A DNA stretch of 49,080 nt from contig CAHJWK010000024.1 in the NCBI GenBank assembly GCA_903642275.1, positions 1 to 49,080 on the forward strand, written 5' to 3'. The notes beneath the pieces are model-generated. The model ran no database searches. It was not told the DNA's origin and worked only from the letters and a program-made list of their open reading frames with translations. Position 1 is the stretch's first letter; each line of letters starts with the position of its first letter. A program made the translations under genes and the position numbers. Below are positions 1 through 49,080 of the stretch, one piece after another. Source of the stretch: Chitinophagaceae bacterium. GTDB taxonomy: Bacteria > Bacteroidota > Bacteroidia > Chitinophagales > Chitinophagaceae.

Positions 1-2
1 CA

Positions 3-806
3 GAAAAATTATCAAAGTTCGGTGATGTGTATGTAAATGATGCATTTGGTACAGCGCACCGGGCACATGCATCAACAGCAATCATTGCAAAGTTTTTCCC
101 AAAGGAAAAAAGAATGTTTGGTTTGCTGATGGAAAGTGAGATTAAAGCTGCTGAAAAAATAATGAAGAGTGCCGAAAAACCTTTCACTGCAATTATTGGC
201 GGCGCTAAAGTGAGTGACAAGATTTTGATTCTTGAAAACCTGCTTGACAGGGCAACAGATATAATCATTGGCGGTGGCATGGCTTATACTTTTTTTAAAG
301 CAGAAGGCGGCCACATCGGTTCATCATTATGTGAAGAAGACCGTATAGCAACTGCTAAAGAAATAATGGCAAAGGCTGCCGAAAAAAATGTTTGTATTCA
401 CTTGCCAAGCGACTCAATTATTGCAGATAAGTTTGCAAATGATGCAAGTATTTCATCATCTATGAGCACTACTATTCCTGATGGATGGATGGGTCTGGAC
501 ATTGGTACGATGGCCTGCAATATGTTTACTAAAGTGATACTGAAATCTAAAACAATTTTATGGAACGGGCCAATGGGCGTATTTGAAATGGAGTGTTTTC
601 AGCATGGTACAAAAACCATTACAAAGGCAGTTGCAGATGCTACTGAAAAAGGTGCATATTCATTAATTGGCGGCGGTGATAGTGTTGCTGCTGTAAATCA
701 ATTTGGCTTTGCAGATAAAGTAAGTCATGTATCCACCGGCGGCGGCGCCATGCTTGAATTTTTTGAAGGCAAAGAACTGCCGGGTATCGCTGCTATTAAT
801 CAATAA
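3..806 (+). CDS. pgk: Phosphoglycerate kinase, C-terminal two thirds (5' end outside window)
   Basis: Catalyses the ATP-forming step of glycolysis from 1,3-bisphosphoglycerate, in the cytosol. The reading frame is open from base 3, and the first visible residues run through GDVYVNDAFGTAHRAHAST, the conserved PGK N-domain motif, so this is a truncated gene and the internal GTG at 27 is not its start. Further PGK hallmarks are GGAKVSDK, the NGPMGVFE nucleotide-binding region and GGGDSVAAV near the end. About 267 codons are visible of a usual length near 395-400. The stop is followed after 2 bases by the end of a convergent gene. The family assignment is certain; nothing looks odd. Confidence 0.97.
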   Translation, partial: EKLSKFGDVYVNDAFGTAHRAHASTAIIAKFFPKEKRMFGLLMESEIKAAEKIMKSAEKPFTAIIGGAKVSDKILILENLLDRATDIIIGGGMAYTFFKAEGGHIGSSLCEEDRIATAKEIMAKAAEKNVCIHLPSDSIIADKFANDASISSSMSTTIPDGWMGLDIGTMACNMFTKVILKSKTILWNGPMGVFEMECFQHGTKTITKAVADATEKGAYSLIGGGDSVAAVNQFGFADKVSHVSTGGGAMLEFFEGKELPGIAAINQ

Positions 807-808
807 AA

Positions 809-1501
809 TTATTGTATATCCTTCAACACATTCCACATTTCTGTTGAAACAAGTTTATTGCCAACATCATTAAGATGTACACCGTCAAGAGTAAGAATAC
901 CTTTGTCAACGTTTGTTGCATTATTGTTTACTTCATATAAATGAAAGACAGAATGCAGGTCGCATAAAGGCAGGCTTAAATCTTTTGCAATGTTTCTTAT
1001 TATCTGTGCATACTTATTTAAATCACCATCCTGCTGGTTGCTGTAATCATTTTTTTCGCCAATGGTTGTCGGCGTTACAAGCATTACTTTAATATTATTG
1101 CTTTGTAGTTTGTTTATAATGGAGCGATAAAATTTTTCAAACTTATCAGCATCCGTTCCTGTGCCATACATACTTTTATGCCATACATCATTTACGCCAA
1201 CCCAGATCACTACTATGTCAGGCGATTTTTCAATCACATCAGAATCCATTCTTAAATACAAATCATACACTTTGTTGCCACCAATACCTGCGCCCATCAA
1301 ATCATAATTGCTGATGCCTTGTTGTGCAAGCATATCTTTCATCATAGATATATAACCGTTTGGCTGCACACCCATTTGCGTTATTGAATCGCCAAAAAAA
1401 ATTATGCGTTTATTTTTTGCTTTTGAATCTTTAATAAAAGACATTAATATAAGTGCTCCTATAAAAACAAAAACCCAGATAAGTTTATTGGTGATATTCA
1501 T
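809..1501 (-). CDS. SGNH/GDSL-type hydrolase with N-terminal membrane anchor
   Basis: A 230-residue esterase/lipase-like protein of the SGNH hydrolase family. Block I is FFGDSITQ with the nucleophile Ser39; block II is around GAGIGGNK (Gly near 74); block III is VGVNDVW (Asn104); block V is LDGVHLN with Asp206 and His209. A hydrophobic stretch at residues 7-22 followed by Lys-rich residues suggests an uncleaved anchor or signal sequence, so the enzyme probably acts in the periplasm. The substrate cannot be told: members deacylate sugars, phospholipids or peptidoglycan. It is a single gene, convergent with pgk at a 2-base gap. A TAAAATTG element, one mismatch from TAnnTTTG, lies five bases before the ATG. 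Confidence 0.88.
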   Translation of the reverse strand: MNITNKLIWVFVFIGALILMSFIKDSKAKNKRIIFFGDSITQMGVQPNGYISMMKDMLAQQGISNYDLMGAGIGGNKVYDLYLRMDSDVIEKSPDIVVIWVGVNDVWHKSMYGTGTDADKFEKFYRSIINKLQSNNIKVMLVTPTTIGEKNDYSNQQDGDLNKYAQIIRNIAKDLSLPLCDLHSVFHLYEVNNNATNVDKGILTLDGVHLNDVGNKLVSTEMWNVLKDIQ

Positions 1502-1606
1502 GTGTACAATTTTAATTATTTAAGGTCACATGGAATTCGCCATAAATTTTAATTCTTGCTTAAGATAATACTTTAAAATCTATGGCTTCGTTTCATACGG
1601 CAAATT

Positions 1607-2497
1607 TTAAATTACATCTGACATAAACGGTGTGTTTTCCTTGCCCATCTTTTCAACAAATTTTCTTTCATCAATATTATAACCATTACCTCTTGCACAA
1701 AAATGGACATGCAGGTTTTCAATGCTCATTGGGTTGCCTTCGGGTATATCTGCGATGTTGGTATGCACTACTTCATGGCCATCAATTATTACTATCAGTC
1801 CGCTGCCAATAGCTTCCATTTTATTGCCTTCGGTAATTATCATGCCTGTATCTTCACCAAGCCCGATACCAATACAGGCAGGGTTGCCTGCAACTGCCTG
1901 GGCAAGCCTTACAAAGCGACCACGCTTTTCAAAATGTGAATCAATGATAATATTGTCAATCATGCGCAGGCCTGTTGTGATTTTTACTTCTCCTTTCAAA
2001 TGCGCACGAAAAGGGTTGCCTTCGTAAATCATGGAGCTGCTCATTGCCATTGCACCGGCCGAAGTTCCTGCCACAACAACCTCTTCGTTCCAATATTTGT
2101 CACGCAAAATTTTCAAAAATTCTGTGCCTCCTAACGTTGCTGTTAAACGCATTTGGTTACCGCCGGTCATCATTATACAATCACACTCTTTTAAACGTTC
2201 TGCATACTCAGCCTGCTTGAGATTTTCACGGTTGCGTATATGCATAATGCCCACGTTAACGCAGCCTATTTTTCCAAATGCATTCAGGTAATTTTCACCA
2301 ACCTGGTGGGGTATCATTGATGCGGTTGTAATAACCTCGATACGTTTATTAACACCACCGGCTTCTTCAACTATACGGCGCAAAATACCCAGTTCAAAAA
2401 AATTAAGGTTGTTCTTATGAATTTCTCCTTTTTCAACCTCTGTTCCTTTGTCTTCAGCCCCGCCGATTGCAATAAGTTTTCCCTGTGGTATTTGCAT
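1607..2497 (-). CDS. cphB: Cyanophycinase-like serine peptidase (family S51)
   Basis: Homologous to cyanophycinase, which cleaves the Asp-Arg storage polymer cyanophycin into beta-Asp-Arg dipeptides. The 296-residue length matches the intracellular form. Visible motifs are the N-terminal KLIAIGGAEDK strand, TGGNQMRL (residues 111-117) and the nucleophile elbow AGTSAGAMA with Ser146. A nearby IIDSHFEKRGR segment matches the conserved active-site region of the family. There is no signal peptide, so it should be cytosolic. No cyanophycin synthetase (cphA) is in the window. An upstream TAAGTTTG (2516-2523, minus strand) is a plausible promoter -7 element. It could alternatively be a general isoaspartyl-dipeptide peptidase of the same fold. 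Confidence 0.88.
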   Translation of the reverse strand: MQIPQGKLIAIGGAEDKGTEVEKGEIHKNNLNFFELGILRRIVEEAGGVNKRIEVITTASMIPHQVGENYLNAFGKIGCVNVGIMHIRNRENLKQAEYAERLKECDCIMMTGGNQMRLTATLGGTEFLKILRDKYWNEEVVVAGTSAGAMAMSSSMIYEGNPFRAHLKGEVKITTGLRMIDNIIIDSHFEKRGRFVRLAQAVAGNPACIGIGLGEDTGMIITEGNKMEAIGSGLIVIIDGHEVVHTNIADIPEGNPMSIENLHVHFCARGNGYNIDERKFVEKMGKENTPFMSDVI

Positions 2498-2515
2498 GCT
2501 CTAATTGTGGTTTCG

Positions 2516-2523
2516 CAAACTTA
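2516..2523 (-). promoter_or_regulatory. Promoter -7 element (TAAGTTTG) of cyanophycinase gene
   Basis: A full match to the Bacteroidota -7 consensus TAnnTTTG, 18 bases upstream of the ATG. No convincing -33 TTG was seen. Confidence 0.45.
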
Positions 2524-2710
2524 CGTTAATTGAATTTTCTTAAGCCTTCCAGATATACATTAAGTTTTTTTAGGGTGCATAACGTGAGGATAAGCGGAGA
2601 TTTGAGTTTACGATTTTCACAAACATATGATTAAACTATTTTGACTAAAATTTATCACAGCTTTTACAATAATTTTTTACAATTATGCATTTATAATTTA
2701 TCCAGCTTGT

Positions 2711-4288
2711 ATGAATAATAAAGTTTACCGCCTTCTGCGTAATAATAAAGAACAGGGTCCCTTTACGGCTGATGAATTAATACAAAAAAATTTAAAGCCA
2801 TTTGATTTAATTTGGGCTGATGAACGCAGTGCTGCATGGAGTTACCCAACTGAGATGGCAGAGTTTAAAATATATGTTCCGGATGCTTCTGAAAAAGCTG
2901 TTGCAAACAATCTAAAAGTAAGTTCAGCAACACAAGTAAGTAGCCCGGTTCAGGCGGCTGTTTCAATAAACGATGCCATCCTTAAAACAGAATCGCCTAA
3001 GCAAAAGCCGCGTTATAAAGTTTCAGCGGCATGGAGTAAAATTCAAACAATAGTTCCTGCTTATAAAGATGTGATGTTGGCTGAACCAAAGAAGATTTCA
3101 TCAACAAAAATTATTGATTTGCCTAAAGTGCAACCAGCTAATGTAAAATCTTTAAGCTGGGAACAGGCATGGCTTGACTGGGAACATGAGAAGCGTTATG
3201 TTGCGGCTGCAAAACTTGTTAGTATACAAGCAAAACACGCAGCTAAACAAATAAAAATTAACCAGGCAAAAGCTGAACCTGTTCTTGAAAAAAAGTTTGA
3301 GCAGTCCCTTGATACCATTACCAATAATTATATTGATAGCCTTCTTCAGCAAAAGAAAAAATCGAAGAACATCAAGCTTGGTAAAGCTTCTGAATTTATA
3401 TTGCCTTCTTTAGCACTTATTATAATTTTCAGTATTGCATTTTGGTTGATGCATGATACAAAAGTTGCTGTGGTTCCAAATGGTTTGCCTGCAGGTAACC
3501 AGGTTGTTGTTACGGATAAAAATAAAGATAAGCCTGCTGAGATAAAAATAAATCCATTTAAAAATCATCAGACTGCATCAATTGAAAAGCCAATTCAAAA
3601 TACAAATAATATTACAGGCGATTTAAAGGAAACTGTAAAGAAAGAACAAGAATCTGCGGGTAATGCAAGCACTGTAAAATTTATAGAACCGGTTAAAGAA
3701 AGTAATACAAATAACAAAGTTAATAGTAACATTAACTCATCAAAAACATCAAACATTACCGATGTTGATTTGAAAAAATCAAAGCAACTGACTAAACAGT
3801 TTGATCCAGCCGTAATTAACAGCGTTCCAAAAGATAATATTTATAACGATGCTCAGGAATCAAACAATACAGATCTGAATGTAGCTGAAAACAGGCCGGT
3901 AAAACGCAGAACAAATGTTGCAGATGCAGCTAAAAATCAGAATGTAAATCAAACCGCAGTCAATACTTCAGTACTAAAAAATTCAAATACTAATCTATGT
4001 CTTAATTATGTGAGTGTTCCGGAATACATTACGATGAATGATGGCAGCGGCGATATAAAAGTACAAAACGTTAGTAATGTTGATCTTGATCTTGCAGTGG
4101 TTAACGTAATGTATTATGATGCTTCAGGTCGCTATCGCAAAGGCGAAACTTTATACCTGCATAATTTAAAAGCCGGCAAATCCGTTAATATAAAAACAGC
4201 AAAAGATACTGATGCTGCTTATGCTACTTCAAAAGTTTCATTAGTTAGTTCAGACGCAAACGGCGTTTATGCTGTTGGCGATAATTGA
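2711..4288 (+). CDS. GYF_2-domain single-pass membrane protein with Ig-like C-terminus
   Basis: Function not recognised. The 525-residue protein has four parts. Residues 3-50 look like a GYF_2 domain (YRLLRNNKEQGPFTADEL, then FDLIWADERSAAW), a bacterial peptide-binding-like fold. Residues 50-225 are a basic, partly helical region. A single hydrophobic span lies near 229-247 (LPSLALIIIFSIAFWLM). After it comes a long Asn/Lys/Thr-rich low-complexity linker (about 255-425), then a compact C-terminal domain (about 430-525) with alternating hydrophobics and NVSNVDLDLAVVNVMYYD, suggestive of a beta sandwich. The topology implied is a cytosolic GYF domain with the beta domain in the periplasm. Its stop lies 38 bases before the saccharopine dehydrogenase start, so the two may be co-transcribed. 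Confidence 0.75.
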   Translation: MNNKVYRLLRNNKEQGPFTADELIQKNLKPFDLIWADERSAAWSYPTEMAEFKIYVPDASEKAVANNLKVSSATQVSSPVQAAVSINDAILKTESPKQKPRYKVSAAWSKIQTIVPAYKDVMLAEPKKISSTKIIDLPKVQPANVKSLSWEQAWLDWEHEKRYVAAAKLVSIQAKHAAKQIKINQAKAEPVLEKKFEQSLDTITNNYIDSLLQQKKKSKNIKLGKASEFILPSLALIIIFSIAFWLMHDTKVAVVPNGLPAGNQVVVTDKNKDKPAEIKINPFKNHQTASIEKPIQNTNNITGDLKETVKKEQESAGNASTVKFIEPVKESNTNNKVNSNINSSKTSNITDVDLKKSKQLTKQFDPAVINSVPKDNIYNDAQESNNTDLNVAENRPVKRRTNVADAAKNQNVNQTAVNTSVLKNSNTNLCLNYVSVPEYITMNDGSGDIKVQNVSNVDLDLAVVNVMYYDASGRYRKGETLYLHNLKAGKSVNIKTAKDTDAAYATSKVSLVSSDANGVYAVGDN

Positions 4289-4326
4289 TATTTTGCTTAC
4301 TTAACTTCGCCGCACAAGTTTTTGAA

Positions 4327-5853
4327 ATGCCTGTTGATAAAACCGTAAAACATATCTTGCTTTTTGGCGCCGGTAAGTCCGCTACTGTTCTAATTGATTA
4401 TTTAAAAAATCTTTCCGTAAACAAAAATTGGAATGTAATTGTTGCTGACAACGATTTGAATGCGGTTAAAAAAAAGGTTGGCAAACATGCAAACACTATT
4501 GCCATTGCTATTGATGTAACCAATAATGAACAACGGCAAAAATATATTTGTGAAGCTGATCTTGTAATTTCTCTAATGCCGCCGCACCTGCACTATTTAA
4601 TTGCACTTGATTGCATTCAATTTAAAAAACATTTGCTGACGGCTTCTTATGCTAATGAAGAAATAAAAGCTTTGTCAGCTCAGATTGAGGACAATAATAT
4701 TTTGTTTTTATGTGAGATGGGTCTTGACCCTGGTATTGACCACATGAGTGCTATGCAGATGATCAATAAGATTAAAGCTGAAGATGGAACCATCACATCA
4801 TTCAGATCGCATTGCGGCGGCCTTATTGCCCCTGAAAGCGATGATAATCCATGGCATTATAAAATAAGCTGGAATCCGCGTAATATTGTAATGGCTGGTA
4901 AAGCCGGCGCACATTATATAGAAAATAATGTAGAAGTAAATATTGAATACGATAATCTTTTCTCCGTTAATCATCATGTAGATGTTCCTGGCTTTGGTGA
5001 TTATGCTTATTATCCAAACCGCGATTCATTAAGTTATCTTTTATTGTACGATTTAAAAGATGTACAAACATTTATAAGAACCACTTTACGGCATCCTGAT
5101 TTTTGTTCAGGCTGGAAAAATATTATCGCGCTTAAATTAACCGATGAAGAAAAAACATACAATACGGATGGCTTGTCACTTTCATCTTTTTTTAAAGAGC
5201 ATTTTGAGAACCATGGTTTTAGTGAATGGCTTACGGAGCTGTTAAGTGCAAGGCTGGAATATGCAAAGAAGATGATGGAGCAATTGATGAATTTAATGGA
5301 AGCAGAAAAAGAAGCATTAAGTGAAGGCGAAGAACCTGAAAATGATTTTATGCTGATTGATGAAACCGGTGAGCTAACTACGCTGAATGTGAATGAGGTA
5401 AAAAACCGTGCGGCAGAAAGTGTGGCTGTACAAATGCATGAAGCCAATCTTACATTTAAGCAATTATTTTTTTTAGGACTGAATGATGATGAAACGATAA
5501 TTAATAAAGGCTTGTGCAGTGCTGCTGATGTGTTACAACATATTTTAGAAAGCAAACTTGCTTTACAACCTGATGATAAGGATATGATAATTATGCTTCA
5601 TGAAATTGAATATGAAAAACAAGGCAAACATCACCGGATTAAGAGCTGTCTTGCTGTAAAAGGTAAAGACAATGTTCATACGGCTATGGCAAAAACAGTT
5701 GGTTTACCTTTGGGTATTGCTGCAAAATTAATTTTAGAAGAAAAAATAAAAGAAACAGGTTTACATATTCCTGTTCTGCCATCAATATACGAACCCGTAT
5801 TGGAGGAATTAAAGCAACATGGTATTGTATTTAAAGAAGAAGCTTCTCAATAA
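4327..5853 (+). CDS. Saccharopine dehydrogenase-family protein (LYS9-like)
   Basis: Resembles the glutamate-forming saccharopine dehydrogenase, which in lysine metabolism interconverts saccharopine with 2-aminoadipate semialdehyde and glutamate using NAD(P). A Rossmann nucleotide site stands at the N-terminus (ILLFGAGKSATVLIDYLK, with VIVADND as the acidic end of strand 2). It is followed by LVISLMPPHLH and the family motif CEMGLDPGIDHMSAM. The C-terminal half has the substrate domain, including FRSHCGGLIAPESDDNPWHYKISWNPRNIV. I place the start at 4327 (MPVDKTVKH, 508 residues) because the upstream in-frame TTG at 4285 overlaps the preceding gene and adds a poorly conserved-looking stretch. 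The physiological role here (lysine degradation or another pathway) is unknown, since no lysine-pathway partner is nearby. Confidence 0.88.
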   Translation: MPVDKTVKHILLFGAGKSATVLIDYLKNLSVNKNWNVIVADNDLNAVKKKVGKHANTIAIAIDVTNNEQRQKYICEADLVISLMPPHLHYLIALDCIQFKKHLLTASYANEEIKALSAQIEDNNILFLCEMGLDPGIDHMSAMQMINKIKAEDGTITSFRSHCGGLIAPESDDNPWHYKISWNPRNIVMAGKAGAHYIENNVEVNIEYDNLFSVNHHVDVPGFGDYAYYPNRDSLSYLLLYDLKDVQTFIRTTLRHPDFCSGWKNIIALKLTDEEKTYNTDGLSLSSFFKEHFENHGFSEWLTELLSARLEYAKKMMEQLMNLMEAEKEALSEGEEPENDFMLIDETGELTTLNVNEVKNRAAESVAVQMHEANLTFKQLFFLGLNDDETIINKGLCSAADVLQHILESKLALQPDDKDMIIMLHEIEYEKQGKHHRIKSCLAVKGKDNVHTAMAKTVGLPLGIAAKLILEEKIKETGLHIPVLPSIYEPVLEELKQHGIVFKEEASQ

Positions 5854-5859
5854 AAAGCA

Positions 5860-6273
5860 TTAAGCTTTGCCAGGCATTTTGCTCATATCCATAAACAAAA
5901 CATTCCACCGGTGATTGTCAGGATCAGTAAAACCAAAGCCATACATCCAACCATCTTTTTCAATGGGTTTAGCAAAAATAATTGCGCCTGCATCTGATGC
6001 TTTTTGAGCAAGTTCGTCTACTTCTTCCCTGCTTTCAGCATCGATAGAAATTAGTACCTCAGCGTTTGTTGCTGTATCGGCAATGTTTGTTTTTGTAAAA
6101 CTTTTAAAAGATGCTTCTTCAAACAACATGATAACATTCTTACCAACAACAAGGCTGGCAGATACAGGCGAATTGCCGTATTGCGTATTGAAAGAAAATC
6201 CCAATGCTGAAAAAAATTTTTTAGAATTTTCTACATTCTTTACTGGCAGGTTAAGCCATAACTGTTTTGTCAT
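5860..6273 (-). CDS. VOC-family (glyoxalase/bleomycin-resistance fold) protein
   Basis: A 137-residue vicinal-oxygen-chelate protein of the single-gene type common in bacteria. Seen in the sequence: LWLNLPVKNVENSKKFFSALGF at the start (first beta-alpha of the fold), an EEVDELAQKASDAGAI helix, and the ending GFGFTDPDNHRWNVLFMD, which carries the family's DPDGN-like turn. The start at 6273 (MTKQLWLN) is preferred; the longer frame to 6327 would run into the end of the DUF1080 gene. Substrate unknown; these proteins include dioxygenases, glyoxalases and antibiotic-binding proteins. It follows the DUF1080 gene on the same strand with a 32-base gap and is convergent with the saccharopine dehydrogenase. 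Confidence 0.85.
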   Translation of the reverse strand: MTKQLWLNLPVKNVENSKKFFSALGFSFNTQYGNSPVSASLVVGKNVIMLFEEASFKSFTKTNIADTATNAEVLISIDAESREEVDELAQKASDAGAIIFAKPIEKDGWMYGFGFTDPDNHRWNVLFMDMSKMPGKA

Positions 6274-6305
6274 AAGTAAACGATTTACAAAAACATGATA
6301 AGTTA

Positions 6306-7109
6306 TTAATCCAGTGGCCTTACCCAAATATTTCTATAACTTAGAGGCTTACTTGGGTCGCCGTGTGCCTGAAGTTTTATGGGAGATGCACCATGTGCTA
6401 CATAGTAAGGAAATCCTATATACCTTGTCTCACCTTTCAGTTCAAAATTATTTTGCAGCAGCACGCCATTATGAATTACAGTAACTCTTGCTGCGCTTGA
6501 TAATTTACCATCGTTATCAAAACGTGGAGCAGTCCAGATGATATCATAATACTGCCATTCGCCTGGCTTTTTGCATGCATTAGCTAATGGAATACTTTGT
6601 TTATAAACAGCACCTGTTTGCCCGTTTGTATAAGTTTTATTATTATAACAATCGAGTACTTGTATTTCATAACCACCGCCAGGTCCATTAGTTGATGCCA
6701 GAAAAACTCCGCTGTTACCTCTTGCCTGGCTTGTGCCTTGTATATCCGAAGGTTCACGCCATTCAACATGTAACTGGTAATCCATAAATCGTTGCTTTGT
6801 TTCAATATCACCCAAGCCTTTCTTGCTTACCGTCATGATACCATCATGCACATCCCAATCAGCTGGTTTTGTGGTGTCTTTATTAGAGCGCCATGCATTC
6901 AGGTTTTTACCATCAAATAAAATAATTGCGTCTGATGGTGCATCCTGTGGCAAAGCGCCTGGCGTTACAACCGGTGGAACAGGAGAGTATATTTCAAATG
7001 TTTCTGGTTTGGTAGAATCACCAACTCCGTATTGTTGCGTAGTATCTTTTTGTGCATGCAATAGTGTAAATGAAACAAACGAAATAATTGTTATAAGAAT
7101 TTTCTTCAT
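6306..7109 (-). CDS. Secreted DUF1080 (3-keto-disaccharide hydrolase-like) protein
   Basis: A 267-residue exported protein with a clear signal peptide (MKKILITIISFVSFTLLHA, cleavage before QKD). The rest is a DUF1080 concanavalin-like jelly roll: IILFDGKNLNAWRSN near the start, then DVHDGIMTVS, DYQLHVEWREP, NSGVFL, YEIQVLDCYNN and the end YRNIWVRPLD. Several DUF1080 proteins act on 3-keto-glucosides or bind glycans, and they are abundant in Bacteroidota and Planctomycetota. No partner dehydrogenase is adjacent; a TIM-barrel isomerase-like gene with a Tat signal, another frequent companion of this family, occurs 24 kb away. Likely periplasmic or outer-membrane associated. Confidence 0.9.
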   Translation of the reverse strand: MKKILITIISFVSFTLLHAQKDTTQQYGVGDSTKPETFEIYSPVPPVVTPGALPQDAPSDAIILFDGKNLNAWRSNKDTTKPADWDVHDGIMTVSKKGLGDIETKQRFMDYQLHVEWREPSDIQGTSQARGNSGVFLASTNGPGGGYEIQVLDCYNNKTYTNGQTGAVYKQSIPLANACKKPGEWQYYDIIWTAPRFDNDGKLSSAARVTVIHNGVLLQNNFELKGETRYIGFPYYVAHGASPIKLQAHGDPSKPLSYRNIWVRPLD

Positions 7110-7530
7110 ATGGGATTATTAATGCAGTGCAACATACAAATTAAATTCACAGTATTTATACATGTATTTAAATACTTAACTAGCTGTAAATACTAATTTT
7201 CAAACAAATCACCACAAAATATATTGCTTATAAATAATTTTTACTCATCAGCTTAAATGCTGCTGCAACAATAAATCAGCAATAAAAACAGGTATTGGTT
7301 CCGGTTTTTTTACAACATCGTTATTCGATAATTTAAAATTCATAGGTAATAAATACGTAACAACATTTTTGCAGGATTACAATTCTTACTCTTTGGCTAA
7401 GTTTTAAATTATAAACAACAAATTATATGTATTCCAAAATATGGAAATACTAAATTTTAATTAGTGATTAATAAAATTATTTTTGTTGCTTAGTCTTCAA
7501 TTAATTTCAATACTAATAAAAAATTTAAAT
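7110..7530. other. Divergent intergenic region with AGTATTTA-type palindromes
   Basis: A 421-base gene-free, very AT-rich interval between divergent DUF1080 and phosphosugar mutase genes. Near the DUF1080 side it holds the perfect palindrome GTATTTAAATAC (7164-7175), flanked by AGTATTTA (7151-7158) and its inverse TAAATACT (7187-7194). Near the mutase it holds a TATTTTTG promoter element (7478-7485). I see no coding potential or RNA gene in it. Confidence 0.6.
7478..7485 (+). promoter_or_regulatory. Promoter -7 element (TATTTTTG) of phosphosugar mutase gene
   Basis: Exact TAnnTTTG match, 45 bases before the ATG at 7531. A -33 TTG is not obvious. Confidence 0.45.
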
Positions 7531-9261
7531 ATGGATGCTGCCGTAAAACAAAAAATTGATACATGGCTTAAAGGCAATTATGATGATGAAACAAAGAATG
7601 AAATAAAAAAATTGCAGGATGATAATAATGAAGCTGAACTTACAGATGCATTTTACAGAAATCTTGAATTTGGCACCGGAGGTTTGCGTGGTGTAATGGG
7701 AGTTGGCACTAACCGCATGAATAAATATACTGTTGGGATGGCAACGCAGGGCTTTGCGAATTATCTTAAAAAAACATATCCTGACAGCGAAATAAAAATG
7801 GCTATTGCGCATGACAGCCGCAACAACAGCCGCTTTTTTGCAGAAACAGTTGCTAATGTTTTTGGAGCAAATGGCATTAAAGCTTTTTTGTTTGAAGATT
7901 TACGCCCAACTCCTGAATTAAGCTTTACTATTCGATACATGAAATTGAATGGCGGCGTAATTAACACGGCATCGCATAATCCAAAAGAGTATAATGGTTA
8001 CAAAGCATATTGGAATGATGGCGGCCAGCTTGTTCCGCCACATGATAAAAATGTTATTGACGAAGTAAACGCCATTAAAAGTGTGGATGATGTTAAGTTC
8101 ACCGGCGGCGAAAGCAACGTAACAATCATTGGTAAAGAAATGGATGATGCTTACATAAACATGGTGAAGAGTTTAAGCGTTTATCCTGATGTGATTGCAA
8201 AGCAGCATGATTTAAAAATTGTTTATACGCCGATACATGGTACAGGTATAACACTTGTGCCAAAAGTGCTTGCTGCGTTTGGTTTTGACAATGTAACCAT
8301 TGTTGCAGAACAGGAGAAACCCGATGGTAATTTTCCAACAGTTGTATACCCAAATCCTGAAGAAAGTGAAACAATGAGCATCGGGTTAAAGAAAGCTAGT
8401 GACATGAATGCTGATATCTTATTGGGTACAGACCCTGATGGAGACCGCGTTGGAATCGGTATAAAAAATCATAAAGGACAGTGGGTTTTAATGAACGGTA
8501 ATCAAACTGCCGTACTTGCTATTTCTTATATGTTGGAAGCAAGAAAAGAAAAAGGAATTGCCCAGCCGAATGACATGGTAATTAAAACAATTGTTACAAC
8601 AGACATGATTGACATTATTGCTGAAAAAAATAATGTTAAGTGTTATAATGTGCTCACCGGTTTTAAATGGATTGCTGAATTGATTAAAGAAAAAGAAGGC
8701 AAAGAAAATTATGTTATTGGCGGTGAAGAAAGTTTTGGAATGATGGTAGGAGATAAGCTGCGCGATAAAGATGCTGTTTCTGCGGTTGCGTTTTTATGCG
8801 AGATGGCGGCTTATGAAAAGAATGAAGGCACTACGTTATATGATAAGCTGATTGACCTGTACATTGAATATGGATTTTATTACGAAGAGCTCATCAGTTT
8901 AACAAAAAAAGGTATGCGTGGGCAAGAAGAAATTGGAGAGATGATGCAGGCTTATCGTGATAACCCGCCGACACATATCAGCAATTCGCCGGTGCTTGAG
9001 TTGCTGGATTATCAAACAAGCCAGGGCAAAAATTTAAAGAGCGGTGAAACATGGCAGATTGATTTACCCAAAAGCAATGTACTGCAGTTTAAGTTAGAAG
9101 ATGGAACAAAAATTTCTGCAAGGCCAAGCGGTACCGAACCTAAAATAAAATTCTATTTCAGTGTGCATACCAATCTTGATAGTAAGGATAAGTTTGATGA
9201 AACATGGCAATCACTCAAACAAAAAATTCAGGATGTTATTTCTAATATGAAGTTGAAATAA
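7531..9261 (+). CDS. Phosphoglucomutase/phosphomannomutase-family phosphosugar mutase
   Basis: Interconverts hexose 1- and 6-phosphates through a phosphoserine intermediate, in the cytosol. All four family loops are visible. The active-site serine loop is TASHNPKEYNGYKAYW (Ser148), the metal loop is DPDGDRVG (Asp301, 303, 305), the sugar-binding loop is GGEESFG, and the C-terminal phosphate loop is RPSGTEPKIKFY. At 576 residues it fits the long PGM2-like/phosphopentomutase-related class of Bacteroidota rather than the 450-residue ManB type; exact sugar preference cannot be read from sequence. The start MDAAVKQKI at 7531 is preferred over an upstream in-frame start at 7483, which falls inside the promoter element. 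Confidence 0.93.
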   Translation: MDAAVKQKIDTWLKGNYDDETKNEIKKLQDDNNEAELTDAFYRNLEFGTGGLRGVMGVGTNRMNKYTVGMATQGFANYLKKTYPDSEIKMAIAHDSRNNSRFFAETVANVFGANGIKAFLFEDLRPTPELSFTIRYMKLNGGVINTASHNPKEYNGYKAYWNDGGQLVPPHDKNVIDEVNAIKSVDDVKFTGGESNVTIIGKEMDDAYINMVKSLSVYPDVIAKQHDLKIVYTPIHGTGITLVPKVLAAFGFDNVTIVAEQEKPDGNFPTVVYPNPEESETMSIGLKKASDMNADILLGTDPDGDRVGIGIKNHKGQWVLMNGNQTAVLAISYMLEARKEKGIAQPNDMVIKTIVTTDMIDIIAEKNNVKCYNVLTGFKWIAELIKEKEGKENYVIGGEESFGMMVGDKLRDKDAVSAVAFLCEMAAYEKNEGTTLYDKLIDLYIEYGFYYEELISLTKKGMRGQEEIGEMMQAYRDNPPTHISNSPVLELLDYQTSQGKNLKSGETWQIDLPKSNVLQFKLEDGTKISARPSGTEPKIKFYFSVHTNLDSKDKFDETWQSLKQKIQDVISNMKLK

Positions 9262-9372
9262 GTATGTGGTTGCTGCATGTACCTAGTGGTTAACTTTATT
9301 GAACCACGAAGACACAAAAGCACTAAGAATACTAATCGTTCAACTACTTCTTCATTTATGTAGAAGCAGTTT

Positions 9373-9380
9373 TATTTTTG
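9373..9380 (+). promoter_or_regulatory. Promoter -7 element (TATTTTTG) four bases before ATG
   Basis: Exact TAnnTTTG match ending four bases before the methyltransferase ATG at 9385. Transcription starting a few bases downstream would give a leaderless or nearly leaderless mRNA. The same TATTTTTG-N4-ATG layout recurs before the next gene. Confidence 0.5.
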
Positions 9381-9384
9381 TGCC

Positions 9385-9906
9385 ATGCGAAAATTAAGCA
9401 TTGATGAACTCAACCGCAAAACGGTTGAGGAATTTAAACAGGCAGAAAAAAATAAGGTTATTGTTTTACTTGATAACATCCGTAGTGCTTATAATGTCGG
9501 CAGCATATTTAGGACAGCAGATGCATTTTTAATTGAAGCAATTTTTATTTGTGGATATACTCCACCACCAACACATAAATCAGTTCATAAAACAGCGCTT
9601 GGTGCCGTTGAAACGGTTAACTGGATGCAGTTTGATAATATCGGAGATGCAATAAATCAATTAAAACAAAATGATTATAAAGTGTATGCCATTGAACAGG
9701 CAGAACAAAGTATAAAGCTTGATACCTTTAATCAATCATCAAATAAAAAAACGGCAGTAATTTTTGGCAACGAAGTGGTTGGCGTGCAAAATGAAGCGAT
9801 GCAGCTTTGCGATGGCTGTATAGAAATTCCGCAACAGGGCATGAAGCATTCATTGAATGTTTCTGTTGCAGCAGGAATTGTATTGTGGAAACTGGTAAAT
9901 AGTTAG
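9385..9906 (+). CDS. TrmH/SpoU-family RNA 2'-O-methyltransferase
   Basis: A 173-residue SPOUT-class methyltransferase acting on tRNA or rRNA ribose with S-adenosylmethionine. Motif 1 is LLDNIRSAYNVGSIFRTADAF, with the catalytic Arg and Asn of the SpoU family. Motif 2 is VIFGNEVVGV, and motif 3 is CIEIPQQGMKHSLNVSVAAGIVLW; together they form the trefoil-knot SAM site. There is no N-terminal substrate-binding domain, so it is the short, TrmL-like architecture. The RNA target is not determined. The upstream promoter lies only four bases from the ATG. Confidence 0.92.
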   Translation: MRKLSIDELNRKTVEEFKQAEKNKVIVLLDNIRSAYNVGSIFRTADAFLIEAIFICGYTPPPTHKSVHKTALGAVETVNWMQFDNIGDAINQLKQNDYKVYAIEQAEQSIKLDTFNQSSNKKTAVIFGNEVVGVQNEAMQLCDGCIEIPQQGMKHSLNVSVAAGIVLWKLVNS

Positions 9907-9924
9907 AGCCAATTTTTTATTAAG

Positions 9925-9932
9925 TATTTTTG
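9925..9932 (+). promoter_or_regulatory. Promoter -7 element (TATTTTTG) four bases before ATG
   Basis: Identical in sequence and spacing to the element at 9373: TATTTTTG, four bases, ATG at 9937. It suggests a separate promoter for the prenyltransferase gene even though the previous stop is only 30 bases upstream. Confidence 0.5.
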
Positions 9933-9936
9933 CAGC

Positions 9937-10839
9937 ATGACAACAGTCAAAAATTATCTTTCTCTTGTAAAGTTTTCGCATACCATTTTTGCGCTTCCTT
10001 TTGCGTTGATTGGTTTTTTTTTAGGTATGATGCAAACAAGTTTTTCGCTTAATGCAGGTCATAATAATACTATCAGAATTACTTTAGGTGAATTATTATT
10101 AAAGTTTTTATTAGTGCTGATTTGTATGATAACTGCACGCAGTGCAGCAATGGCTTTTAACCGTTATCTGGATAGAAGCTTCGATGCAAAAAACCCAAGA
10201 ACAGCTATACGTGAAATACCAAAAGGAATTATATCACCATCAAGCGCTTTGCGATTTGTAATTCTTAATTGTGTAATTTTTATTACAGCAACATTCTTTA
10301 TAAATAAAATATGCTTTCTGCTTTCGCCAATTGCATTATTTGTGGTATTGTTTTACAGTTTTACAAAACGGTTTACAGCTTTATGCCATTTGGTGTTGGG
10401 CTTAGGTTTATCACTTGCACCAATCGGCGCTTATCTTGCTGTAACTGGCCGCTTTGATATTTTACCATTACTATTTTCATTTGCAGTTATATTTTGGGTT
10501 AGCGGGTTTGATATAATCTATGCCTTGCAGGATGTTGAGTTTGATCAGTCACAACAATTATATTCTATTCCGGCAACGGTTGGCAAATCAAAGGCATTGC
10601 ATGTTTCTGAATTACTGCATATGCTTAGCGCTGCATGTGTTATTGCTGCAGGTTTTTATGGTCATTTTCATTTTATTTATGGGCTTGGTATTTTTGTTTT
10701 TTGTGGTATGCTAATTTATCAGCATTTAATTGTAAAGCCAACTGATTTAAGAAAAGTAAATCTTGCTTTTATGACTGCCAACGGAATTGCCAGCGTTGTG
10801 TTTGGTGTTTTGGTTATTGCAGATTTATTTTTGAGTTAA
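9937..10839 (+). CDS. UbiA-family prenyltransferase (4-hydroxybenzoate prenyltransferase-like, possibly MqnP)
   Basis: An integral membrane enzyme of 300 residues with about eight hydrophobic segments that transfers a polyprenyl chain to an aromatic acceptor. The first Asp-rich motif is NRYLDRSFDAKNPRTAIREIP; the second is DIIYALQDVEFDQSQQLYSIP. Both are the UbiA signatures that bind Mg-prenyl diphosphate. The DAKNPRTA and IREIP forms resemble the UbiA-like enzyme annotated as 4-hydroxybenzoate octaprenyltransferase in menaquinone-only bacteria, where it is thought to serve the futalosine pathway (MqnP). That role is inference, as no mqn gene is in the window. It is followed after 36 bases by ruvX. 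Confidence 0.9.
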   Translation: MTTVKNYLSLVKFSHTIFALPFALIGFFLGMMQTSFSLNAGHNNTIRITLGELLLKFLLVLICMITARSAAMAFNRYLDRSFDAKNPRTAIREIPKGIISPSSALRFVILNCVIFITATFFINKICFLLSPIALFVVLFYSFTKRFTALCHLVLGLGLSLAPIGAYLAVTGRFDILPLLFSFAVIFWVSGFDIIYALQDVEFDQSQQLYSIPATVGKSKALHVSELLHMLSAACVIAAGFYGHFHFIYGLGIFVFCGMLIYQHLIVKPTDLRKVNLAFMTANGIASVVFGVLVIADLFLS

Positions 10840-10875
10840 TATCAACTTTCATCTGTCAGCTTTCAACTTGTTTCA

Positions 10876-11292
10876 ATGGCACGTATTCTTTGTATTGATT
10901 ATGGAAAAAAACGTACCGGCATTGCTGTAACCGACCCTTTAAAAATTATTGCAACCACATTAACTACGGTTGAAACTTCATCATTACATAATTTCTTAAA
11001 AAAATATTTTGTTGAAGAAGCAGTTGAACTGGTATTAATTGGTGAGCCTAAAAATCTTGATGATTCTGATACACACGCAACACCATTAGTTAATCAGTTT
11101 ATACAAAAATTTAAAAAAGATTTTCCGTTGATGAAGATTGAAAAAGTTGATGAGCGTTATACTTCTAAAATGGCTGTACAATCAATGATTGATATGGGTA
11201 TGAAAAAGAAGGAGCGCCGCAAAAAAGAGAACATTGACCAGATTGCCGCTGCCATTATGTTGCAGGAGTATTTAAGAAGCCTTAACTTTTAA
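10876..11292 (+). CDS. ruvX: Putative pre-16S rRNA nuclease / Holliday junction resolvase RuvX (YqgF)
   Basis: A 138-residue RNase H-fold protein of the YqgF family, involved in 16S rRNA 5'-end maturation and proposed as a Holliday junction resolvase. Residues 5-13 give the first strand LCIDYGKKR with catalytic Asp8. LVLIGEPKN and the late acidic segment VDERYTSKMA plus KENIDQIAAAIMLQEYL supply the other acidic residues. Length and motif order are normal. It lies 36 bases after the UbiA gene and may be read from the same transcript. Confidence 0.93.
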   Translation: MARILCIDYGKKRTGIAVTDPLKIIATTLTTVETSSLHNFLKKYFVEEAVELVLIGEPKNLDDSDTHATPLVNQFIQKFKKDFPLMKIEKVDERYTSKMAVQSMIDMGMKKKERRKKENIDQIAAAIMLQEYLRSLNF

Positions 11293-11563
11293 TTTTGATC
11301 TTTGATAACAACAGTTTAACCTGAAAGTCTTTTGCAGTAATGGTTTTCAAAGAAATCAGGAACAAAAAATTGCTTTTGCTTTTATAAAACGATAAAACTT
11401 CAATCTTCCATATTAATTCTTAAAAGAATTTAATCTGCAGTTCAGCTCTTAAAGCGAAAATTAATTTTTTATAAAGTCAATAATTTATTCTTAAAAAATA
11501 TATTAATAGCATTTTATCTTTTGCTGGCAGATTATTTGTTTTCGTATTATCAAAATATAATTT

Positions 11564-12484
11564 ATGCCTTATCTAAAATCTAAAAGCAATAATGAAGAAA
11601 TCAAAATCTTTTATGAAGATCTTGGCAAGGGAGAACCGATAGTATTTATTTCAGGATGGCCGGTTACTCATGCCATGTGGGAATACCAGATTACTCCATT
11701 ACGTGAAGCGGGTTATAGGTGTATTGCATACGACAGGCGTGGTTTTGGTCAATCAGAACAATCGCTGGATAACTATAGTTATGATGCACTTGCGGGTGAT
11801 TTAAAAAATTTGCTTGAAGAATTGAACCTCCAAAATGTTACATTGGTTGGTTTTTCAATGGGTGGTGGTGAAGTAGTTCGTTATTGCAGTAAATATGGTT
11901 GTGAACGCATTAGTAAAATTGTACTTGTCAGCTCCATTATTCCTTATATGCTGAAGACTGGTGATAACCCTGATGGAACACCACTTGAAGTTTTCCAGGA
12001 TTTTGATAATAAAATAAGAGATGACAGGACAGCTTTTCTTCAAACATTTGGTAAACAGTTTTATGGTGCCAATTTGTTAAGCCACCCGGTTAGCCAGGGT
12101 ATTATGGACTGGACGTTTTCACTAGCTGCAACAGCTTCGCAAAAAGCTACGCTGGAATGCATGAAAGCATTTGCGCAAACTGATTTCAGAAATGAATTAT
12201 CATCTATAAAAATTCCCACATTAATTATACATGGTGATGCTGATAAAACAGTGCCTATTAAAGCTGCCGGCGAACAGGCTGCAGCTTTAATTACCAATGC
12301 TGTTTACACTGTTTATGAAGGTGCGCCGCATGGTTTATTTATAACAGAAAAAAACAGGCTTACCAATGATATAAATTCTTTTGTGAGTACAGGTAGTGTT
12401 GAAGACTATGATAAAGATGATAAGTATTATGCTACAGACAGTGTAATATTATCAAGTAATGACGATGCATTGGTCACCAGGTAA
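11564..12484 (+). CDS. Alpha/beta hydrolase (chloroperoxidase/esterase-like)
   Basis: A 306-residue alpha/beta hydrolase. The oxyanion segment is FISGWPVTHAMWEYQ, the nucleophile elbow is GFSMGG with Ser98, the acid is Asp227 in HGDADKTVP, and the base is His256 in GAPHGLF. This layout matches the non-haem chloroperoxidase/arylesterase group. The catalytic domain ends near residue 270; a tail of about 35 polar residues (DYDKDDKYYATDSVILSS) follows and is unusual. No signal peptide. It is a single gene with a strong hairpin terminator directly downstream. Physiological substrate unknown. Confidence 0.9.
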   Translation: MPYLKSKSNNEEIKIFYEDLGKGEPIVFISGWPVTHAMWEYQITPLREAGYRCIAYDRRGFGQSEQSLDNYSYDALAGDLKNLLEELNLQNVTLVGFSMGGGEVVRYCSKYGCERISKIVLVSSIIPYMLKTGDNPDGTPLEVFQDFDNKIRDDRTAFLQTFGKQFYGANLLSHPVSQGIMDWTFSLAATASQKATLECMKAFAQTDFRNELSSIKIPTLIIHGDADKTVPIKAAGEQAAALITNAVYTVYEGAPHGLFITEKNRLTNDINSFVSTGSVEDYDKDDKYYATDSVILSSNDDALVTR

Positions 12485-12498
12485 ATTGTTTGATTTTT

Positions 12499-12529
12499 AA
12501 AAAGCCGCATTTTTAATGCGGCTTTTTTG
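12499..12529 (+). terminator. Rho-independent terminator after the alpha/beta hydrolase gene
   Basis: Perfect 12-base arms, AAAAAGCCGCAT (12499-12510) and ATGCGGCTTTTT (12516-12527), with a five-base loop and a T run. It lies 15 bases after the stop codon. Confidence 0.88.
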
Positions 12530-12554
12530 TTGAAGTGCTTTTGAACAACAACTT

Positions 12555-12562
12555 TATATTTG
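12555..12562 (+). promoter_or_regulatory. Promoter -7 element (TATATTTG) of dinB-like/serine hydrolase pair
   Basis: Exact TAnnTTTG match, 18 bases before the ATG at 12581. A TTG at 12530-12532 gives a 22-base spacer to a possible -33 element. Confidence 0.5.
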
Positions 12563-12580
12563 TTCTGTTTAAATTTTTTT

Positions 12581-13081
12581 ATGATTGATTATGCAAATGC
12601 ATTTTTAAAAGAGATGGAAGCGGAAGTACCTGCAACCCGCAAATGTTTGGAAAGAATTCCCGAGACATTGTTTAATTGGAAGCCGCATGAAAAATCAATG
12701 GCACTCGGTTACCTTGCTTTGCTTGTGGCTGAGATACCTGAATGGATACAGGTTGCCCTTGAAGATGGCGAAATTGATTTTGCAACCTTCAAGCATAAGC
12801 AGGTTTCAAATACACAGGAACTTGTTGCACATTTTGATGAGAATATTGAAAAGGCAAAGAAAGCATTGCAATCTGCAACAGATGAAAGCTTTGCTAAAAA
12901 ATTTGAATTAAAGCGTAACGGCGATTTAATAATGTCTGTGCCTATGGTTCCGAATATTTCTTCAACATTAAATCATTGGGTGCATCACCGCGGCCAGCTT
13001 ACTGTTTATATGCGGTTGAACAATATTGCAGTGCCTTCTATTTATGGTCCTTCTGCAGATGAAAAAGTTTTTAATACATAG
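12581..13081 (+). CDS. DinB-family (DfsB) protein
   Basis: A 166-residue member of the DinB/YfiT four-helix-bundle superfamily, which binds a divalent metal through three histidines. The N-terminus MIDYANAFLKEMEAEV..RKCLERIPETLFNWKPHEKSMALGY matches the family's first helices and WKPHEKS motif. The third-helix motif is NHWVHHRGQLTVYMRLNN, with the His pair that completes the metal site. In this protein the expected middle histidine (usually LaxHia) reads LALLVAEIPEW, so one ligand may be missing or different. Enzymatic role unknown; relatives include thiol transferases. The ATG at 12581 is chosen over an upstream in-frame start inside the promoter. The serine hydrolase follows after 22 bases. 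Confidence 0.85.
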   Translation: MIDYANAFLKEMEAEVPATRKCLERIPETLFNWKPHEKSMALGYLALLVAEIPEWIQVALEDGEIDFATFKHKQVSNTQELVAHFDENIEKAKKALQSATDESFAKKFELKRNGDLIMSVPMVPNISSTLNHWVHHRGQLTVYMRLNNIAVPSIYGPSADEKVFNT

Positions 13082-13103
13082 TCATTACATCATATAACTA
13101 AAC

Positions 13104-14375
13104 ATGAAATTGCTTAACAGGATAATTGTTACAGTTTGTTTGCTTTTAATTTTTTTTATAATTAATGCGCAAACTATTAAAACATCCGGTAGCCAGCTTG
13201 CTTCAATAGATTATAAACGGCTTGCAAATATTGATACGCTTGTAAACGGTTATGTAACACGTGACTGGATAAAAGGAGCAGTAACCATCATTGTAAAAGA
13301 TGGACAGGTTGTACATTATAAAGGTTATGGTTACAGTAATGCAATAACAAAAACTTCAATGCAAAGCGATGCTATCTTTCGCATTGCATCTCAAACCAAA
13401 GCTATTGTAAGCACCGGCATTTTAATTTTATATGATGAAGGCAAGCTATCGGTGAATGATCCTGTTTCAAAATACATTCCTGAGTTTGCGCACCAAAACG
13501 TGCTCGATAGTTTTCATGCTGCTGATACAACGTACACAACAGTTCCTGCTAAAAGAGAAGTAACCATTAAAGATCTGCTTACGCATACTTCAGGGCTTGA
13601 TTATCCCGGCATTGGAAGTGATAAAATGAAAGCAATTTATGCTAAAGCAAATATTCCATCAGGCATTGGAATAGCAAACCAAAATCTGTTAGATGTTATG
13701 AAACGATTAGGCAAGTTACCACTCGTACATCAACCCGGCGAAAAATGGACTTATGGTTTAAGCGTTGATGTGTTAGGTTGTTTGATAGAAGTTATAAGCG
13801 GAATGAATTTAGAAGATTTTTTACGCACCAATATTTTTGAGCCGCTTGATATGAAAGATACCTGGTTTAATGTACCAAAAGATAAATTCAGCAGGCTGGC
13901 TGCTGTTTATACGGAAGACTCCACGCATCATATAATTCCATGGACAAAGAAAAATTTTGGTGTTGACCCATCTTATCCTGATTCAACAAAACATTATTTT
14001 TCAGGCGGTGCCGGTTTATCCTCAACTGCTTTTGATTACGCCGTTTTTTTACAAATGATCATGAACGGCGGAACATACAACGGCAAAACAATTTTATCTA
14101 AACGCACTGTAGAAATGATGTTGCATCCGCAGCTTGATTTTCTTTATAATGGTAAAAATAATTTTGGTTTGGGCTTTGAAATTGTTACCGACAAAAGCAG
14201 TGCCGATGGCAGCCGTAACGCAGGTAGTTTTGCCTGGGGAGGCTTTTTTGGAACCACTTACTGGGCAGACCCGAAAGAACATCTTATCTGTTTAATCATG
14301 ACGCAGCAAAACCCAAACTCGCATTACCAGCTTTCAGCCCAGTTTGAGCAACTGGTGTATGCAGCAAACAAATGA
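13104..14375 (+). CDS. Exported serine hydrolase of the beta-lactamase/esterase (class C-like) family
   Basis: A 423-residue exported enzyme of the class C beta-lactamase/D-Ala-D-Ala-peptidase-like superfamily. A signal peptide covers residues 1-22 (IIVTVCLLLIFFIINAQ). The SxxK catalytic motif is SQTK with Ser96 and Lys99, and the second motif is YGLS (YxS form). The C-terminal element corresponding to KTG is AWGGFFGTTYWADP, closer to the HxG/GG form of esterases. LLTHTSGLDYPG is the family's conserved loop. Most such bacteroidete proteins are esterases or peptidases rather than true beta-lactamases. It follows the DinB gene by 22 bases and meets the M16 gene tail to tail with no bases between stops. 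Confidence 0.9.
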   Translation: MKLLNRIIVTVCLLLIFFIINAQTIKTSGSQLASIDYKRLANIDTLVNGYVTRDWIKGAVTIIVKDGQVVHYKGYGYSNAITKTSMQSDAIFRIASQTKAIVSTGILILYDEGKLSVNDPVSKYIPEFAHQNVLDSFHAADTTYTTVPAKREVTIKDLLTHTSGLDYPGIGSDKMKAIYAKANIPSGIGIANQNLLDVMKRLGKLPLVHQPGEKWTYGLSVDVLGCLIEVISGMNLEDFLRTNIFEPLDMKDTWFNVPKDKFSRLAAVYTEDSTHHIIPWTKKNFGVDPSYPDSTKHYFSGGAGLSSTAFDYAVFLQMIMNGGTYNGKTILSKRTVEMMLHPQLDFLYNGKNNFGLGFEIVTDKSSADGSRNAGSFAWGGFFGTTYWADPKEHLICLIMTQQNPNSHYQLSAQFEQLVYAANK

Positions 14376-15656
14376 TTATACAACGGTTAATTCGTAAAAA
14401 TCTTCAACCTGTAAATATTTATTGGCAAGTACATGTAACTCTTCGGCAGTAATTTTTTTTATGATTGATATACTGTTATTGAAGTAATCAGCATCGAGAT
14501 TATTTAATATATAATTTTTCCAGCGGGCAATAATCTGGAAAGGGCCATCTATATCCCCAAGAATACTTCCAATCATATAATTGCGTACTAAATGCAACTC
14601 TTCTTCACCAACCATTTCGTTACGTAACCGTTCCATTTCTTTATATATTTCAGTTATAGTTGCTGCTGCAACATCACGGCCTGCTTCAGTAGAAATCATT
14701 AACGCAGTTTCATGAATATGATTCTGGATGTAACTATGTATGCCGTACGTATAACCTTTATCTTCCCGTATATTGCTCATTAACCTTGAACCAAAATACC
14801 CACCTAAAATATTATTTAACACCTGCACTTTTATAAAATCAGGATGATGCCTGTTTGGAAACGGCCTTGCAATTCTTATAGCTGATTGAACACCATTTAC
14901 ATCATTAATTAAATGCTGTTTTTTTTCAGTTGATGGATTTTTATTATAGGTTATTGGCAGCGGTTCATGCTGGTTTAAATTTAATGAACCAAAGTGTTTG
15001 TTTAAAAGTTGCTCAATGTCTGCCGGCAGGTTGCCGGCTATAAACAAAGCGCATTTTCCATTTATATAATAGTCATTATAAAACTTAATAAGTTTATTGC
15101 GTTGCAGGTTATCATAATCTGAAGTAGAAGTATATTTTCCATACGGATGTGTAAAGCCATACAGGTTTTCATCAATAATACGATTAGCAACAAAATCACA
15201 TTTTTTCAGGTTTACTTCAAGGTTTTGTTTTTGATTTTGCTTAAATATGGCAAGCTCGTCTTTAGGATAAATTGTATCAGTTAACAATTCAGAAATTACC
15301 GGTAATAATTCAGGCAAGTATTTGCTTAAGCTATGTAGGGTAAGTGAAGCCGTTTCATGATTGGAATGACGATTAACATAAGCACCATAAAATTCAAAAT
15401 ATTCATTTATCGCATAAGCTGTTTTAGTACGTGTTCCGTTTTTTAGTAAATGATTTGCAGCGGAAGCTACCATATTTTTTTCTTCATAAGCATTACCTGC
15501 ATAAAACAACCATTCAATCAGCAACACTTCCTGTTCAGGCGCATTAACTGTATAAACAGGAACACCATTATCAAGCGTAAAATAAGTGTATGGTTTAAGA
15601 TGAAGATTAAAATTAATTGCATCAACTATTACGGGTTGTACTTTTCTGTTCAACAT
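14376..15656 (-). CDS. M16-family peptidase homologue lacking the zinc motif (probable non-catalytic subunit)
   Basis: A 426-residue M16/insulinase-family protein. Catalytic members carry HxxEH near residue 65 in a HFLEHMLFNGT context; here the same place reads SAANHLLKNGT (residues 65-75), so the first His and the Glu are gone. The rest of the fold is present: NRHSNHETASLTLHSLSKYLPELLPVISELL, then the second domain with GGYFGSRLMSNIREDKGYTYGIHSYIQ, the substrate-binding R-Y region typical of non-catalytic partners. Such subunits normally pair with an active M16 gene, usually adjacent, but none lies next to it. No signal peptide. A TACTTTTG promoter element lies 17 bases upstream of the ATG. 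Confidence 0.9.
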   Translation of the reverse strand: MLNRKVQPVIVDAINFNLHLKPYTYFTLDNGVPVYTVNAPEQEVLLIEWLFYAGNAYEEKNMVASAANHLLKNGTRTKTAYAINEYFEFYGAYVNRHSNHETASLTLHSLSKYLPELLPVISELLTDTIYPKDELAIFKQNQKQNLEVNLKKCDFVANRIIDENLYGFTHPYGKYTSTSDYDNLQRNKLIKFYNDYYINGKCALFIAGNLPADIEQLLNKHFGSLNLNQHEPLPITYNKNPSTEKKQHLINDVNGVQSAIRIARPFPNRHHPDFIKVQVLNNILGGYFGSRLMSNIREDKGYTYGIHSYIQNHIHETALMISTEAGRDVAAATITEIYKEMERLRNEMVGEEELHLVRNYMIGSILGDIDGPFQIIARWKNYILNNLDADYFNNSISIIKKITAEELHVLANKYLQVEDFYELTVV

Positions 15657-15673
15657 AAATTTTTTTCAGAGCG

Positions 15674-15681
15674 CAAAAGTA
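15674..15681 (-). promoter_or_regulatory. Promoter -7 element (TACTTTTG) of the M16-like gene
   Basis: Exact TAnnTTTG match on the minus strand, 17 bases before the start codon. Confidence 0.45.
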
Positions 15682-15733
15682 ATTGAATGCGATAAATGTT
15701 TGCTGCAAGCATTGTTATCAGTAATTTCATTTA

Positions 15734-15979
15734 ATGGAACCGGGTATAAGAGAATTTTTTAAAAGATTGGTGACATCAATTTCACTGCTTGTATTATGGA
15801 TGATAATCAATGTAACTATTGGTATAAAATATAATTTAGGTTTTTATGATGATGCGATTCAGTGGTATAATATTGTTTTTTATGTATGGCTTGCAATTAG
15901 CTTTAGTGCGTTGATGTGGGCTTATAAAAAAATATGGAGAAAACCGATTGATAATTTAAATGATCAGCATAATACTTAA
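15734..15979 (+). CDS. Small two-helix membrane protein
   Basis: An 81-residue protein of unknown function with two hydrophobic segments, about residues 14-31 (SISLLVLWMIINVTIGI) and 46-65 (IVFYVWLAISFSALMWAYKK), and charged ends (KRL at the first helix, KKIWRKP after the second). The polar loop between contains GFYDDAIQW. The ATG is 14 bases after a T-rich run with no Shine-Dalgarno sequence. It is convergent with, and overlaps by 4 bases, the DUF4440-like gene. The regular topology, start and charge pattern support a real gene. Confidence 0.7.
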   Translation: MEPGIREFFKRLVTSISLLVLWMIINVTIGIKYNLGFYDDAIQWYNIVFYVWLAISFSALMWAYKKIWRKPIDNLNDQHNT

Positions 15980-16404
15980 CTTGTATGATCAACTACAATC
16001 TTCCATTCACCATTTATCTTTCTGAACAGTAAGGTAAAGTAGCCGCCAACACTTTTCGCGGCAGTTCTTTTTAAATGCCATCCGCCAATAACAAAATAAT
16101 ATTCATCAGAAAGTTTTCTTAGCTGTATAAGATTAAAAGACAGCTTGCCCATAGTGGTTGTATCAGGATAACTGTTTTTATAATGGTCAAGTGTGGTTTG
16201 CCATCCGTATGTCGGTTCTGAACTTCCAATAAACATTAAGCTGTCACTCTTCCAATACGTTTGCATAAAGTTATCAATATCGCCGTTGTTCCATGCAGCA
16301 ACCTGTACATTCATTACATTACGAATAGCAGCAAAATCATCAGTCTGTGCAAGTAAACAAGCAGTACAAAAGCTCAGGTAACAAATGATAAAAATTTTCT
16401 TCAT
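15976..16404 (-). CDS. Exported SnoaL/DUF4440-like (NTF2-fold) protein
   Basis: A 142-residue protein with a signal peptide (MKKIFIICYLSFCTACLLAQ, cleaved near residue 20). The mature part follows the NTF2-like/DUF4440 pattern: DDFAAIRNVMNVQVAAWNNGDIDNFMQTYWKSDSLMFIGS, then GWQTTLDHYKNSYPD and the last strands GYFTLLFRKINGEWKIVVDHTS. Proteins of this fold are small enzymes or binding proteins, and no catalytic residue can be assigned. The Cys at residue 16 of the leader is not followed by a clear lipobox cleavage pattern. Its 3' end overlaps the small membrane protein gene. Confidence 0.85.
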   Translation of the reverse strand: MKKIFIICYLSFCTACLLAQTDDFAAIRNVMNVQVAAWNNGDIDNFMQTYWKSDSLMFIGSSEPTYGWQTTLDHYKNSYPDTTTMGKLSFNLIQLRKLSDEYYFVIGGWHLKRTAAKSVGGYFTLLFRKINGEWKIVVDHTS

Positions 16405-16463
16405 TAAAAATATTTATAAAAATTATTACTTAATAGTCCCTCCGTTGTAGGGATTTAGGGAGT

Positions 16464-17498
16464 TTATATTATTACACCTGCAAACTGTTTCAAAAAACGT
16501 ACATCATTTTGCGAGTATAATCGCAAATCATTTACACGATACTTAAGCTGACAAATTCTTTCAATACCCATTCCAAATGCAAATCCTGTATATACTTCCG
16601 GGTCAATATTAAAGGTTGATAACACATTCGGATGCACCATACCACTGCCTAAAATTTCAACCCAGCCTGTGTACTTGCAGATATTACAACCGGAACCGCT
16701 GCATATCAAACAACTTATATCCATCTCTGCGCTTGGCTCGGTGAATGGAAAATAAGATGGCCTAAAACGAATGCGCACATCATTTCCAAACATTTCCTGC
16801 ACGAAAAAATACAGCGTTTGTTTTAAATCAGCGAAGCTTACGTTGTCATCAACATATAAGCCTTCAACCTGGTGAAAAAAACAATGCGCTCTTGCACTGA
16901 TGGTTTCATTTCTATATACACGTCCTGGGCAAATTATACGTATCGGCGGCTTTTGTTTTTCCATTACCCGTGCCTGCACATTGCTGGTGTGTGTACGCAA
17001 TAACCAGTCAGGATTCTGATGCACATAAAATGTGTCCTGCATATCTCTCGCTGGGTGATTTTTAGGCATGTTCATGGAAGTAAAATTGTGCCAATCGTCT
17101 TCAATCTCCGGCCCTTCAGCTAAAGTAAACCCCAAACGGTTAAAGATTGAAATAATACGGTTTCTTACAATGCTCAGAGGATGTCTTGTGCCGATAGTTA
17201 TGGCGTCACCGGGCAAAGTATAATCAATGTCTTCTTTGATTTGTAGTTCAGAGGTTGTGGTTTGCAGTTTTAATTTTTCATATTTTGCTTCAGCAATTTG
17301 TTTAAATTCATTAAGTGATAAACCGGCTTCTTTTTTCTTTTCAGCAGGCACATTTTTCATTTCCTGCATCATGCTTTTTACAATGCCTTTTATGCCTAAA
17401 AATTTAATACGGAAACTTTCAGCAGCATCGTTACTATAACTTATAAAATTTTCTATTTCCTGTTTATAGTTATTAATCTGTGCTAACAATTCTTCCAT
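16464..17498 (-). CDS. pheS: Phenylalanyl-tRNA synthetase alpha subunit
   Basis: Charges tRNA-Phe with phenylalanine as the alpha chain of an alpha2-beta2 enzyme in the cytosol. The N-terminal coiled coil (MEELLAQINNYKQEIENF) is followed by the class II core. It shows HPLSIVRNRIISIFNRLGF, the motif 2 region ARAHCFFHQVEGLYVD, the phenylalanine site FRPSYFPFTEPSAEMDISC, and motif 3 GFAFGMGIERICQLKYRVNDLR. I choose 17498 (344 residues) because TATCTTAG, close to the promoter consensus, ends four bases before that ATG. An alternative ATG at 17543 adds 15 residues. pheT is not in the window, so the two subunits are encoded apart. The gene is divergent from the his leader. Confidence 0.95.
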   Translation of the reverse strand: MEELLAQINNYKQEIENFISYSNDAAESFRIKFLGIKGIVKSMMQEMKNVPAEKKKEAGLSLNEFKQIAEAKYEKLKLQTTTSELQIKEDIDYTLPGDAITIGTRHPLSIVRNRIISIFNRLGFTLAEGPEIEDDWHNFTSMNMPKNHPARDMQDTFYVHQNPDWLLRTHTSNVQARVMEKQKPPIRIICPGRVYRNETISARAHCFFHQVEGLYVDDNVSFADLKQTLYFFVQEMFGNDVRIRFRPSYFPFTEPSAEMDISCLICSGSGCNICKYTGWVEILGSGMVHPNVLSTFNIDPEVYTGFAFGMGIERICQLKYRVNDLRLYSQNDVRFLKQFAGVII

Positions 17499-17550
17499 GC
17501 GGCTAAGATAAGCATTGTAATTTTTTTGGGTTGTTATCAACATTCATTCT

Positions 17551-17558
17551 TAAATTTG
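17551..17558 (+). promoter_or_regulatory. Promoter -7 element (TAAATTTG) of the his operon leader
   Basis: Exact TAnnTTTG match 7 bases before the leader-peptide ATG. TTG triplets at 17526-17528 (22-base spacer) and 17531-17533 (17-base spacer) are candidate -33 elements. Confidence 0.6.
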
Positions 17559-17565
17559 CATTGTA

Positions 17566-17619
17566 ATGATTCACACTACTCATACACATCATCATTTTAT
17601 CCGTAAGGGTAAGCTGTAA
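17566..17619 (+). CDS. hisL: Histidine operon leader peptide (attenuator peptide)
   Basis: A 17-residue ORF, MIHTTHTHHHFIRKGKL, with five His codons, three of them consecutive (17587-17595). It sits directly after a TAnnTTTG promoter element and 71 bases before hisG, with a terminator hairpin in between. This is the arrangement of transcription attenuation: ribosomes stall on His codons when charged tRNA-His is scarce. The ORF is too short for ordinary gene finding. The composition, position and the competing RNA structures downstream make it convincing, though it rests on sequence alone. Confidence 0.85.
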   Translation: MIHTTHTHHHFIRKGKL

Positions 17620-17680
17620 TGATTTGTATGTAACTATAAAACATTTCAAACAAAGGCTTACTAAAACAGTGAGCCTTTTT
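17608..17680 (+). promoter_or_regulatory. his attenuator: antiterminator and terminator hairpins
   Basis: The terminator has an 11-bp stem between 17652-17662 (AAAGGCTTACT) and 17668-17678 (AGTGAGCCTTT), with one G-T pair, a five-base loop and a T run, ending about 10 bases before hisG. The competing antiterminator pairs GGTAAGCT (17608-17615), which overlaps the last leader codons, with GGCTTACT inside the terminator's left arm; its core is the 6-bp match GTAAGC/GCTTAC with wobble pairs at the ends. A ribosome that finishes the leader peptide covers the first strand and permits termination. A ribosome stalled on the His codons leaves it free. Pairing strength was judged by eye. Confidence 0.8.
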
Positions 17681-17690
17681 TATTTTTTGT

Positions 17691-18554
17691 ATGATGGAGA
17701 CCAGATTAAAAATAGCGTTGCAAAAATCAGGAAGGCTGTATGATGATTCTGTTTCAATACTTAAAGAATGCGGAATTGAATTACAAAACGGCGTAAATAA
17801 GTTGTTGAATGAAGCCGTTAATTTTCCGCTGCAGATTTTGTTTTTGCGCGATGATGATATTCCACAATATGTTCAGGATGGTGTTGCAGATATCGGCATC
17901 ATTGGTGAGAATATTGTGTATGAAACAAACAAAGATGTGCAAATAATTGATAAGCTTGGCTTTGGTAAATGCAGGTTATCTGTTGCTGTGCCGCGAAATG
18001 AAAATTATAAAAGTGTTGATTTTTTAAAGCATAAAAAAATTGCAACCAGTTATCCTTTTTTATTGAAAAATTTTTTAAATGAAAATCAAGTTGATGCAGA
18101 GATTCACGAAATAAGCGGCTCCGTTGAAATTACTACAGGCGTTGGCCTTGCAGATGCTATCTGCGACCTTGTAAGTTCTGGTAGTACGCTGTTTTCAAAT
18201 GGATTGAAAGAAACAGAAGTAATACTTAATTCTGAGGCAGTACTTATCAGCAATCAAACTATTTCAATAGAAAAAAAATTATTGCTTGATAAATTATTGT
18301 TCAGAATCCAGGCAGTAAAAAAATCAAAAAAGCATAAGTATATATTATTGAATGTGCCTGATAGTAACCTTGAAACAGTTTGCAATATTATACCTGGTAT
18401 GAAAAGCCCGACTATTCTGCCGCTCGGTGTTGAAGGCTGGAGTTCATTGCACTCTGTTGTACATGAAGATGATTTCTGGAACGTGATTGAAAGCCTGAAG
18501 GCAAATGGTGCCGAAGGAATTTTAATTATACCGATTGAAAAAATGATTCTATGA
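17691..18554 (+). CDS. hisG: ATP phosphoribosyltransferase, long (HisG-L) form
   Basis: First enzyme of histidine synthesis, joining ATP and PRPP. The 287-residue length and the C-terminal ACT-like regulatory domain (from about residue 215, ending NIIPGMKSPTILPLGVEGWSSLHSVVHEDDFW) identify the long form, which is feedback-inhibited by histidine and needs no HisZ. The catalytic part shows LKIALQKSGRLYDDSVSILKECGI, DIGIIGENIVYE and the PRPP loop region EITTGVGLADAICDLVSSGSTL. Two adjacent ATGs exist (17691 and 17694). The stop overlaps hisD by ATGA. Expression is likely governed by the attenuator just upstream. Confidence 0.97.
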   Translation: MMETRLKIALQKSGRLYDDSVSILKECGIELQNGVNKLLNEAVNFPLQILFLRDDDIPQYVQDGVADIGIIGENIVYETNKDVQIIDKLGFGKCRLSVAVPRNENYKSVDFLKHKKIATSYPFLLKNFLNENQVDAEIHEISGSVEITTGVGLADAICDLVSSGSTLFSNGLKETEVILNSEAVLISNQTISIEKKLLLDKLLFRIQAVKKSKKHKYILLNVPDSNLETVCNIIPGMKSPTILPLGVEGWSSLHSVVHEDDFWNVIESLKANGAEGILIIPIEKMIL

Positions 18555-19828
18555 TGCAGGTTATAAAATATCCGCTGCGAAAAGATTGGGATGAATTATT
18601 GAAGCGGCCTTCGCAAAATTTTGATTCTATAAAAGAAAAAGTACAAAGCATAATTAATGATGTTAAGCAATACGGTGATGAAGCGTTGAAAAAATATTCA
18701 AAGCAATTTGATGAAGTTGAAATAAACAATTTTGGCATAGATGAAAATGAATGGAAAGCAGCAGACACAATTGATGAAGACTTAAAGAATGCTATCAAAA
18801 CTTCAATTAAAAACATTACAACGTTTCATCAATCACAAAGAGAAGAAATTAAAAAGATTGAAACTATGCCTGGCGTTATATGCTGGCGTAAATCTATAGC
18901 GATAGAAAAAGTTGGTTTATATATCCCTGGCGGAACGGCGCCATTATTTTCAACATTAATCATGCTTGCTGTTCCAGCTATGCTAGCTGGCTGTAAAGAA
19001 ATTATTGTTTGTACACCACCTCAAAAAGATGGAGCAATTCATCCTGCTATTTTATATACAGCAAAACAGATTGGTGTCAATAAAATTTATAAACTTGGCG
19101 GCGCACAGGCAATTGCAGGAATGACTTTTGGTACGCAAACAATTAATAAAGTAAATAAGATTTTCGGGCCGGGAAATCAATATATAACCTGTGCAAAAAT
19201 GTTGTTGAGTGCAGAAGGTATTGCGATTGATATGCCAGCTGGTCCAAGCGAAGTTGCGGTGCTTGCAGATGAAACAGCAAATGCAAAATTTATAGCGGCT
19301 GATTTATTATCCCAAGCTGAACATGGAAAAGATTCACAGGTTATTTTAGTTACAAATAGTGAAGCTATCATTAATCAAACGAAAAGATACATTGAGCAAC
19401 AATTAAATGATTTATCAAGAAAAGAAATTGCAACAGCAGCTTTGCTCAACAGTAGAATTATTTTAGTAAATACTTTAACTAAAGGCATTGATTTATTAAA
19501 CGAATATGCGCCTGAACATTTGATTATTGCATGCAAAGATGCTGAGCAGCTTGCTGAAAAAATTATAAATGCAGGTTCTGTGTTTATCGGAAATTATTCG
19601 CCGGAAAGTGCCGGTGATTATGCATCCGGAACTAATCATACATTACCAACAAATAGTTTTGCAAAAGCATTTAGCGGTGTTTCTTTAGATAGTTTTTTAA
19701 AAAAAATTACTTTTCAGCAGTTAACAAAAGAAGGATTGAATAATATATTTTCAACAGTGCAGCTAATGGCAAATGCAGAAGGATTGCAGGCACATGCAAA
19801 CGCAGTAACAGTTAGAATTAAAAATTAA
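18551..19828 (+). CDS. hisD: Histidinol dehydrogenase
   Basis: Oxidises L-histidinol to L-histidine in two NAD-dependent steps; a zinc enzyme. At 425 residues it is full length. Family motifs include VGLYIPGGTAPLFSTLIMLAVPA, KIYKLGGAQAIAGMTFGT, KIFGPGNQYITCAKMLL, the metal/substrate region ADLLSQAEHGKDSQ (with the conserved Gln and His), and the C-terminal ENYAPEHLI-like EYAPEHLIIAC followed by GDYASGTNHTLPT. The ATG overlaps the hisG stop, implying coupled translation. hisC starts 3 bases after its stop. Confidence 0.97.
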   Translation: MMQVIKYPLRKDWDELLKRPSQNFDSIKEKVQSIINDVKQYGDEALKKYSKQFDEVEINNFGIDENEWKAADTIDEDLKNAIKTSIKNITTFHQSQREEIKKIETMPGVICWRKSIAIEKVGLYIPGGTAPLFSTLIMLAVPAMLAGCKEIIVCTPPQKDGAIHPAILYTAKQIGVNKIYKLGGAQAIAGMTFGTQTINKVNKIFGPGNQYITCAKMLLSAEGIAIDMPAGPSEVAVLADETANAKFIAADLLSQAEHGKDSQVILVTNSEAIINQTKRYIEQQLNDLSRKEIATAALLNSRIILVNTLTKGIDLLNEYAPEHLIIACKDAEQLAEKIINAGSVFIGNYSPESAGDYASGTNHTLPTNSFAKAFSGVSLDSFLKKITFQQLTKEGLNNIFSTVQLMANAEGLQAHANAVTVRIKN

Positions 19829-19831
19829 TAT

Positions 19832-20884
19832 ATGGCAAAATTTAGTGTTGATGATATTGTAAGAAACAATATAAAAAAGCTGGTACCTTATTCATCAGCG
19901 CGTTCCGAGTTTGATGGCGATGCACAGGTTTTTTTAGATGCTAATGAAAACAGTTTGGGTTCAATATCAAATGAAAAATATCACCGCTATCCTGACCCCT
20001 TACAGAAAAAATTAAAAGAGCAAATAAGTGCTGCAAAAGATATACATACTGAAAAAATTTTTATTGGTAATGGCAGCGATGAGGCAATTGATTTATTAAT
20101 ACGTGCTTTTTGCAACCCGGGGGAAGACAATATTTTAACTACGCCGCCAACCTATGGTATGTATGAAGTTTGCGCTGCCATTAATGATATTGCTGTACTA
20201 AAAGTATTGCTTACAGACGATTTTGAACTTGATATGCACAAAATAAAAAAATCAATAAATAAAAAAACGAAATTGATTTTTATATGTTCTCCAAATAACC
20301 CAACCGGTAATTCTTTTAGTACAAGTGATATAAAAGATTTATTAGAAAAATTTAAAGGGCTTGTTATTGTTGATGAAGCATATATTGATTTCTCTGAAAG
20401 AAATTCTTTATTAAAAAAATTAAAAGATTATCCCAACCTTGTTATACTGCAAACGCTTTCAAAAGCCTGGGCACTTGCCGGTTTAAGAATAGGAACTGCT
20501 TTTGCCTCAAAGCAAATAATTGACATTCTTAACAAGGTAAAACCTCCTTATAATATCAGTATTATAACGCAGCAACTCGCAATTAAAGTTTTGTCTTCAA
20601 ATGCAGATGTATTTAAAAATGTTAAGGTCATCAGATATGAAAAAGAAAAATTATTACATGATTTAAAAGAGTATGGTTTTGTAAAAAAAGTGTATGAATC
20701 TGATACTAATTTCTTACTGGTTAAAGTAAGTAATGCAACTGCTTTATATAATTATCTTATTACAAAAAATATTGTTGTTCGCAACAGAAGTAACCAGCCG
20801 CTGTTAAAAAATTGCTTGCGGATAACAATAGGCACTCCGGATGAAAACGCTTTTTTAATTCAGGCTTTAAATGAATATAAATAA
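19832..20884 (+). CDS. hisC: Histidinol-phosphate aminotransferase
   Basis: PLP-dependent fold-type I aminotransferase that makes histidinol phosphate from imidazole acetol phosphate and glutamate. It has 350 residues. Visible marks are [10 protein letters not shown] near the N-terminus, [14 protein letters not shown], the [11 protein letters not shown] substrate/PLP segment, [11 protein letters not shown] with the PLP-ring Asp, and [16 protein letters not shown] with the Schiff-base lysine. The C-terminus shows [18 protein letters not shown], with the substrate-carboxylate Arg. The start is 3 bases after hisD; hisB begins 1 base after the stop. Confidence 0.97.
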
Positions 20885-20885
20885 A

Positions 20886-21758
20886 ATGAAAAAGCTGTTT
20901 ATAGATATTAATGCAATAATTGATTTAGATAGCGATTTGATTTTCGAAAAAGATGTGGTTCATAATTTATATCTCATCAATAAGCAATTAAATTATGAGT
21001 TAACAATAGTTAAAACGGATACAAACGTTTACAGCGAAAAAGCTTTAATTTTTTTAAAGAATGAAAGCATTTCATTTGAATTAGTAAAAAACATAAATGA
21101 ACTAAACACAAATTGTCAATACATTAAAAAAGCAGGGTTTACAAGCTGGGATGAATTGTATAAAAACTTGAAATATTCTTTAAGAAAAGCACATTATGTA
21201 AGAAACACTAATGAAACAAAGATTAAGATAGAATTAAATCCGGATGGAACCGGCTTTTATAATATTTCAACCGGACTTGACTTTTTTAATCACATGCTTG
21301 AGCAGTTTTCAAAGCATAGTTTGATTGATGTAAACTTAAAAGTTGACGGTGATTTACATATAGATGAACATCATACAATGGAGGATACGGCAATTGCTTT
21401 AGGTGAAGCAATTTTAAAATCTTTAGGTGATAAAAAAGGAATGGAACGTTACGGATTTTTGTTACCGATGGATGATTGCTTGGCGCAAGTTTCGATTGAT
21501 TTTGGTGGCAGAAGCTGGCTCGTTTGGGAAGTAGAATTTAAACGGGAAAAGATTGGTGATGTGCCAACGGAAATGTTTTATCATTTTTTTAAATCATTCA
21601 GTGATGCCGCAAAATGCAATTTGAATATTAAGGCAGAAGGCATTAATGAACATCATAAAATTGAATCTATATTTAAAGCTTTTGCAAAAGCAGTTAAGAT
21701 GGCTGTTGCTTTGAATTATGAAAGTGATGTGTTACCAACAACAAAAGGAATTTTATAA
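20886..21758 (+). CDS. hisB: Imidazoleglycerol-phosphate dehydratase with vestigial N-terminal HAD phosphatase remnant
   Basis: The C-terminal domain, from about residue 107, is a complete [32 protein letters not shown], the Mn ligands in [36 protein letters not shown] and [14 protein letters not shown]. In typical bacteroidete HisB a HAD histidinol-phosphatase of about 165 residues precedes it. Here only about 105 remain. The start [15 protein letters not shown] keeps the first beta strand, but the FIDRDGT motif has become FIDINAI, and no TNQDG-type motif II or Lys/DD motifs are visible. The join ([18 protein letters not shown]) still lines up with the bifunctional enzyme. The protein should therefore dehydrate IGP but not dephosphorylate histidinol phosphate. 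I start at 20886, after the hisC stop. Confidence 0.93.
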
Positions 21759-21830
21759 TGTTCGAAAAGAAGTATGAGTAAACAGAGAAAGCTTAGTGTT
21801 CTCTGATTGCTAAGTGCGATAATTGTTTAA
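21758..21830 (+). promoter_or_regulatory. hisB-hisH spacer with competing hairpins and a 7-codon ORF
   Basis: This is the only sizeable gap inside the otherwise packed his operon. It holds CAGAGAA (21783-21789) with its exact inverse TTCTCTG (21799-21805), and an overlapping pair CTTAG/CTAAG, so two mutually exclusive hairpins are possible. A minimal ORF (MFEKKYE, 21758-21781) overlaps the hisB stop by one base. There is no T run, so it is not an obvious terminator. Role unknown: mRNA processing or stability is possible. Confidence 0.4.
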
Positions 21831-22412
21831 ATGAAATTAGTAGTTATAAAATATAATGCGGGCAATGTAACTTCTGTAAATTTTGCTTTGCAACGCTTGG
21901 GCATTGATGCAGTGGTTACAGATGATGTAACTGAAATTTTGCAGGCCGATAAAATTATTTTCCCTGGTGTTGGCGCAGCTAATTCAGCGATGCTATACCT
22001 AAAAGAAAAAAAGCTAGACATGCTTATAAAAAATATTCAGCAACCGTTTCTGGGTGTATGTCTTGGTATGCAGTTGTTGTGTGATTTTTCAGAAGAAGGC
22101 AATACGCAATGTATTGGTGTTTTTAACCAGCCAGTAAAAAAATTTACAGGGAATGAAAAAGTTCCACAGACAGGATGGAATAATATTTATGATTTACAAT
22201 CACCGCTATTCAAACATGTTGATGAAGAAGCTTACATGTATTTCGTGCATAGTTATTACGCAGAGCTTTGTGAATACACTGTTGCAAAAACAAATTATAC
22301 AGTTGAATATAGTTCCGCTTTACAAAAAGATAATTTTTATGCAGTTCAGTTTCATCCTGAAAAATCTGGTTCAGCAGGAGAGAAGATTATAAAAAATTTT
22401 ATTGAATTATGA
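21831..22412 (+). CDS. hisH: Imidazole glycerol phosphate synthase, glutaminase subunit
   Basis: Class I glutamine amidotransferase that supplies ammonia to HisF. It has 193 residues. The nucleophile Cys is in PFLGVCLGMQLL, and the His-Glu pair is in FYAVQFHPEKSG. The subgroup signature MYFVHSYYAE and the early oxyanion strand KIIFPGVGAANSAM are also seen. The start is at the end of a 72-base gap after hisB, and its stop overlaps hisA by ATGA. Confidence 0.97.
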   Translation: MKLVVIKYNAGNVTSVNFALQRLGIDAVVTDDVTEILQADKIIFPGVGAANSAMLYLKEKKLDMLIKNIQQPFLGVCLGMQLLCDFSEEGNTQCIGVFNQPVKKFTGNEKVPQTGWNNIYDLQSPLFKHVDEEAYMYFVHSYYAELCEYTVAKTNYTVEYSSALQKDNFYAVQFHPEKSGSAGEKIIKNFIEL

Positions 22413-23125
22413 TTGAAATAATTCCTGCAATTGATTTAATAGATGGTAAGTGCGTAAGGCTTTCACAAGGTGATTATCAAACAAAAAAAATATACAATGA
22501 ATCACCTCTTGATGTTGCAAAACAATTTGAAGATGCAGGACTAAAAAGATTGCATATTGTTGATTTGGATGGCGCAAAACAAGGGAAAATCATTAATATA
22601 AAAATATTGGAATCAGTTGCTTTATCAACCAAATTAAATATTGATTTTGGTGGCGGAATAAAAACAACCGAAGATGCGCAACTTGTTTTTAATAGTGGAG
22701 CATCAATTATAAATATTGGAAGCATTGCTGTAAAACAACCTGAGTTAGTTTATGAATGGATACAAAGTTTTGGTGCTTCTAAAATTTTGTTAGGCGCTGA
22801 TGTAAAAGATGAAATGATTATGATTAATGGCTGGCAGCAATCAACATCACTTAATATTATAACTTATATCAGCAATTATATAAATAAAGGTATTGATAGT
22901 ATTTTTTGTACAGATATTTCAAAAGATGGTTTGCTTGAAGGCGTTTCCATCAATTTATATAAAAAGCTTTTGAACATTTTTCCGCAACTTAAATTAATTG
23001 CGAGTGGTGGTGTTGGTTCAATAAAAGATATTGAAGAGCTTGAAGCAATTGGTTGTTCAGGCGTGATTATTGGCAAGGCTTTGTATGAAGAAAAACTCAG
23101 TCTTAAAGAACTTAATAATTTTTAA
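22409..23125 (+). CDS. hisA: Phosphoribosylformimino-5-aminoimidazole carboxamide ribotide isomerase
   Basis: Isomerises ProFAR to PRFAR by an Amadori rearrangement; a (beta/alpha)8 barrel of 238 residues. It starts [23 protein letters not shown] with the catalytic Asp of AIDL. It then shows [25 protein letters not shown], the central [12 protein letters not shown] with the second catalytic Asp, and [16 protein letters not shown] with a phosphate-binding loop. The ATG overlaps the hisH stop, and hisF starts 4 bases after its stop. Confidence 0.97.
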
Positions 23126-23129
23126 ACTG

Positions 23130-23885
23130 ATGCCGCTTGCAAAAAGAATAATTCCCTGCCTTGATATTAAAGATGGCAGAACCGTTAAAGGCATCAACTT
23201 TAAAAATATTCGTGATGCCGGAGATGCAGTTGAACTTGCCGCTTATTACGCAAACGAAGGCGCGGATGAGCTTGTGTTTTTAGATATAACTGCAACAAAT
23301 GAAAAGCGGAAAACATTAACGGCGCTTGTGCAGCATGTTGCAGCTGCTATCAATATTCCGTTTACCGTTGGTGGAGGTATAAGTTCAATTGATGATGTAA
23401 ATGCTTTATTGAAAGCCGGTGCTGATAAAGTCTCCATCAATACAGCAGCTGTAAAAAATCCATCATTGATAAATCAACTGGCTAATGAATTTGGCAGCCA
23501 GTGCATAGTTGTCGCTATTGATGCGAAGTTTGAAAATGATAATTGGTTTGTGTATTTAAATGGTGGCAGAAAGGCAACTGATATCAATGCTGTTGAATGG
23601 ATAAAACAATCAATTGATTTAGGTGCCGGTGAAATTTTATTAACGTCAATTAATCATGATGGAACGAGGCAGGGCTTTGCGAACAATTTAATAAAGCATG
23701 TAGAATTGTTTTCATCAATTCCTGTTATTGCAAGCGGTGGTGCAGGCAACATGCAGCACTTTGCAAACGTATTTAATGCCGGTGCTGATGCGGCTTTGGC
23801 GGCAAGCTTGTTCCATTTTAAAGAGATGAGCATTTCATCTTTAAAAAAATTTTTAAAAGAAAAAAATATTGATGTAAGAACATGA
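23130..23885 (+). CDS. hisF: Imidazole glycerol phosphate synthase, cyclase subunit
   Basis: With HisH, forms imidazole glycerol phosphate and AICAR from PRFAR and ammonia. A barrel protein of 251 residues. The N-terminus [32 protein letters not shown] carries the catalytic Asp of CLDI, and [15 protein letters not shown] carries the second catalytic Asp. [13 protein letters not shown] and [13 protein letters not shown] are the phosphate-binding loops. I start at 23130, since the longer frame from 23070 lies inside hisA. It overlaps hisIE by ATGA. Confidence 0.97.
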
Positions 23886-24475
23886 ATCCAGACTTTGATA
23901 AATTTCCTGATAAGCTTGTTCCTGTTATAGTTCAGGATGCATCAACAAATAAAGTTTTGATGTTAGGTTATATGAATAATGATGCGTACAATAAAACCAT
24001 CATCAATAAAAAAATAACTTTTTACAGCCGCTCTAAACAAAGGCTTTGGGAGAAAGGCGAAACCAGCGGTAATTATCTTTTTGTAAAAGAAATAATAAAT
24101 GACTGTGATAATGATTGTTTATTAATAAAGGCAAACCCTGCGGGGCCGGTATGCCATACCGGTGCAGATACTTGTTTTAACGAAGTAAATAAGGGCAGCT
24201 TTTTAAACCAACTGGAAAAAATTATTGAATCAAGAAAGCAAACGCAACCAGATGATTCTTATGTAAGCAGTTTGTTTAAAAAAGGCATCAATAAAATTGC
24301 ACAAAAAGTAGGTGAGGAGGCAGTTGAACTTGTTATTGAATCAAAAGATAATAATGATGAACTTTTTAAAAATGAAGCCGCAGATTTGTTGTTTCATTAT
24401 TTAATTCTTTTGAATGCCAAAGGTTTAACACTTCATGATATTGAATCGGTGTTGGAACATCGGCATAAGAAATAG
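23882..24475 (+). CDS. hisIE: Fused phosphoribosyl-AMP cyclohydrolase / phosphoribosyl-ATP pyrophosphatase
   Basis: Carries steps 2 and 3 of histidine synthesis on one 197-residue chain. The HisI half (residues 1-105) shows [30 protein letters not shown] and the zinc cysteines in [26 protein letters not shown]. The HisE half shows [28 protein letters not shown], with the acidic metal site, and [14 protein letters not shown]. It is the last his gene. The next gene has its own promoter element one base after the stop, so the operon probably ends here, though I see no clear terminator. Confidence 0.97.
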
Positions 24476-24483
24476 TACATTTG
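24476..24483 (+). promoter_or_regulatory. Promoter -7 element (TACATTTG) of the AraC-family gene
   Basis: Exact TAnnTTTG match right after the hisIE stop and 7 bases before the AraC ATG. It suggests independent transcription with a very short leader. Confidence 0.5.
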
Positions 24484-24490
24484 TATAGTT

Positions 24491-25405
24491 ATGTTGCAGT
24501 CACTAGATATTCTACAATCGGCGCATTTGAATATGATTGATTACCGCATGAACCTGCTGGAGATGAAAGAGCATAATGTGCCAGGTTCTGCACGGTATGT
24601 GATACGCAGGTATGAAGCACCGCAATTCTGGAGTGCGCAAGATGCAGGTATGCTGGTATATCATTATGATAAACATAACGCCGAAGATAATTTCTTTGAG
24701 TTGCGGTTTTGCATAACCGGTAATAAATATTGTTCAATAAAAAATTGCATGGCATGTAAAGAAAGTGACGATTGCAAGAGCCATGAAACACTTGATGTTT
24801 TTTCGTTTCATTTTTCATCATCTTTTTTATACCAGTTTGTACATAATATAAAGCTTGCCAGCCGTAAAGATGAAGTGCTGGCGTTTAAGCATCCTTCATC
24901 ATTTCATAAACTGTTCTCGGTTTGCAGCCGTAAGCGCATGTCATTAGACGCTTTGCTAAATAACAATTTCAATGGTGCTGCTTCTAACATTTACATCAAT
25001 GTAAAAGTGCATGAGTTGTTGCTTACAAGTGTTGAATGTTTAATTGATGAAAAGGATTCTGGTTTTGCCTGTAAATTTTTAGATGATGAATCTGGCCGTG
25101 ACAGAATTTATAAAGCCCGGGAAATTTTACTCGACCATATTGGCAACCCAATTACTATTAAAGAATTAAGCCGTAAAATAGCAATGAACGAATGCTATCT
25201 TAAAAAAGGATTCAAAGAAATTTTTGGCACAACCATTTTTGATTTTTATCAACAGCAACGCATGGAGCATGCAAAATATTTGCTGTATGAAAAAAGCTTA
25301 AGTGTTACAGATGTATCTGATTTACTTGGCTATTCTTCTATCTCACATTTTTCTGCAGCGTTTAAAAAGCACACAGGTTTAAAACCTTGCGAATTACTGA
25401 AGTAA
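24491..25405 (+). CDS. AraC-family transcriptional regulator with cysteine cluster in the sensor domain
   Basis: A 304-residue DNA-binding regulator. The C-terminal 95 residues form the double helix-turn-helix of AraC/XylS proteins: KAREILLDHIGNPITIKELSRKIAMNECYLKKGFKEIFG, then FDFYQQQRMEHAKYLLYEKSLSVTDVSDLLGYSSISHFSAAFKKHTGLKP. The N-terminal part is not a recognised cupin. It has five cysteines within about 25 residues (FCITGNKYCSIKNCMACKESDDCK, residues 76-99), which could bind a metal or sense redox state. The target genes are unknown. The adjacent FAD/NAD(P)-binding gene is convergent, not divergent, so autoregulation alone cannot be inferred. Confidence 0.9.
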   Translation: MLQSLDILQSAHLNMIDYRMNLLEMKEHNVPGSARYVIRRYEAPQFWSAQDAGMLVYHYDKHNAEDNFFELRFCITGNKYCSIKNCMACKESDDCKSHETLDVFSFHFSSSFLYQFVHNIKLASRKDEVLAFKHPSSFHKLFSVCSRKRMSLDALLNNNFNGAASNIYINVKVHELLLTSVECLIDEKDSGFACKFLDDESGRDRIYKAREILLDHIGNPITIKELSRKIAMNECYLKKGFKEIFGTTIFDFYQQQRMEHAKYLLYEKSLSVTDVSDLLGYSSISHFSAAFKKHTGLKPCELLK

Positions 25406-25455
25406 TTATATTAATAAGTAACCTGTAAGTTACACAACACTTATTAAGCCAGTAA

Positions 25456-27174
25456 TCATTTAATTAATTCCAATTTAAATAAGCCAGCAATAATTTTTGC
25501 TGAAGCGGCCTCGCAGAAATCAAGTCCGGAATAGTCTGGATTATATCCACCAATATATGGAACGGCCATTATAAAAACACGTTCATTAGCAATACCAGAA
25601 TCATTTACCACCTGGAAATTATCATTAATTGTGATACCTGAAACCTTCAAATAATAATCTTCATGCTCTGCTTTAAATACATTTTCATTACCTTTTCTTA
25701 TTTCTTTAACTGCTGCTTTTGCATTCCTGAATTTTATTTTAGCAGGGCTTGTTATTTTTTTATCTATCATGCTTTTGTAAGGCAGGTCTTCCCATGACAG
25801 ATGTGGCTGACCTGTACAATCAACATATGTTTTATAATGCACTGATTTAGGTTTATCAGATTCATCTGTGTAATGATATGTTGCACCGCCATTATCACCA
25901 GGTTCAACATAACTTTCATCACCCACAGAAATTATATCAAGAACACCTGCATTGTATAAAGCCAGTAACTCTTCAACAGAACTTTGTGGTATAAAAGCAA
26001 TTACAATAGAAATCAACGGCATCAACACTTTTTTCAATCTTAATGTATCTTCTGCGGAAAAATGTTTGGCGGAATAATTCATTGTAAAACTTAGCACAGC
26101 CAGCATCTCTTTCCAATAAACAGATTTTTTTTGTTTGATGGATTTTTCTGCTTCCGCATATTCTGACTTTAATAAACGTATCGGCTCAACATTTTCTCTA
26201 AGCTCCATCATTGCATCTACAAATTTCTCCAGCTGCATATCTTTTATTTTAACAAAGAAAGCAGGATCCTGGTCTTTAAAAGATGCTTTAAATTTTTCAA
26301 AAACATAATCCAGTGAAAGAAACCCATCATTCTTCAACCTATTTGCATTTACTTCTATTTCACTTAACTGTAAACCTGATGACAAATGAGAGTCTGTAAG
26401 ATGAAACCGGACTCCTGGTAACAATCCATTGCGGGAATGTAATATCAGTTTAAAATCAGTACTATCTTCTGCTTTGCTAAAAGTGCATTTATCTTCTTTG
26501 CCAATAGAAAAATTACCATTATGCCGCGCTAAAGTTTTCACTGCGTCAATAGCAGTAAGTGACGCGCCTTTAATAGCTATCGAATGATTTGCTTTGAAAG
26601 CAAGCTTTGAAGGTGGATAAGGCGAATCAAAATAGCCTGGAATAATGCCTTCAAATTTTATGGGCCAATTATGGCCTGTACAAATTATTGCATGATCAAA
26701 TTTTAAATAATCATTATTGTCTGTTTCAATTATAACATTATTTTTTTCAGGACAATCTATCACATCTATTACAGTTGTGTCCAAATGTAATTGTACGTTT
26801 ATACCGGATGACTCTGCCTTTTGCAACAACAGATTGAATTGCGTTTCCAGGTACATACCAAATAAAAAACGTGGAAATACTTTATAATCATTAAACTTTT
26901 CTTTGCTTATATTAAATTCATCAAGTGTTTGTTGTGATAAGGTTTTAACCCAGTCTTTTAGTAATGTTATAAGTTCAGGAATTTCATTACCTGATACATT
27001 GGTTACATGTTCGTTACACGCACCAGCTTTACTATATGGCATGCCGGCACCCAACCGGTTTGTTTTTTCAAAAATTTCTATTTGCAGGTTTGTTTTGGCA
27101 GATTCAGTTAGTCTTTTAAATATAAATAATCCTGCAGGTCCACAACCAAGAATGGCTATTCTTTTAATTATCAT
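25456..27174 (-). CDS. FAD/NAD(P)-binding protein (NAD_binding_9 type)
   Basis: A 572-residue flavin-dependent oxidoreductase-like protein. The N-terminal dinucleotide fold is IAILGCGPAGLFIFKRL, with the acidic end of strand 2 in IEIFEKTNRLGAGMPYS. It then has CNEHVTNVSGNE, the FDHAIICTGHNWP middle motif and a second SIAIKGASLTAIDAVKTLA nucleotide segment. VDCTGQPHLSW follows, and the end IGGYNPDYSGLDFCEAASAKIIAGL places FAD contacts. This is the HcaE/FAD-NAD(P)-binding domain family, with no assigned reaction. The ATG at 27174 is preferred to an in-frame TTG just upstream. Monocistronic as far as visible. Confidence 0.85.
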   Translation of the reverse strand: MIIKRIAILGCGPAGLFIFKRLTESAKTNLQIEIFEKTNRLGAGMPYSKAGACNEHVTNVSGNEIPELITLLKDWVKTLSQQTLDEFNISKEKFNDYKVFPRFLFGMYLETQFNLLLQKAESSGINVQLHLDTTVIDVIDCPEKNNVIIETDNNDYLKFDHAIICTGHNWPIKFEGIIPGYFDSPYPPSKLAFKANHSIAIKGASLTAIDAVKTLARHNGNFSIGKEDKCTFSKAEDSTDFKLILHSRNGLLPGVRFHLTDSHLSSGLQLSEIEVNANRLKNDGFLSLDYVFEKFKASFKDQDPAFFVKIKDMQLEKFVDAMMELRENVEPIRLLKSEYAEAEKSIKQKKSVYWKEMLAVLSFTMNYSAKHFSAEDTLRLKKVLMPLISIVIAFIPQSSVEELLALYNAGVLDIISVGDESYVEPGDNGGATYHYTDESDKPKSVHYKTYVDCTGQPHLSWEDLPYKSMIDKKITSPAKIKFRNAKAAVKEIRKGNENVFKAEHEDYYLKVSGITINDNFQVVNDSGIANERVFIMAVPYIGGYNPDYSGLDFCEAASAKIIAGLFKLELIK

Positions 27175-27255
27175 CAACTATTGTATTGCTTATTATGCTG
27201 AACATTTTTAATTATTTATTTAAAACAATCTAGCAGTATAATTGTTCGTTCAAAA

Positions 27256-28185
27256 TTACTTGCCACCATTAGAAATAATTATATCGCTATTTAGTAAGCC
27301 GGCAGGTAAGGAACAGTTACCCTGCAACCCACCACTATGAATAAAAAGAATGTTTGAACCATGGGAAAAATAGTTGTTTTTAGTAAGATCATAAACTGCA
27401 TATAAAGCTTTTGCAGTATAAATAAAATCAAGCGGCAGGCAATTTTTACTGCATACTTCATTCATAAAATTAATCAGTGAGCTGTTATACTTTGCATAGC
27501 CTCCAAAATGATAATCATGTAAAACTTGTATACGATTTTTCATTTCATTACTCAACAAAAAAGATACTTCATTTTCAAGATTGAAGTTATTTTTCATCAC
27601 GCTTATACCAATGCATTGTTGTTGTGGCGAGCCTGCATTTGCAATACCAGCAAGCATAGTTCCTGTACCAACTGCACATACTATATAATTATAGGAAAAG
27701 ATTTCAGGGACCAGCTTTATAATTTCTTCAGCGCCTTTTGCACCGGGTTTACCATAACCACCAACAGGTATAAAAAAAATATCAGTATTTGATTCTATTA
27801 TGTTTTGCCTGTTAGAGTATTCTTCACGGCTTAAAAATTTTAGCTGCATGTTTAATGCTTTTGCATCAAGCAGCGTTTGCGAATATTGCTTTGGTTCCTC
27901 ACCTCTTATAAATCCAATGCAGTTTAATTTTTGCTGATAACAGGCATACGCAGTTGCGAGTATATGATTTGAAAATGCTCCACCAAAAGTTGCAATGGTT
28001 TTAGAATTATTTTCAATTGCCTGCTGTAAATAATTTTTGAGCTTGAACCATTTATTGCCACTTACTACAGGATGAATCTCATCAAGCCTTAATACATCTA
28101 ATTGAATGTTTTGATTTTTAAATTGTACGTCATTTAACTGCTGCGTAAAAATTTTATTAGTATTGATTTCATTTTCCAGGCTCAT
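27256..28185 (-). CDS. PLP-dependent ACC deaminase/D-cysteine desulfhydrase-family protein
   Basis: A 309-residue fold-type II PLP enzyme. The Schiff-base lysine lies in HPVVSGNKWFKLKNYLQQA, and the PLP phosphate/Asn segment is TFGGAFSNHILATAYAC. VPVGGYG precedes AVGTGTMLAGIANAG, the glycine-rich PLP-phosphate loop, and IHSGGLQG is the family's C-terminal motif. The group includes 1-aminocyclopropane-1-carboxylate deaminase and D-cysteine desulfhydrase; distinguishing residues cannot be settled here, though D-cysteine desulfhydrase is the commoner role in non-plant bacteria. The gene stands alone, with a 45-base gap to the DUF5916 gene on the same strand. Confidence 0.88.
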   Translation of the reverse strand: MSLENEINTNKIFTQQLNDVQFKNQNIQLDVLRLDEIHPVVSGNKWFKLKNYLQQAIENNSKTIATFGGAFSNHILATAYACYQQKLNCIGFIRGEEPKQYSQTLLDAKALNMQLKFLSREEYSNRQNIIESNTDIFFIPVGGYGKPGAKGAEEIIKLVPEIFSYNYIVCAVGTGTMLAGIANAGSPQQQCIGISVMKNNFNLENEVSFLLSNEMKNRIQVLHDYHFGGYAKYNSSLINFMNEVCSKNCLPLDFIYTAKALYAVYDLTKNNYFSHGSNILFIHSGGLQGNCSLPAGLLNSDIIISNGGK

Positions 28186-28230
28186 AATATTTACTTCAGT
28201 AAAGCCATGTGTTGCAGCAGAAAGCAGTTA

Positions 28231-30714
28231 CTAACTTTTAATTAAACCCTTTTTCAATTTCAAATAATCTAAAAAGTAGATCACTTTTAAAGAGAAGTTG
28301 TTGTTGCTGTTTTCATTAATACTATGTGATAAATTTTTAAAATACTGTGGCTGTACAATGTTTGTATAATCCTGTGCCGCATCTTTCCACACAATATTTA
28401 AAAAACTGCCAGGCGCAAATTGCCATGTATAAACCATGTCTATGTTAAAATAGTTTACATTCTGATTTACATCAGGATGATAACCTGCATTTGCGGCAAG
28501 CGTACCGTCATACTGCAAAAGGTAGAAATTTTTATTATTAACACTGCTTATGTAATGCCTTAGCCTGCAGGTAATATACATTACGTTAGAAAAACTGTAT
28601 TTGGCACTAAGAATATTTTCTATTGTATTTACATTTCTCTTGGCAAAATTTATATAAGTGCTTCCATCAACATATACATAACCAACATCATTATGGGCAG
28701 GTAAATATTTTAAAGATTGTGTAAGCGAGAACCTGTTATTAAAGCGCATGCTTTGTTGAAATTCAATGTCAGCAGAAAAATAATTATAAAAATGTGCAGA
28801 TGAATATGTTTCCAGGTCAACCATGTAGGTATATTTTTTACTGTCGTTGCTTTCAAAGTATACATTAAGATCTGTAATACCGCCACGCTTAAAAAACCAA
28901 CCCAAGGTACGCGGTTCATAAAAATCATTCTGCTTAAAATTATACCCTGCAAACACATGAATGAACCATAATTTCTTGCCCTGCATGTTTGCATTTACAT
29001 TAATCTTATCGTACTGGTAAGTTTGGGTTACGGGTAATATTTTAGAAGCAAGGTAACTAAGTGTATTATTAAAATTTATGCGTATCCTGTTGTACCATGT
29101 GGTTGGATCATTCCATACATAACCCATATAAACATAATGATTGAGAAAGTTATTATTGGTAAAATAACCCATATCATCACTATTAAACTTATCATCACTG
29201 CGTTCCTGCGAAAAAATAAAATTAAAGTGGCCGCTTAATTTATTTACATGCAGTTCATGGTCAAGCCCGGTTTCAGTTTTACCGTTTGGTAAATAATGTA
29301 TCCTGTTGCTTACAGCTAATTTACCACCAAGATTGTAAGTATTTTTTTTATCATAAAGCTCAAACAAACCAGCACTAACATTAGCATCATAATCGCTGCC
29401 GGCGCGCAATACATCTGTGTTTACAAACGAAACGCTGGAGTTGTGTTTTAATGTTTGATCTAATACAATTACACTATAATTCGTTAGTGGCGTGGTTTCA
29501 ATCCGTCTTTGTTTGTTATTGGTTGAATCTTCAACCGTTGCATACTCAGCAGTTGTAACAGCATTTAAAATACCAATACCTAAACCGCTTTGTGTGCGCC
29601 CTGAAATTTTTACGGCGTTTATCAATTTAGATTCAGTAGGATTATTAATAACGCTTTCATGATTACCCGTTTCATTATACACATCATTCACATGCAGCGG
29701 TTCGCCGCCAATGCGCCTTGAGTAAAACAAATTGCCTTTGCCAAAAAGCTCTGTACCTTCTGTAAAGAACGGCCTGTACTCATTATATTTTACTTCAAAC
29801 GGTGTAAGGTTAAGCACCTGGTTATCGCTTTGCACCTGTCCGAAATCAGGTATCAAAGTAGCATCTAACGTAAAAGCCTGGTTAATGCCATACTTAAGGT
29901 CTACGCCACCATTTACCTGGTTTTTCCAGTTATGCAAACCCGCCTGGTTATACGGGTAATGATTTTCATAAACTGAAAAATACGGAGAGAACTGCAGGCG
30001 CAACGGCGGTTTTATATGCGCTACATCTTTCCATAATCCTTCCTGCGTAAGAAAGCCGTTAACGTTAGGGTCAATCGGGTTCCAGGTATATTGCTGCTCG
30101 GTTTTTATTCTTCGCCTTGTAATATTTACACCCCAATCCTGTATATCTTTTTTACCAAATCGTATAGCAGAAAACGGTATAAACATTTCAAAGCTCCAGC
30201 CGCTGTCTGTAATAACTGCGCCACTTGCCCAAACTGCATTCCAGGTAAAATCTTCGTTGTCTTTATCAGGTTCCGGCGGGTTAAACTTGCCATCCATCTG
30301 CTCATTAAGCGGTGTTACAAAATATTCAAACCCGTTTAGTTTATCATTGTATGTATCGAAGATTATTCCTACATAATCATTGGCACCAAAATTATCACGG
30401 CCAATAAGCTGCGTTGCTATACTGTCTTTCGTACGTTCGTGGCAAAATCCTCCAAAATAAATTCCTTCATCGTTGTACATTAAATAAGTAACGGTTCTGT
30501 TGGCACCATCTTCCAGCGCACCAACTTTCGGCCTGAACTCAACAAGGCTATCCATTACCGCAGCATCTTTCCAGGCAGTATCATTGAGCACGCCATCAAT
30601 TTTTACTAAACCTGTTGTGCGTTTTGCGGGTAACAGTTTATGCGGAAGATTTTGCGCTGTGCTGCAGCAATACATCATTATAAAAATGATTAATAATGCA
30701 GCAGTGCTTTTCAT
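28231..30714 (-). CDS. Exported CBM9-like/DUF5916 outer-membrane protein
   Basis: An 827-residue outer-membrane protein. The signal peptide is MKSTAALLIIFIMMYCCSTAQ. Residues about 28-210 form a carbohydrate-binding family 9-like domain (KIDGVLNDTAWKDA, YLMYNDEGIYFGGFCHE, DYVGIIFDTYNDKLNGFEYFVTP, WSFEMFIPFSAIRF). The remainder is DUF5916, a beta-barrel pattern of alternating aromatic strands with FGQVQSDNQVLNLTPFEVKYNEYRPFFTEG, a frequent marker. Function not established; such proteins are common in Bacteroidota and may bind carbohydrate or metabolise polymer products. I choose the ATG at 30714 because the upstream in-frame sequence has no signal-peptide character and crosses the promoter. 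Confidence 0.88.
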   Translation of the reverse strand: MKSTAALLIIFIMMYCCSTAQNLPHKLLPAKRTTGLVKIDGVLNDTAWKDAAVMDSLVEFRPKVGALEDGANRTVTYLMYNDEGIYFGGFCHERTKDSIATQLIGRDNFGANDYVGIIFDTYNDKLNGFEYFVTPLNEQMDGKFNPPEPDKDNEDFTWNAVWASGAVITDSGWSFEMFIPFSAIRFGKKDIQDWGVNITRRRIKTEQQYTWNPIDPNVNGFLTQEGLWKDVAHIKPPLRLQFSPYFSVYENHYPYNQAGLHNWKNQVNGGVDLKYGINQAFTLDATLIPDFGQVQSDNQVLNLTPFEVKYNEYRPFFTEGTELFGKGNLFYSRRIGGEPLHVNDVYNETGNHESVINNPTESKLINAVKISGRTQSGLGIGILNAVTTAEYATVEDSTNNKQRRIETTPLTNYSVIVLDQTLKHNSSVSFVNTDVLRAGSDYDANVSAGLFELYDKKNTYNLGGKLAVSNRIHYLPNGKTETGLDHELHVNKLSGHFNFIFSQERSDDKFNSDDMGYFTNNNFLNHYVYMGYVWNDPTTWYNRIRINFNNTLSYLASKILPVTQTYQYDKINVNANMQGKKLWFIHVFAGYNFKQNDFYEPRTLGWFFKRGGITDLNVYFESNDSKKYTYMVDLETYSSAHFYNYFSADIEFQQSMRFNNRFSLTQSLKYLPAHNDVGYVYVDGSTYINFAKRNVNTIENILSAKYSFSNVMYITCRLRHYISSVNNKNFYLLQYDGTLAANAGYHPDVNQNVNYFNIDMVYTWQFAPGSFLNIVWKDAAQDYTNIVQPQYFKNLSHSINENSNNNFSLKVIYFLDYLKLKKGLIKS

Positions 30715-30776
30715 TGCAGTGTTAAATTTTTTGTTTGAACGGAAGAGAAAAGAAAATGTTACTTTATGTCTATGTT

Positions 30777-30804
30777 CAAAAATAATAATGTGAATATTTA
30801 ACAA
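30777..30804 (-). promoter_or_regulatory. Promoter (TTG-N17-TATTTTTG) of the DUF5916 gene
   Basis: The -7 element TATTTTTG (30777-30784) is preceded by TTG (30802-30804) with a 17-base spacer, matching the Bacteroidota consensus. The leader to the ATG is 62 bases. Confidence 0.55.
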
Positions 30805-30877
30805 TCGTTATATTATTCCATGCTAAGTTTATAAATGATAAGTGGTATTAATAACCGGTTGCTTTAAAACAACATCA

Positions 30878-31804
30878 ATGCAATACTCAAGACGAAAATT
30901 TATAACCGCCGCAGCAGCGTTTATGCCTTTACCTTTAGCAGTAGCATCATTTACTAAAAAAAAATATCAACCACTTTTATCTTTTTCAACACTTGGCTGC
31001 CCTGACTGGAGCTTTGAAAAAATTGTAAGTTTTGCTACAGCAAACAATTACAACGGGATAGAATTTCGTGGCATTCAAAGAGAACTTGACCTAACAAAGT
31101 GTGCGGCTTTTAGTAATGACGATAATATAAAAACATCATTACAATTTTTGCAGAAAAATAATTTAAAAGTTGTTGACCTTGGTTCATCGGCTGAACTGCA
31201 CCATGCTGAAGGTGAAGAAAGGCAAAAAAATATTGATGAAGCAAAACGCTTTATTGATTTAGCGCAAAAACTTGATTGCCCCTACATACGTGTTTTTCCG
31301 AATGATTTTCCGGATAATCAAACGCACGAAGAAACCATTCAATTAATTGCCGATGCTTTAAAAGAACTGGGCGATTATGCGGCTGATAAAAATGTTACCG
31401 TGCTGCTTGAAACACATGGTAAAGTTATTTATGCGGCAGATGTTTTAAATATTATGCAACAGGCAAACAATGCGCATGTAGGTTTGGTTTGGGATGTATA
31501 TAATATGTGGAGCGTTACAAAAGAACCGCCTGAGCAAGTGTATGCAAGTTTAAAAAATTACATAAGGCATACGCATATAAAAGATGCAAAATTTATTAAT
31601 GGTAAAGATGAATATGTGTTAATGGGTGAAGGAACGTCACCGATTTTTGAAGCGGTTGATGTGCTTGCAAAGAACAATTATAATGGCTATTATAGTTTCG
31701 AATGGGAGAAGTTATGGCACCCTGAAATTGCAGATTCCGCAATTGCAATAGCTGATTATCCTGTAAAAATGAAAGCACATTTTAAGCAGCGGCGTTTAGC
31801 GTGA
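30878..31804 (+). CDS. Tat-exported sugar phosphate isomerase/epimerase-like TIM barrel
   Basis: A 308-residue protein of the xylose-isomerase-like TIM-barrel superfamily. The N-terminus has a twin-arginine signal, SRRKFITAAAAFMPLPLAVA, so it is probably exported folded. The barrel shows FSTLGCPDWSFEKIVSFATANNYNGIEFRGI, YIRVFPND, VTVLLETHGK (metal-binding Glu and His), VGLVWDVYNMW, YIRHTHIKDAK and YYSFEWEKLWHPEI, i.e. the expected acidic and His ligands. Substrate unknown; relatives act on keto-sugars, which fits the DUF1080 protein encoded elsewhere. The ATG at 30878 is used; the earlier GTG at 30842 adds 12 residues ahead of the Tat motif. Confidence 0.88.
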   Translation: MQYSRRKFITAAAAFMPLPLAVASFTKKKYQPLLSFSTLGCPDWSFEKIVSFATANNYNGIEFRGIQRELDLTKCAAFSNDDNIKTSLQFLQKNNLKVVDLGSSAELHHAEGEERQKNIDEAKRFIDLAQKLDCPYIRVFPNDFPDNQTHEETIQLIADALKELGDYAADKNVTVLLETHGKVIYAADVLNIMQQANNAHVGLVWDVYNMWSVTKEPPEQVYASLKNYIRHTHIKDAKFINGKDEYVLMGEGTSPIFEAVDVLAKNNYNGYYSFEWEKLWHPEIADSAIAIADYPVKMKAHFKQRRLA

Positions 31805-31837
31805 GGTTTCGTATTGTAATTGTAAACCCACTTACTT

Positions 31838-32153
31838 TATTGTGAACTTTCCCACCTTCAATGTGAACTCACCCAACCTCATTGTAGCCTTGCTCAACAC
31901 AATTGTGGCCTCGTCGAAAGCCATTGTGAAGCTGTTCAACCTCATTGTGGCCTTATCGAACCGCATTGTGAGGTTGTCCAGGTGCATTGCGAGATTGCCC
32001 AACGCCATTGTGAGAGAGTCCGTTGCCATTGTGACTACCTCTAACTTCATTGTGGATGTGTCCATTGCCATTGTGGCATTACTCAACCTTATTGTGGCAT
32101 TACCCAAGTGCATTACAGGATTGCCTAAGGCCATTGTGGGGCAACCGACAGGT
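31838..32153 (+). repeat. 21-bp periodic CATTGTG repeat array (15 units) between convergent genes
   Basis: Fifteen copies of a CATTGTG-like core begin every 21 bases without one phase slip; the ATTGTG core starts at 31839, 31860, 31881, 31902, 31923, 31944, 31965, 31986, 32007, 32028, 32049, 32070, 32091, 32112 and 32133. Deviants are few: AATGTG, ATTGTA, ATTGCG, ATTACA. The intervening 14 bases vary widely, loosely GCCTTNCCCAACGC. Both strands stay open: plus 31842-32195 (117 codons, Ile-Val every 7 residues) and minus 31832-32134 (100 codons, Thr-Met every 7). Neither has a promoter, a start signal or a recognisable homologue. The array fills the spacer between the TIM-barrel gene and lipB, both ending there. 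I treat it as a repeat element, not a gene. Confidence 0.9.
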
Positions 32154-32165
32154 ATTTCTAACTCT

Positions 32166-32870
32166 TTAAAGTTCCTGCAGAAGTTTTCCGGATGATTTAA
32201 AGGTTACGCAAAAAACAGATTCAAAATTCTTAACCAGTTTTTCCTTCACTTCATGCATTAAAACTTTATAACCAAGTTCTTTCTCAATTGAAGTAACGGT
32301 TTTATCAGCAATGCCGCATGGTGTTATGTAATTAAAATAATTAAGATCAACATTTACATTTAAAGCAAAGCCATGCATTGTTATCCAACGGCTGCAGCGA
32401 ATACCCATCGCACAAATTTTTCTTGCTTTGCCTTTAATGTATGCATCCAGCCAAACACCGGTTTCGCCTTTGCTGCGTTCACCATTCAAGCCATATTCTT
32501 TTATAGTTAAGATAATAACCTCTTCGAGGCTGCGCAAATACCAGCCAAGGTCTGTTTTATAATTGTTCAAATCTAAAATCGGATAACCAACCAATTGTTC
32601 TGGTCCATGAAAAGTTATATCGCCACCTCGGTTGATGTGAAAATATTCAATGCCTTTATCAGCTAAAAAATCTTTGTTTACAAGCAGGTTCACCTCTTTA
32701 CCATTCTTGCCTAAAGTATAAACAGGATTATGTTCAGCAAAAAGCAGGTAATCATCTTTAATTATGTTGCTTTGTTTGGCTTTTATTTTTTGTTGTAATA
32801 AATGTTCCTGGTAATCCCAGACTTCTTTATAATGCTTAACGCCTAAATCCTGCAAAACAATTTTATGCAT
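32166..32870 (-). CDS. lipB: Octanoyltransferase (lipoate biosynthesis)
   Basis: Transfers octanoyl from acyl carrier protein to lipoyl domains, the first step of lipoate synthesis. At 234 residues it is full length. Motifs are LLFAEHNPVYTLGKNG, RGGDITFHGPEQLVGYPILDL, Lys151 in KARKICAMGIRCSRWITMHGFALNVN, and the nucleophile Cys185 in TPCGIADKTVTSIEKELG. The Lys-Cys pair is the LipB catalytic dyad. lipA is not in the window. The gene runs toward the 21-bp repeat array, its stop being about 13 bases from the last unit, and is divergent from the pseudouridine synthase with a 53-base spacer. Confidence 0.96.
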   Translation of the reverse strand: MHKIVLQDLGVKHYKEVWDYQEHLLQQKIKAKQSNIIKDDYLLFAEHNPVYTLGKNGKEVNLLVNKDFLADKGIEYFHINRGGDITFHGPEQLVGYPILDLNNYKTDLGWYLRSLEEVIILTIKEYGLNGERSKGETGVWLDAYIKGKARKICAMGIRCSRWITMHGFALNVNVDLNYFNYITPCGIADKTVTSIEKELGYKVLMHEVKEKLVKNFESVFCVTFKSSGKLLQEL

Positions 32871-32923
32871 ATTGTAAAATTACAATCAAAATAACATGCT
32901 TTCTACACACTTAATTTTATTAT

Positions 32924-33967
32924 ATGAATGATGATGGCGAAATAAAAGAAGAAGCGGCTGAAGAATTATATGAGCGGAAATTTTTTAAGGTTGATGCAGG
33001 CCAGCAGCCATTGCGTATTGATAAATGGATACAGGTACGTATTGAAAATGCCAGCCGCAATAAAGTTCAGCAATCAATTGATGCCGGTTTTATAACCGTA
33101 AATGCTAAGCCTGTAAAAAGCAATTATAAAGTAAAAGGCGGAGATGAAATTGCTATGTTGTTATTTACTAATCCTGAATACAAAGAAGTAAAACCGGAAA
33201 ACATTTCGTTGAATATTGTGTATGAAGATGATGATGTATTAGTGCTGAATAAACCTCCAAACATGGTAGTGCATCCCGGCGTTGGAAATTTTACAGGTAC
33301 ACTTTTAAATGGTATTGCCTATCATCTTTTAAAACAAAATCCAAACATTAGCGATGAAAGTTTACCAAGATTTGGTTTGGTACATCGCATTGATAAGAAT
33401 ACGACAGGCTTGTTAGTAGCTGCTAAGACTGCTGTTGCTGCTGCACATCTTGCAAAGCAATTTTACAATCATACAGTATCAAGAAAATACATAGCACTGG
33501 TTTGGGGTAATGTTGAGAATGATGACGGCACGATTGAAGCACATGTTGGCAGGCACCAACGCTTCAGGAAAATGTTTCATGCTTATCCTGAAGGTGAGAT
33601 TGGGAAGCATGCAATAACACATTACAAAGTGCTTGAGCGATTTAATTACGTTACGCTGGTTGAATGCAGGTTGCAAACCGGCCGTACGCATCAAATCCGT
33701 GTGCACATGAAACACATCGGCCATACTTTATTTAATGATTGGGAATATGGCGGTGATAAAATTTTAAAAGGAACTGTGTATAATAAATACAAGCAATTCG
33801 TTGATAACTGTTTTGAAGTTTGTCCGCGTGTGGCATTACATGCAGCAACACTTGGTTTTGTGCATCCGGTAACAAATAAAGAAGTTTTTTTTGAAGCGCC
33901 GCTGCCGGATGATATACGTTTGTTAATTGAGAAGTGGAGAAATTATATTAGTAAAGATTACAAATGA
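32924..33967 (+). CDS. RluA-family 23S rRNA/tRNA pseudouridine synthase (RluD-like)
   Basis: Converts uridine to pseudouridine in structured RNA. An S4 domain occupies residues about 28-85 (LRIDKWIQVRIENASRNKVQQSIDAGFITVNAKPVKSNYKVKGGD). It is followed by the catalytic domain with VLVLNKPPNMVVHPG, the catalytic Asp157 in GLVHRIDKNTTGLLVAAKT, and LQTGRTHQIRVHMKHIGHTLFND. The 347-residue length and the S4 plus catalytic architecture fit RluD, which acts on helix 69, but other RluA members share it. It sits where most relatives carry rplK after nusG and converges with nusG. Confidence 0.92.
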   Translation: MNDDGEIKEEAAEELYERKFFKVDAGQQPLRIDKWIQVRIENASRNKVQQSIDAGFITVNAKPVKSNYKVKGGDEIAMLLFTNPEYKEVKPENISLNIVYEDDDVLVLNKPPNMVVHPGVGNFTGTLLNGIAYHLLKQNPNISDESLPRFGLVHRIDKNTTGLLVAAKTAVAAAHLAKQFYNHTVSRKYIALVWGNVENDDGTIEAHVGRHQRFRKMFHAYPEGEIGKHAITHYKVLERFNYVTLVECRLQTGRTHQIRVHMKHIGHTLFNDWEYGGDKILKGTVYNKYKQFVDNCFEVCPRVALHAATLGFVHPVTNKEVFFEAPLPDDIRLLIEKWRNYISKDYK

Positions 33968-33994
33968 AAAAGCCACAACTTATGTGTGGCTTTA
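33968..33994. terminator. Bidirectional terminator between the pseudouridine synthase and nusG
   Basis: Stem AAAGCCACA (33969-33977) and TGTGGCTTT (33985-33993) with a 7-base loop. On the minus strand it is followed by a T run, so it best serves nusG; on the plus strand the T run is only three bases. Confidence 0.75.
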
Positions 33995-34015
33995 ATATTA
34001 ATACGATTGTTTCAG

Positions 34016-34615
34016 TTAACTTAATTTTTCAACTTGCATATAATTTAATTCAACAGGAGTGGAGCGGCCGAATATTTTTACAATCACTTTTAATTTTTTC
34101 TTTTCATCATTTACTTCTTCAATCACACCATTAAAATCGTTAAAAGCACCATCAATAATTTTTATGGTTTCACCAATAATGAACGGTTCACTCATGGTCA
34201 TTCCACCGGCATCACTCATTTCGTCAACTTTGCCAAGCATCTTATTTACTTCTGCTTTGCGCAATGAGATAATATTGCCTTTAGAACCCTTTCCGTCCGT
34301 TAAAAAATGCATTATGTTGCTCACATTACTTATATGGTGGATCATATCATCTGAAAGCTTGCCATCAAGCACCTCAAGCATAACATAACCAGGAAAGTAA
34401 TTTTTTTCGCGCATTACTTTTTTTCCATTTTGCACTTTATACACTTTTTCCATTGGCAAAAAAACCTGCTTGATTATATCAGTATAACCACTCCTTGCAA
34501 TGTCTTTATCCAGATATTCTTTTACTTTTCTTTCTTTGCCACTAACCACACGCAACACATACCATTTAGTTTCCTGTTGCTGCACCGGCGCTTCTTCAAC
34601 TATATTTTCTTCCAT
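34016..34615 (-). CDS. nusG: Transcription antitermination/termination factor NusG
   Basis: Binds RNA polymerase and couples it to ribosomes and Rho. A 199-residue protein with a short acidic N-terminal extension, then the NGN domain (TKWYVLRVVSGKERKVKEYLD..VFLPMEKVYKVQNGKK..KNYFPGYVMLEV) and the C-terminal KOW domain (FIIGETIKIIDGAFNDFNGVIEEVNDEKKKLKVIVKIFGRSTPVELNY). It follows secE with a 9-base gap. The ribosomal-protein genes rplK-A-J-L that normally follow are absent; a terminator and a convergent gene take their place. Confidence 0.97.
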   Translation of the reverse strand: MEENIVEEAPVQQQETKWYVLRVVSGKERKVKEYLDKDIARSGYTDIIKQVFLPMEKVYKVQNGKKVMREKNYFPGYVMLEVLDGKLSDDMIHHISNVSNIMHFLTDGKGSKGNIISLRKAEVNKMLGKVDEMSDAGGMTMSEPFIIGETIKIIDGAFNDFNGVIEEVNDEKKKLKVIVKIFGRSTPVELNYMQVEKLS

Positions 34616-34624
34616 GATTTTTGT

Positions 34625-34819
34625 TTAGGTAAAAAATGAATAAATAAGTTTAAGAAGCTGATTGCTGCCTAAATCCATTACTGCAACCAGTGCCATTATT
34701 ACCAACGTAGCTGATAAAACAATTACGGTTGATTGTTGTAACTGCGCCCATGTTGGCCAGGTTACTTTTTCCATTAACTCTTTGTAAGAATCACGGAAAT
34801 AATTTGAAACTTTATTCAT
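34625..34819 (-). CDS. secE: Preprotein translocase subunit SecE
   Basis: Small essential subunit of the SecYEG channel. The 64-residue protein has an amphipathic N-terminal helix (NYFRDSYKELMEKVTWPTWAQLQQST, with the conserved KVTWPT signature) followed by one membrane span (VIVLSATLVIMALVAVMDLGS), matching the short bacteroidete form. It lies between the tRNA-Trp gene and nusG, the usual place. A TATATTTT element lies upstream. Confidence 0.95.
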   Translation of the reverse strand: MNKVSNYFRDSYKELMEKVTWPTWAQLQQSTVIVLSATLVIMALVAVMDLGSNQLLKLIYSFFT

Positions 34820-34909
34820 TCAATTTAATTTGAAGTTTGAAAATATACTAATTGAAAATAAAGCTTAATAATATGAAATCATTTAAATGCCACATTTTCA
34901 ATTATACAG

Positions 34910-34980
34910 CACGGGCACTAGGATTCGAACCCAGATCGAAGGTTTTGGAGACCTTAATTCTACCATTGAAATATGCCCGT
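34910..34980 (-). tRNA. tRNA-Trp (CCA)
   Basis: The minus strand reads ACGGGCA at the 5' end, pairing with TGCCCGT at the 3' end. The anticodon loop CTCCAAA gives CCA, and the T arm contains GGGTTCGAATCC. About 71 bases. The position between tuf and secE is usual in many bacteria. Confidence 0.94.
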
Positions 34981-35087
34981 ATAAACCCTAATCAAAAGGG
35001 ACTTTAAAGAACTTCTTAAAGAAACAAAGTACCTGTGCTTTTCAGCTCAAGTACTTTGCAAATATACTATCTGTGCTTCCATACTTT

Positions 35088-35099
35088 CCGCCGCGGCGG
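35088..35099. repeat. Perfect GC-only palindrome CCGCCGCGGCGG
   Basis: A 12-base palindrome of only G and C, about 10 bases beyond the tuf stop, in a strongly AT-rich background. Confidence 0.85.
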
Positions 35100-35109
35100 C
35101 GATGGGTGA

Positions 35110-36297
35110 TTATTTTAGAATTTCTATAACCTGACCAGCACCAACTGTACGGCCACCTTCGCGTATAGCGAACTTCAAACCTTTTTCCATTGCTATTGGC
35201 TGAATCAGCTTCACAGTTAAGCCGATATTATCACCAGGCATTACCATTTCCGTTCCTTCAGGTAAAGAAACTTCGCCGGTAACATCGGTTGTTCTGAAAT
35301 AAAATTGCGGACGGTATTTATTAAAGAATGGAGTATGACGGCCACCTTCTTCTTTGCTTAATACATACACTTCACATTTGAATTCTGTATGTGGCGTAAT
35401 GCTTTTTGGCTGACAAATAACCATACCGCGGCGTATCTGTGATTTTTCAATACCACGCAATAACAAACCTGCGTTATCACCTGCTTCACCACGATCCAAT
35501 AATTTCTTAAACATTTCAACACCTGTAACCGTTGAGTTAAGTGGCGCATCCATCAAACCTACAATTTCAACAGATTCACTTACTTTAACTACACCGCGTT
35601 CGATACGGCCTGTTGCAACAGTACCACGACCTGTAATTGAAAACACATCTTCAACACTCATTAAAAATGGCTGGTCAATCGGCCTTGGAGGTAAAGGAAT
35701 GTAAGTATCAACTGCATCCATTAGTTCTTCAACTGCTTTAACCCATTTGTCTTCACCAGCCAAAGCACCTGTTGCAGAACCTTTAATAATTGGTGTGTTG
35801 TCTCCGTCAAATCCATAAAAAGAAAGCAATTCACGAATTTCCATTTCAACAAGCTCAATCAACTCCGGATCATCAACAAGATCTATCTTATTCATAAAAA
35901 CAACTACCTTAGGTACACCAACCTGGCGCGCTAAAAGAATGTGTTCTTTTGTTTGAGGCATTGGTCCATCAGTTGCTGCAACCACTAAAATTGCACCATC
36001 CATCTGTGCAGCACCCGTAATCATGTTCTTCACATAATCAGCATGACCCGGACAATCTACGTGGGCATAATGACGATTAACAGTCGAGTATTCTACGTGT
36101 GCCGTATTAATTGTAATACCACGTTCCTTTTCTTCAGGCGCAGCATCAATTTCATCATACTTTTTTGCTTCAGCCATACCTTTCTTAGCAAGAATAGTTG
36201 TAATAGCTGCTGTTAATGTAGTTTTACCGTGGTCAATGTGACCGATGGTACCAACGTTTACGTGGGGTTTGTCCCTTTTAAAAGTCTCTTTAGACAT
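35110..36297 (-). CDS. tuf: Elongation factor Tu
   Basis: GTPase that delivers aminoacyl-tRNA to the ribosome. A 395-residue, full-length protein. The P loop is GHIDHGKTT, switch II is [27 protein letters not shown], the guanine motif is NKID, and the C-terminal domains end [11 protein letters not shown]. Upstream lie four tRNA genes in the order Thr-Tyr-Gly-Thr, and downstream trnW-secE-nusG. This is the same order as the E. coli tufB region, so tuf is probably co-transcribed with the tRNAs. Confidence 0.99.
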
Positions 36298-36376
36298 TTT
36301 TATTTGTTTGTTGTGATTTTAAATTCAGCATCAGCTTTAGGCTTCAGCCATTATAAAAATTTTATTCTTCAATTTG

Positions 36377-36448
36377 AGCCGTTAAAGAGAATTGAACTCT
36401 TGACCTCTTCCTTACCAAGGAAGTGCTCTGCCACTGAGCTACAACGGC
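36377..36448 (-). tRNA. tRNA-Thr (GGT)
   Basis: Minus strand GCCGTTG/TAACGGC acceptor stem, anticodon loop TTGGTAA (GGT), T arm with AGTTCAATTCT. 72 bases. The closest of the four tRNAs to tuf. Confidence 0.94.
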
Positions 36449-36537
36449 TTTTTAAAAGTCATTGAGTCAGTGAAGTCATCAGGTCATAGTAACAAATTCA
36501 ATGACTATTGACATAATAACCTAATAACTTTTGAAAG

Positions 36538-36610
36538 AGCGGGAGACCAGGCTCGAACTGGCCACCTATAGCTTGGAAGGCTATCGCTCTACCAAATGAG
36601 CTACTCCCGC
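36538..36610 (-). tRNA. tRNA-Gly (TCC)
   Basis: Minus strand GCGGGAG/CTCCCGC acceptor stem, anticodon loop CTTCCAA (TCC), T arm with AGTTCGAGCCT. 73 bases. Confidence 0.95.
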
Positions 36611-36628
36611 AAACTATACAAAGAACTG

Positions 36629-36711
36629 TGGGTAGAGAAGGATTCGAACCTCCGTACTCGTGAGAGAACAGATTTACAGTCTGTCGCCTTTAGCCACTCG
36701 GCCATCTACCC
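36629..36711 (-). tRNA. tRNA-Tyr (GTA)
   Basis: Minus strand GGGTAGA/TCTACCC acceptor stem, anticodon loop CTGTAAA (GTA), and the long variable arm expected of tRNA-Tyr. About 83 bases. Confidence 0.95.
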
Positions 36712-36719
36712 AAAACCAG

Positions 36720-36792
36720 AGCCACTTGTCGGAATCGAACCAACGACCTACTGATTACAAATCAGTTGCTCTACCAGCTGAGCTAAAGTGGC
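36720..36792 (-). tRNA. tRNA-Thr (TGT)
   Basis: Minus strand GCCACTT/AAGTGGC acceptor stem, anticodon loop TTTGTAA (TGT), T arm GGTTCGATTCC. 73 bases. The first of the tRNA-tuf cluster. Confidence 0.95.
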
Positions 36793-36944
36793 ATTTTTAT
36801 ATACCAGAGAAAGCCATCCTGGTAAAACAATATATCAAAGAAAAGAAATCCCGGTTTTTTTTCGGGATGGCAAAGGTAAATGAAATCTTTGTTTGACAAA
36901 ATTTTGATAAGTCTTTTTACTATTAGTTCATTCTTATAAATTAA

Positions 36945-36966
36945 AAAGCCACATTAAAGTGGCTTA
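36945..36966 (-). terminator. Terminator after hpf
   Basis: Stem AAGCCAC/GTGGCTT with a 6-base loop. On the minus strand it is followed by five T, just beyond the hpf stop codon. Confidence 0.8.
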
Positions 36967-36970
36967 AGAT

Positions 36971-37270
36971 TTATGCTGCTAATTTTTCTTTTTTTCGCTT
37001 TATCTGGTTTATTGCTGAATCCAAAGCCATGTCAAAAGATTCTTCAAAAGATTTAGTGCACGATTTTACGAAGAAACTATAGTGCGGAACGGCGATTTTT
37101 ATTTCGGTAATCTTATCCTTAATATTATGTACAACATTATCGAGTTTTAAAAAAACATCAACCTTAATAATCCTGTCATGAAAAGTATCAAGTTTCTGAA
37201 TCTTTTTGTTTACATGCTCAATTAATTTTTCATCGGCTGTAAAGTGTACGGTTTGAATGTTCACGTTCAT
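36971..37270 (-). CDS. hpf: Ribosome hibernation-promoting factor (short HPF/RaiA family)
   Basis: Binds the 30S decoding region and stabilises idle ribosomes. The 99-residue length is the short form without the C-terminal dimerisation domain. The beta-alpha-beta-beta-beta-alpha pattern is visible: MNVNIQTVHFTADEKLIEHVNKKIQKL, then IIKVDVFLKLDN, ITEIKIAVPHYSFFVKSCTKSFEESFDMALDSAINQIKRKKEKL. It lies between a tyrosine recombinase gene and the tRNA cluster, the common bacteroidete arrangement. Confidence 0.95.
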   Translation of the reverse strand: MNVNIQTVHFTADEKLIEHVNKKIQKLDTFHDRIIKVDVFLKLDNVVHNIKDKITEIKIAVPHYSFFVKSCTKSFEESFDMALDSAINQIKRKKEKLAA

Positions 37271-37406
37271 AAATCAATCAATTTAAAATTATAAAATAAA
37301 GAACTTTGAATTAAACCATGATTGGTTTGAGCATATGAAGGTAGAAATTTAAAACCGGAATTTTAAAGGTTTAAGTTACTTTTTACAACTCATAAAAGAC
37401 AAACTT

Positions 37407-38300
37407 TTAAGCTTTGGGATGCGCTTTTTTAAAAACTTCTTTTAGCCGCTCAATACTGTTATGCGTGTAAACCTGTGTGGCTGCTAAACTGGTGTGGCCA
37501 AGCAGTTCTTTAATTGCATTAAGGTCTGCGCCGTTATTAGATAAATGCGTAGCGAAACTATGCCGTAAAATGTGCGGGCTTTTCTTTTTTATGGTTGTTA
37601 CAGCTGATAAATATTTCTTAACGATATTGTAAACCTGTTTTGCATATAAGGGTTTGCCTTTTTGGTTCAGGAATAAAATTTCGTTATTAGATGAAGCAGC
37701 TTTACTACACATATATTCTGATAATGCTTGTGACAAGTGATGGCTAAGGGGAATGATTCTTTCTTTATTGCCTTTACCAAGCACTTTAATGTTATTGTTT
37801 CCAAAATCAACATTGATTTGCTTAAGGTTTACAAGTTCACTTACCCGCATGCCGGTTTCATAAAATACTTGTAGTAATAATCTTTCTGTTTTGCCAGTGT
37901 AACTATCAGGAAATTCTACATAGTCGAATAAAGTTTTTATATTTTTTTGTTCAACATAAACGGGCAATCGTTTATTTGTTTTGGGTGAAATGATTATACT
38001 CATCGGCGTAGCTTCAGCCAAGCCTTCTTTCATTAAAAATTTAAAGAAGGATTTTAATGCAGATATTTTGCGATTAATTGTTTTAGACGTGAGTTTTTCT
38101 TCTTTCAGCTTTGCAAGCCATGTACGAATAATTGAAGAAGTCACCTCGGCAATGGTGATAGAATTATAATCAGTAATTAAAAACTCTGAGAAACTTTTTA
38201 AATCAGCCTGGTAAGAAATAAGTGTATGCTGAGAGTAACGTTTTTCAAAACGCAGATAATCAAGAAAAGATTGTAGTTGCGGATATTGTGTTTGTAACAT
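37407..38300 (-). CDS. xerC: Tyrosine recombinase, XerC/XerD type
   Basis: Site-specific recombinase that resolves chromosome dimers. A 297-residue protein with an N-terminal SAM-like core-binding domain (LQSFLDYLRFEKRYSQHTLISYQADLKSF) and the catalytic domain. All catalytic residues are seen: Arg in ETGMRVSELVNL, Lys in GKGNKER, His-x-x-Arg in HILRHSFATHL, His in LLGHTSLAATQ, and Tyr in QVYTH. The setting beside hpf and rpsU supports a housekeeping Xer rather than a phage integrase. XerC versus XerD cannot be decided from this alone. Confidence 0.9.
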   Translation of the reverse strand: MLQTQYPQLQSFLDYLRFEKRYSQHTLISYQADLKSFSEFLITDYNSITIAEVTSSIIRTWLAKLKEEKLTSKTINRKISALKSFFKFLMKEGLAEATPMSIIISPKTNKRLPVYVEQKNIKTLFDYVEFPDSYTGKTERLLLQVFYETGMRVSELVNLKQINVDFGNNNIKVLGKGNKERIIPLSHHLSQALSEYMCSKAASSNNEILFLNQKGKPLYAKQVYNIVKKYLSAVTTIKKKSPHILRHSFATHLSNNGADLNAIKELLGHTSLAATQVYTHNSIERLKEVFKKAHPKA

Positions 38301-38351
38301 AAAACAACCATAAAGTTAATACCTTATGGCTGTTTAAATATGGCTAATAAA

Positions 38352-38549
38352 TTAAAGTTCGATTTTACCGCTTACAATTTGCTGTTTATAAACCGCTTTT
38401 AAAACCTGATTACGGCGCTTAACAGAAGGTTTAGTAAAAGTCTGTCGTTCTCTTAATTGTAATAATGTTTTGCTTTTTTCAAATTTTTTCTTATACTTTT
38501 TAAGAGCCTTATCAATGTTTTCGCAATCTTTTGAATCAATAATGAGCAT
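38352..38549 (-). CDS. rpsU: 30S ribosomal protein bS21
   Basis: A 65-residue basic protein matching bS21: MLIIDSKDCENIDKALKKYKKKFEKSKTLLQLRERQTFTKPSVKRRNQVLKA. It binds near the 3' end of 16S rRNA. The ATG at 38549 is well supported: it has the family's N-terminus and an AAAAGGA sequence 9 bases upstream. A Shine-Dalgarno motif this strong stands out, because most genes here have none. Upstream in-frame codons to 38660 are antisense to glyS and not part of the gene. Its promoter TATCTTTG lies 28 bases upstream. Confidence 0.96.
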   Translation of the reverse strand: MLIIDSKDCENIDKALKKYKKKFEKSKTLLQLRERQTFTKPSVKRRNQVLKAVYKQQIVSGKIEL

Positions 38550-38558
38550 AATTAAATA

Positions 38559-38565
38559 TCCTTTT
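38559..38565 (-). promoter_or_regulatory. Shine-Dalgarno-like site of rpsU (AAAAGGA)
   Basis: AAAAGGA ends 9 bases before the rpsU ATG and can pair with the CCUUU core of the anti-Shine-Dalgarno sequence. It is exceptional among the genes in this window. Confidence 0.65.
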
Positions 38566-38577
38566 AAATTTGGGTCG

Positions 38578-38585
38578 CAAAGATA
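38578..38585 (-). promoter_or_regulatory. Promoter -7 element (TATCTTTG) of rpsU
   Basis: Exact TAnnTTTG match on the minus strand, 28 bases before the start codon. A near-consensus TATCTTTA for the divergent glyS lies at 38609-38616. Confidence 0.55.
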
Positions 38586-38622
38586 AATCAATCCATTAAT
38601 TTTCCAAATATCTTTACCGCCA

Positions 38623-40071
38623 ATGAGCTCAACGCAAGACAATCGTTTCCAGGCAATCATTGCCCATGCAAAAGAATATGGATTTGTTTTTCCTTCCAGT
38701 GAAATTTACGATGGCTTAAGCGCTGTATATGATTACGGCCCGTATGGAAGCGAATTGAAAAAAAATATTCGTGATTACTGGTGGAAAAGCATGACACAGT
38801 TGCGTGAAAATATTGTAGGCATTGATGCGGCAATATTTATGCATCCCACAACCTGGAAAGCCAGCGGGCATGTTGATAATTTCAACGACCCGATGATTGA
38901 TAATAAAGACAGCAAGAAGCGTTACCGGGTTGACCATTTGATTGAAGGATTTGCAGATAAGTTAAAAGCTGAAGGAAATGATAAGGAAGCTAATGATTTG
39001 CTTGCAGAAATGGAATCACTCTTAGAAAAAGAAGATTATGCATCATTAAAAAAATTAATTGATGACCATAAGATTGTTTGTTCTATAAGTGAGACCTGCA
39101 ACTGGACAGATATTCGGCAATTCAACTTAATGTTTTCAACACAAATAGGTTCGGTGGCGGGCGAAGCAGAAACTATTTACTTAAGACCGGAAACGGCACA
39201 GGGAATTTTTGTGAATTTTTTGAACGTTCAAAAAACTTCACGCATGAAAATACCATTTGGTATTGCACAAACAGGCAAAGCATTTAGAAACGAAATCGTT
39301 GCAAGGCAATTTATTTTCAGGATGAGAGAATTTGAACAAATGGAAATGCAATTTTTTATACGGCCGGGCACACAAAAAGAATGGTATGAATACTGGAAAG
39401 AAGAACGTATGAAATGGCATTTGAGTTTAGGTATTTCGCAGGAAAAATACCAGTTTCATAATCATACAAAGCTTGCGCATTATGCTGATGCAGCGTTAGA
39501 TATTGAGTATGAGTTTCCAATTGGTTTTAAAGAAGTAGAAGGCATCCATTCAAGAACAGATTATGATTTAACACAGCACCAGAAATACAGCAATAAAAAG
39601 CTCACTTATTTTGATACTGAAATCAACCAGCATTATATACCTTATGTAATAGAAACTTCTATTGGCCTTGATAGAATGTTCCTACTTATTTTATCACATA
39701 GCTATAATGAAGAAACAATTACTAAAGAAGATGGCACAAAAGACAGTCGTATAGTTTTAAATATTCCTGAGAAATTAGCACCTGTAAAATTAGCCGTGTT
39801 GCCATTGATAAAAAAAGATGGATTACCTGAAATTGCAAGAATATTAATTAATGAATGCAAACCACATTTTAAATGCTTTTATGAGGAAAAAGATACTATC
39901 GGTAAACGTTATAGAAGGCAGGATGCTATCGGTACACCATATTGTGTAACTATAGATCATCAAACAAAAGAAAATAACACTGTAACTATAAGGTATAGAG
40001 ATACAATGAAACAGGAAAGGATAAGTATAAGCGAGATTAACAATAAACTAAAAGCATCAGTAATACTATAA
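38623..40071 (+). CDS. glyS: Glycyl-tRNA synthetase (single-chain class II type)
   Basis: Attaches glycine to tRNA-Gly. A 482-residue, eukaryote/archaeal-like dimeric enzyme, as found in Bacteroidota, not the alpha2-beta2 GlyQS. Motifs are RGFVFPSSEIYDG-like GFVFPSSEIYDGLSAVYDYGPYG, PTTWKASGHVDNFNDP, motif 2 FGIAQTGKAFRNEIVARQFIFRMREFEQMEMQFF, motif 3 VIETSIGLDRMFL, and the C-terminal anticodon-binding domain (YEEKDTIGKRYRRQDAIGTPYCVTID). A TATCTTTA element lies six bases before the ATG. Confidence 0.97.
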   Translation: MSSTQDNRFQAIIAHAKEYGFVFPSSEIYDGLSAVYDYGPYGSELKKNIRDYWWKSMTQLRENIVGIDAAIFMHPTTWKASGHVDNFNDPMIDNKDSKKRYRVDHLIEGFADKLKAEGNDKEANDLLAEMESLLEKEDYASLKKLIDDHKIVCSISETCNWTDIRQFNLMFSTQIGSVAGEAETIYLRPETAQGIFVNFLNVQKTSRMKIPFGIAQTGKAFRNEIVARQFIFRMREFEQMEMQFFIRPGTQKEWYEYWKEERMKWHLSLGISQEKYQFHNHTKLAHYADAALDIEYEFPIGFKEVEGIHSRTDYDLTQHQKYSNKKLTYFDTEINQHYIPYVIETSIGLDRMFLLILSHSYNEETITKEDGTKDSRIVLNIPEKLAPVKLAVLPLIKKDGLPEIARILINECKPHFKCFYEEKDTIGKRYRRQDAIGTPYCVTIDHQTKENNTVTIRYRDTMKQERISISEINNKLKASVIL

Positions 40072-40171
40072 ATATCAAATATGTATATTTATGGTTGGGT
40101 AAACTTAGTGGCAACCTATCTCGTATAAATAATAATTGTTTCCGTATTCAAAATATTAATTTTTAATCTTT

Positions 40172-40453
40172 ATGACAACTACACTGCTTTTTGATATCAA
40201 TTCTAATCCGTTAATTATACCCATTTTTTTTGCGATTACAGGTTTAGTAATAGGACTTTTTTCGAAAACAATAGTTGCTAAAAAGCAACGCAAAAGAATT
40301 CTACAACTTGAAGATGAAATGCTGGCAAGCCATTCCCGCATTCTTTCTTTAGAAAAAAGAATTGCAGATTATAAGGCTGAAAAAAACAATCTGCATCAGG
40401 ATTTTGAGTTAATAACTCATAAAACAAAAGACCAAAATCTAAAAGTTTCCTAA
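40172..40453 (+). CDS. Small membrane-anchored coiled-coil protein
   Basis: A 93-residue hypothetical protein. Residues 12-30 form one hydrophobic span (PLIIPIFFAITGLVIGLF). They are followed by a basic KKQRKR stop-transfer and then a heptad-patterned helix (ILQLEDEMLASHSRILSLEKRIADYKAEKNNL), as in short anchored coiled coils or assembly factors. Function unknown. It overlaps by 4 bases the 3' end of the ferredoxin-reductase-like gene. Support is the membrane-plus-coil design and the ATG following a T-rich AT leader. Confidence 0.65.
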   Translation: MTTTLLFDINSNPLIIPIFFAITGLVIGLFSKTIVAKKQRKRILQLEDEMLASHSRILSLEKRIADYKAEKNNLHQDFELITHKTKDQNLKVS

Positions 40454-41178
40454 CCATATAGTTCCAGGCGAATGCTTTTTTTATCATAGCCTATTGCTAT
40501 AATGTTTTGTCTTGCTTCATCAATCATATCTTTCCATCCGCATAAATAAAAACTTGCGTCTGGTTTGTTGTTTGCAAGTATATTTTTATAAATGGCATGA
40601 ACATATCCATGCTTAATCGCATCATTCTCTTTGTTTTCCCTGGAATAGGTTGGTATATAATAAAAATCTTCAAGCTTACAGCTCAACTCGTTTAATTCTT
40701 CTGCATATAAGCTATCACAAAACTTGCGGCAACCAAAAATCAAATAAATATTTTTATGTTGAAGATTGTGCAGCTGGATATATTTTGTCATAGAACGAAA
40801 AGGTGCAATACCGGTTCCGGTACAGATGAAAAAAAGATCTTTGTCAATGATTGCAGGTAAAGTAAACACACCTTGGGGTCCCCGTAAAGGCACTTCTGTA
40901 CCAACTTGAACGTAATTAAATAAATAATAAGTACCTAAACCTCCTTCCAATAAAACAATAACAAGTTCAATTATATTTGTTCCGTCAGGATGTGATGCAA
41001 TGGAATAACTGCGCCAGCGCTTATTAGGTTTATCTGCAATAGGCAAATCAAGTGTTACAAATTGCCCGGGTTTAAAATTAAATACTGAAACCCCAGGAAT
41101 TTTAATCCAGAATCGCCATGTCAGGGTAGTTGTTTTTTCTATCCTGATGAACTTTCCTGTTCTCCAAGGCTCTGGCAT
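40450..41178 (-). CDS. Ferredoxin-NADP reductase-like FAD/NAD(P) oxidoreductase
   Basis: A 242-residue flavoprotein of the ferredoxin reductase family without an iron-sulphur domain. The FAD domain has FKPGQFVTLDL and RWRSYSIASHPD (the RxYS flavin motif). The NAD(P) domain has LFFICTGTGIAPFRSMTKYI, the glycine-rich nucleotide loop, LIFGCRK, and the C-terminal FYLCGWKDMIDEARQNI. It probably moves electrons between NAD(P)H and a ferredoxin, flavodoxin or other carrier. The partner is not in the window. Confidence 0.88.
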   Translation of the reverse strand: MPEPWRTGKFIRIEKTTTLTWRFWIKIPGVSVFNFKPGQFVTLDLPIADKPNKRWRSYSIASHPDGTNIIELVIVLLEGGLGTYYLFNYVQVGTEVPLRGPQGVFTLPAIIDKDLFFICTGTGIAPFRSMTKYIQLHNLQHKNIYLIFGCRKFCDSLYAEELNELSCKLEDFYYIPTYSRENKENDAIKHGYVHAIYKNILANNKPDASFYLCGWKDMIDEARQNIIAIGYDKKSIRLELYG

Positions 41179-41253
41179 AGCAAATTTTAAGTAAGATACA
41201 AATTCAAATCAGTTAATAATTACTCTTTATTTATTTTTTAGAATTAGCTATTA

Positions 41254-41261
41254 TAAATTTG
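41254..41261 (+). promoter_or_regulatory. Promoter -7 element (TAAATTTG) of mfd
   Basis: Exact TAnnTTTG match, nine bases before the mfd ATG at 41271. Confidence 0.5.
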
Positions 41262-41270
41262 CACCTGTTT

Positions 41271-44200
41271 ATGAACCTGGGTGAGTTGCTGAATAAGTAC
41301 AAACAACATCCCCGCCTTTTTTATTTGGCGGACAGGCTATCTTTTGCCGACACACAAAAAATCTTTCTAAAAAATTTACAGGGCAGCTGTGCAGAGTTTG
41401 TGCTGGCAGCATTGTTTGAAAAATATCAATCAGACAAAAAAAATAATGCGTCAACACATTTGGTTGTTTTGAATGATGCGGAAGAGGCGGCATATTTTCA
41501 TAACACGCTGGAGAATCTAACGCAGGCATTGAATCTTTTTTATTTTCCTTCATCGTTCAAAAACAAACAAGATTTCAGGCAACTCAACAGCAGCCATGTT
41601 ATGTTGCGCACCGAAGCACTTACAAAATTGTCTGTCGCGCCAAGCGGAATTATTATAACTTATCCTGAAGCGTTGTTTGAAAAAGTAGTGCTCTCAAAAA
41701 CGCTGAGCAGCAATATCATTCATATAAAAACAAATGACACGCTTAACCTTGACAGCCTGCTTGAGCTATTTGTGATGTATGGTTTTGAGCGGACTGATTT
41801 TGTTTACGAACCCGGACAATTTGCTTTGCGTGGTGGCATTCTGGATATTTATTCTTTTGGAAATGAAAAACCATACCGCGTTGAATTGTTTGGTAATGAT
41901 GTTGACAGCATTAGAATATTCGATCCTGAAAGCCAGTTGAGTGAAAGAAAGCTGTTACAGGTTTCTATTATTCCAAATGTTGAAACGCAATTTGAAAGCG
42001 ATGATAAAATTTCTTTGCTTGAATTTATATCTGAACAAACTGTTGTGTGGATTAAAGATTGGGATGTAATAAAAGAAACGATAAATGAACAGGAAGAACA
42101 GCTTGGCGATTTCATCGAAGATAACAAAACAAGTGTTTTAAAAGATGAAGATATTGATGATGACACAACGATTTTAAAACATGTCCAGCTAAAAGATTTT
42201 GTTCCGGCTACAACTTTAGAAAGGCAAATTAATAATCATCATTTGGTTGAATTTGGTTACAAGCCGCATCTTTCAAACTTTGAAATTGAACTTAACACAA
42301 AACCGCAACCTGCTTTTAACCGCCAGTTCGATTTGCTGATTAAAGATTTAAAAGCACACGAAAGCAAAGGTTATGATCTGTATGTTTTTGCTGAACAGGC
42401 AAAGCAGCTTGAAAGATTAAATACAATTTTTAATGATCTGAATACAGAAATACAATTCACGCCAGTTGCCACTTCTATACATGAAGGTTTTATTGATGAT
42501 GATTTAAAAGTTGTTTGTTATACAGATCATCAAATCTTTCAGCGTTATCATAAATACAGAGTTAAACAAGCTTATAATAAAAACAAAGCACTTACACTGC
42601 GCACTTTAAAAGAATTGCAGCCGGGTGATTTTGTTACACACATAGATCACGGTGTTGGCACATACAGTGGTTTGCAAAAATTAGAAGTGAATGGAAGGCT
42701 GCAGGAAGCTGTAAGAATAATTTATAAAGATGGAGACATCTTGTACGTAAACATCAATTCATTACATAAAATTTCAAAGTTCACAGGCAAAGAAGGCACA
42801 GCGCCAAAAGTAAATAAGCTGGGCAGTGATGTTTGGAACAAGCTGAAAGAAAAAACCAAGGTAAAGGTTAAAGAGATTGCATTTGATTTAATTAAGCTGT
42901 ACGCTCAACGTAAGGCGCAGCTTGGCTTTGCACATACACCGGATAATTACATGCAGACCGAACTGGAAGCATCTTTCATTTATGAAGACACGCCAGACCA
43001 GGCAAAGTCAACGGAAGATGTAAAGAGAGATATGGAGAGCGCATCTCCAATGGATCGTTTGATTTGTGGTGATGTTGGTTTTGGCAAAACCGAAATTGCC
43101 ATTCGCGCAGCGTTTAAAACATGCGTTGATGGAAAGCAGGCAGCGGTTCTTGTACCAACAACGATACTTGCGTTTCAGCATTATAAAACGTTCAGTGAAC
43201 GCTTAAAAGATTTTCCTGTAACAATAGATTATATCAACCGCTTTAAATCAGCCAAAGAAAAAAAAGAAACACTTAAAAAAGTTGAAGAAGGCAAAGTTGA
43301 CATTATCATCGGCACGCATGGTTTGCTTGCAAACACAGTGAAGTTTAAAGATTTAGGTTTAATGATTATTGATGAAGAGCAAAAGTTTGGTGTTGCACAT
43401 AAAGAGAAACTTAAAACATTAAAAGCTACAGTTGATTGTTTAACGCTGACGGCAACGCCAATTCCACGTACGTTGCAATTTAGTTTGATGGGCGCAAGAG
43501 ATTTAAGCATTATTAACACGCCGCCACCAAACCGCCAGCCAATACAAACCGAAGTGCTGATGTTTAATGAAGATGCCATTCGGGAAGCGATCTATTATGA
43601 AACAGAACGTGGCGGACAGGTTTTCTTTATTCATAACCGTGTGCATGGCTTGGCTGAAATGAGTGCGCTGATACAAAGCCTTTGTCCTGATTTAAGCATC
43701 ACGTTTGCGCATGGACAAATGGAGGGCGACCAGCTTGAAGAACGTTTGCTTGATTTTATTGACAGGAAGTATGATGTGTTTGTCTCAACAAATATTGTTG
43801 AAAGCGGCGTTGATATTCCGAATGTAAATACGATCATCATTAATAATGCTCACCAATTTGGCTTAAGTGATCTGCACCAGTTGCGTGGCCGTGTAGGAAG
43901 AAGTAACCGGAAAGCATTTTGTTATTTGTTTGCGCCATCAATGTCAACATTGCCAACTGATTCAAGAAAGCGTTTACAAACACTCGAGCAGTTCAGCGAG
44001 TTGGGAAGCGGCTTTCAGATTGCAATGCGTGACCTTGATATTCGTGGTGCGGGAAACTTACTGGGTGGCGAACAAACAGGTTTTATGGCTGATATTGGGT
44101 TTGAAACTTACCAGAAAATATTAGATGAAGCCATTCGCGAATTAAAACGCACATCATTTAAAGATGTATTTAAAGAAGAGATAAGCAAGCAGGATGATTT

Positions 44201-44684
44201 TGTAAGCGATTGTACTATTGACACCGACCTTGAGATTTTGATTCCTGATGATTATGTGGAAAGCATTACAGAACGTTTATCATTATATACAAGGTTGGAT
44301 AATTGCGAAAAGGAAAAAGATTTACAGGCGTTTGAGAAAGAATTGCTTGACAGGTTTGGCCCGCTTCCAAACGAAGTAAAAGATTTAATTACAACAGTAC
44401 GTTGCCGTTGGGCTGCTGTTGAGATGGGTTTTGAAAAGATGACACTAAAATACCAAACACTCCGCTGCTATTTCATCAATAAAAATGATTCTCCGTTTTT
44501 TGAGAGTGATGTGTTTAAGAACATTATGCAGTATTTGCAAACATCAACCAACAAAGCAAGGTTAAAGCAGGTTAGCAAAAATTTTTTGCTGGTGGTGAAT
44601 GATGTAAACAATATGGAAGAAATGCTTGTTTTTCTTACAAGAATGCATAAAGCGGTTAAAGAATATGTTTTGGCTGATGTTTAG
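41271..44684 (+). CDS. mfd: Transcription-repair coupling factor Mfd
   Basis: Removes stalled RNA polymerase and recruits nucleotide excision repair. A 1137-residue protein with the expected order of domains. First is the UvrB-like N-terminal region (FVYEPGQFALRGGILDIYSFG, YRVELFGNDVDSIRIFDPESQLS), then the polymerase-interacting domain (LQPGDFVTHIDHGVGTYSGLQK). The RecG-like translocase follows: Walker A in CGDVGFGKTEIAIRAAF, IIDEEQKFGV, TLTATPIPRTLQFSLMGARDLSIINTPP, FAHGQM, QLRGRVGRSNRKAFCYLF. Last is the C-terminal TRCF domain. I start at 41271 (MNLGELLNKY), as the earlier TTG lies inside the promoter. Confidence 0.96.
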   Translation: MNLGELLNKYKQHPRLFYLADRLSFADTQKIFLKNLQGSCAEFVLAALFEKYQSDKKNNASTHLVVLNDAEEAAYFHNTLENLTQALNLFYFPSSFKNKQDFRQLNSSHVMLRTEALTKLSVAPSGIIITYPEALFEKVVLSKTLSSNIIHIKTNDTLNLDSLLELFVMYGFERTDFVYEPGQFALRGGILDIYSFGNEKPYRVELFGNDVDSIRIFDPESQLSERKLLQVSIIPNVETQFESDDKISLLEFISEQTVVWIKDWDVIKETINEQEEQLGDFIEDNKTSVLKDEDIDDDTTILKHVQLKDFVPATTLERQINNHHLVEFGYKPHLSNFEIELNTKPQPAFNRQFDLLIKDLKAHESKGYDLYVFAEQAKQLERLNTIFNDLNTEIQFTPVATSIHEGFIDDDLKVVCYTDHQIFQRYHKYRVKQAYNKNKALTLRTLKELQPGDFVTHIDHGVGTYSGLQKLEVNGRLQEAVRIIYKDGDILYVNINSLHKISKFTGKEGTAPKVNKLGSDVWNKLKEKTKVKVKEIAFDLIKLYAQRKAQLGFAHTPDNYMQTELEASFIYEDTPDQAKSTEDVKRDMESASPMDRLICGDVGFGKTEIAIRAAFKTCVDGKQAAVLVPTTILAFQHYKTFSERLKDFPVTIDYINRFKSAKEKKETLKKVEEGKVDIIIGTHGLLANTVKFKDLGLMIIDEEQKFGVAHKEKLKTLKATVDCLTLTATPIPRTLQFSLMGARDLSIINTPPPNRQPIQTEVLMFNEDAIREAIYYETERGGQVFFIHNRVHGLAEMSALIQSLCPDLSITFAHGQMEGDQLEERLLDFIDRKYDVFVSTNIVESGVDIPNVNTIIINNAHQFGLSDLHQLRGRVGRSNRKAFCYLFAPSMSTLPTDSRKRLQTLEQFSELGSGFQIAMRDLDIRGAGNLLGGEQTGFMADIGFETYQKILDEAIRELKRTSFKDVFKEEISKQDDFVSDCTIDTDLEILIPDDYVESITERLSLYTRLDNCEKEKDLQAFEKELLDRFGPLPNEVKDLITTVRCRWAAVEMGFEKMTLKYQTLRCYFINKNDSPFFESDVFKNIMQYLQTSTNKARLKQVSKNFLLVVNDVNNMEEMLVFLTRMHKAVKEYVLADV

Positions 44685-44705
44685 TTGAAATTATAGTTTG
44701 TGATT

Positions 44706-44779
44706 CAACAATGATTGTCCGTGGCTTTGAAATGCAAGTCGTGAGCCCACAATGACAGTGGACGAGCCCACAATGATTG
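44706..44779 (+). repeat. Short second copy of the 21-bp repeat (CACAATG core, four units)
   Basis: Four units with an ATG-containing core start at 44711, 44732, 44752 and 44773, i.e. spacings 21, 20, 21. Two cores are CACAATGA, one is ACAATGA and one is degenerate (AAATGCA). The core is the reverse complement of that in the array at 31838-32153, so this copy is inverted. It too lies in a convergent spacer, between mfd and the TonB receptor gene. Confidence 0.65.
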
Positions 44780-44855
44780 CGAATAAATTATGTTATTAAA
44801 ACTGATGAATAAAAACTGCAGCGCAAATCATGCACTGCAGTCATTCACAAAGAAA

Positions 44856-47348
44856 TTATTTTAAATCGCGGTCTATAGGAAAATCAATTTTAAAAACAAT
44901 ATTTCTGCCTTCATTATAAATACCATAATGACCGTTAGGCGAATAACTATAAAACTCAAAATATTTTAAGCGGCTTAAATGATCCTGGTATGCCGTATTA
45001 AATAAATTATTTCCCATCATATACAAATTGAAAATGGTTTTATTATGCTTATTGGTAAAGCCTGCACCAACACCTGCATTAAACAAAGTATAACCTGGTG
45101 TGGAGGTTTCAGTGTTGTCAGTAAGATATACCCTGTTTTGCGCAGCATAGTAGGCAACCTGTGCTTTTATAAAACCATTAGCAATATGATGCAGCTTTGA
45201 ATTGAAATCATATCTTAGTTCTGAAACGCCATGTGGTGGTGGAATAAACGGCAAATATTTGTTACTGTCAGATTTCTGCTTTTCAGGAACATCTTTATTT
45301 AAACCATACACTAATGAAAATGTATTTTCAAAATGAAGCGGCTTGATAGGATGAATATCTACGCTTATTTCCCCGCCATATAAATCTGCTTTGCCTTGTT
45401 GAAATTTAAACGTTTGATTACCGTCAACAATTACAGAATCTGCACCAGTGCTGGTTACAAGCTTTTGATTAAAAATATAATTTGATATCACATTATTGAA
45501 CAGGCTAAATTCTAAAACAAAATACTTAGAAGAATATGATAAGCCAACATCTTCCTGAACATTAAATTCAGGTTTAAAATTTGAATTGCCTATTTGATAA
45601 AGATTCGTTCCCGGATGCACACCGTTTGCAGAAATTTCTGCAATATTTGGCGCACGAAAGCCTCTTGCAATATTAGCTTTAAAGGCAAGTTTATCTGTTA
45701 TGTTATAGGTTGCGCCAATGCTGCCGGAAGCTCCCGAAAAAGTATGCTTGTAATTATAAAATGGTTTGTCTGCACCAGCAGTATCTGAGCCATTAACAGG
45801 CATATCAAAACCAGTTACAGCATTGGGTTTTGTATATAATTGCTGGTTTGAAAATGAGCGGCTGTCAAACCGAACGCCGCCTGCAAAATCAAATTTGCCT
45901 GCGGTTTTTTTTACAAATGCAAACGGGCCTATATCAAACTGATGATATGTTGGAATAACAAATTCAGTTCCCTTGGTTACACTATTATGTTGATACAAAC
46001 CATTAATGCCAAATGTCAGATTCCACCCATTAAAAGTTGGAAGATGATATTTTACATCATACGTAAATGTGTTAAGCAATAAATACAAGCCTGCAACATC
46101 AGGCAGTTGCGGATGCGAAAATTCCTGGCGCTCACTATGCTGAAAACCAAGGTTCACATCAAGCTTGCTTGCACCAATAATAAAAGTATTTGCTGAATAA
46201 GCACGGTAATGTTGCACATGCTGATGTAGTGGCGTTATTTTATAAGATGTAAGTTCATCCGGCGTAACTATTGGCCTAACAGTATCTTCTTCTGTAATTT
46301 GTTTTGTAAACTGGCGCGTTGCAGAATCACGGCTGCCATCAGGAATTTCCTGCAGGTCATTAAACATAGAAAGATTCAAATGTGTATAACCCCACCTTCG
46401 GTGTAAACCTAGCATAAGGCTTGCATCGGTTTCACTGAATGCTGTATTAAAAACCCTGCCATCAATTTTATCACGGTAATTGGTAGCTTGTTTATGAGAC
46501 ACTCTTGCCATCCATTCAAAGCCATTTTTTGTAGCGCCCAGCATTGCTGAGCCGCCAAACATGCCATTGTTGGTTTGATATTCGCCCAACACTTCACCAA
46601 TCATTTTACCTTCCGGCGCAGGCTGATACGGGATAAGATTTACAACACCTGCTAATGCATCAGAGCCATACGTTAAGCTGGAAGGCCCTTTGATGATTTC
46701 AATTTTATCAACGCTGTACTGATCTACTTCAATACCATGTTCATCGCCCCATTGCTGGCCTTCCTGCCTGATGCCATCATATAATGTAAGCACCCTGTTA
46801 TAACCGAGGCCGCGTATGATTGGCTTTGAAACATTTGGCCCTGTTGTTATTGCATTAACGCCGGGCACTCTTGCAATGGCATCAATAATATTTGTGTTCA
46901 CATTTGTGGCAAGATAATTATGGCTTACTGCAACAATCGGTACGGGGCTGCGCTTTACCTGCGTGGCCTGCGAAAGGCCGGTAACAACAACAGGGCTTTC
47001 TTCAGTAACGCTTACTGCCAGCTTAAAATCATGCGTTGTGTTACCGTTTAAAAATACATTTTCAGATGTGTTTTTAAAACCGATAAAACTTACTTCAACG
47101 AGATAATTTCCTGACGGAAGACTACTAAAATGATAATAGCCATTCGCATCGGCAACAGTGCCAAGCTTCAAATCAGGAATATATACAGATGCTTTAGCAA
47201 GCTTTGAACTATCCTCGTTGCTTGTTATATATCCGGATAATAATGAACTGGCTCTTTTATTAGTTGAGGTGCTAACCTGTGCTGTTGCTTTTTGATTTAT
47301 AAAGATCAAGATCCAAATAAAGAATATTAATCTGCTTAAGATTTTCAT
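44856..47348 (-). CDS. TonB-dependent outer-membrane receptor (ZnuD-like)
   Basis: An 830-residue active-transport receptor. After the signal peptide (ending KATAQ) comes a carboxypeptidase-regulatory-like domain (GYITSNEDSSKLAKASVYIPDLKLGTVADANGYYHFSSLPSGNYLVEVSFIGF). Next is the plug: DAIARVPGVNAITTGPNVSKPIIRGLGYNRVLTLYDGIRQEGQQWGDEHGIEVDQYSVDKIEIIKGPSSLTYGSDALAGVVNLIP, followed by the 22-strand barrel pattern (GFRAPNIAEISANGVHPGT is a barrel hallmark). The DGIRQEGQQWGDEHGIEVD stretch resembles ZnuD-type zinc or copper receptors, so a metal substrate is a reasonable guess only. A small His/Cys-containing protein gene lies 78 bases upstream on the same strand. Confidence 0.92.
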   Translation of the reverse strand: MKILSRLIFFIWILIFINQKATAQVSTSTNKRASSLLSGYITSNEDSSKLAKASVYIPDLKLGTVADANGYYHFSSLPSGNYLVEVSFIGFKNTSENVFLNGNTTHDFKLAVSVTEESPVVVTGLSQATQVKRSPVPIVAVSHNYLATNVNTNIIDAIARVPGVNAITTGPNVSKPIIRGLGYNRVLTLYDGIRQEGQQWGDEHGIEVDQYSVDKIEIIKGPSSLTYGSDALAGVVNLIPYQPAPEGKMIGEVLGEYQTNNGMFGGSAMLGATKNGFEWMARVSHKQATNYRDKIDGRVFNTAFSETDASLMLGLHRRWGYTHLNLSMFNDLQEIPDGSRDSATRQFTKQITEEDTVRPIVTPDELTSYKITPLHQHVQHYRAYSANTFIIGASKLDVNLGFQHSERQEFSHPQLPDVAGLYLLLNTFTYDVKYHLPTFNGWNLTFGINGLYQHNSVTKGTEFVIPTYHQFDIGPFAFVKKTAGKFDFAGGVRFDSRSFSNQQLYTKPNAVTGFDMPVNGSDTAGADKPFYNYKHTFSGASGSIGATYNITDKLAFKANIARGFRAPNIAEISANGVHPGTNLYQIGNSNFKPEFNVQEDVGLSYSSKYFVLEFSLFNNVISNYIFNQKLVTSTGADSVIVDGNQTFKFQQGKADLYGGEISVDIHPIKPLHFENTFSLVYGLNKDVPEKQKSDSNKYLPFIPPPHGVSELRYDFNSKLHHIANGFIKAQVAYYAAQNRVYLTDNTETSTPGYTLFNAGVGAGFTNKHNKTIFNLYMMGNNLFNTAYQDHLSRLKYFEFYSYSPNGHYGIYNEGRNIVFKIDFPIDRDLK

Positions 47349-47426
47349 TGTAAAAATTTAGTTGGCATCAATGCCATTAAAAATGATCATGATGATCAAG
47401 CAATATGTAAGAAGCAAACGAAAGAG

Positions 47427-47762
47427 TTATAAGATAATGGAAGGAGGCCCTCTTATAGAAGACGAAATTGAAAACGCATGAAGCTGAAGTGATGTATAAT
47501 TATAATAAGCGGTTATAAAATGTAAAGGCGTTGAAATATTCAGCGTTGCATACTCTGCATCGCTGTCTTTTGCAATTTGAAAATCACAGATGGCACATGT
47601 GAAACCTGCTTTTAAAATAGCTGCATTTTTATTTTCAGTGTTGTAAAAAGTGTAAGAGTAATCGTGTGTATGTAAGATTTTAACTGCATGAATAAATACA
47701 AACAGCGTCAATAAAAAATAAGCGCTTGTTTTTTGTATCCACTTTTTACGCATGAAGTTCAT
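47427..47762 (-). CDS. Small exported His/Cys-containing protein next to the TonB receptor
   Basis: Family not recognised. A 111-residue protein with an N-terminal hydrophobic segment (FLLTLFVFIHAVKI) that may be a signal or anchor. After it come HTHDYSYTFYN, a Cys pair in FTCAICDFQIAKDSDAEYA, and a serine-rich C-terminus ending SIRGPPSIIL. The HTHD and CxxC motifs in the region beyond the membrane suggest metal binding. The gene starts 78 bases upstream of the ZnuD-like TonB receptor start on the same strand, so the two probably form an operon; a near-consensus TACCTTAG lies upstream at 47773-47780. The start may be 47762 or the ATG at 47753. Confidence 0.7.
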   Translation of the reverse strand: MNFMRKKWIQKTSAYFLLTLFVFIHAVKILHTHDYSYTFYNTENKNAAILKAGFTCAICDFQIAKDSDAEYATLNISTPLHFITAYYNYTSLQLHAFSISSSIRGPPSIIL

Positions 47763-47772
47763 TGCAACAAAA

Positions 47773-47780
47773 CTAAGGTA
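47773..47780 (-). promoter_or_regulatory. Near-consensus promoter -7 element (TACCTTAG) of the His/Cys protein-TonB receptor pair
   Basis: One mismatch from TAnnTTTG, ten bases before the ATG at 47762. Plausible but weaker than the exact matches elsewhere. Confidence 0.35.
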
Positions 47781-47855
47781 AATTTTATTTGCAACATTGT
47801 TGTAAATTTTTAGAGAGTAGTTTAATTATAAATTACAGCAACAGTTCTTATGAAT

Positions 47856-48815
47856 TTATTTACCTGAAGTAAGCTGTTTCAACTTCTCCCATATTTCAGG
47901 TATGCGTTTAATCCAAACTAATTCTTTACGTTTTGACTGTGCTTCAACAGCCGGATAACCGAAATATATTTTATTGCCATCCAGTGATGAAGGCACACCG
48001 CTTTGCGCCAGTATAACAGCGTTCTCACCAATGGTTAATGTTTTACTTACACCAACCTGCCCCCAGAGTGTTACGCCATCTTCAATAACACAGGCGCCGG
48101 CAATACCAACCTGTGCTGCAAACAAACAATTCTTTCCAACCATAGTATCATGACCAATGTGCACAAGATTATCCATCTTCGTTCCTTTACCAATTTGTGT
48201 TGATGCAGTTACACCACGATCAATGGTACAGTTAGCACCAATCTCCACATCATCTTCAATAATAACATTACCGCAGCTCTGCATTTTTTTATACCATACA
48301 TCACGGTTCTTTTTTGTGTTGTAATAAAATGCATCACTGCCGATAACAGTTCCTGATTGTATGATAACGTTATCGCCAATCTCTGTATAATCCAGCAACA
48401 TCACATTCGGATGAATGATGCAGTTATTACCAATCTTTACATCAACACCAATAAACACATTCGGCATGATAACAGTTCCTTCACCAACAATTGCATTTTC
48501 ATTTTGCAATTGTTGCGTTGCATGAAATGGCCTGAAATGATTTATAATTTTTAAGTAAGCTTCAAAAGGATCATCAACAACAAGCAAATCTTTTCCTTCA
48601 GGTATGGTTACATCTTTCGTGTTAATGATGATGTGTGATGCTGCACTGTTTAAACACCTATAATAATACTTTGGATGATCAACAAAACACAAATCACCAT
48701 GTTCAACTTTATGTAATTCATTTATACCATAAGCCTGTAATGCAGTGCTGCCAATGGTTTCAGCGTTTATTAAATCAGCGATCCATTTTGTTGAAACAGG
48801 TTGTTGAAACTTCAT
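47856..48815 (-). CDS. lpxD: LpxD-like UDP-3-O-acylglucosamine N-acyltransferase
   Basis: Adds the N-linked acyl chain in lipid A synthesis. The 319-residue protein has an N-terminal uridine-binding-like domain ([38 protein letters not shown]) and a left-handed beta helix of hexapeptide repeats ([54 protein letters not shown]). The catalytic His is in [15 protein letters not shown]. The end is a short C-terminal helix rather than the longer one of the E. coli enzyme. Bacteroidota often carry two LpxD-like genes, so this may be the second, shorter type; other lpx genes are absent here. A TAACTTTG promoter element lies 17 bases upstream. Confidence 0.85.
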
Positions 48816-48832
48816 TGTATAATTTTATGCAT

Positions 48833-48840
48833 CAAAGTTA
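48833..48840 (-). promoter_or_regulatory. Promoter -7 element (TAACTTTG) of the lpxD-like gene
   Basis: Exact TAnnTTTG match on the minus strand, 17 bases before the start. Confidence 0.5.
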
Positions 48841-49021
48841 AGCTGTTGTTATGCGATGAATCATCATCAATAATTTTTATAACACGTTATTGAATGTTGA
48901 GATTTTATGTTTTGAATTTTACTTTTAATTTTTTACATAATGCAATTCACATCAATAAATAAAATTGTGAATAAAATTCTTTAGATTTTTTTTTGTGTAA
49001 GCGAAAACTATATCTAATATT

Positions 49022-49048
49022 GTGATGTGAAATTTATTTTCACATTAC
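49022..49048. repeat. 11-bp inverted repeat (GTGATGTGAAA / TTTCACATTAC)
   Basis: Arms at 49022-49032 and 49038-49048 pair over 11 positions, one of them G-T, with a five-base TTTAT centre. It could be an operator or an RNA hairpin for the next gene beyond the window. Confidence 0.6.
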
Positions 49049-49080
49049 TTACTAACCCATCTATATACAAAGTCCCGCAT
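49027..49080 (+). CDS. Possible start of a gene running off the window
   Basis: A GTG-started frame stays open to the last base: M-K-F-I-F-T-L-L-T-N-P-S-I-Y-K-V-P-H. The Lys followed by a hydrophobic run resembles the beginning of a signal peptide, but only 18 codons are visible. A TAATATTG element, near the -7 consensus, lies just upstream. It overlaps the inverted repeat, so chance is equally possible. Confidence 0.2.
   Translation, partial: MKFIFTLLTNPSIYKVPH

Follow-up and report, generated by a model that had tools for sequence, protein, structure and literature searches.

The window (the whole stretch of 49,080 nucleotides of Chitinophagaceae DNA analysed here) carries a his operon preceded by a short leader region; the next gene upstream, pheS, lies on the minus strand and is divergent from the operon. 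The elements of the leader and the genes that follow it are:

17525-17528, plus strand: -33-like element TTTG, recognized by sequence, with a 22-nt spacer to the -7 box
17551-17558, plus strand: -7 promoter box TAAATTTG, recognized by sequence, which fits the Bacteroidetes TAnnTTTG consensus (PMC7366714, PMC9723704, PMC6847099)
17563-17564, plus strand: predicted transcription start, giving a 5' UTR of 2-3 nt, by analogy with the spacing between box and start in F. johnsoniae and F. psychrophilum (PMC6847099, PMC9723704)
17566-17619, plus strand: leader ORF MIHTTHTHHHFIRKGKL, 17 codons with five His, stop codon TAA at 17617-17619, from the sequence and from His-rich ORFs in relatives
17581-17606, plus strand: strand 1 (17581-17602, four His codons) and loop (17603-17606), from the fold; the partner in the absence of a ribosome is 17607-17630
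17607-17616, plus strand: strand 2, GGGTAAGCTG, the 5' strand of the antiterminator, overlapping the K-G-K-L codons at the leader end
17652-17662, plus strand: strand 3, 5' arm of the terminator and 3' strand of the antiterminator, from the fold, the terminator scan and competition folding
17668-17688, plus strand: strand 4, 3' arm of the terminator (to 17678) and U-rich tail (17679-17688), from the terminator scan and the sequence
17691-18554, plus strand: hisG, with Pfam HisG and HisG_C; probable start 17694
18551-24475, plus strand: hisD, hisC, hisB, hisH, hisA, hisF and hisI/E, from Pfam domains, named from domain and gene order

The probable hisG start is the second ATG, at 17694, which is the start position of hisG in aligned close relatives. 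In HisB (20871-21758), the residues ahead of the IGPD domain, which starts at residue 134, match no Pfam family (E up to 0.01); in bifunctional HisB, a HAD histidinol-phosphatase domain is expected N-terminal of IGPD. The longest-ORF start of pheS, at 17543, would run into the his -33 region, and a start at 17498 (MEELLAQ...) is presumably likelier, judging by the usual N-termini of PheS. Elsewhere in the window, five tRNA genes lie on the minus strand at 34910-36792, four of them inside 36377-36792.

The original prediction had described a promoter element, an ORF of 17 codons, five of them His, and an antiterminator strand that overlaps the end of this ORF, and all of these were found where it had put them. 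The 11-bp terminator that it had placed before hisG is also present (17652-17678, with a 5-nt loop), although 12 nt, not 10, separate the end of the hairpin from the ATG at 17691. The distance of 7 nt between the -7 box and the leader ATG (17566) was likewise confirmed. Folding of 17559-17690, a check proposed with the prediction, gave a structure more stable than all 200 shuffles (-33.0 kcal/mol compared with -17.5 for the shuffles; z -5.45). Within strand 2, GGTAAGCT (17608-17615) is complementary to the 5' arm of the terminator, a match that is not significant when the window's antiterminator helix is taken alone (p 0.066). Both strands of the window were searched for ORFs of 8-40 codons that hold at least four of one residue (ten residues tested) per nine codons and whose start is the first ATG after a TAnnTTTG box, 4-21 nt downstream of it; the only two matches were the leader ORF, with its five His, and an ORF with four Leu at 5954 on the minus strand, and no second His-rich ORF was found behind a -7 box on either strand.

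For the comparison with relatives, hisG was detected in 113 of 147 genomes of the window's family and in 332 of 395 across the phylum, and upstream DNA was taken from the best-matching 74 of the 113 and the best-matching 90 of the 332. Removal of upstreams with an identical 150 nt, and of locus L008, which has no upstream, gave 157 non-redundant hisG upstreams from 22 coded families and seven named contigs, 72 of them from the window's family (f1); L072, with less than 150 nt, was dropped from the His-ORF count. This sampling leaves out families with distant HisG (e.g., f13, f14, f18, f29), and many families contribute a single genome. A short ORF with at least three His in nine codons was present in 146 of the 157 upstreams, compared with 5.9% of 2355 dinucleotide shuffles, and one with at least four His in 132, compared with 0.42% of 2355; within f1 the corresponding counts were 70 and 65 of 72. 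Upstreams with at least four His occur at least once in 18 of the 22 families, and f39 (one genome) reaches three. The His leader was missing from f19 (0/3 genomes), f26 (0/1), f48 (0/1), L007, L117 and the f1 genome L065, whereas three loci counted as lacking it (L005, L067, L160) have a His leader visible in another scan. In four aligned close relatives, a run of three or four His stands at the same place.

The RNA elements downstream of the leader ORF recur as well. A scan that omitted upstreams containing N and leaders with fewer than three His detected a terminator-like hairpin in 139 of 152 leaders, including 68 of the 70 from f1, and found no terminator in the other 13. The sequences of the pairing strands vary between families while their pairing is kept: the pair is GGTAAGCC/GGCTTACC in f1, TCAGGCG/CGTCTGA in f5 (similar in f4), TGGCAGG- and CGGTAGG-type strands with GGCTTGCCG in f8, f11 and f12, CAGGTAG/CTACCTG in f2 and TCGGG/CCCGA in f17. 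A coherent strand set was not seen in f3, f9, f10, f19, f25 or f30 in this strand comparison. In 49 of 68 f1 leaders, the pairing strand starts 1-3 nt ahead of the leader stop codon, so that the stop triplet belongs to the GGTAAGCC-type strand, and the antiterminator helix exceeded 95% of shuffles in 55 of 68 leaders of f1, 11 of 18 of f5 and 22 of 53 of the other families. The original prediction had named a lack of conserved His codons or pairing in relatives as evidence against it; the outcome was the opposite, with both kept and the strand sequences differing.

Competition between the two structures was computed on transcripts ending before strand 4. The probability of finding strand 3 in the antiterminator averaged 1.00 with a ribosome stalled at the His codons, 0.19 with a ribosome at the stop codon and 0.42 with no ribosome in f1 (n=68); 1.00, 0.25 and 0.45 in f5 (n=18); and 0.88, 0.26 and 0.42 in the other families (n=51). 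The window itself gave 0.997, 0.26 and 0.001. Fold energies in the stalled state were below those of shuffles (median z -2.6 in f1, -3.8 in f5 and -1.7 in the others). When the intervening DNA was shuffled, the stalled antiterminator still reached 0.65-0.67 (0.66 in f1, where the fold gave -12.6 compared with -19.2 kcal/mol for the native sequence); the contrast between stall and stop is therefore partly built in, both because of these high values and because strand 2 is necessarily masked when a ribosome is placed at the stop. Computation shows the ORF and the strands, predicts that the strands compete, and finds them again in relatives with changed sequences that still pair. These results comprise the features of an attenuator, namely an ORF of cognate codons, an intrinsic terminator and a mutually exclusive antiterminator, the last of these in computation only, strongly in f1 and f5 and more weakly elsewhere. 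We consider it very likely that a ribosome-mediated transcription attenuator sensing charged histidyl-tRNA lies before hisG.

From these elements we infer a transcription start, initiation at a near-leaderless end and a response to histidine. RNA polymerase would start 2-3 nt before the leader ATG, and the ribosome would load at the nearly 5'-terminal AUG. When His-tRNA is short, the ribosome would stall on the His codons around 17581-17595, so that strand 2 (GGTAAGCT) could pair with strand 3 (AGGCTTACT) while strand 4 had yet to be transcribed; this pairing would prevent formation of the terminator, and the his operon would be transcribed. When His-tRNA is ample, the ribosome would reach the stop codon and cover strand 2, allowing the terminator to form before hisG. 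With no ribosome on the RNA, the leader hairpin would sequester strand 2 and transcription would be expected to stop too. The enterobacterial logic that had been proposed for this locus is supported by the recurrence of His codons, terminator and antiterminator across the sampled families.

The start codon of the leader has a characteristic position relative to the promoter. Among the 71 f1 his leaders with at least three His, a strict -7 box is present in 66 and absent in 5, and the spacing from box to start is 4-10 nt in 50 of the 66 (14 at exactly 4 nt) and 16-20 nt in the remaining 16, none falling between these classes. In two leaders of the long class (L016, L047), an in-frame GTG lies 4 nt from the box, and no f1 leader lies closer than 4 nt, though the rule admitted 2 nt. 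A TTTG at -33, 17-24 nt from the box, was found in 52 of 66 f1 his promoters (TTG only in 2, neither in 12), compared with 8.7% of random places; its spacer is mostly 18-20 nt, and the 22 nt of the window are at the long end. In F. johnsoniae, where the -33 motif is reported to be much less evident, a gap of 4-5 nt separates the box of probable promoters from the transcription start (PMC6847099), and in F. psychrophilum the box spans -12 to -5 and the leaderless share of mRNAs is given as 5.5% (PMC9723704); for B. thetaiotaomicron, the reported share of 5' UTRs shorter than 10 nt is about 3.7% (PMC7366714). By the Flavobacterium spacing, an ATG 4 nt from the box would give a leaderless mRNA and the 7 nt of the window a 5' UTR of 2-3 nt, which is our best prediction for this leader; predicted 5' UTRs would be 0-6 nt in the short class and at least 12 nt in the leadered class of f1.

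Ordinary genes from 20 genomes of the family plus the window (L307-L346 and the window) served as control: 434 had upstream room, 89 of these a strict box, and of the 65 with the box within 40 nt, 14 were at 4-10 nt and 51 beyond. Three scrambled motifs placed 1-2 control genes at 4-10 nt. The enrichment of his leaders at this spacing (50/66 compared with 14/65) corresponds to a Fisher odds ratio of 11 (p 4e-10), with genomes treated as independent although they are related. Among the control genes themselves, start codons form a small peak at a distance of exactly 4 nt from the -7 box (6 of the 65), which suggests that the family has true leaderless genes. Short spacing is also found in f2, f8, f24, f25, f35 and f46, and is rare or absent in f4, f5, f11, f12 and f17 (few genomes each), in a cross-family count that omits leaders with three His outside f1, f5 and f11 (e.g., L115, at 4 nt); f5 his leaders are 17-35 nt from the box in 11 of the 12 having one. 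A hisG tree of several families required at least eight changes between the short and long classes; this is a quick tree of 58 rows, 44 of them labelled, with 20 of 55 inner branches weakly supported and L016 labelled short because of its GTG 4 nt from the box.

Leaders before other amino-acid operons of the window's family extend this picture. A Trp-run leader precedes trpE in all 30 loci (L167-L196; WWW in 27, WW in 3), in most cases starting a few nt downstream of a weak -7 box. With a relaxed box, 21 of 22 trp leaders were at 4-10 nt and 1 was long, compared with 18 short and 65 long among ordinary genes, a contrast whose p-value is not a clean test because the relaxed box was picked after the trp leaders had been seen; only 7 of 29 have the strict box, and the procedure for picking leaders missed that of L170 and took the wrong ORF in L178. 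The sole long trp spacing is that of the window's own genome (L175), where the true box may instead be a CATCTTGC that lies nearer. Before pheA (L257-L286), 28 of 30 loci have a Phe/Tyr-run leader; 19 of the 24 that have a strict box start 4-10 nt after it (Fisher p 1e-6, again with related genomes treated as independent), and the leader of the window's own genome (L258) is 4 nt from its box. Thr-run leaders were recognized by eye before thrA in 14 of 20 loci (L287-L306; 9 of the 14 were called with GTG starts), the few measured by eye being about 11-18 nt from the box, and Ile/Val-run leaders, also by eye, before ilvD in 9 of 30 loci (L197-L226), with 12-28 nt in six picked by eye that have a box. 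A rule that all leader peptides are leaderless is ruled out by these ilv and thr spacings and by the 17-35 nt of the f5 his leaders. The window's genome does not carry all five attenuators: none was found before thrA (L287) or, by the scan used, before ilvD (L224).

The nearly leaderless leader mRNA proposed for this locus is thus borne out as a prediction from sequence, with its 5' UTR of 2-3 nt, and is not needed for the mechanism: a near-leaderless start appears favoured, not required, since most his leaders of f4, f5 and f17, like most of the ilv and thr leaders whose spacing was seen, are further from the box. These distant leaders, together with the 5 f1 leaders that lack a strict box and the 16 of 66 at 16-20 nt, would also be consistent with a real attenuator whose leader is read from a longer mRNA, made from a second upstream promoter and initiated in the ordinary leadered way, and the transcription start of the window's leader is itself a prediction. 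We nevertheless regard such an arrangement as unlikely, given the box at 4-10 nt in 50 of 66 f1 leaders, the -33 TTTG at a plausible spacing in 52 of 66, the divergent pheS, which means that no upstream operon reads into the his leader, and the empty zone below 4 nt, an edge expected if the box sets the start. For the near-leaderless start, we propose tentatively, at somewhat less than even confidence, that the his, trp and phe attenuators of f1 have been selected for a start codon at or next to the transcription start, where ribosomes could load on the AUG immediately upon its emergence from the polymerase instead of being recruited by a Shine-Dalgarno sequence, and that his leaders have switched repeatedly between near-leaderless and leadered modes, so that attenuator timing would rest on two discrete modes of initiation.

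Searches against Rfam bear on whether a protein or a small molecule, as in a riboswitch or T-box, might read the leader RNA instead, with the His-rich ORF incidental. At gathering thresholds, Rfam 15 reported only tRNAs in the window and one tRNA (in L010) in 20 further loci (16 his, 4 other operons). The Rfam His_leader (enterobacterial hisL; RF00514) gave no match in the window region at gathering or up to E 10, and no T-box was found up to E 10 in 17480-17720. The best sub-threshold matches in that interval were Phe_leader (E 0.039; 24.4 of 55 bits) and the trpB motif (E 0.15; 24.9 of 59 bits), and neither a T-box nor a riboswitch was among the 11 matches with E up to 10. A terminator and a hairpin by themselves would suit any attenuator, but His codons recur (146/157) while the RNA strand sequences change, and the corresponding leaders of trpE and pheA have runs of Trp and of Phe/Tyr, respectively, which makes reading of the leader RNA by a protein or small molecule highly improbable. 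That the hairpin is a constitutive terminator behind an ORF that arose by chance is scarcely credible: short ORFs are common, but His ORFs occur in 132-146 of 157 upstreams compared with 0.4-5.9% of shuffles, and strand 2 keeps its place at the stop codon of the leader in 49 of 68 f1 sequences.

The His attenuator of the window is, in our reading, real and widely recurring, and the placement of its start codon is the part worth testing. Attenuation needs fast ribosome loading behind RNA polymerase, and Bacteroidota mRNAs are described as having no Shine-Dalgarno sequences (PMC6847099). The his, trp, phe, thr and ilv leaders, near-leaderless and leadered, would therefore be a natural experiment on fast initiation without Shine-Dalgarno sequences, and they supply RNA elements with no above-threshold match in Rfam 15. 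Published reports differ on leaderless mRNAs in this phylum, which were detected in 1 of 37 Bacteroidetes/Chlorobi genomes in one study (PMC3160421), while leaderless mRNA and/or S1 was suggested for phyla poor in Shine-Dalgarno sequences, including Bacteroidetes, in another (PMC5397173). Our literature search, which covered few subscription papers, turned up no report of leader peptides with near-leaderless starts from Bacteroidota.

The existence of the attenuator in the phylum is partly in print. Conserved structured elements without Rfam hits have been reported upstream of hisG and pheA in Flavobacteriaceae, along with clues of leader-peptide attenuation before amino-acid operons in F. psychrophilum (PMC9723704), and the hisG element is very probably the same system as that of the window; the passages there on these elements do not give the anatomy of the His leader, the wider survey or the start-codon spacing described here. 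Short ORFs reminiscent of leader peptides are also reported from B. thetaiotaomicron (PMC7366714). A survey of leader ORFs that includes Bacteroidetes (PMC4833913) describes leader genes 11-14 bp before the structural gene, with reinitiation, which are not of the attenuator type found in the window; Lopatovskaya et al. 2010, cited there, may hold an earlier description of such attenuators. In bacilli, His leader peptides precede hisZ and hisS* (PMC2965389, whose main text does not contain the word 'bacteroid'); they share with our leaders the His codons and terminator outside Proteobacteria, and differ in genes and phylum.

The enterobacterial his attenuator consists of a leader ORF with His codons before hisG, competing hairpins and an intrinsic terminator. 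The attenuator proposed for the window resembles it in the run of His codons before hisG, the competing hairpins and the intrinsic terminator, and differs from it in that the region does not match Rfam His_leader even at E 10, the strand sequences are others, the start lies beside the predicted transcription start and no Shine-Dalgarno initiation is expected in Bacteroidota (PMC6847099). Leaderless leader peptides are reported for leuL, trpL, ilvL and thrL of S. lividans (PMC8079986, with no his leader among its eight) and for trpL of S. meliloti (PMC7298713), and leaderless initiation has been discussed for ilvBNC of C. glutamicum (PMC11857589). Like the S. lividans and S. meliloti leaders, the attenuator ORF here would start at the 5' end of the mRNA, as predicted from the promoter; unlike them, it belongs to another phylum with other promoters, and 5' UTRs of 1-6 nt are often predicted where theirs have none. 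A leader start at or near the mRNA 5' end is thus known from other bacteria, and appears from sequence to be over-used in the family of the window.
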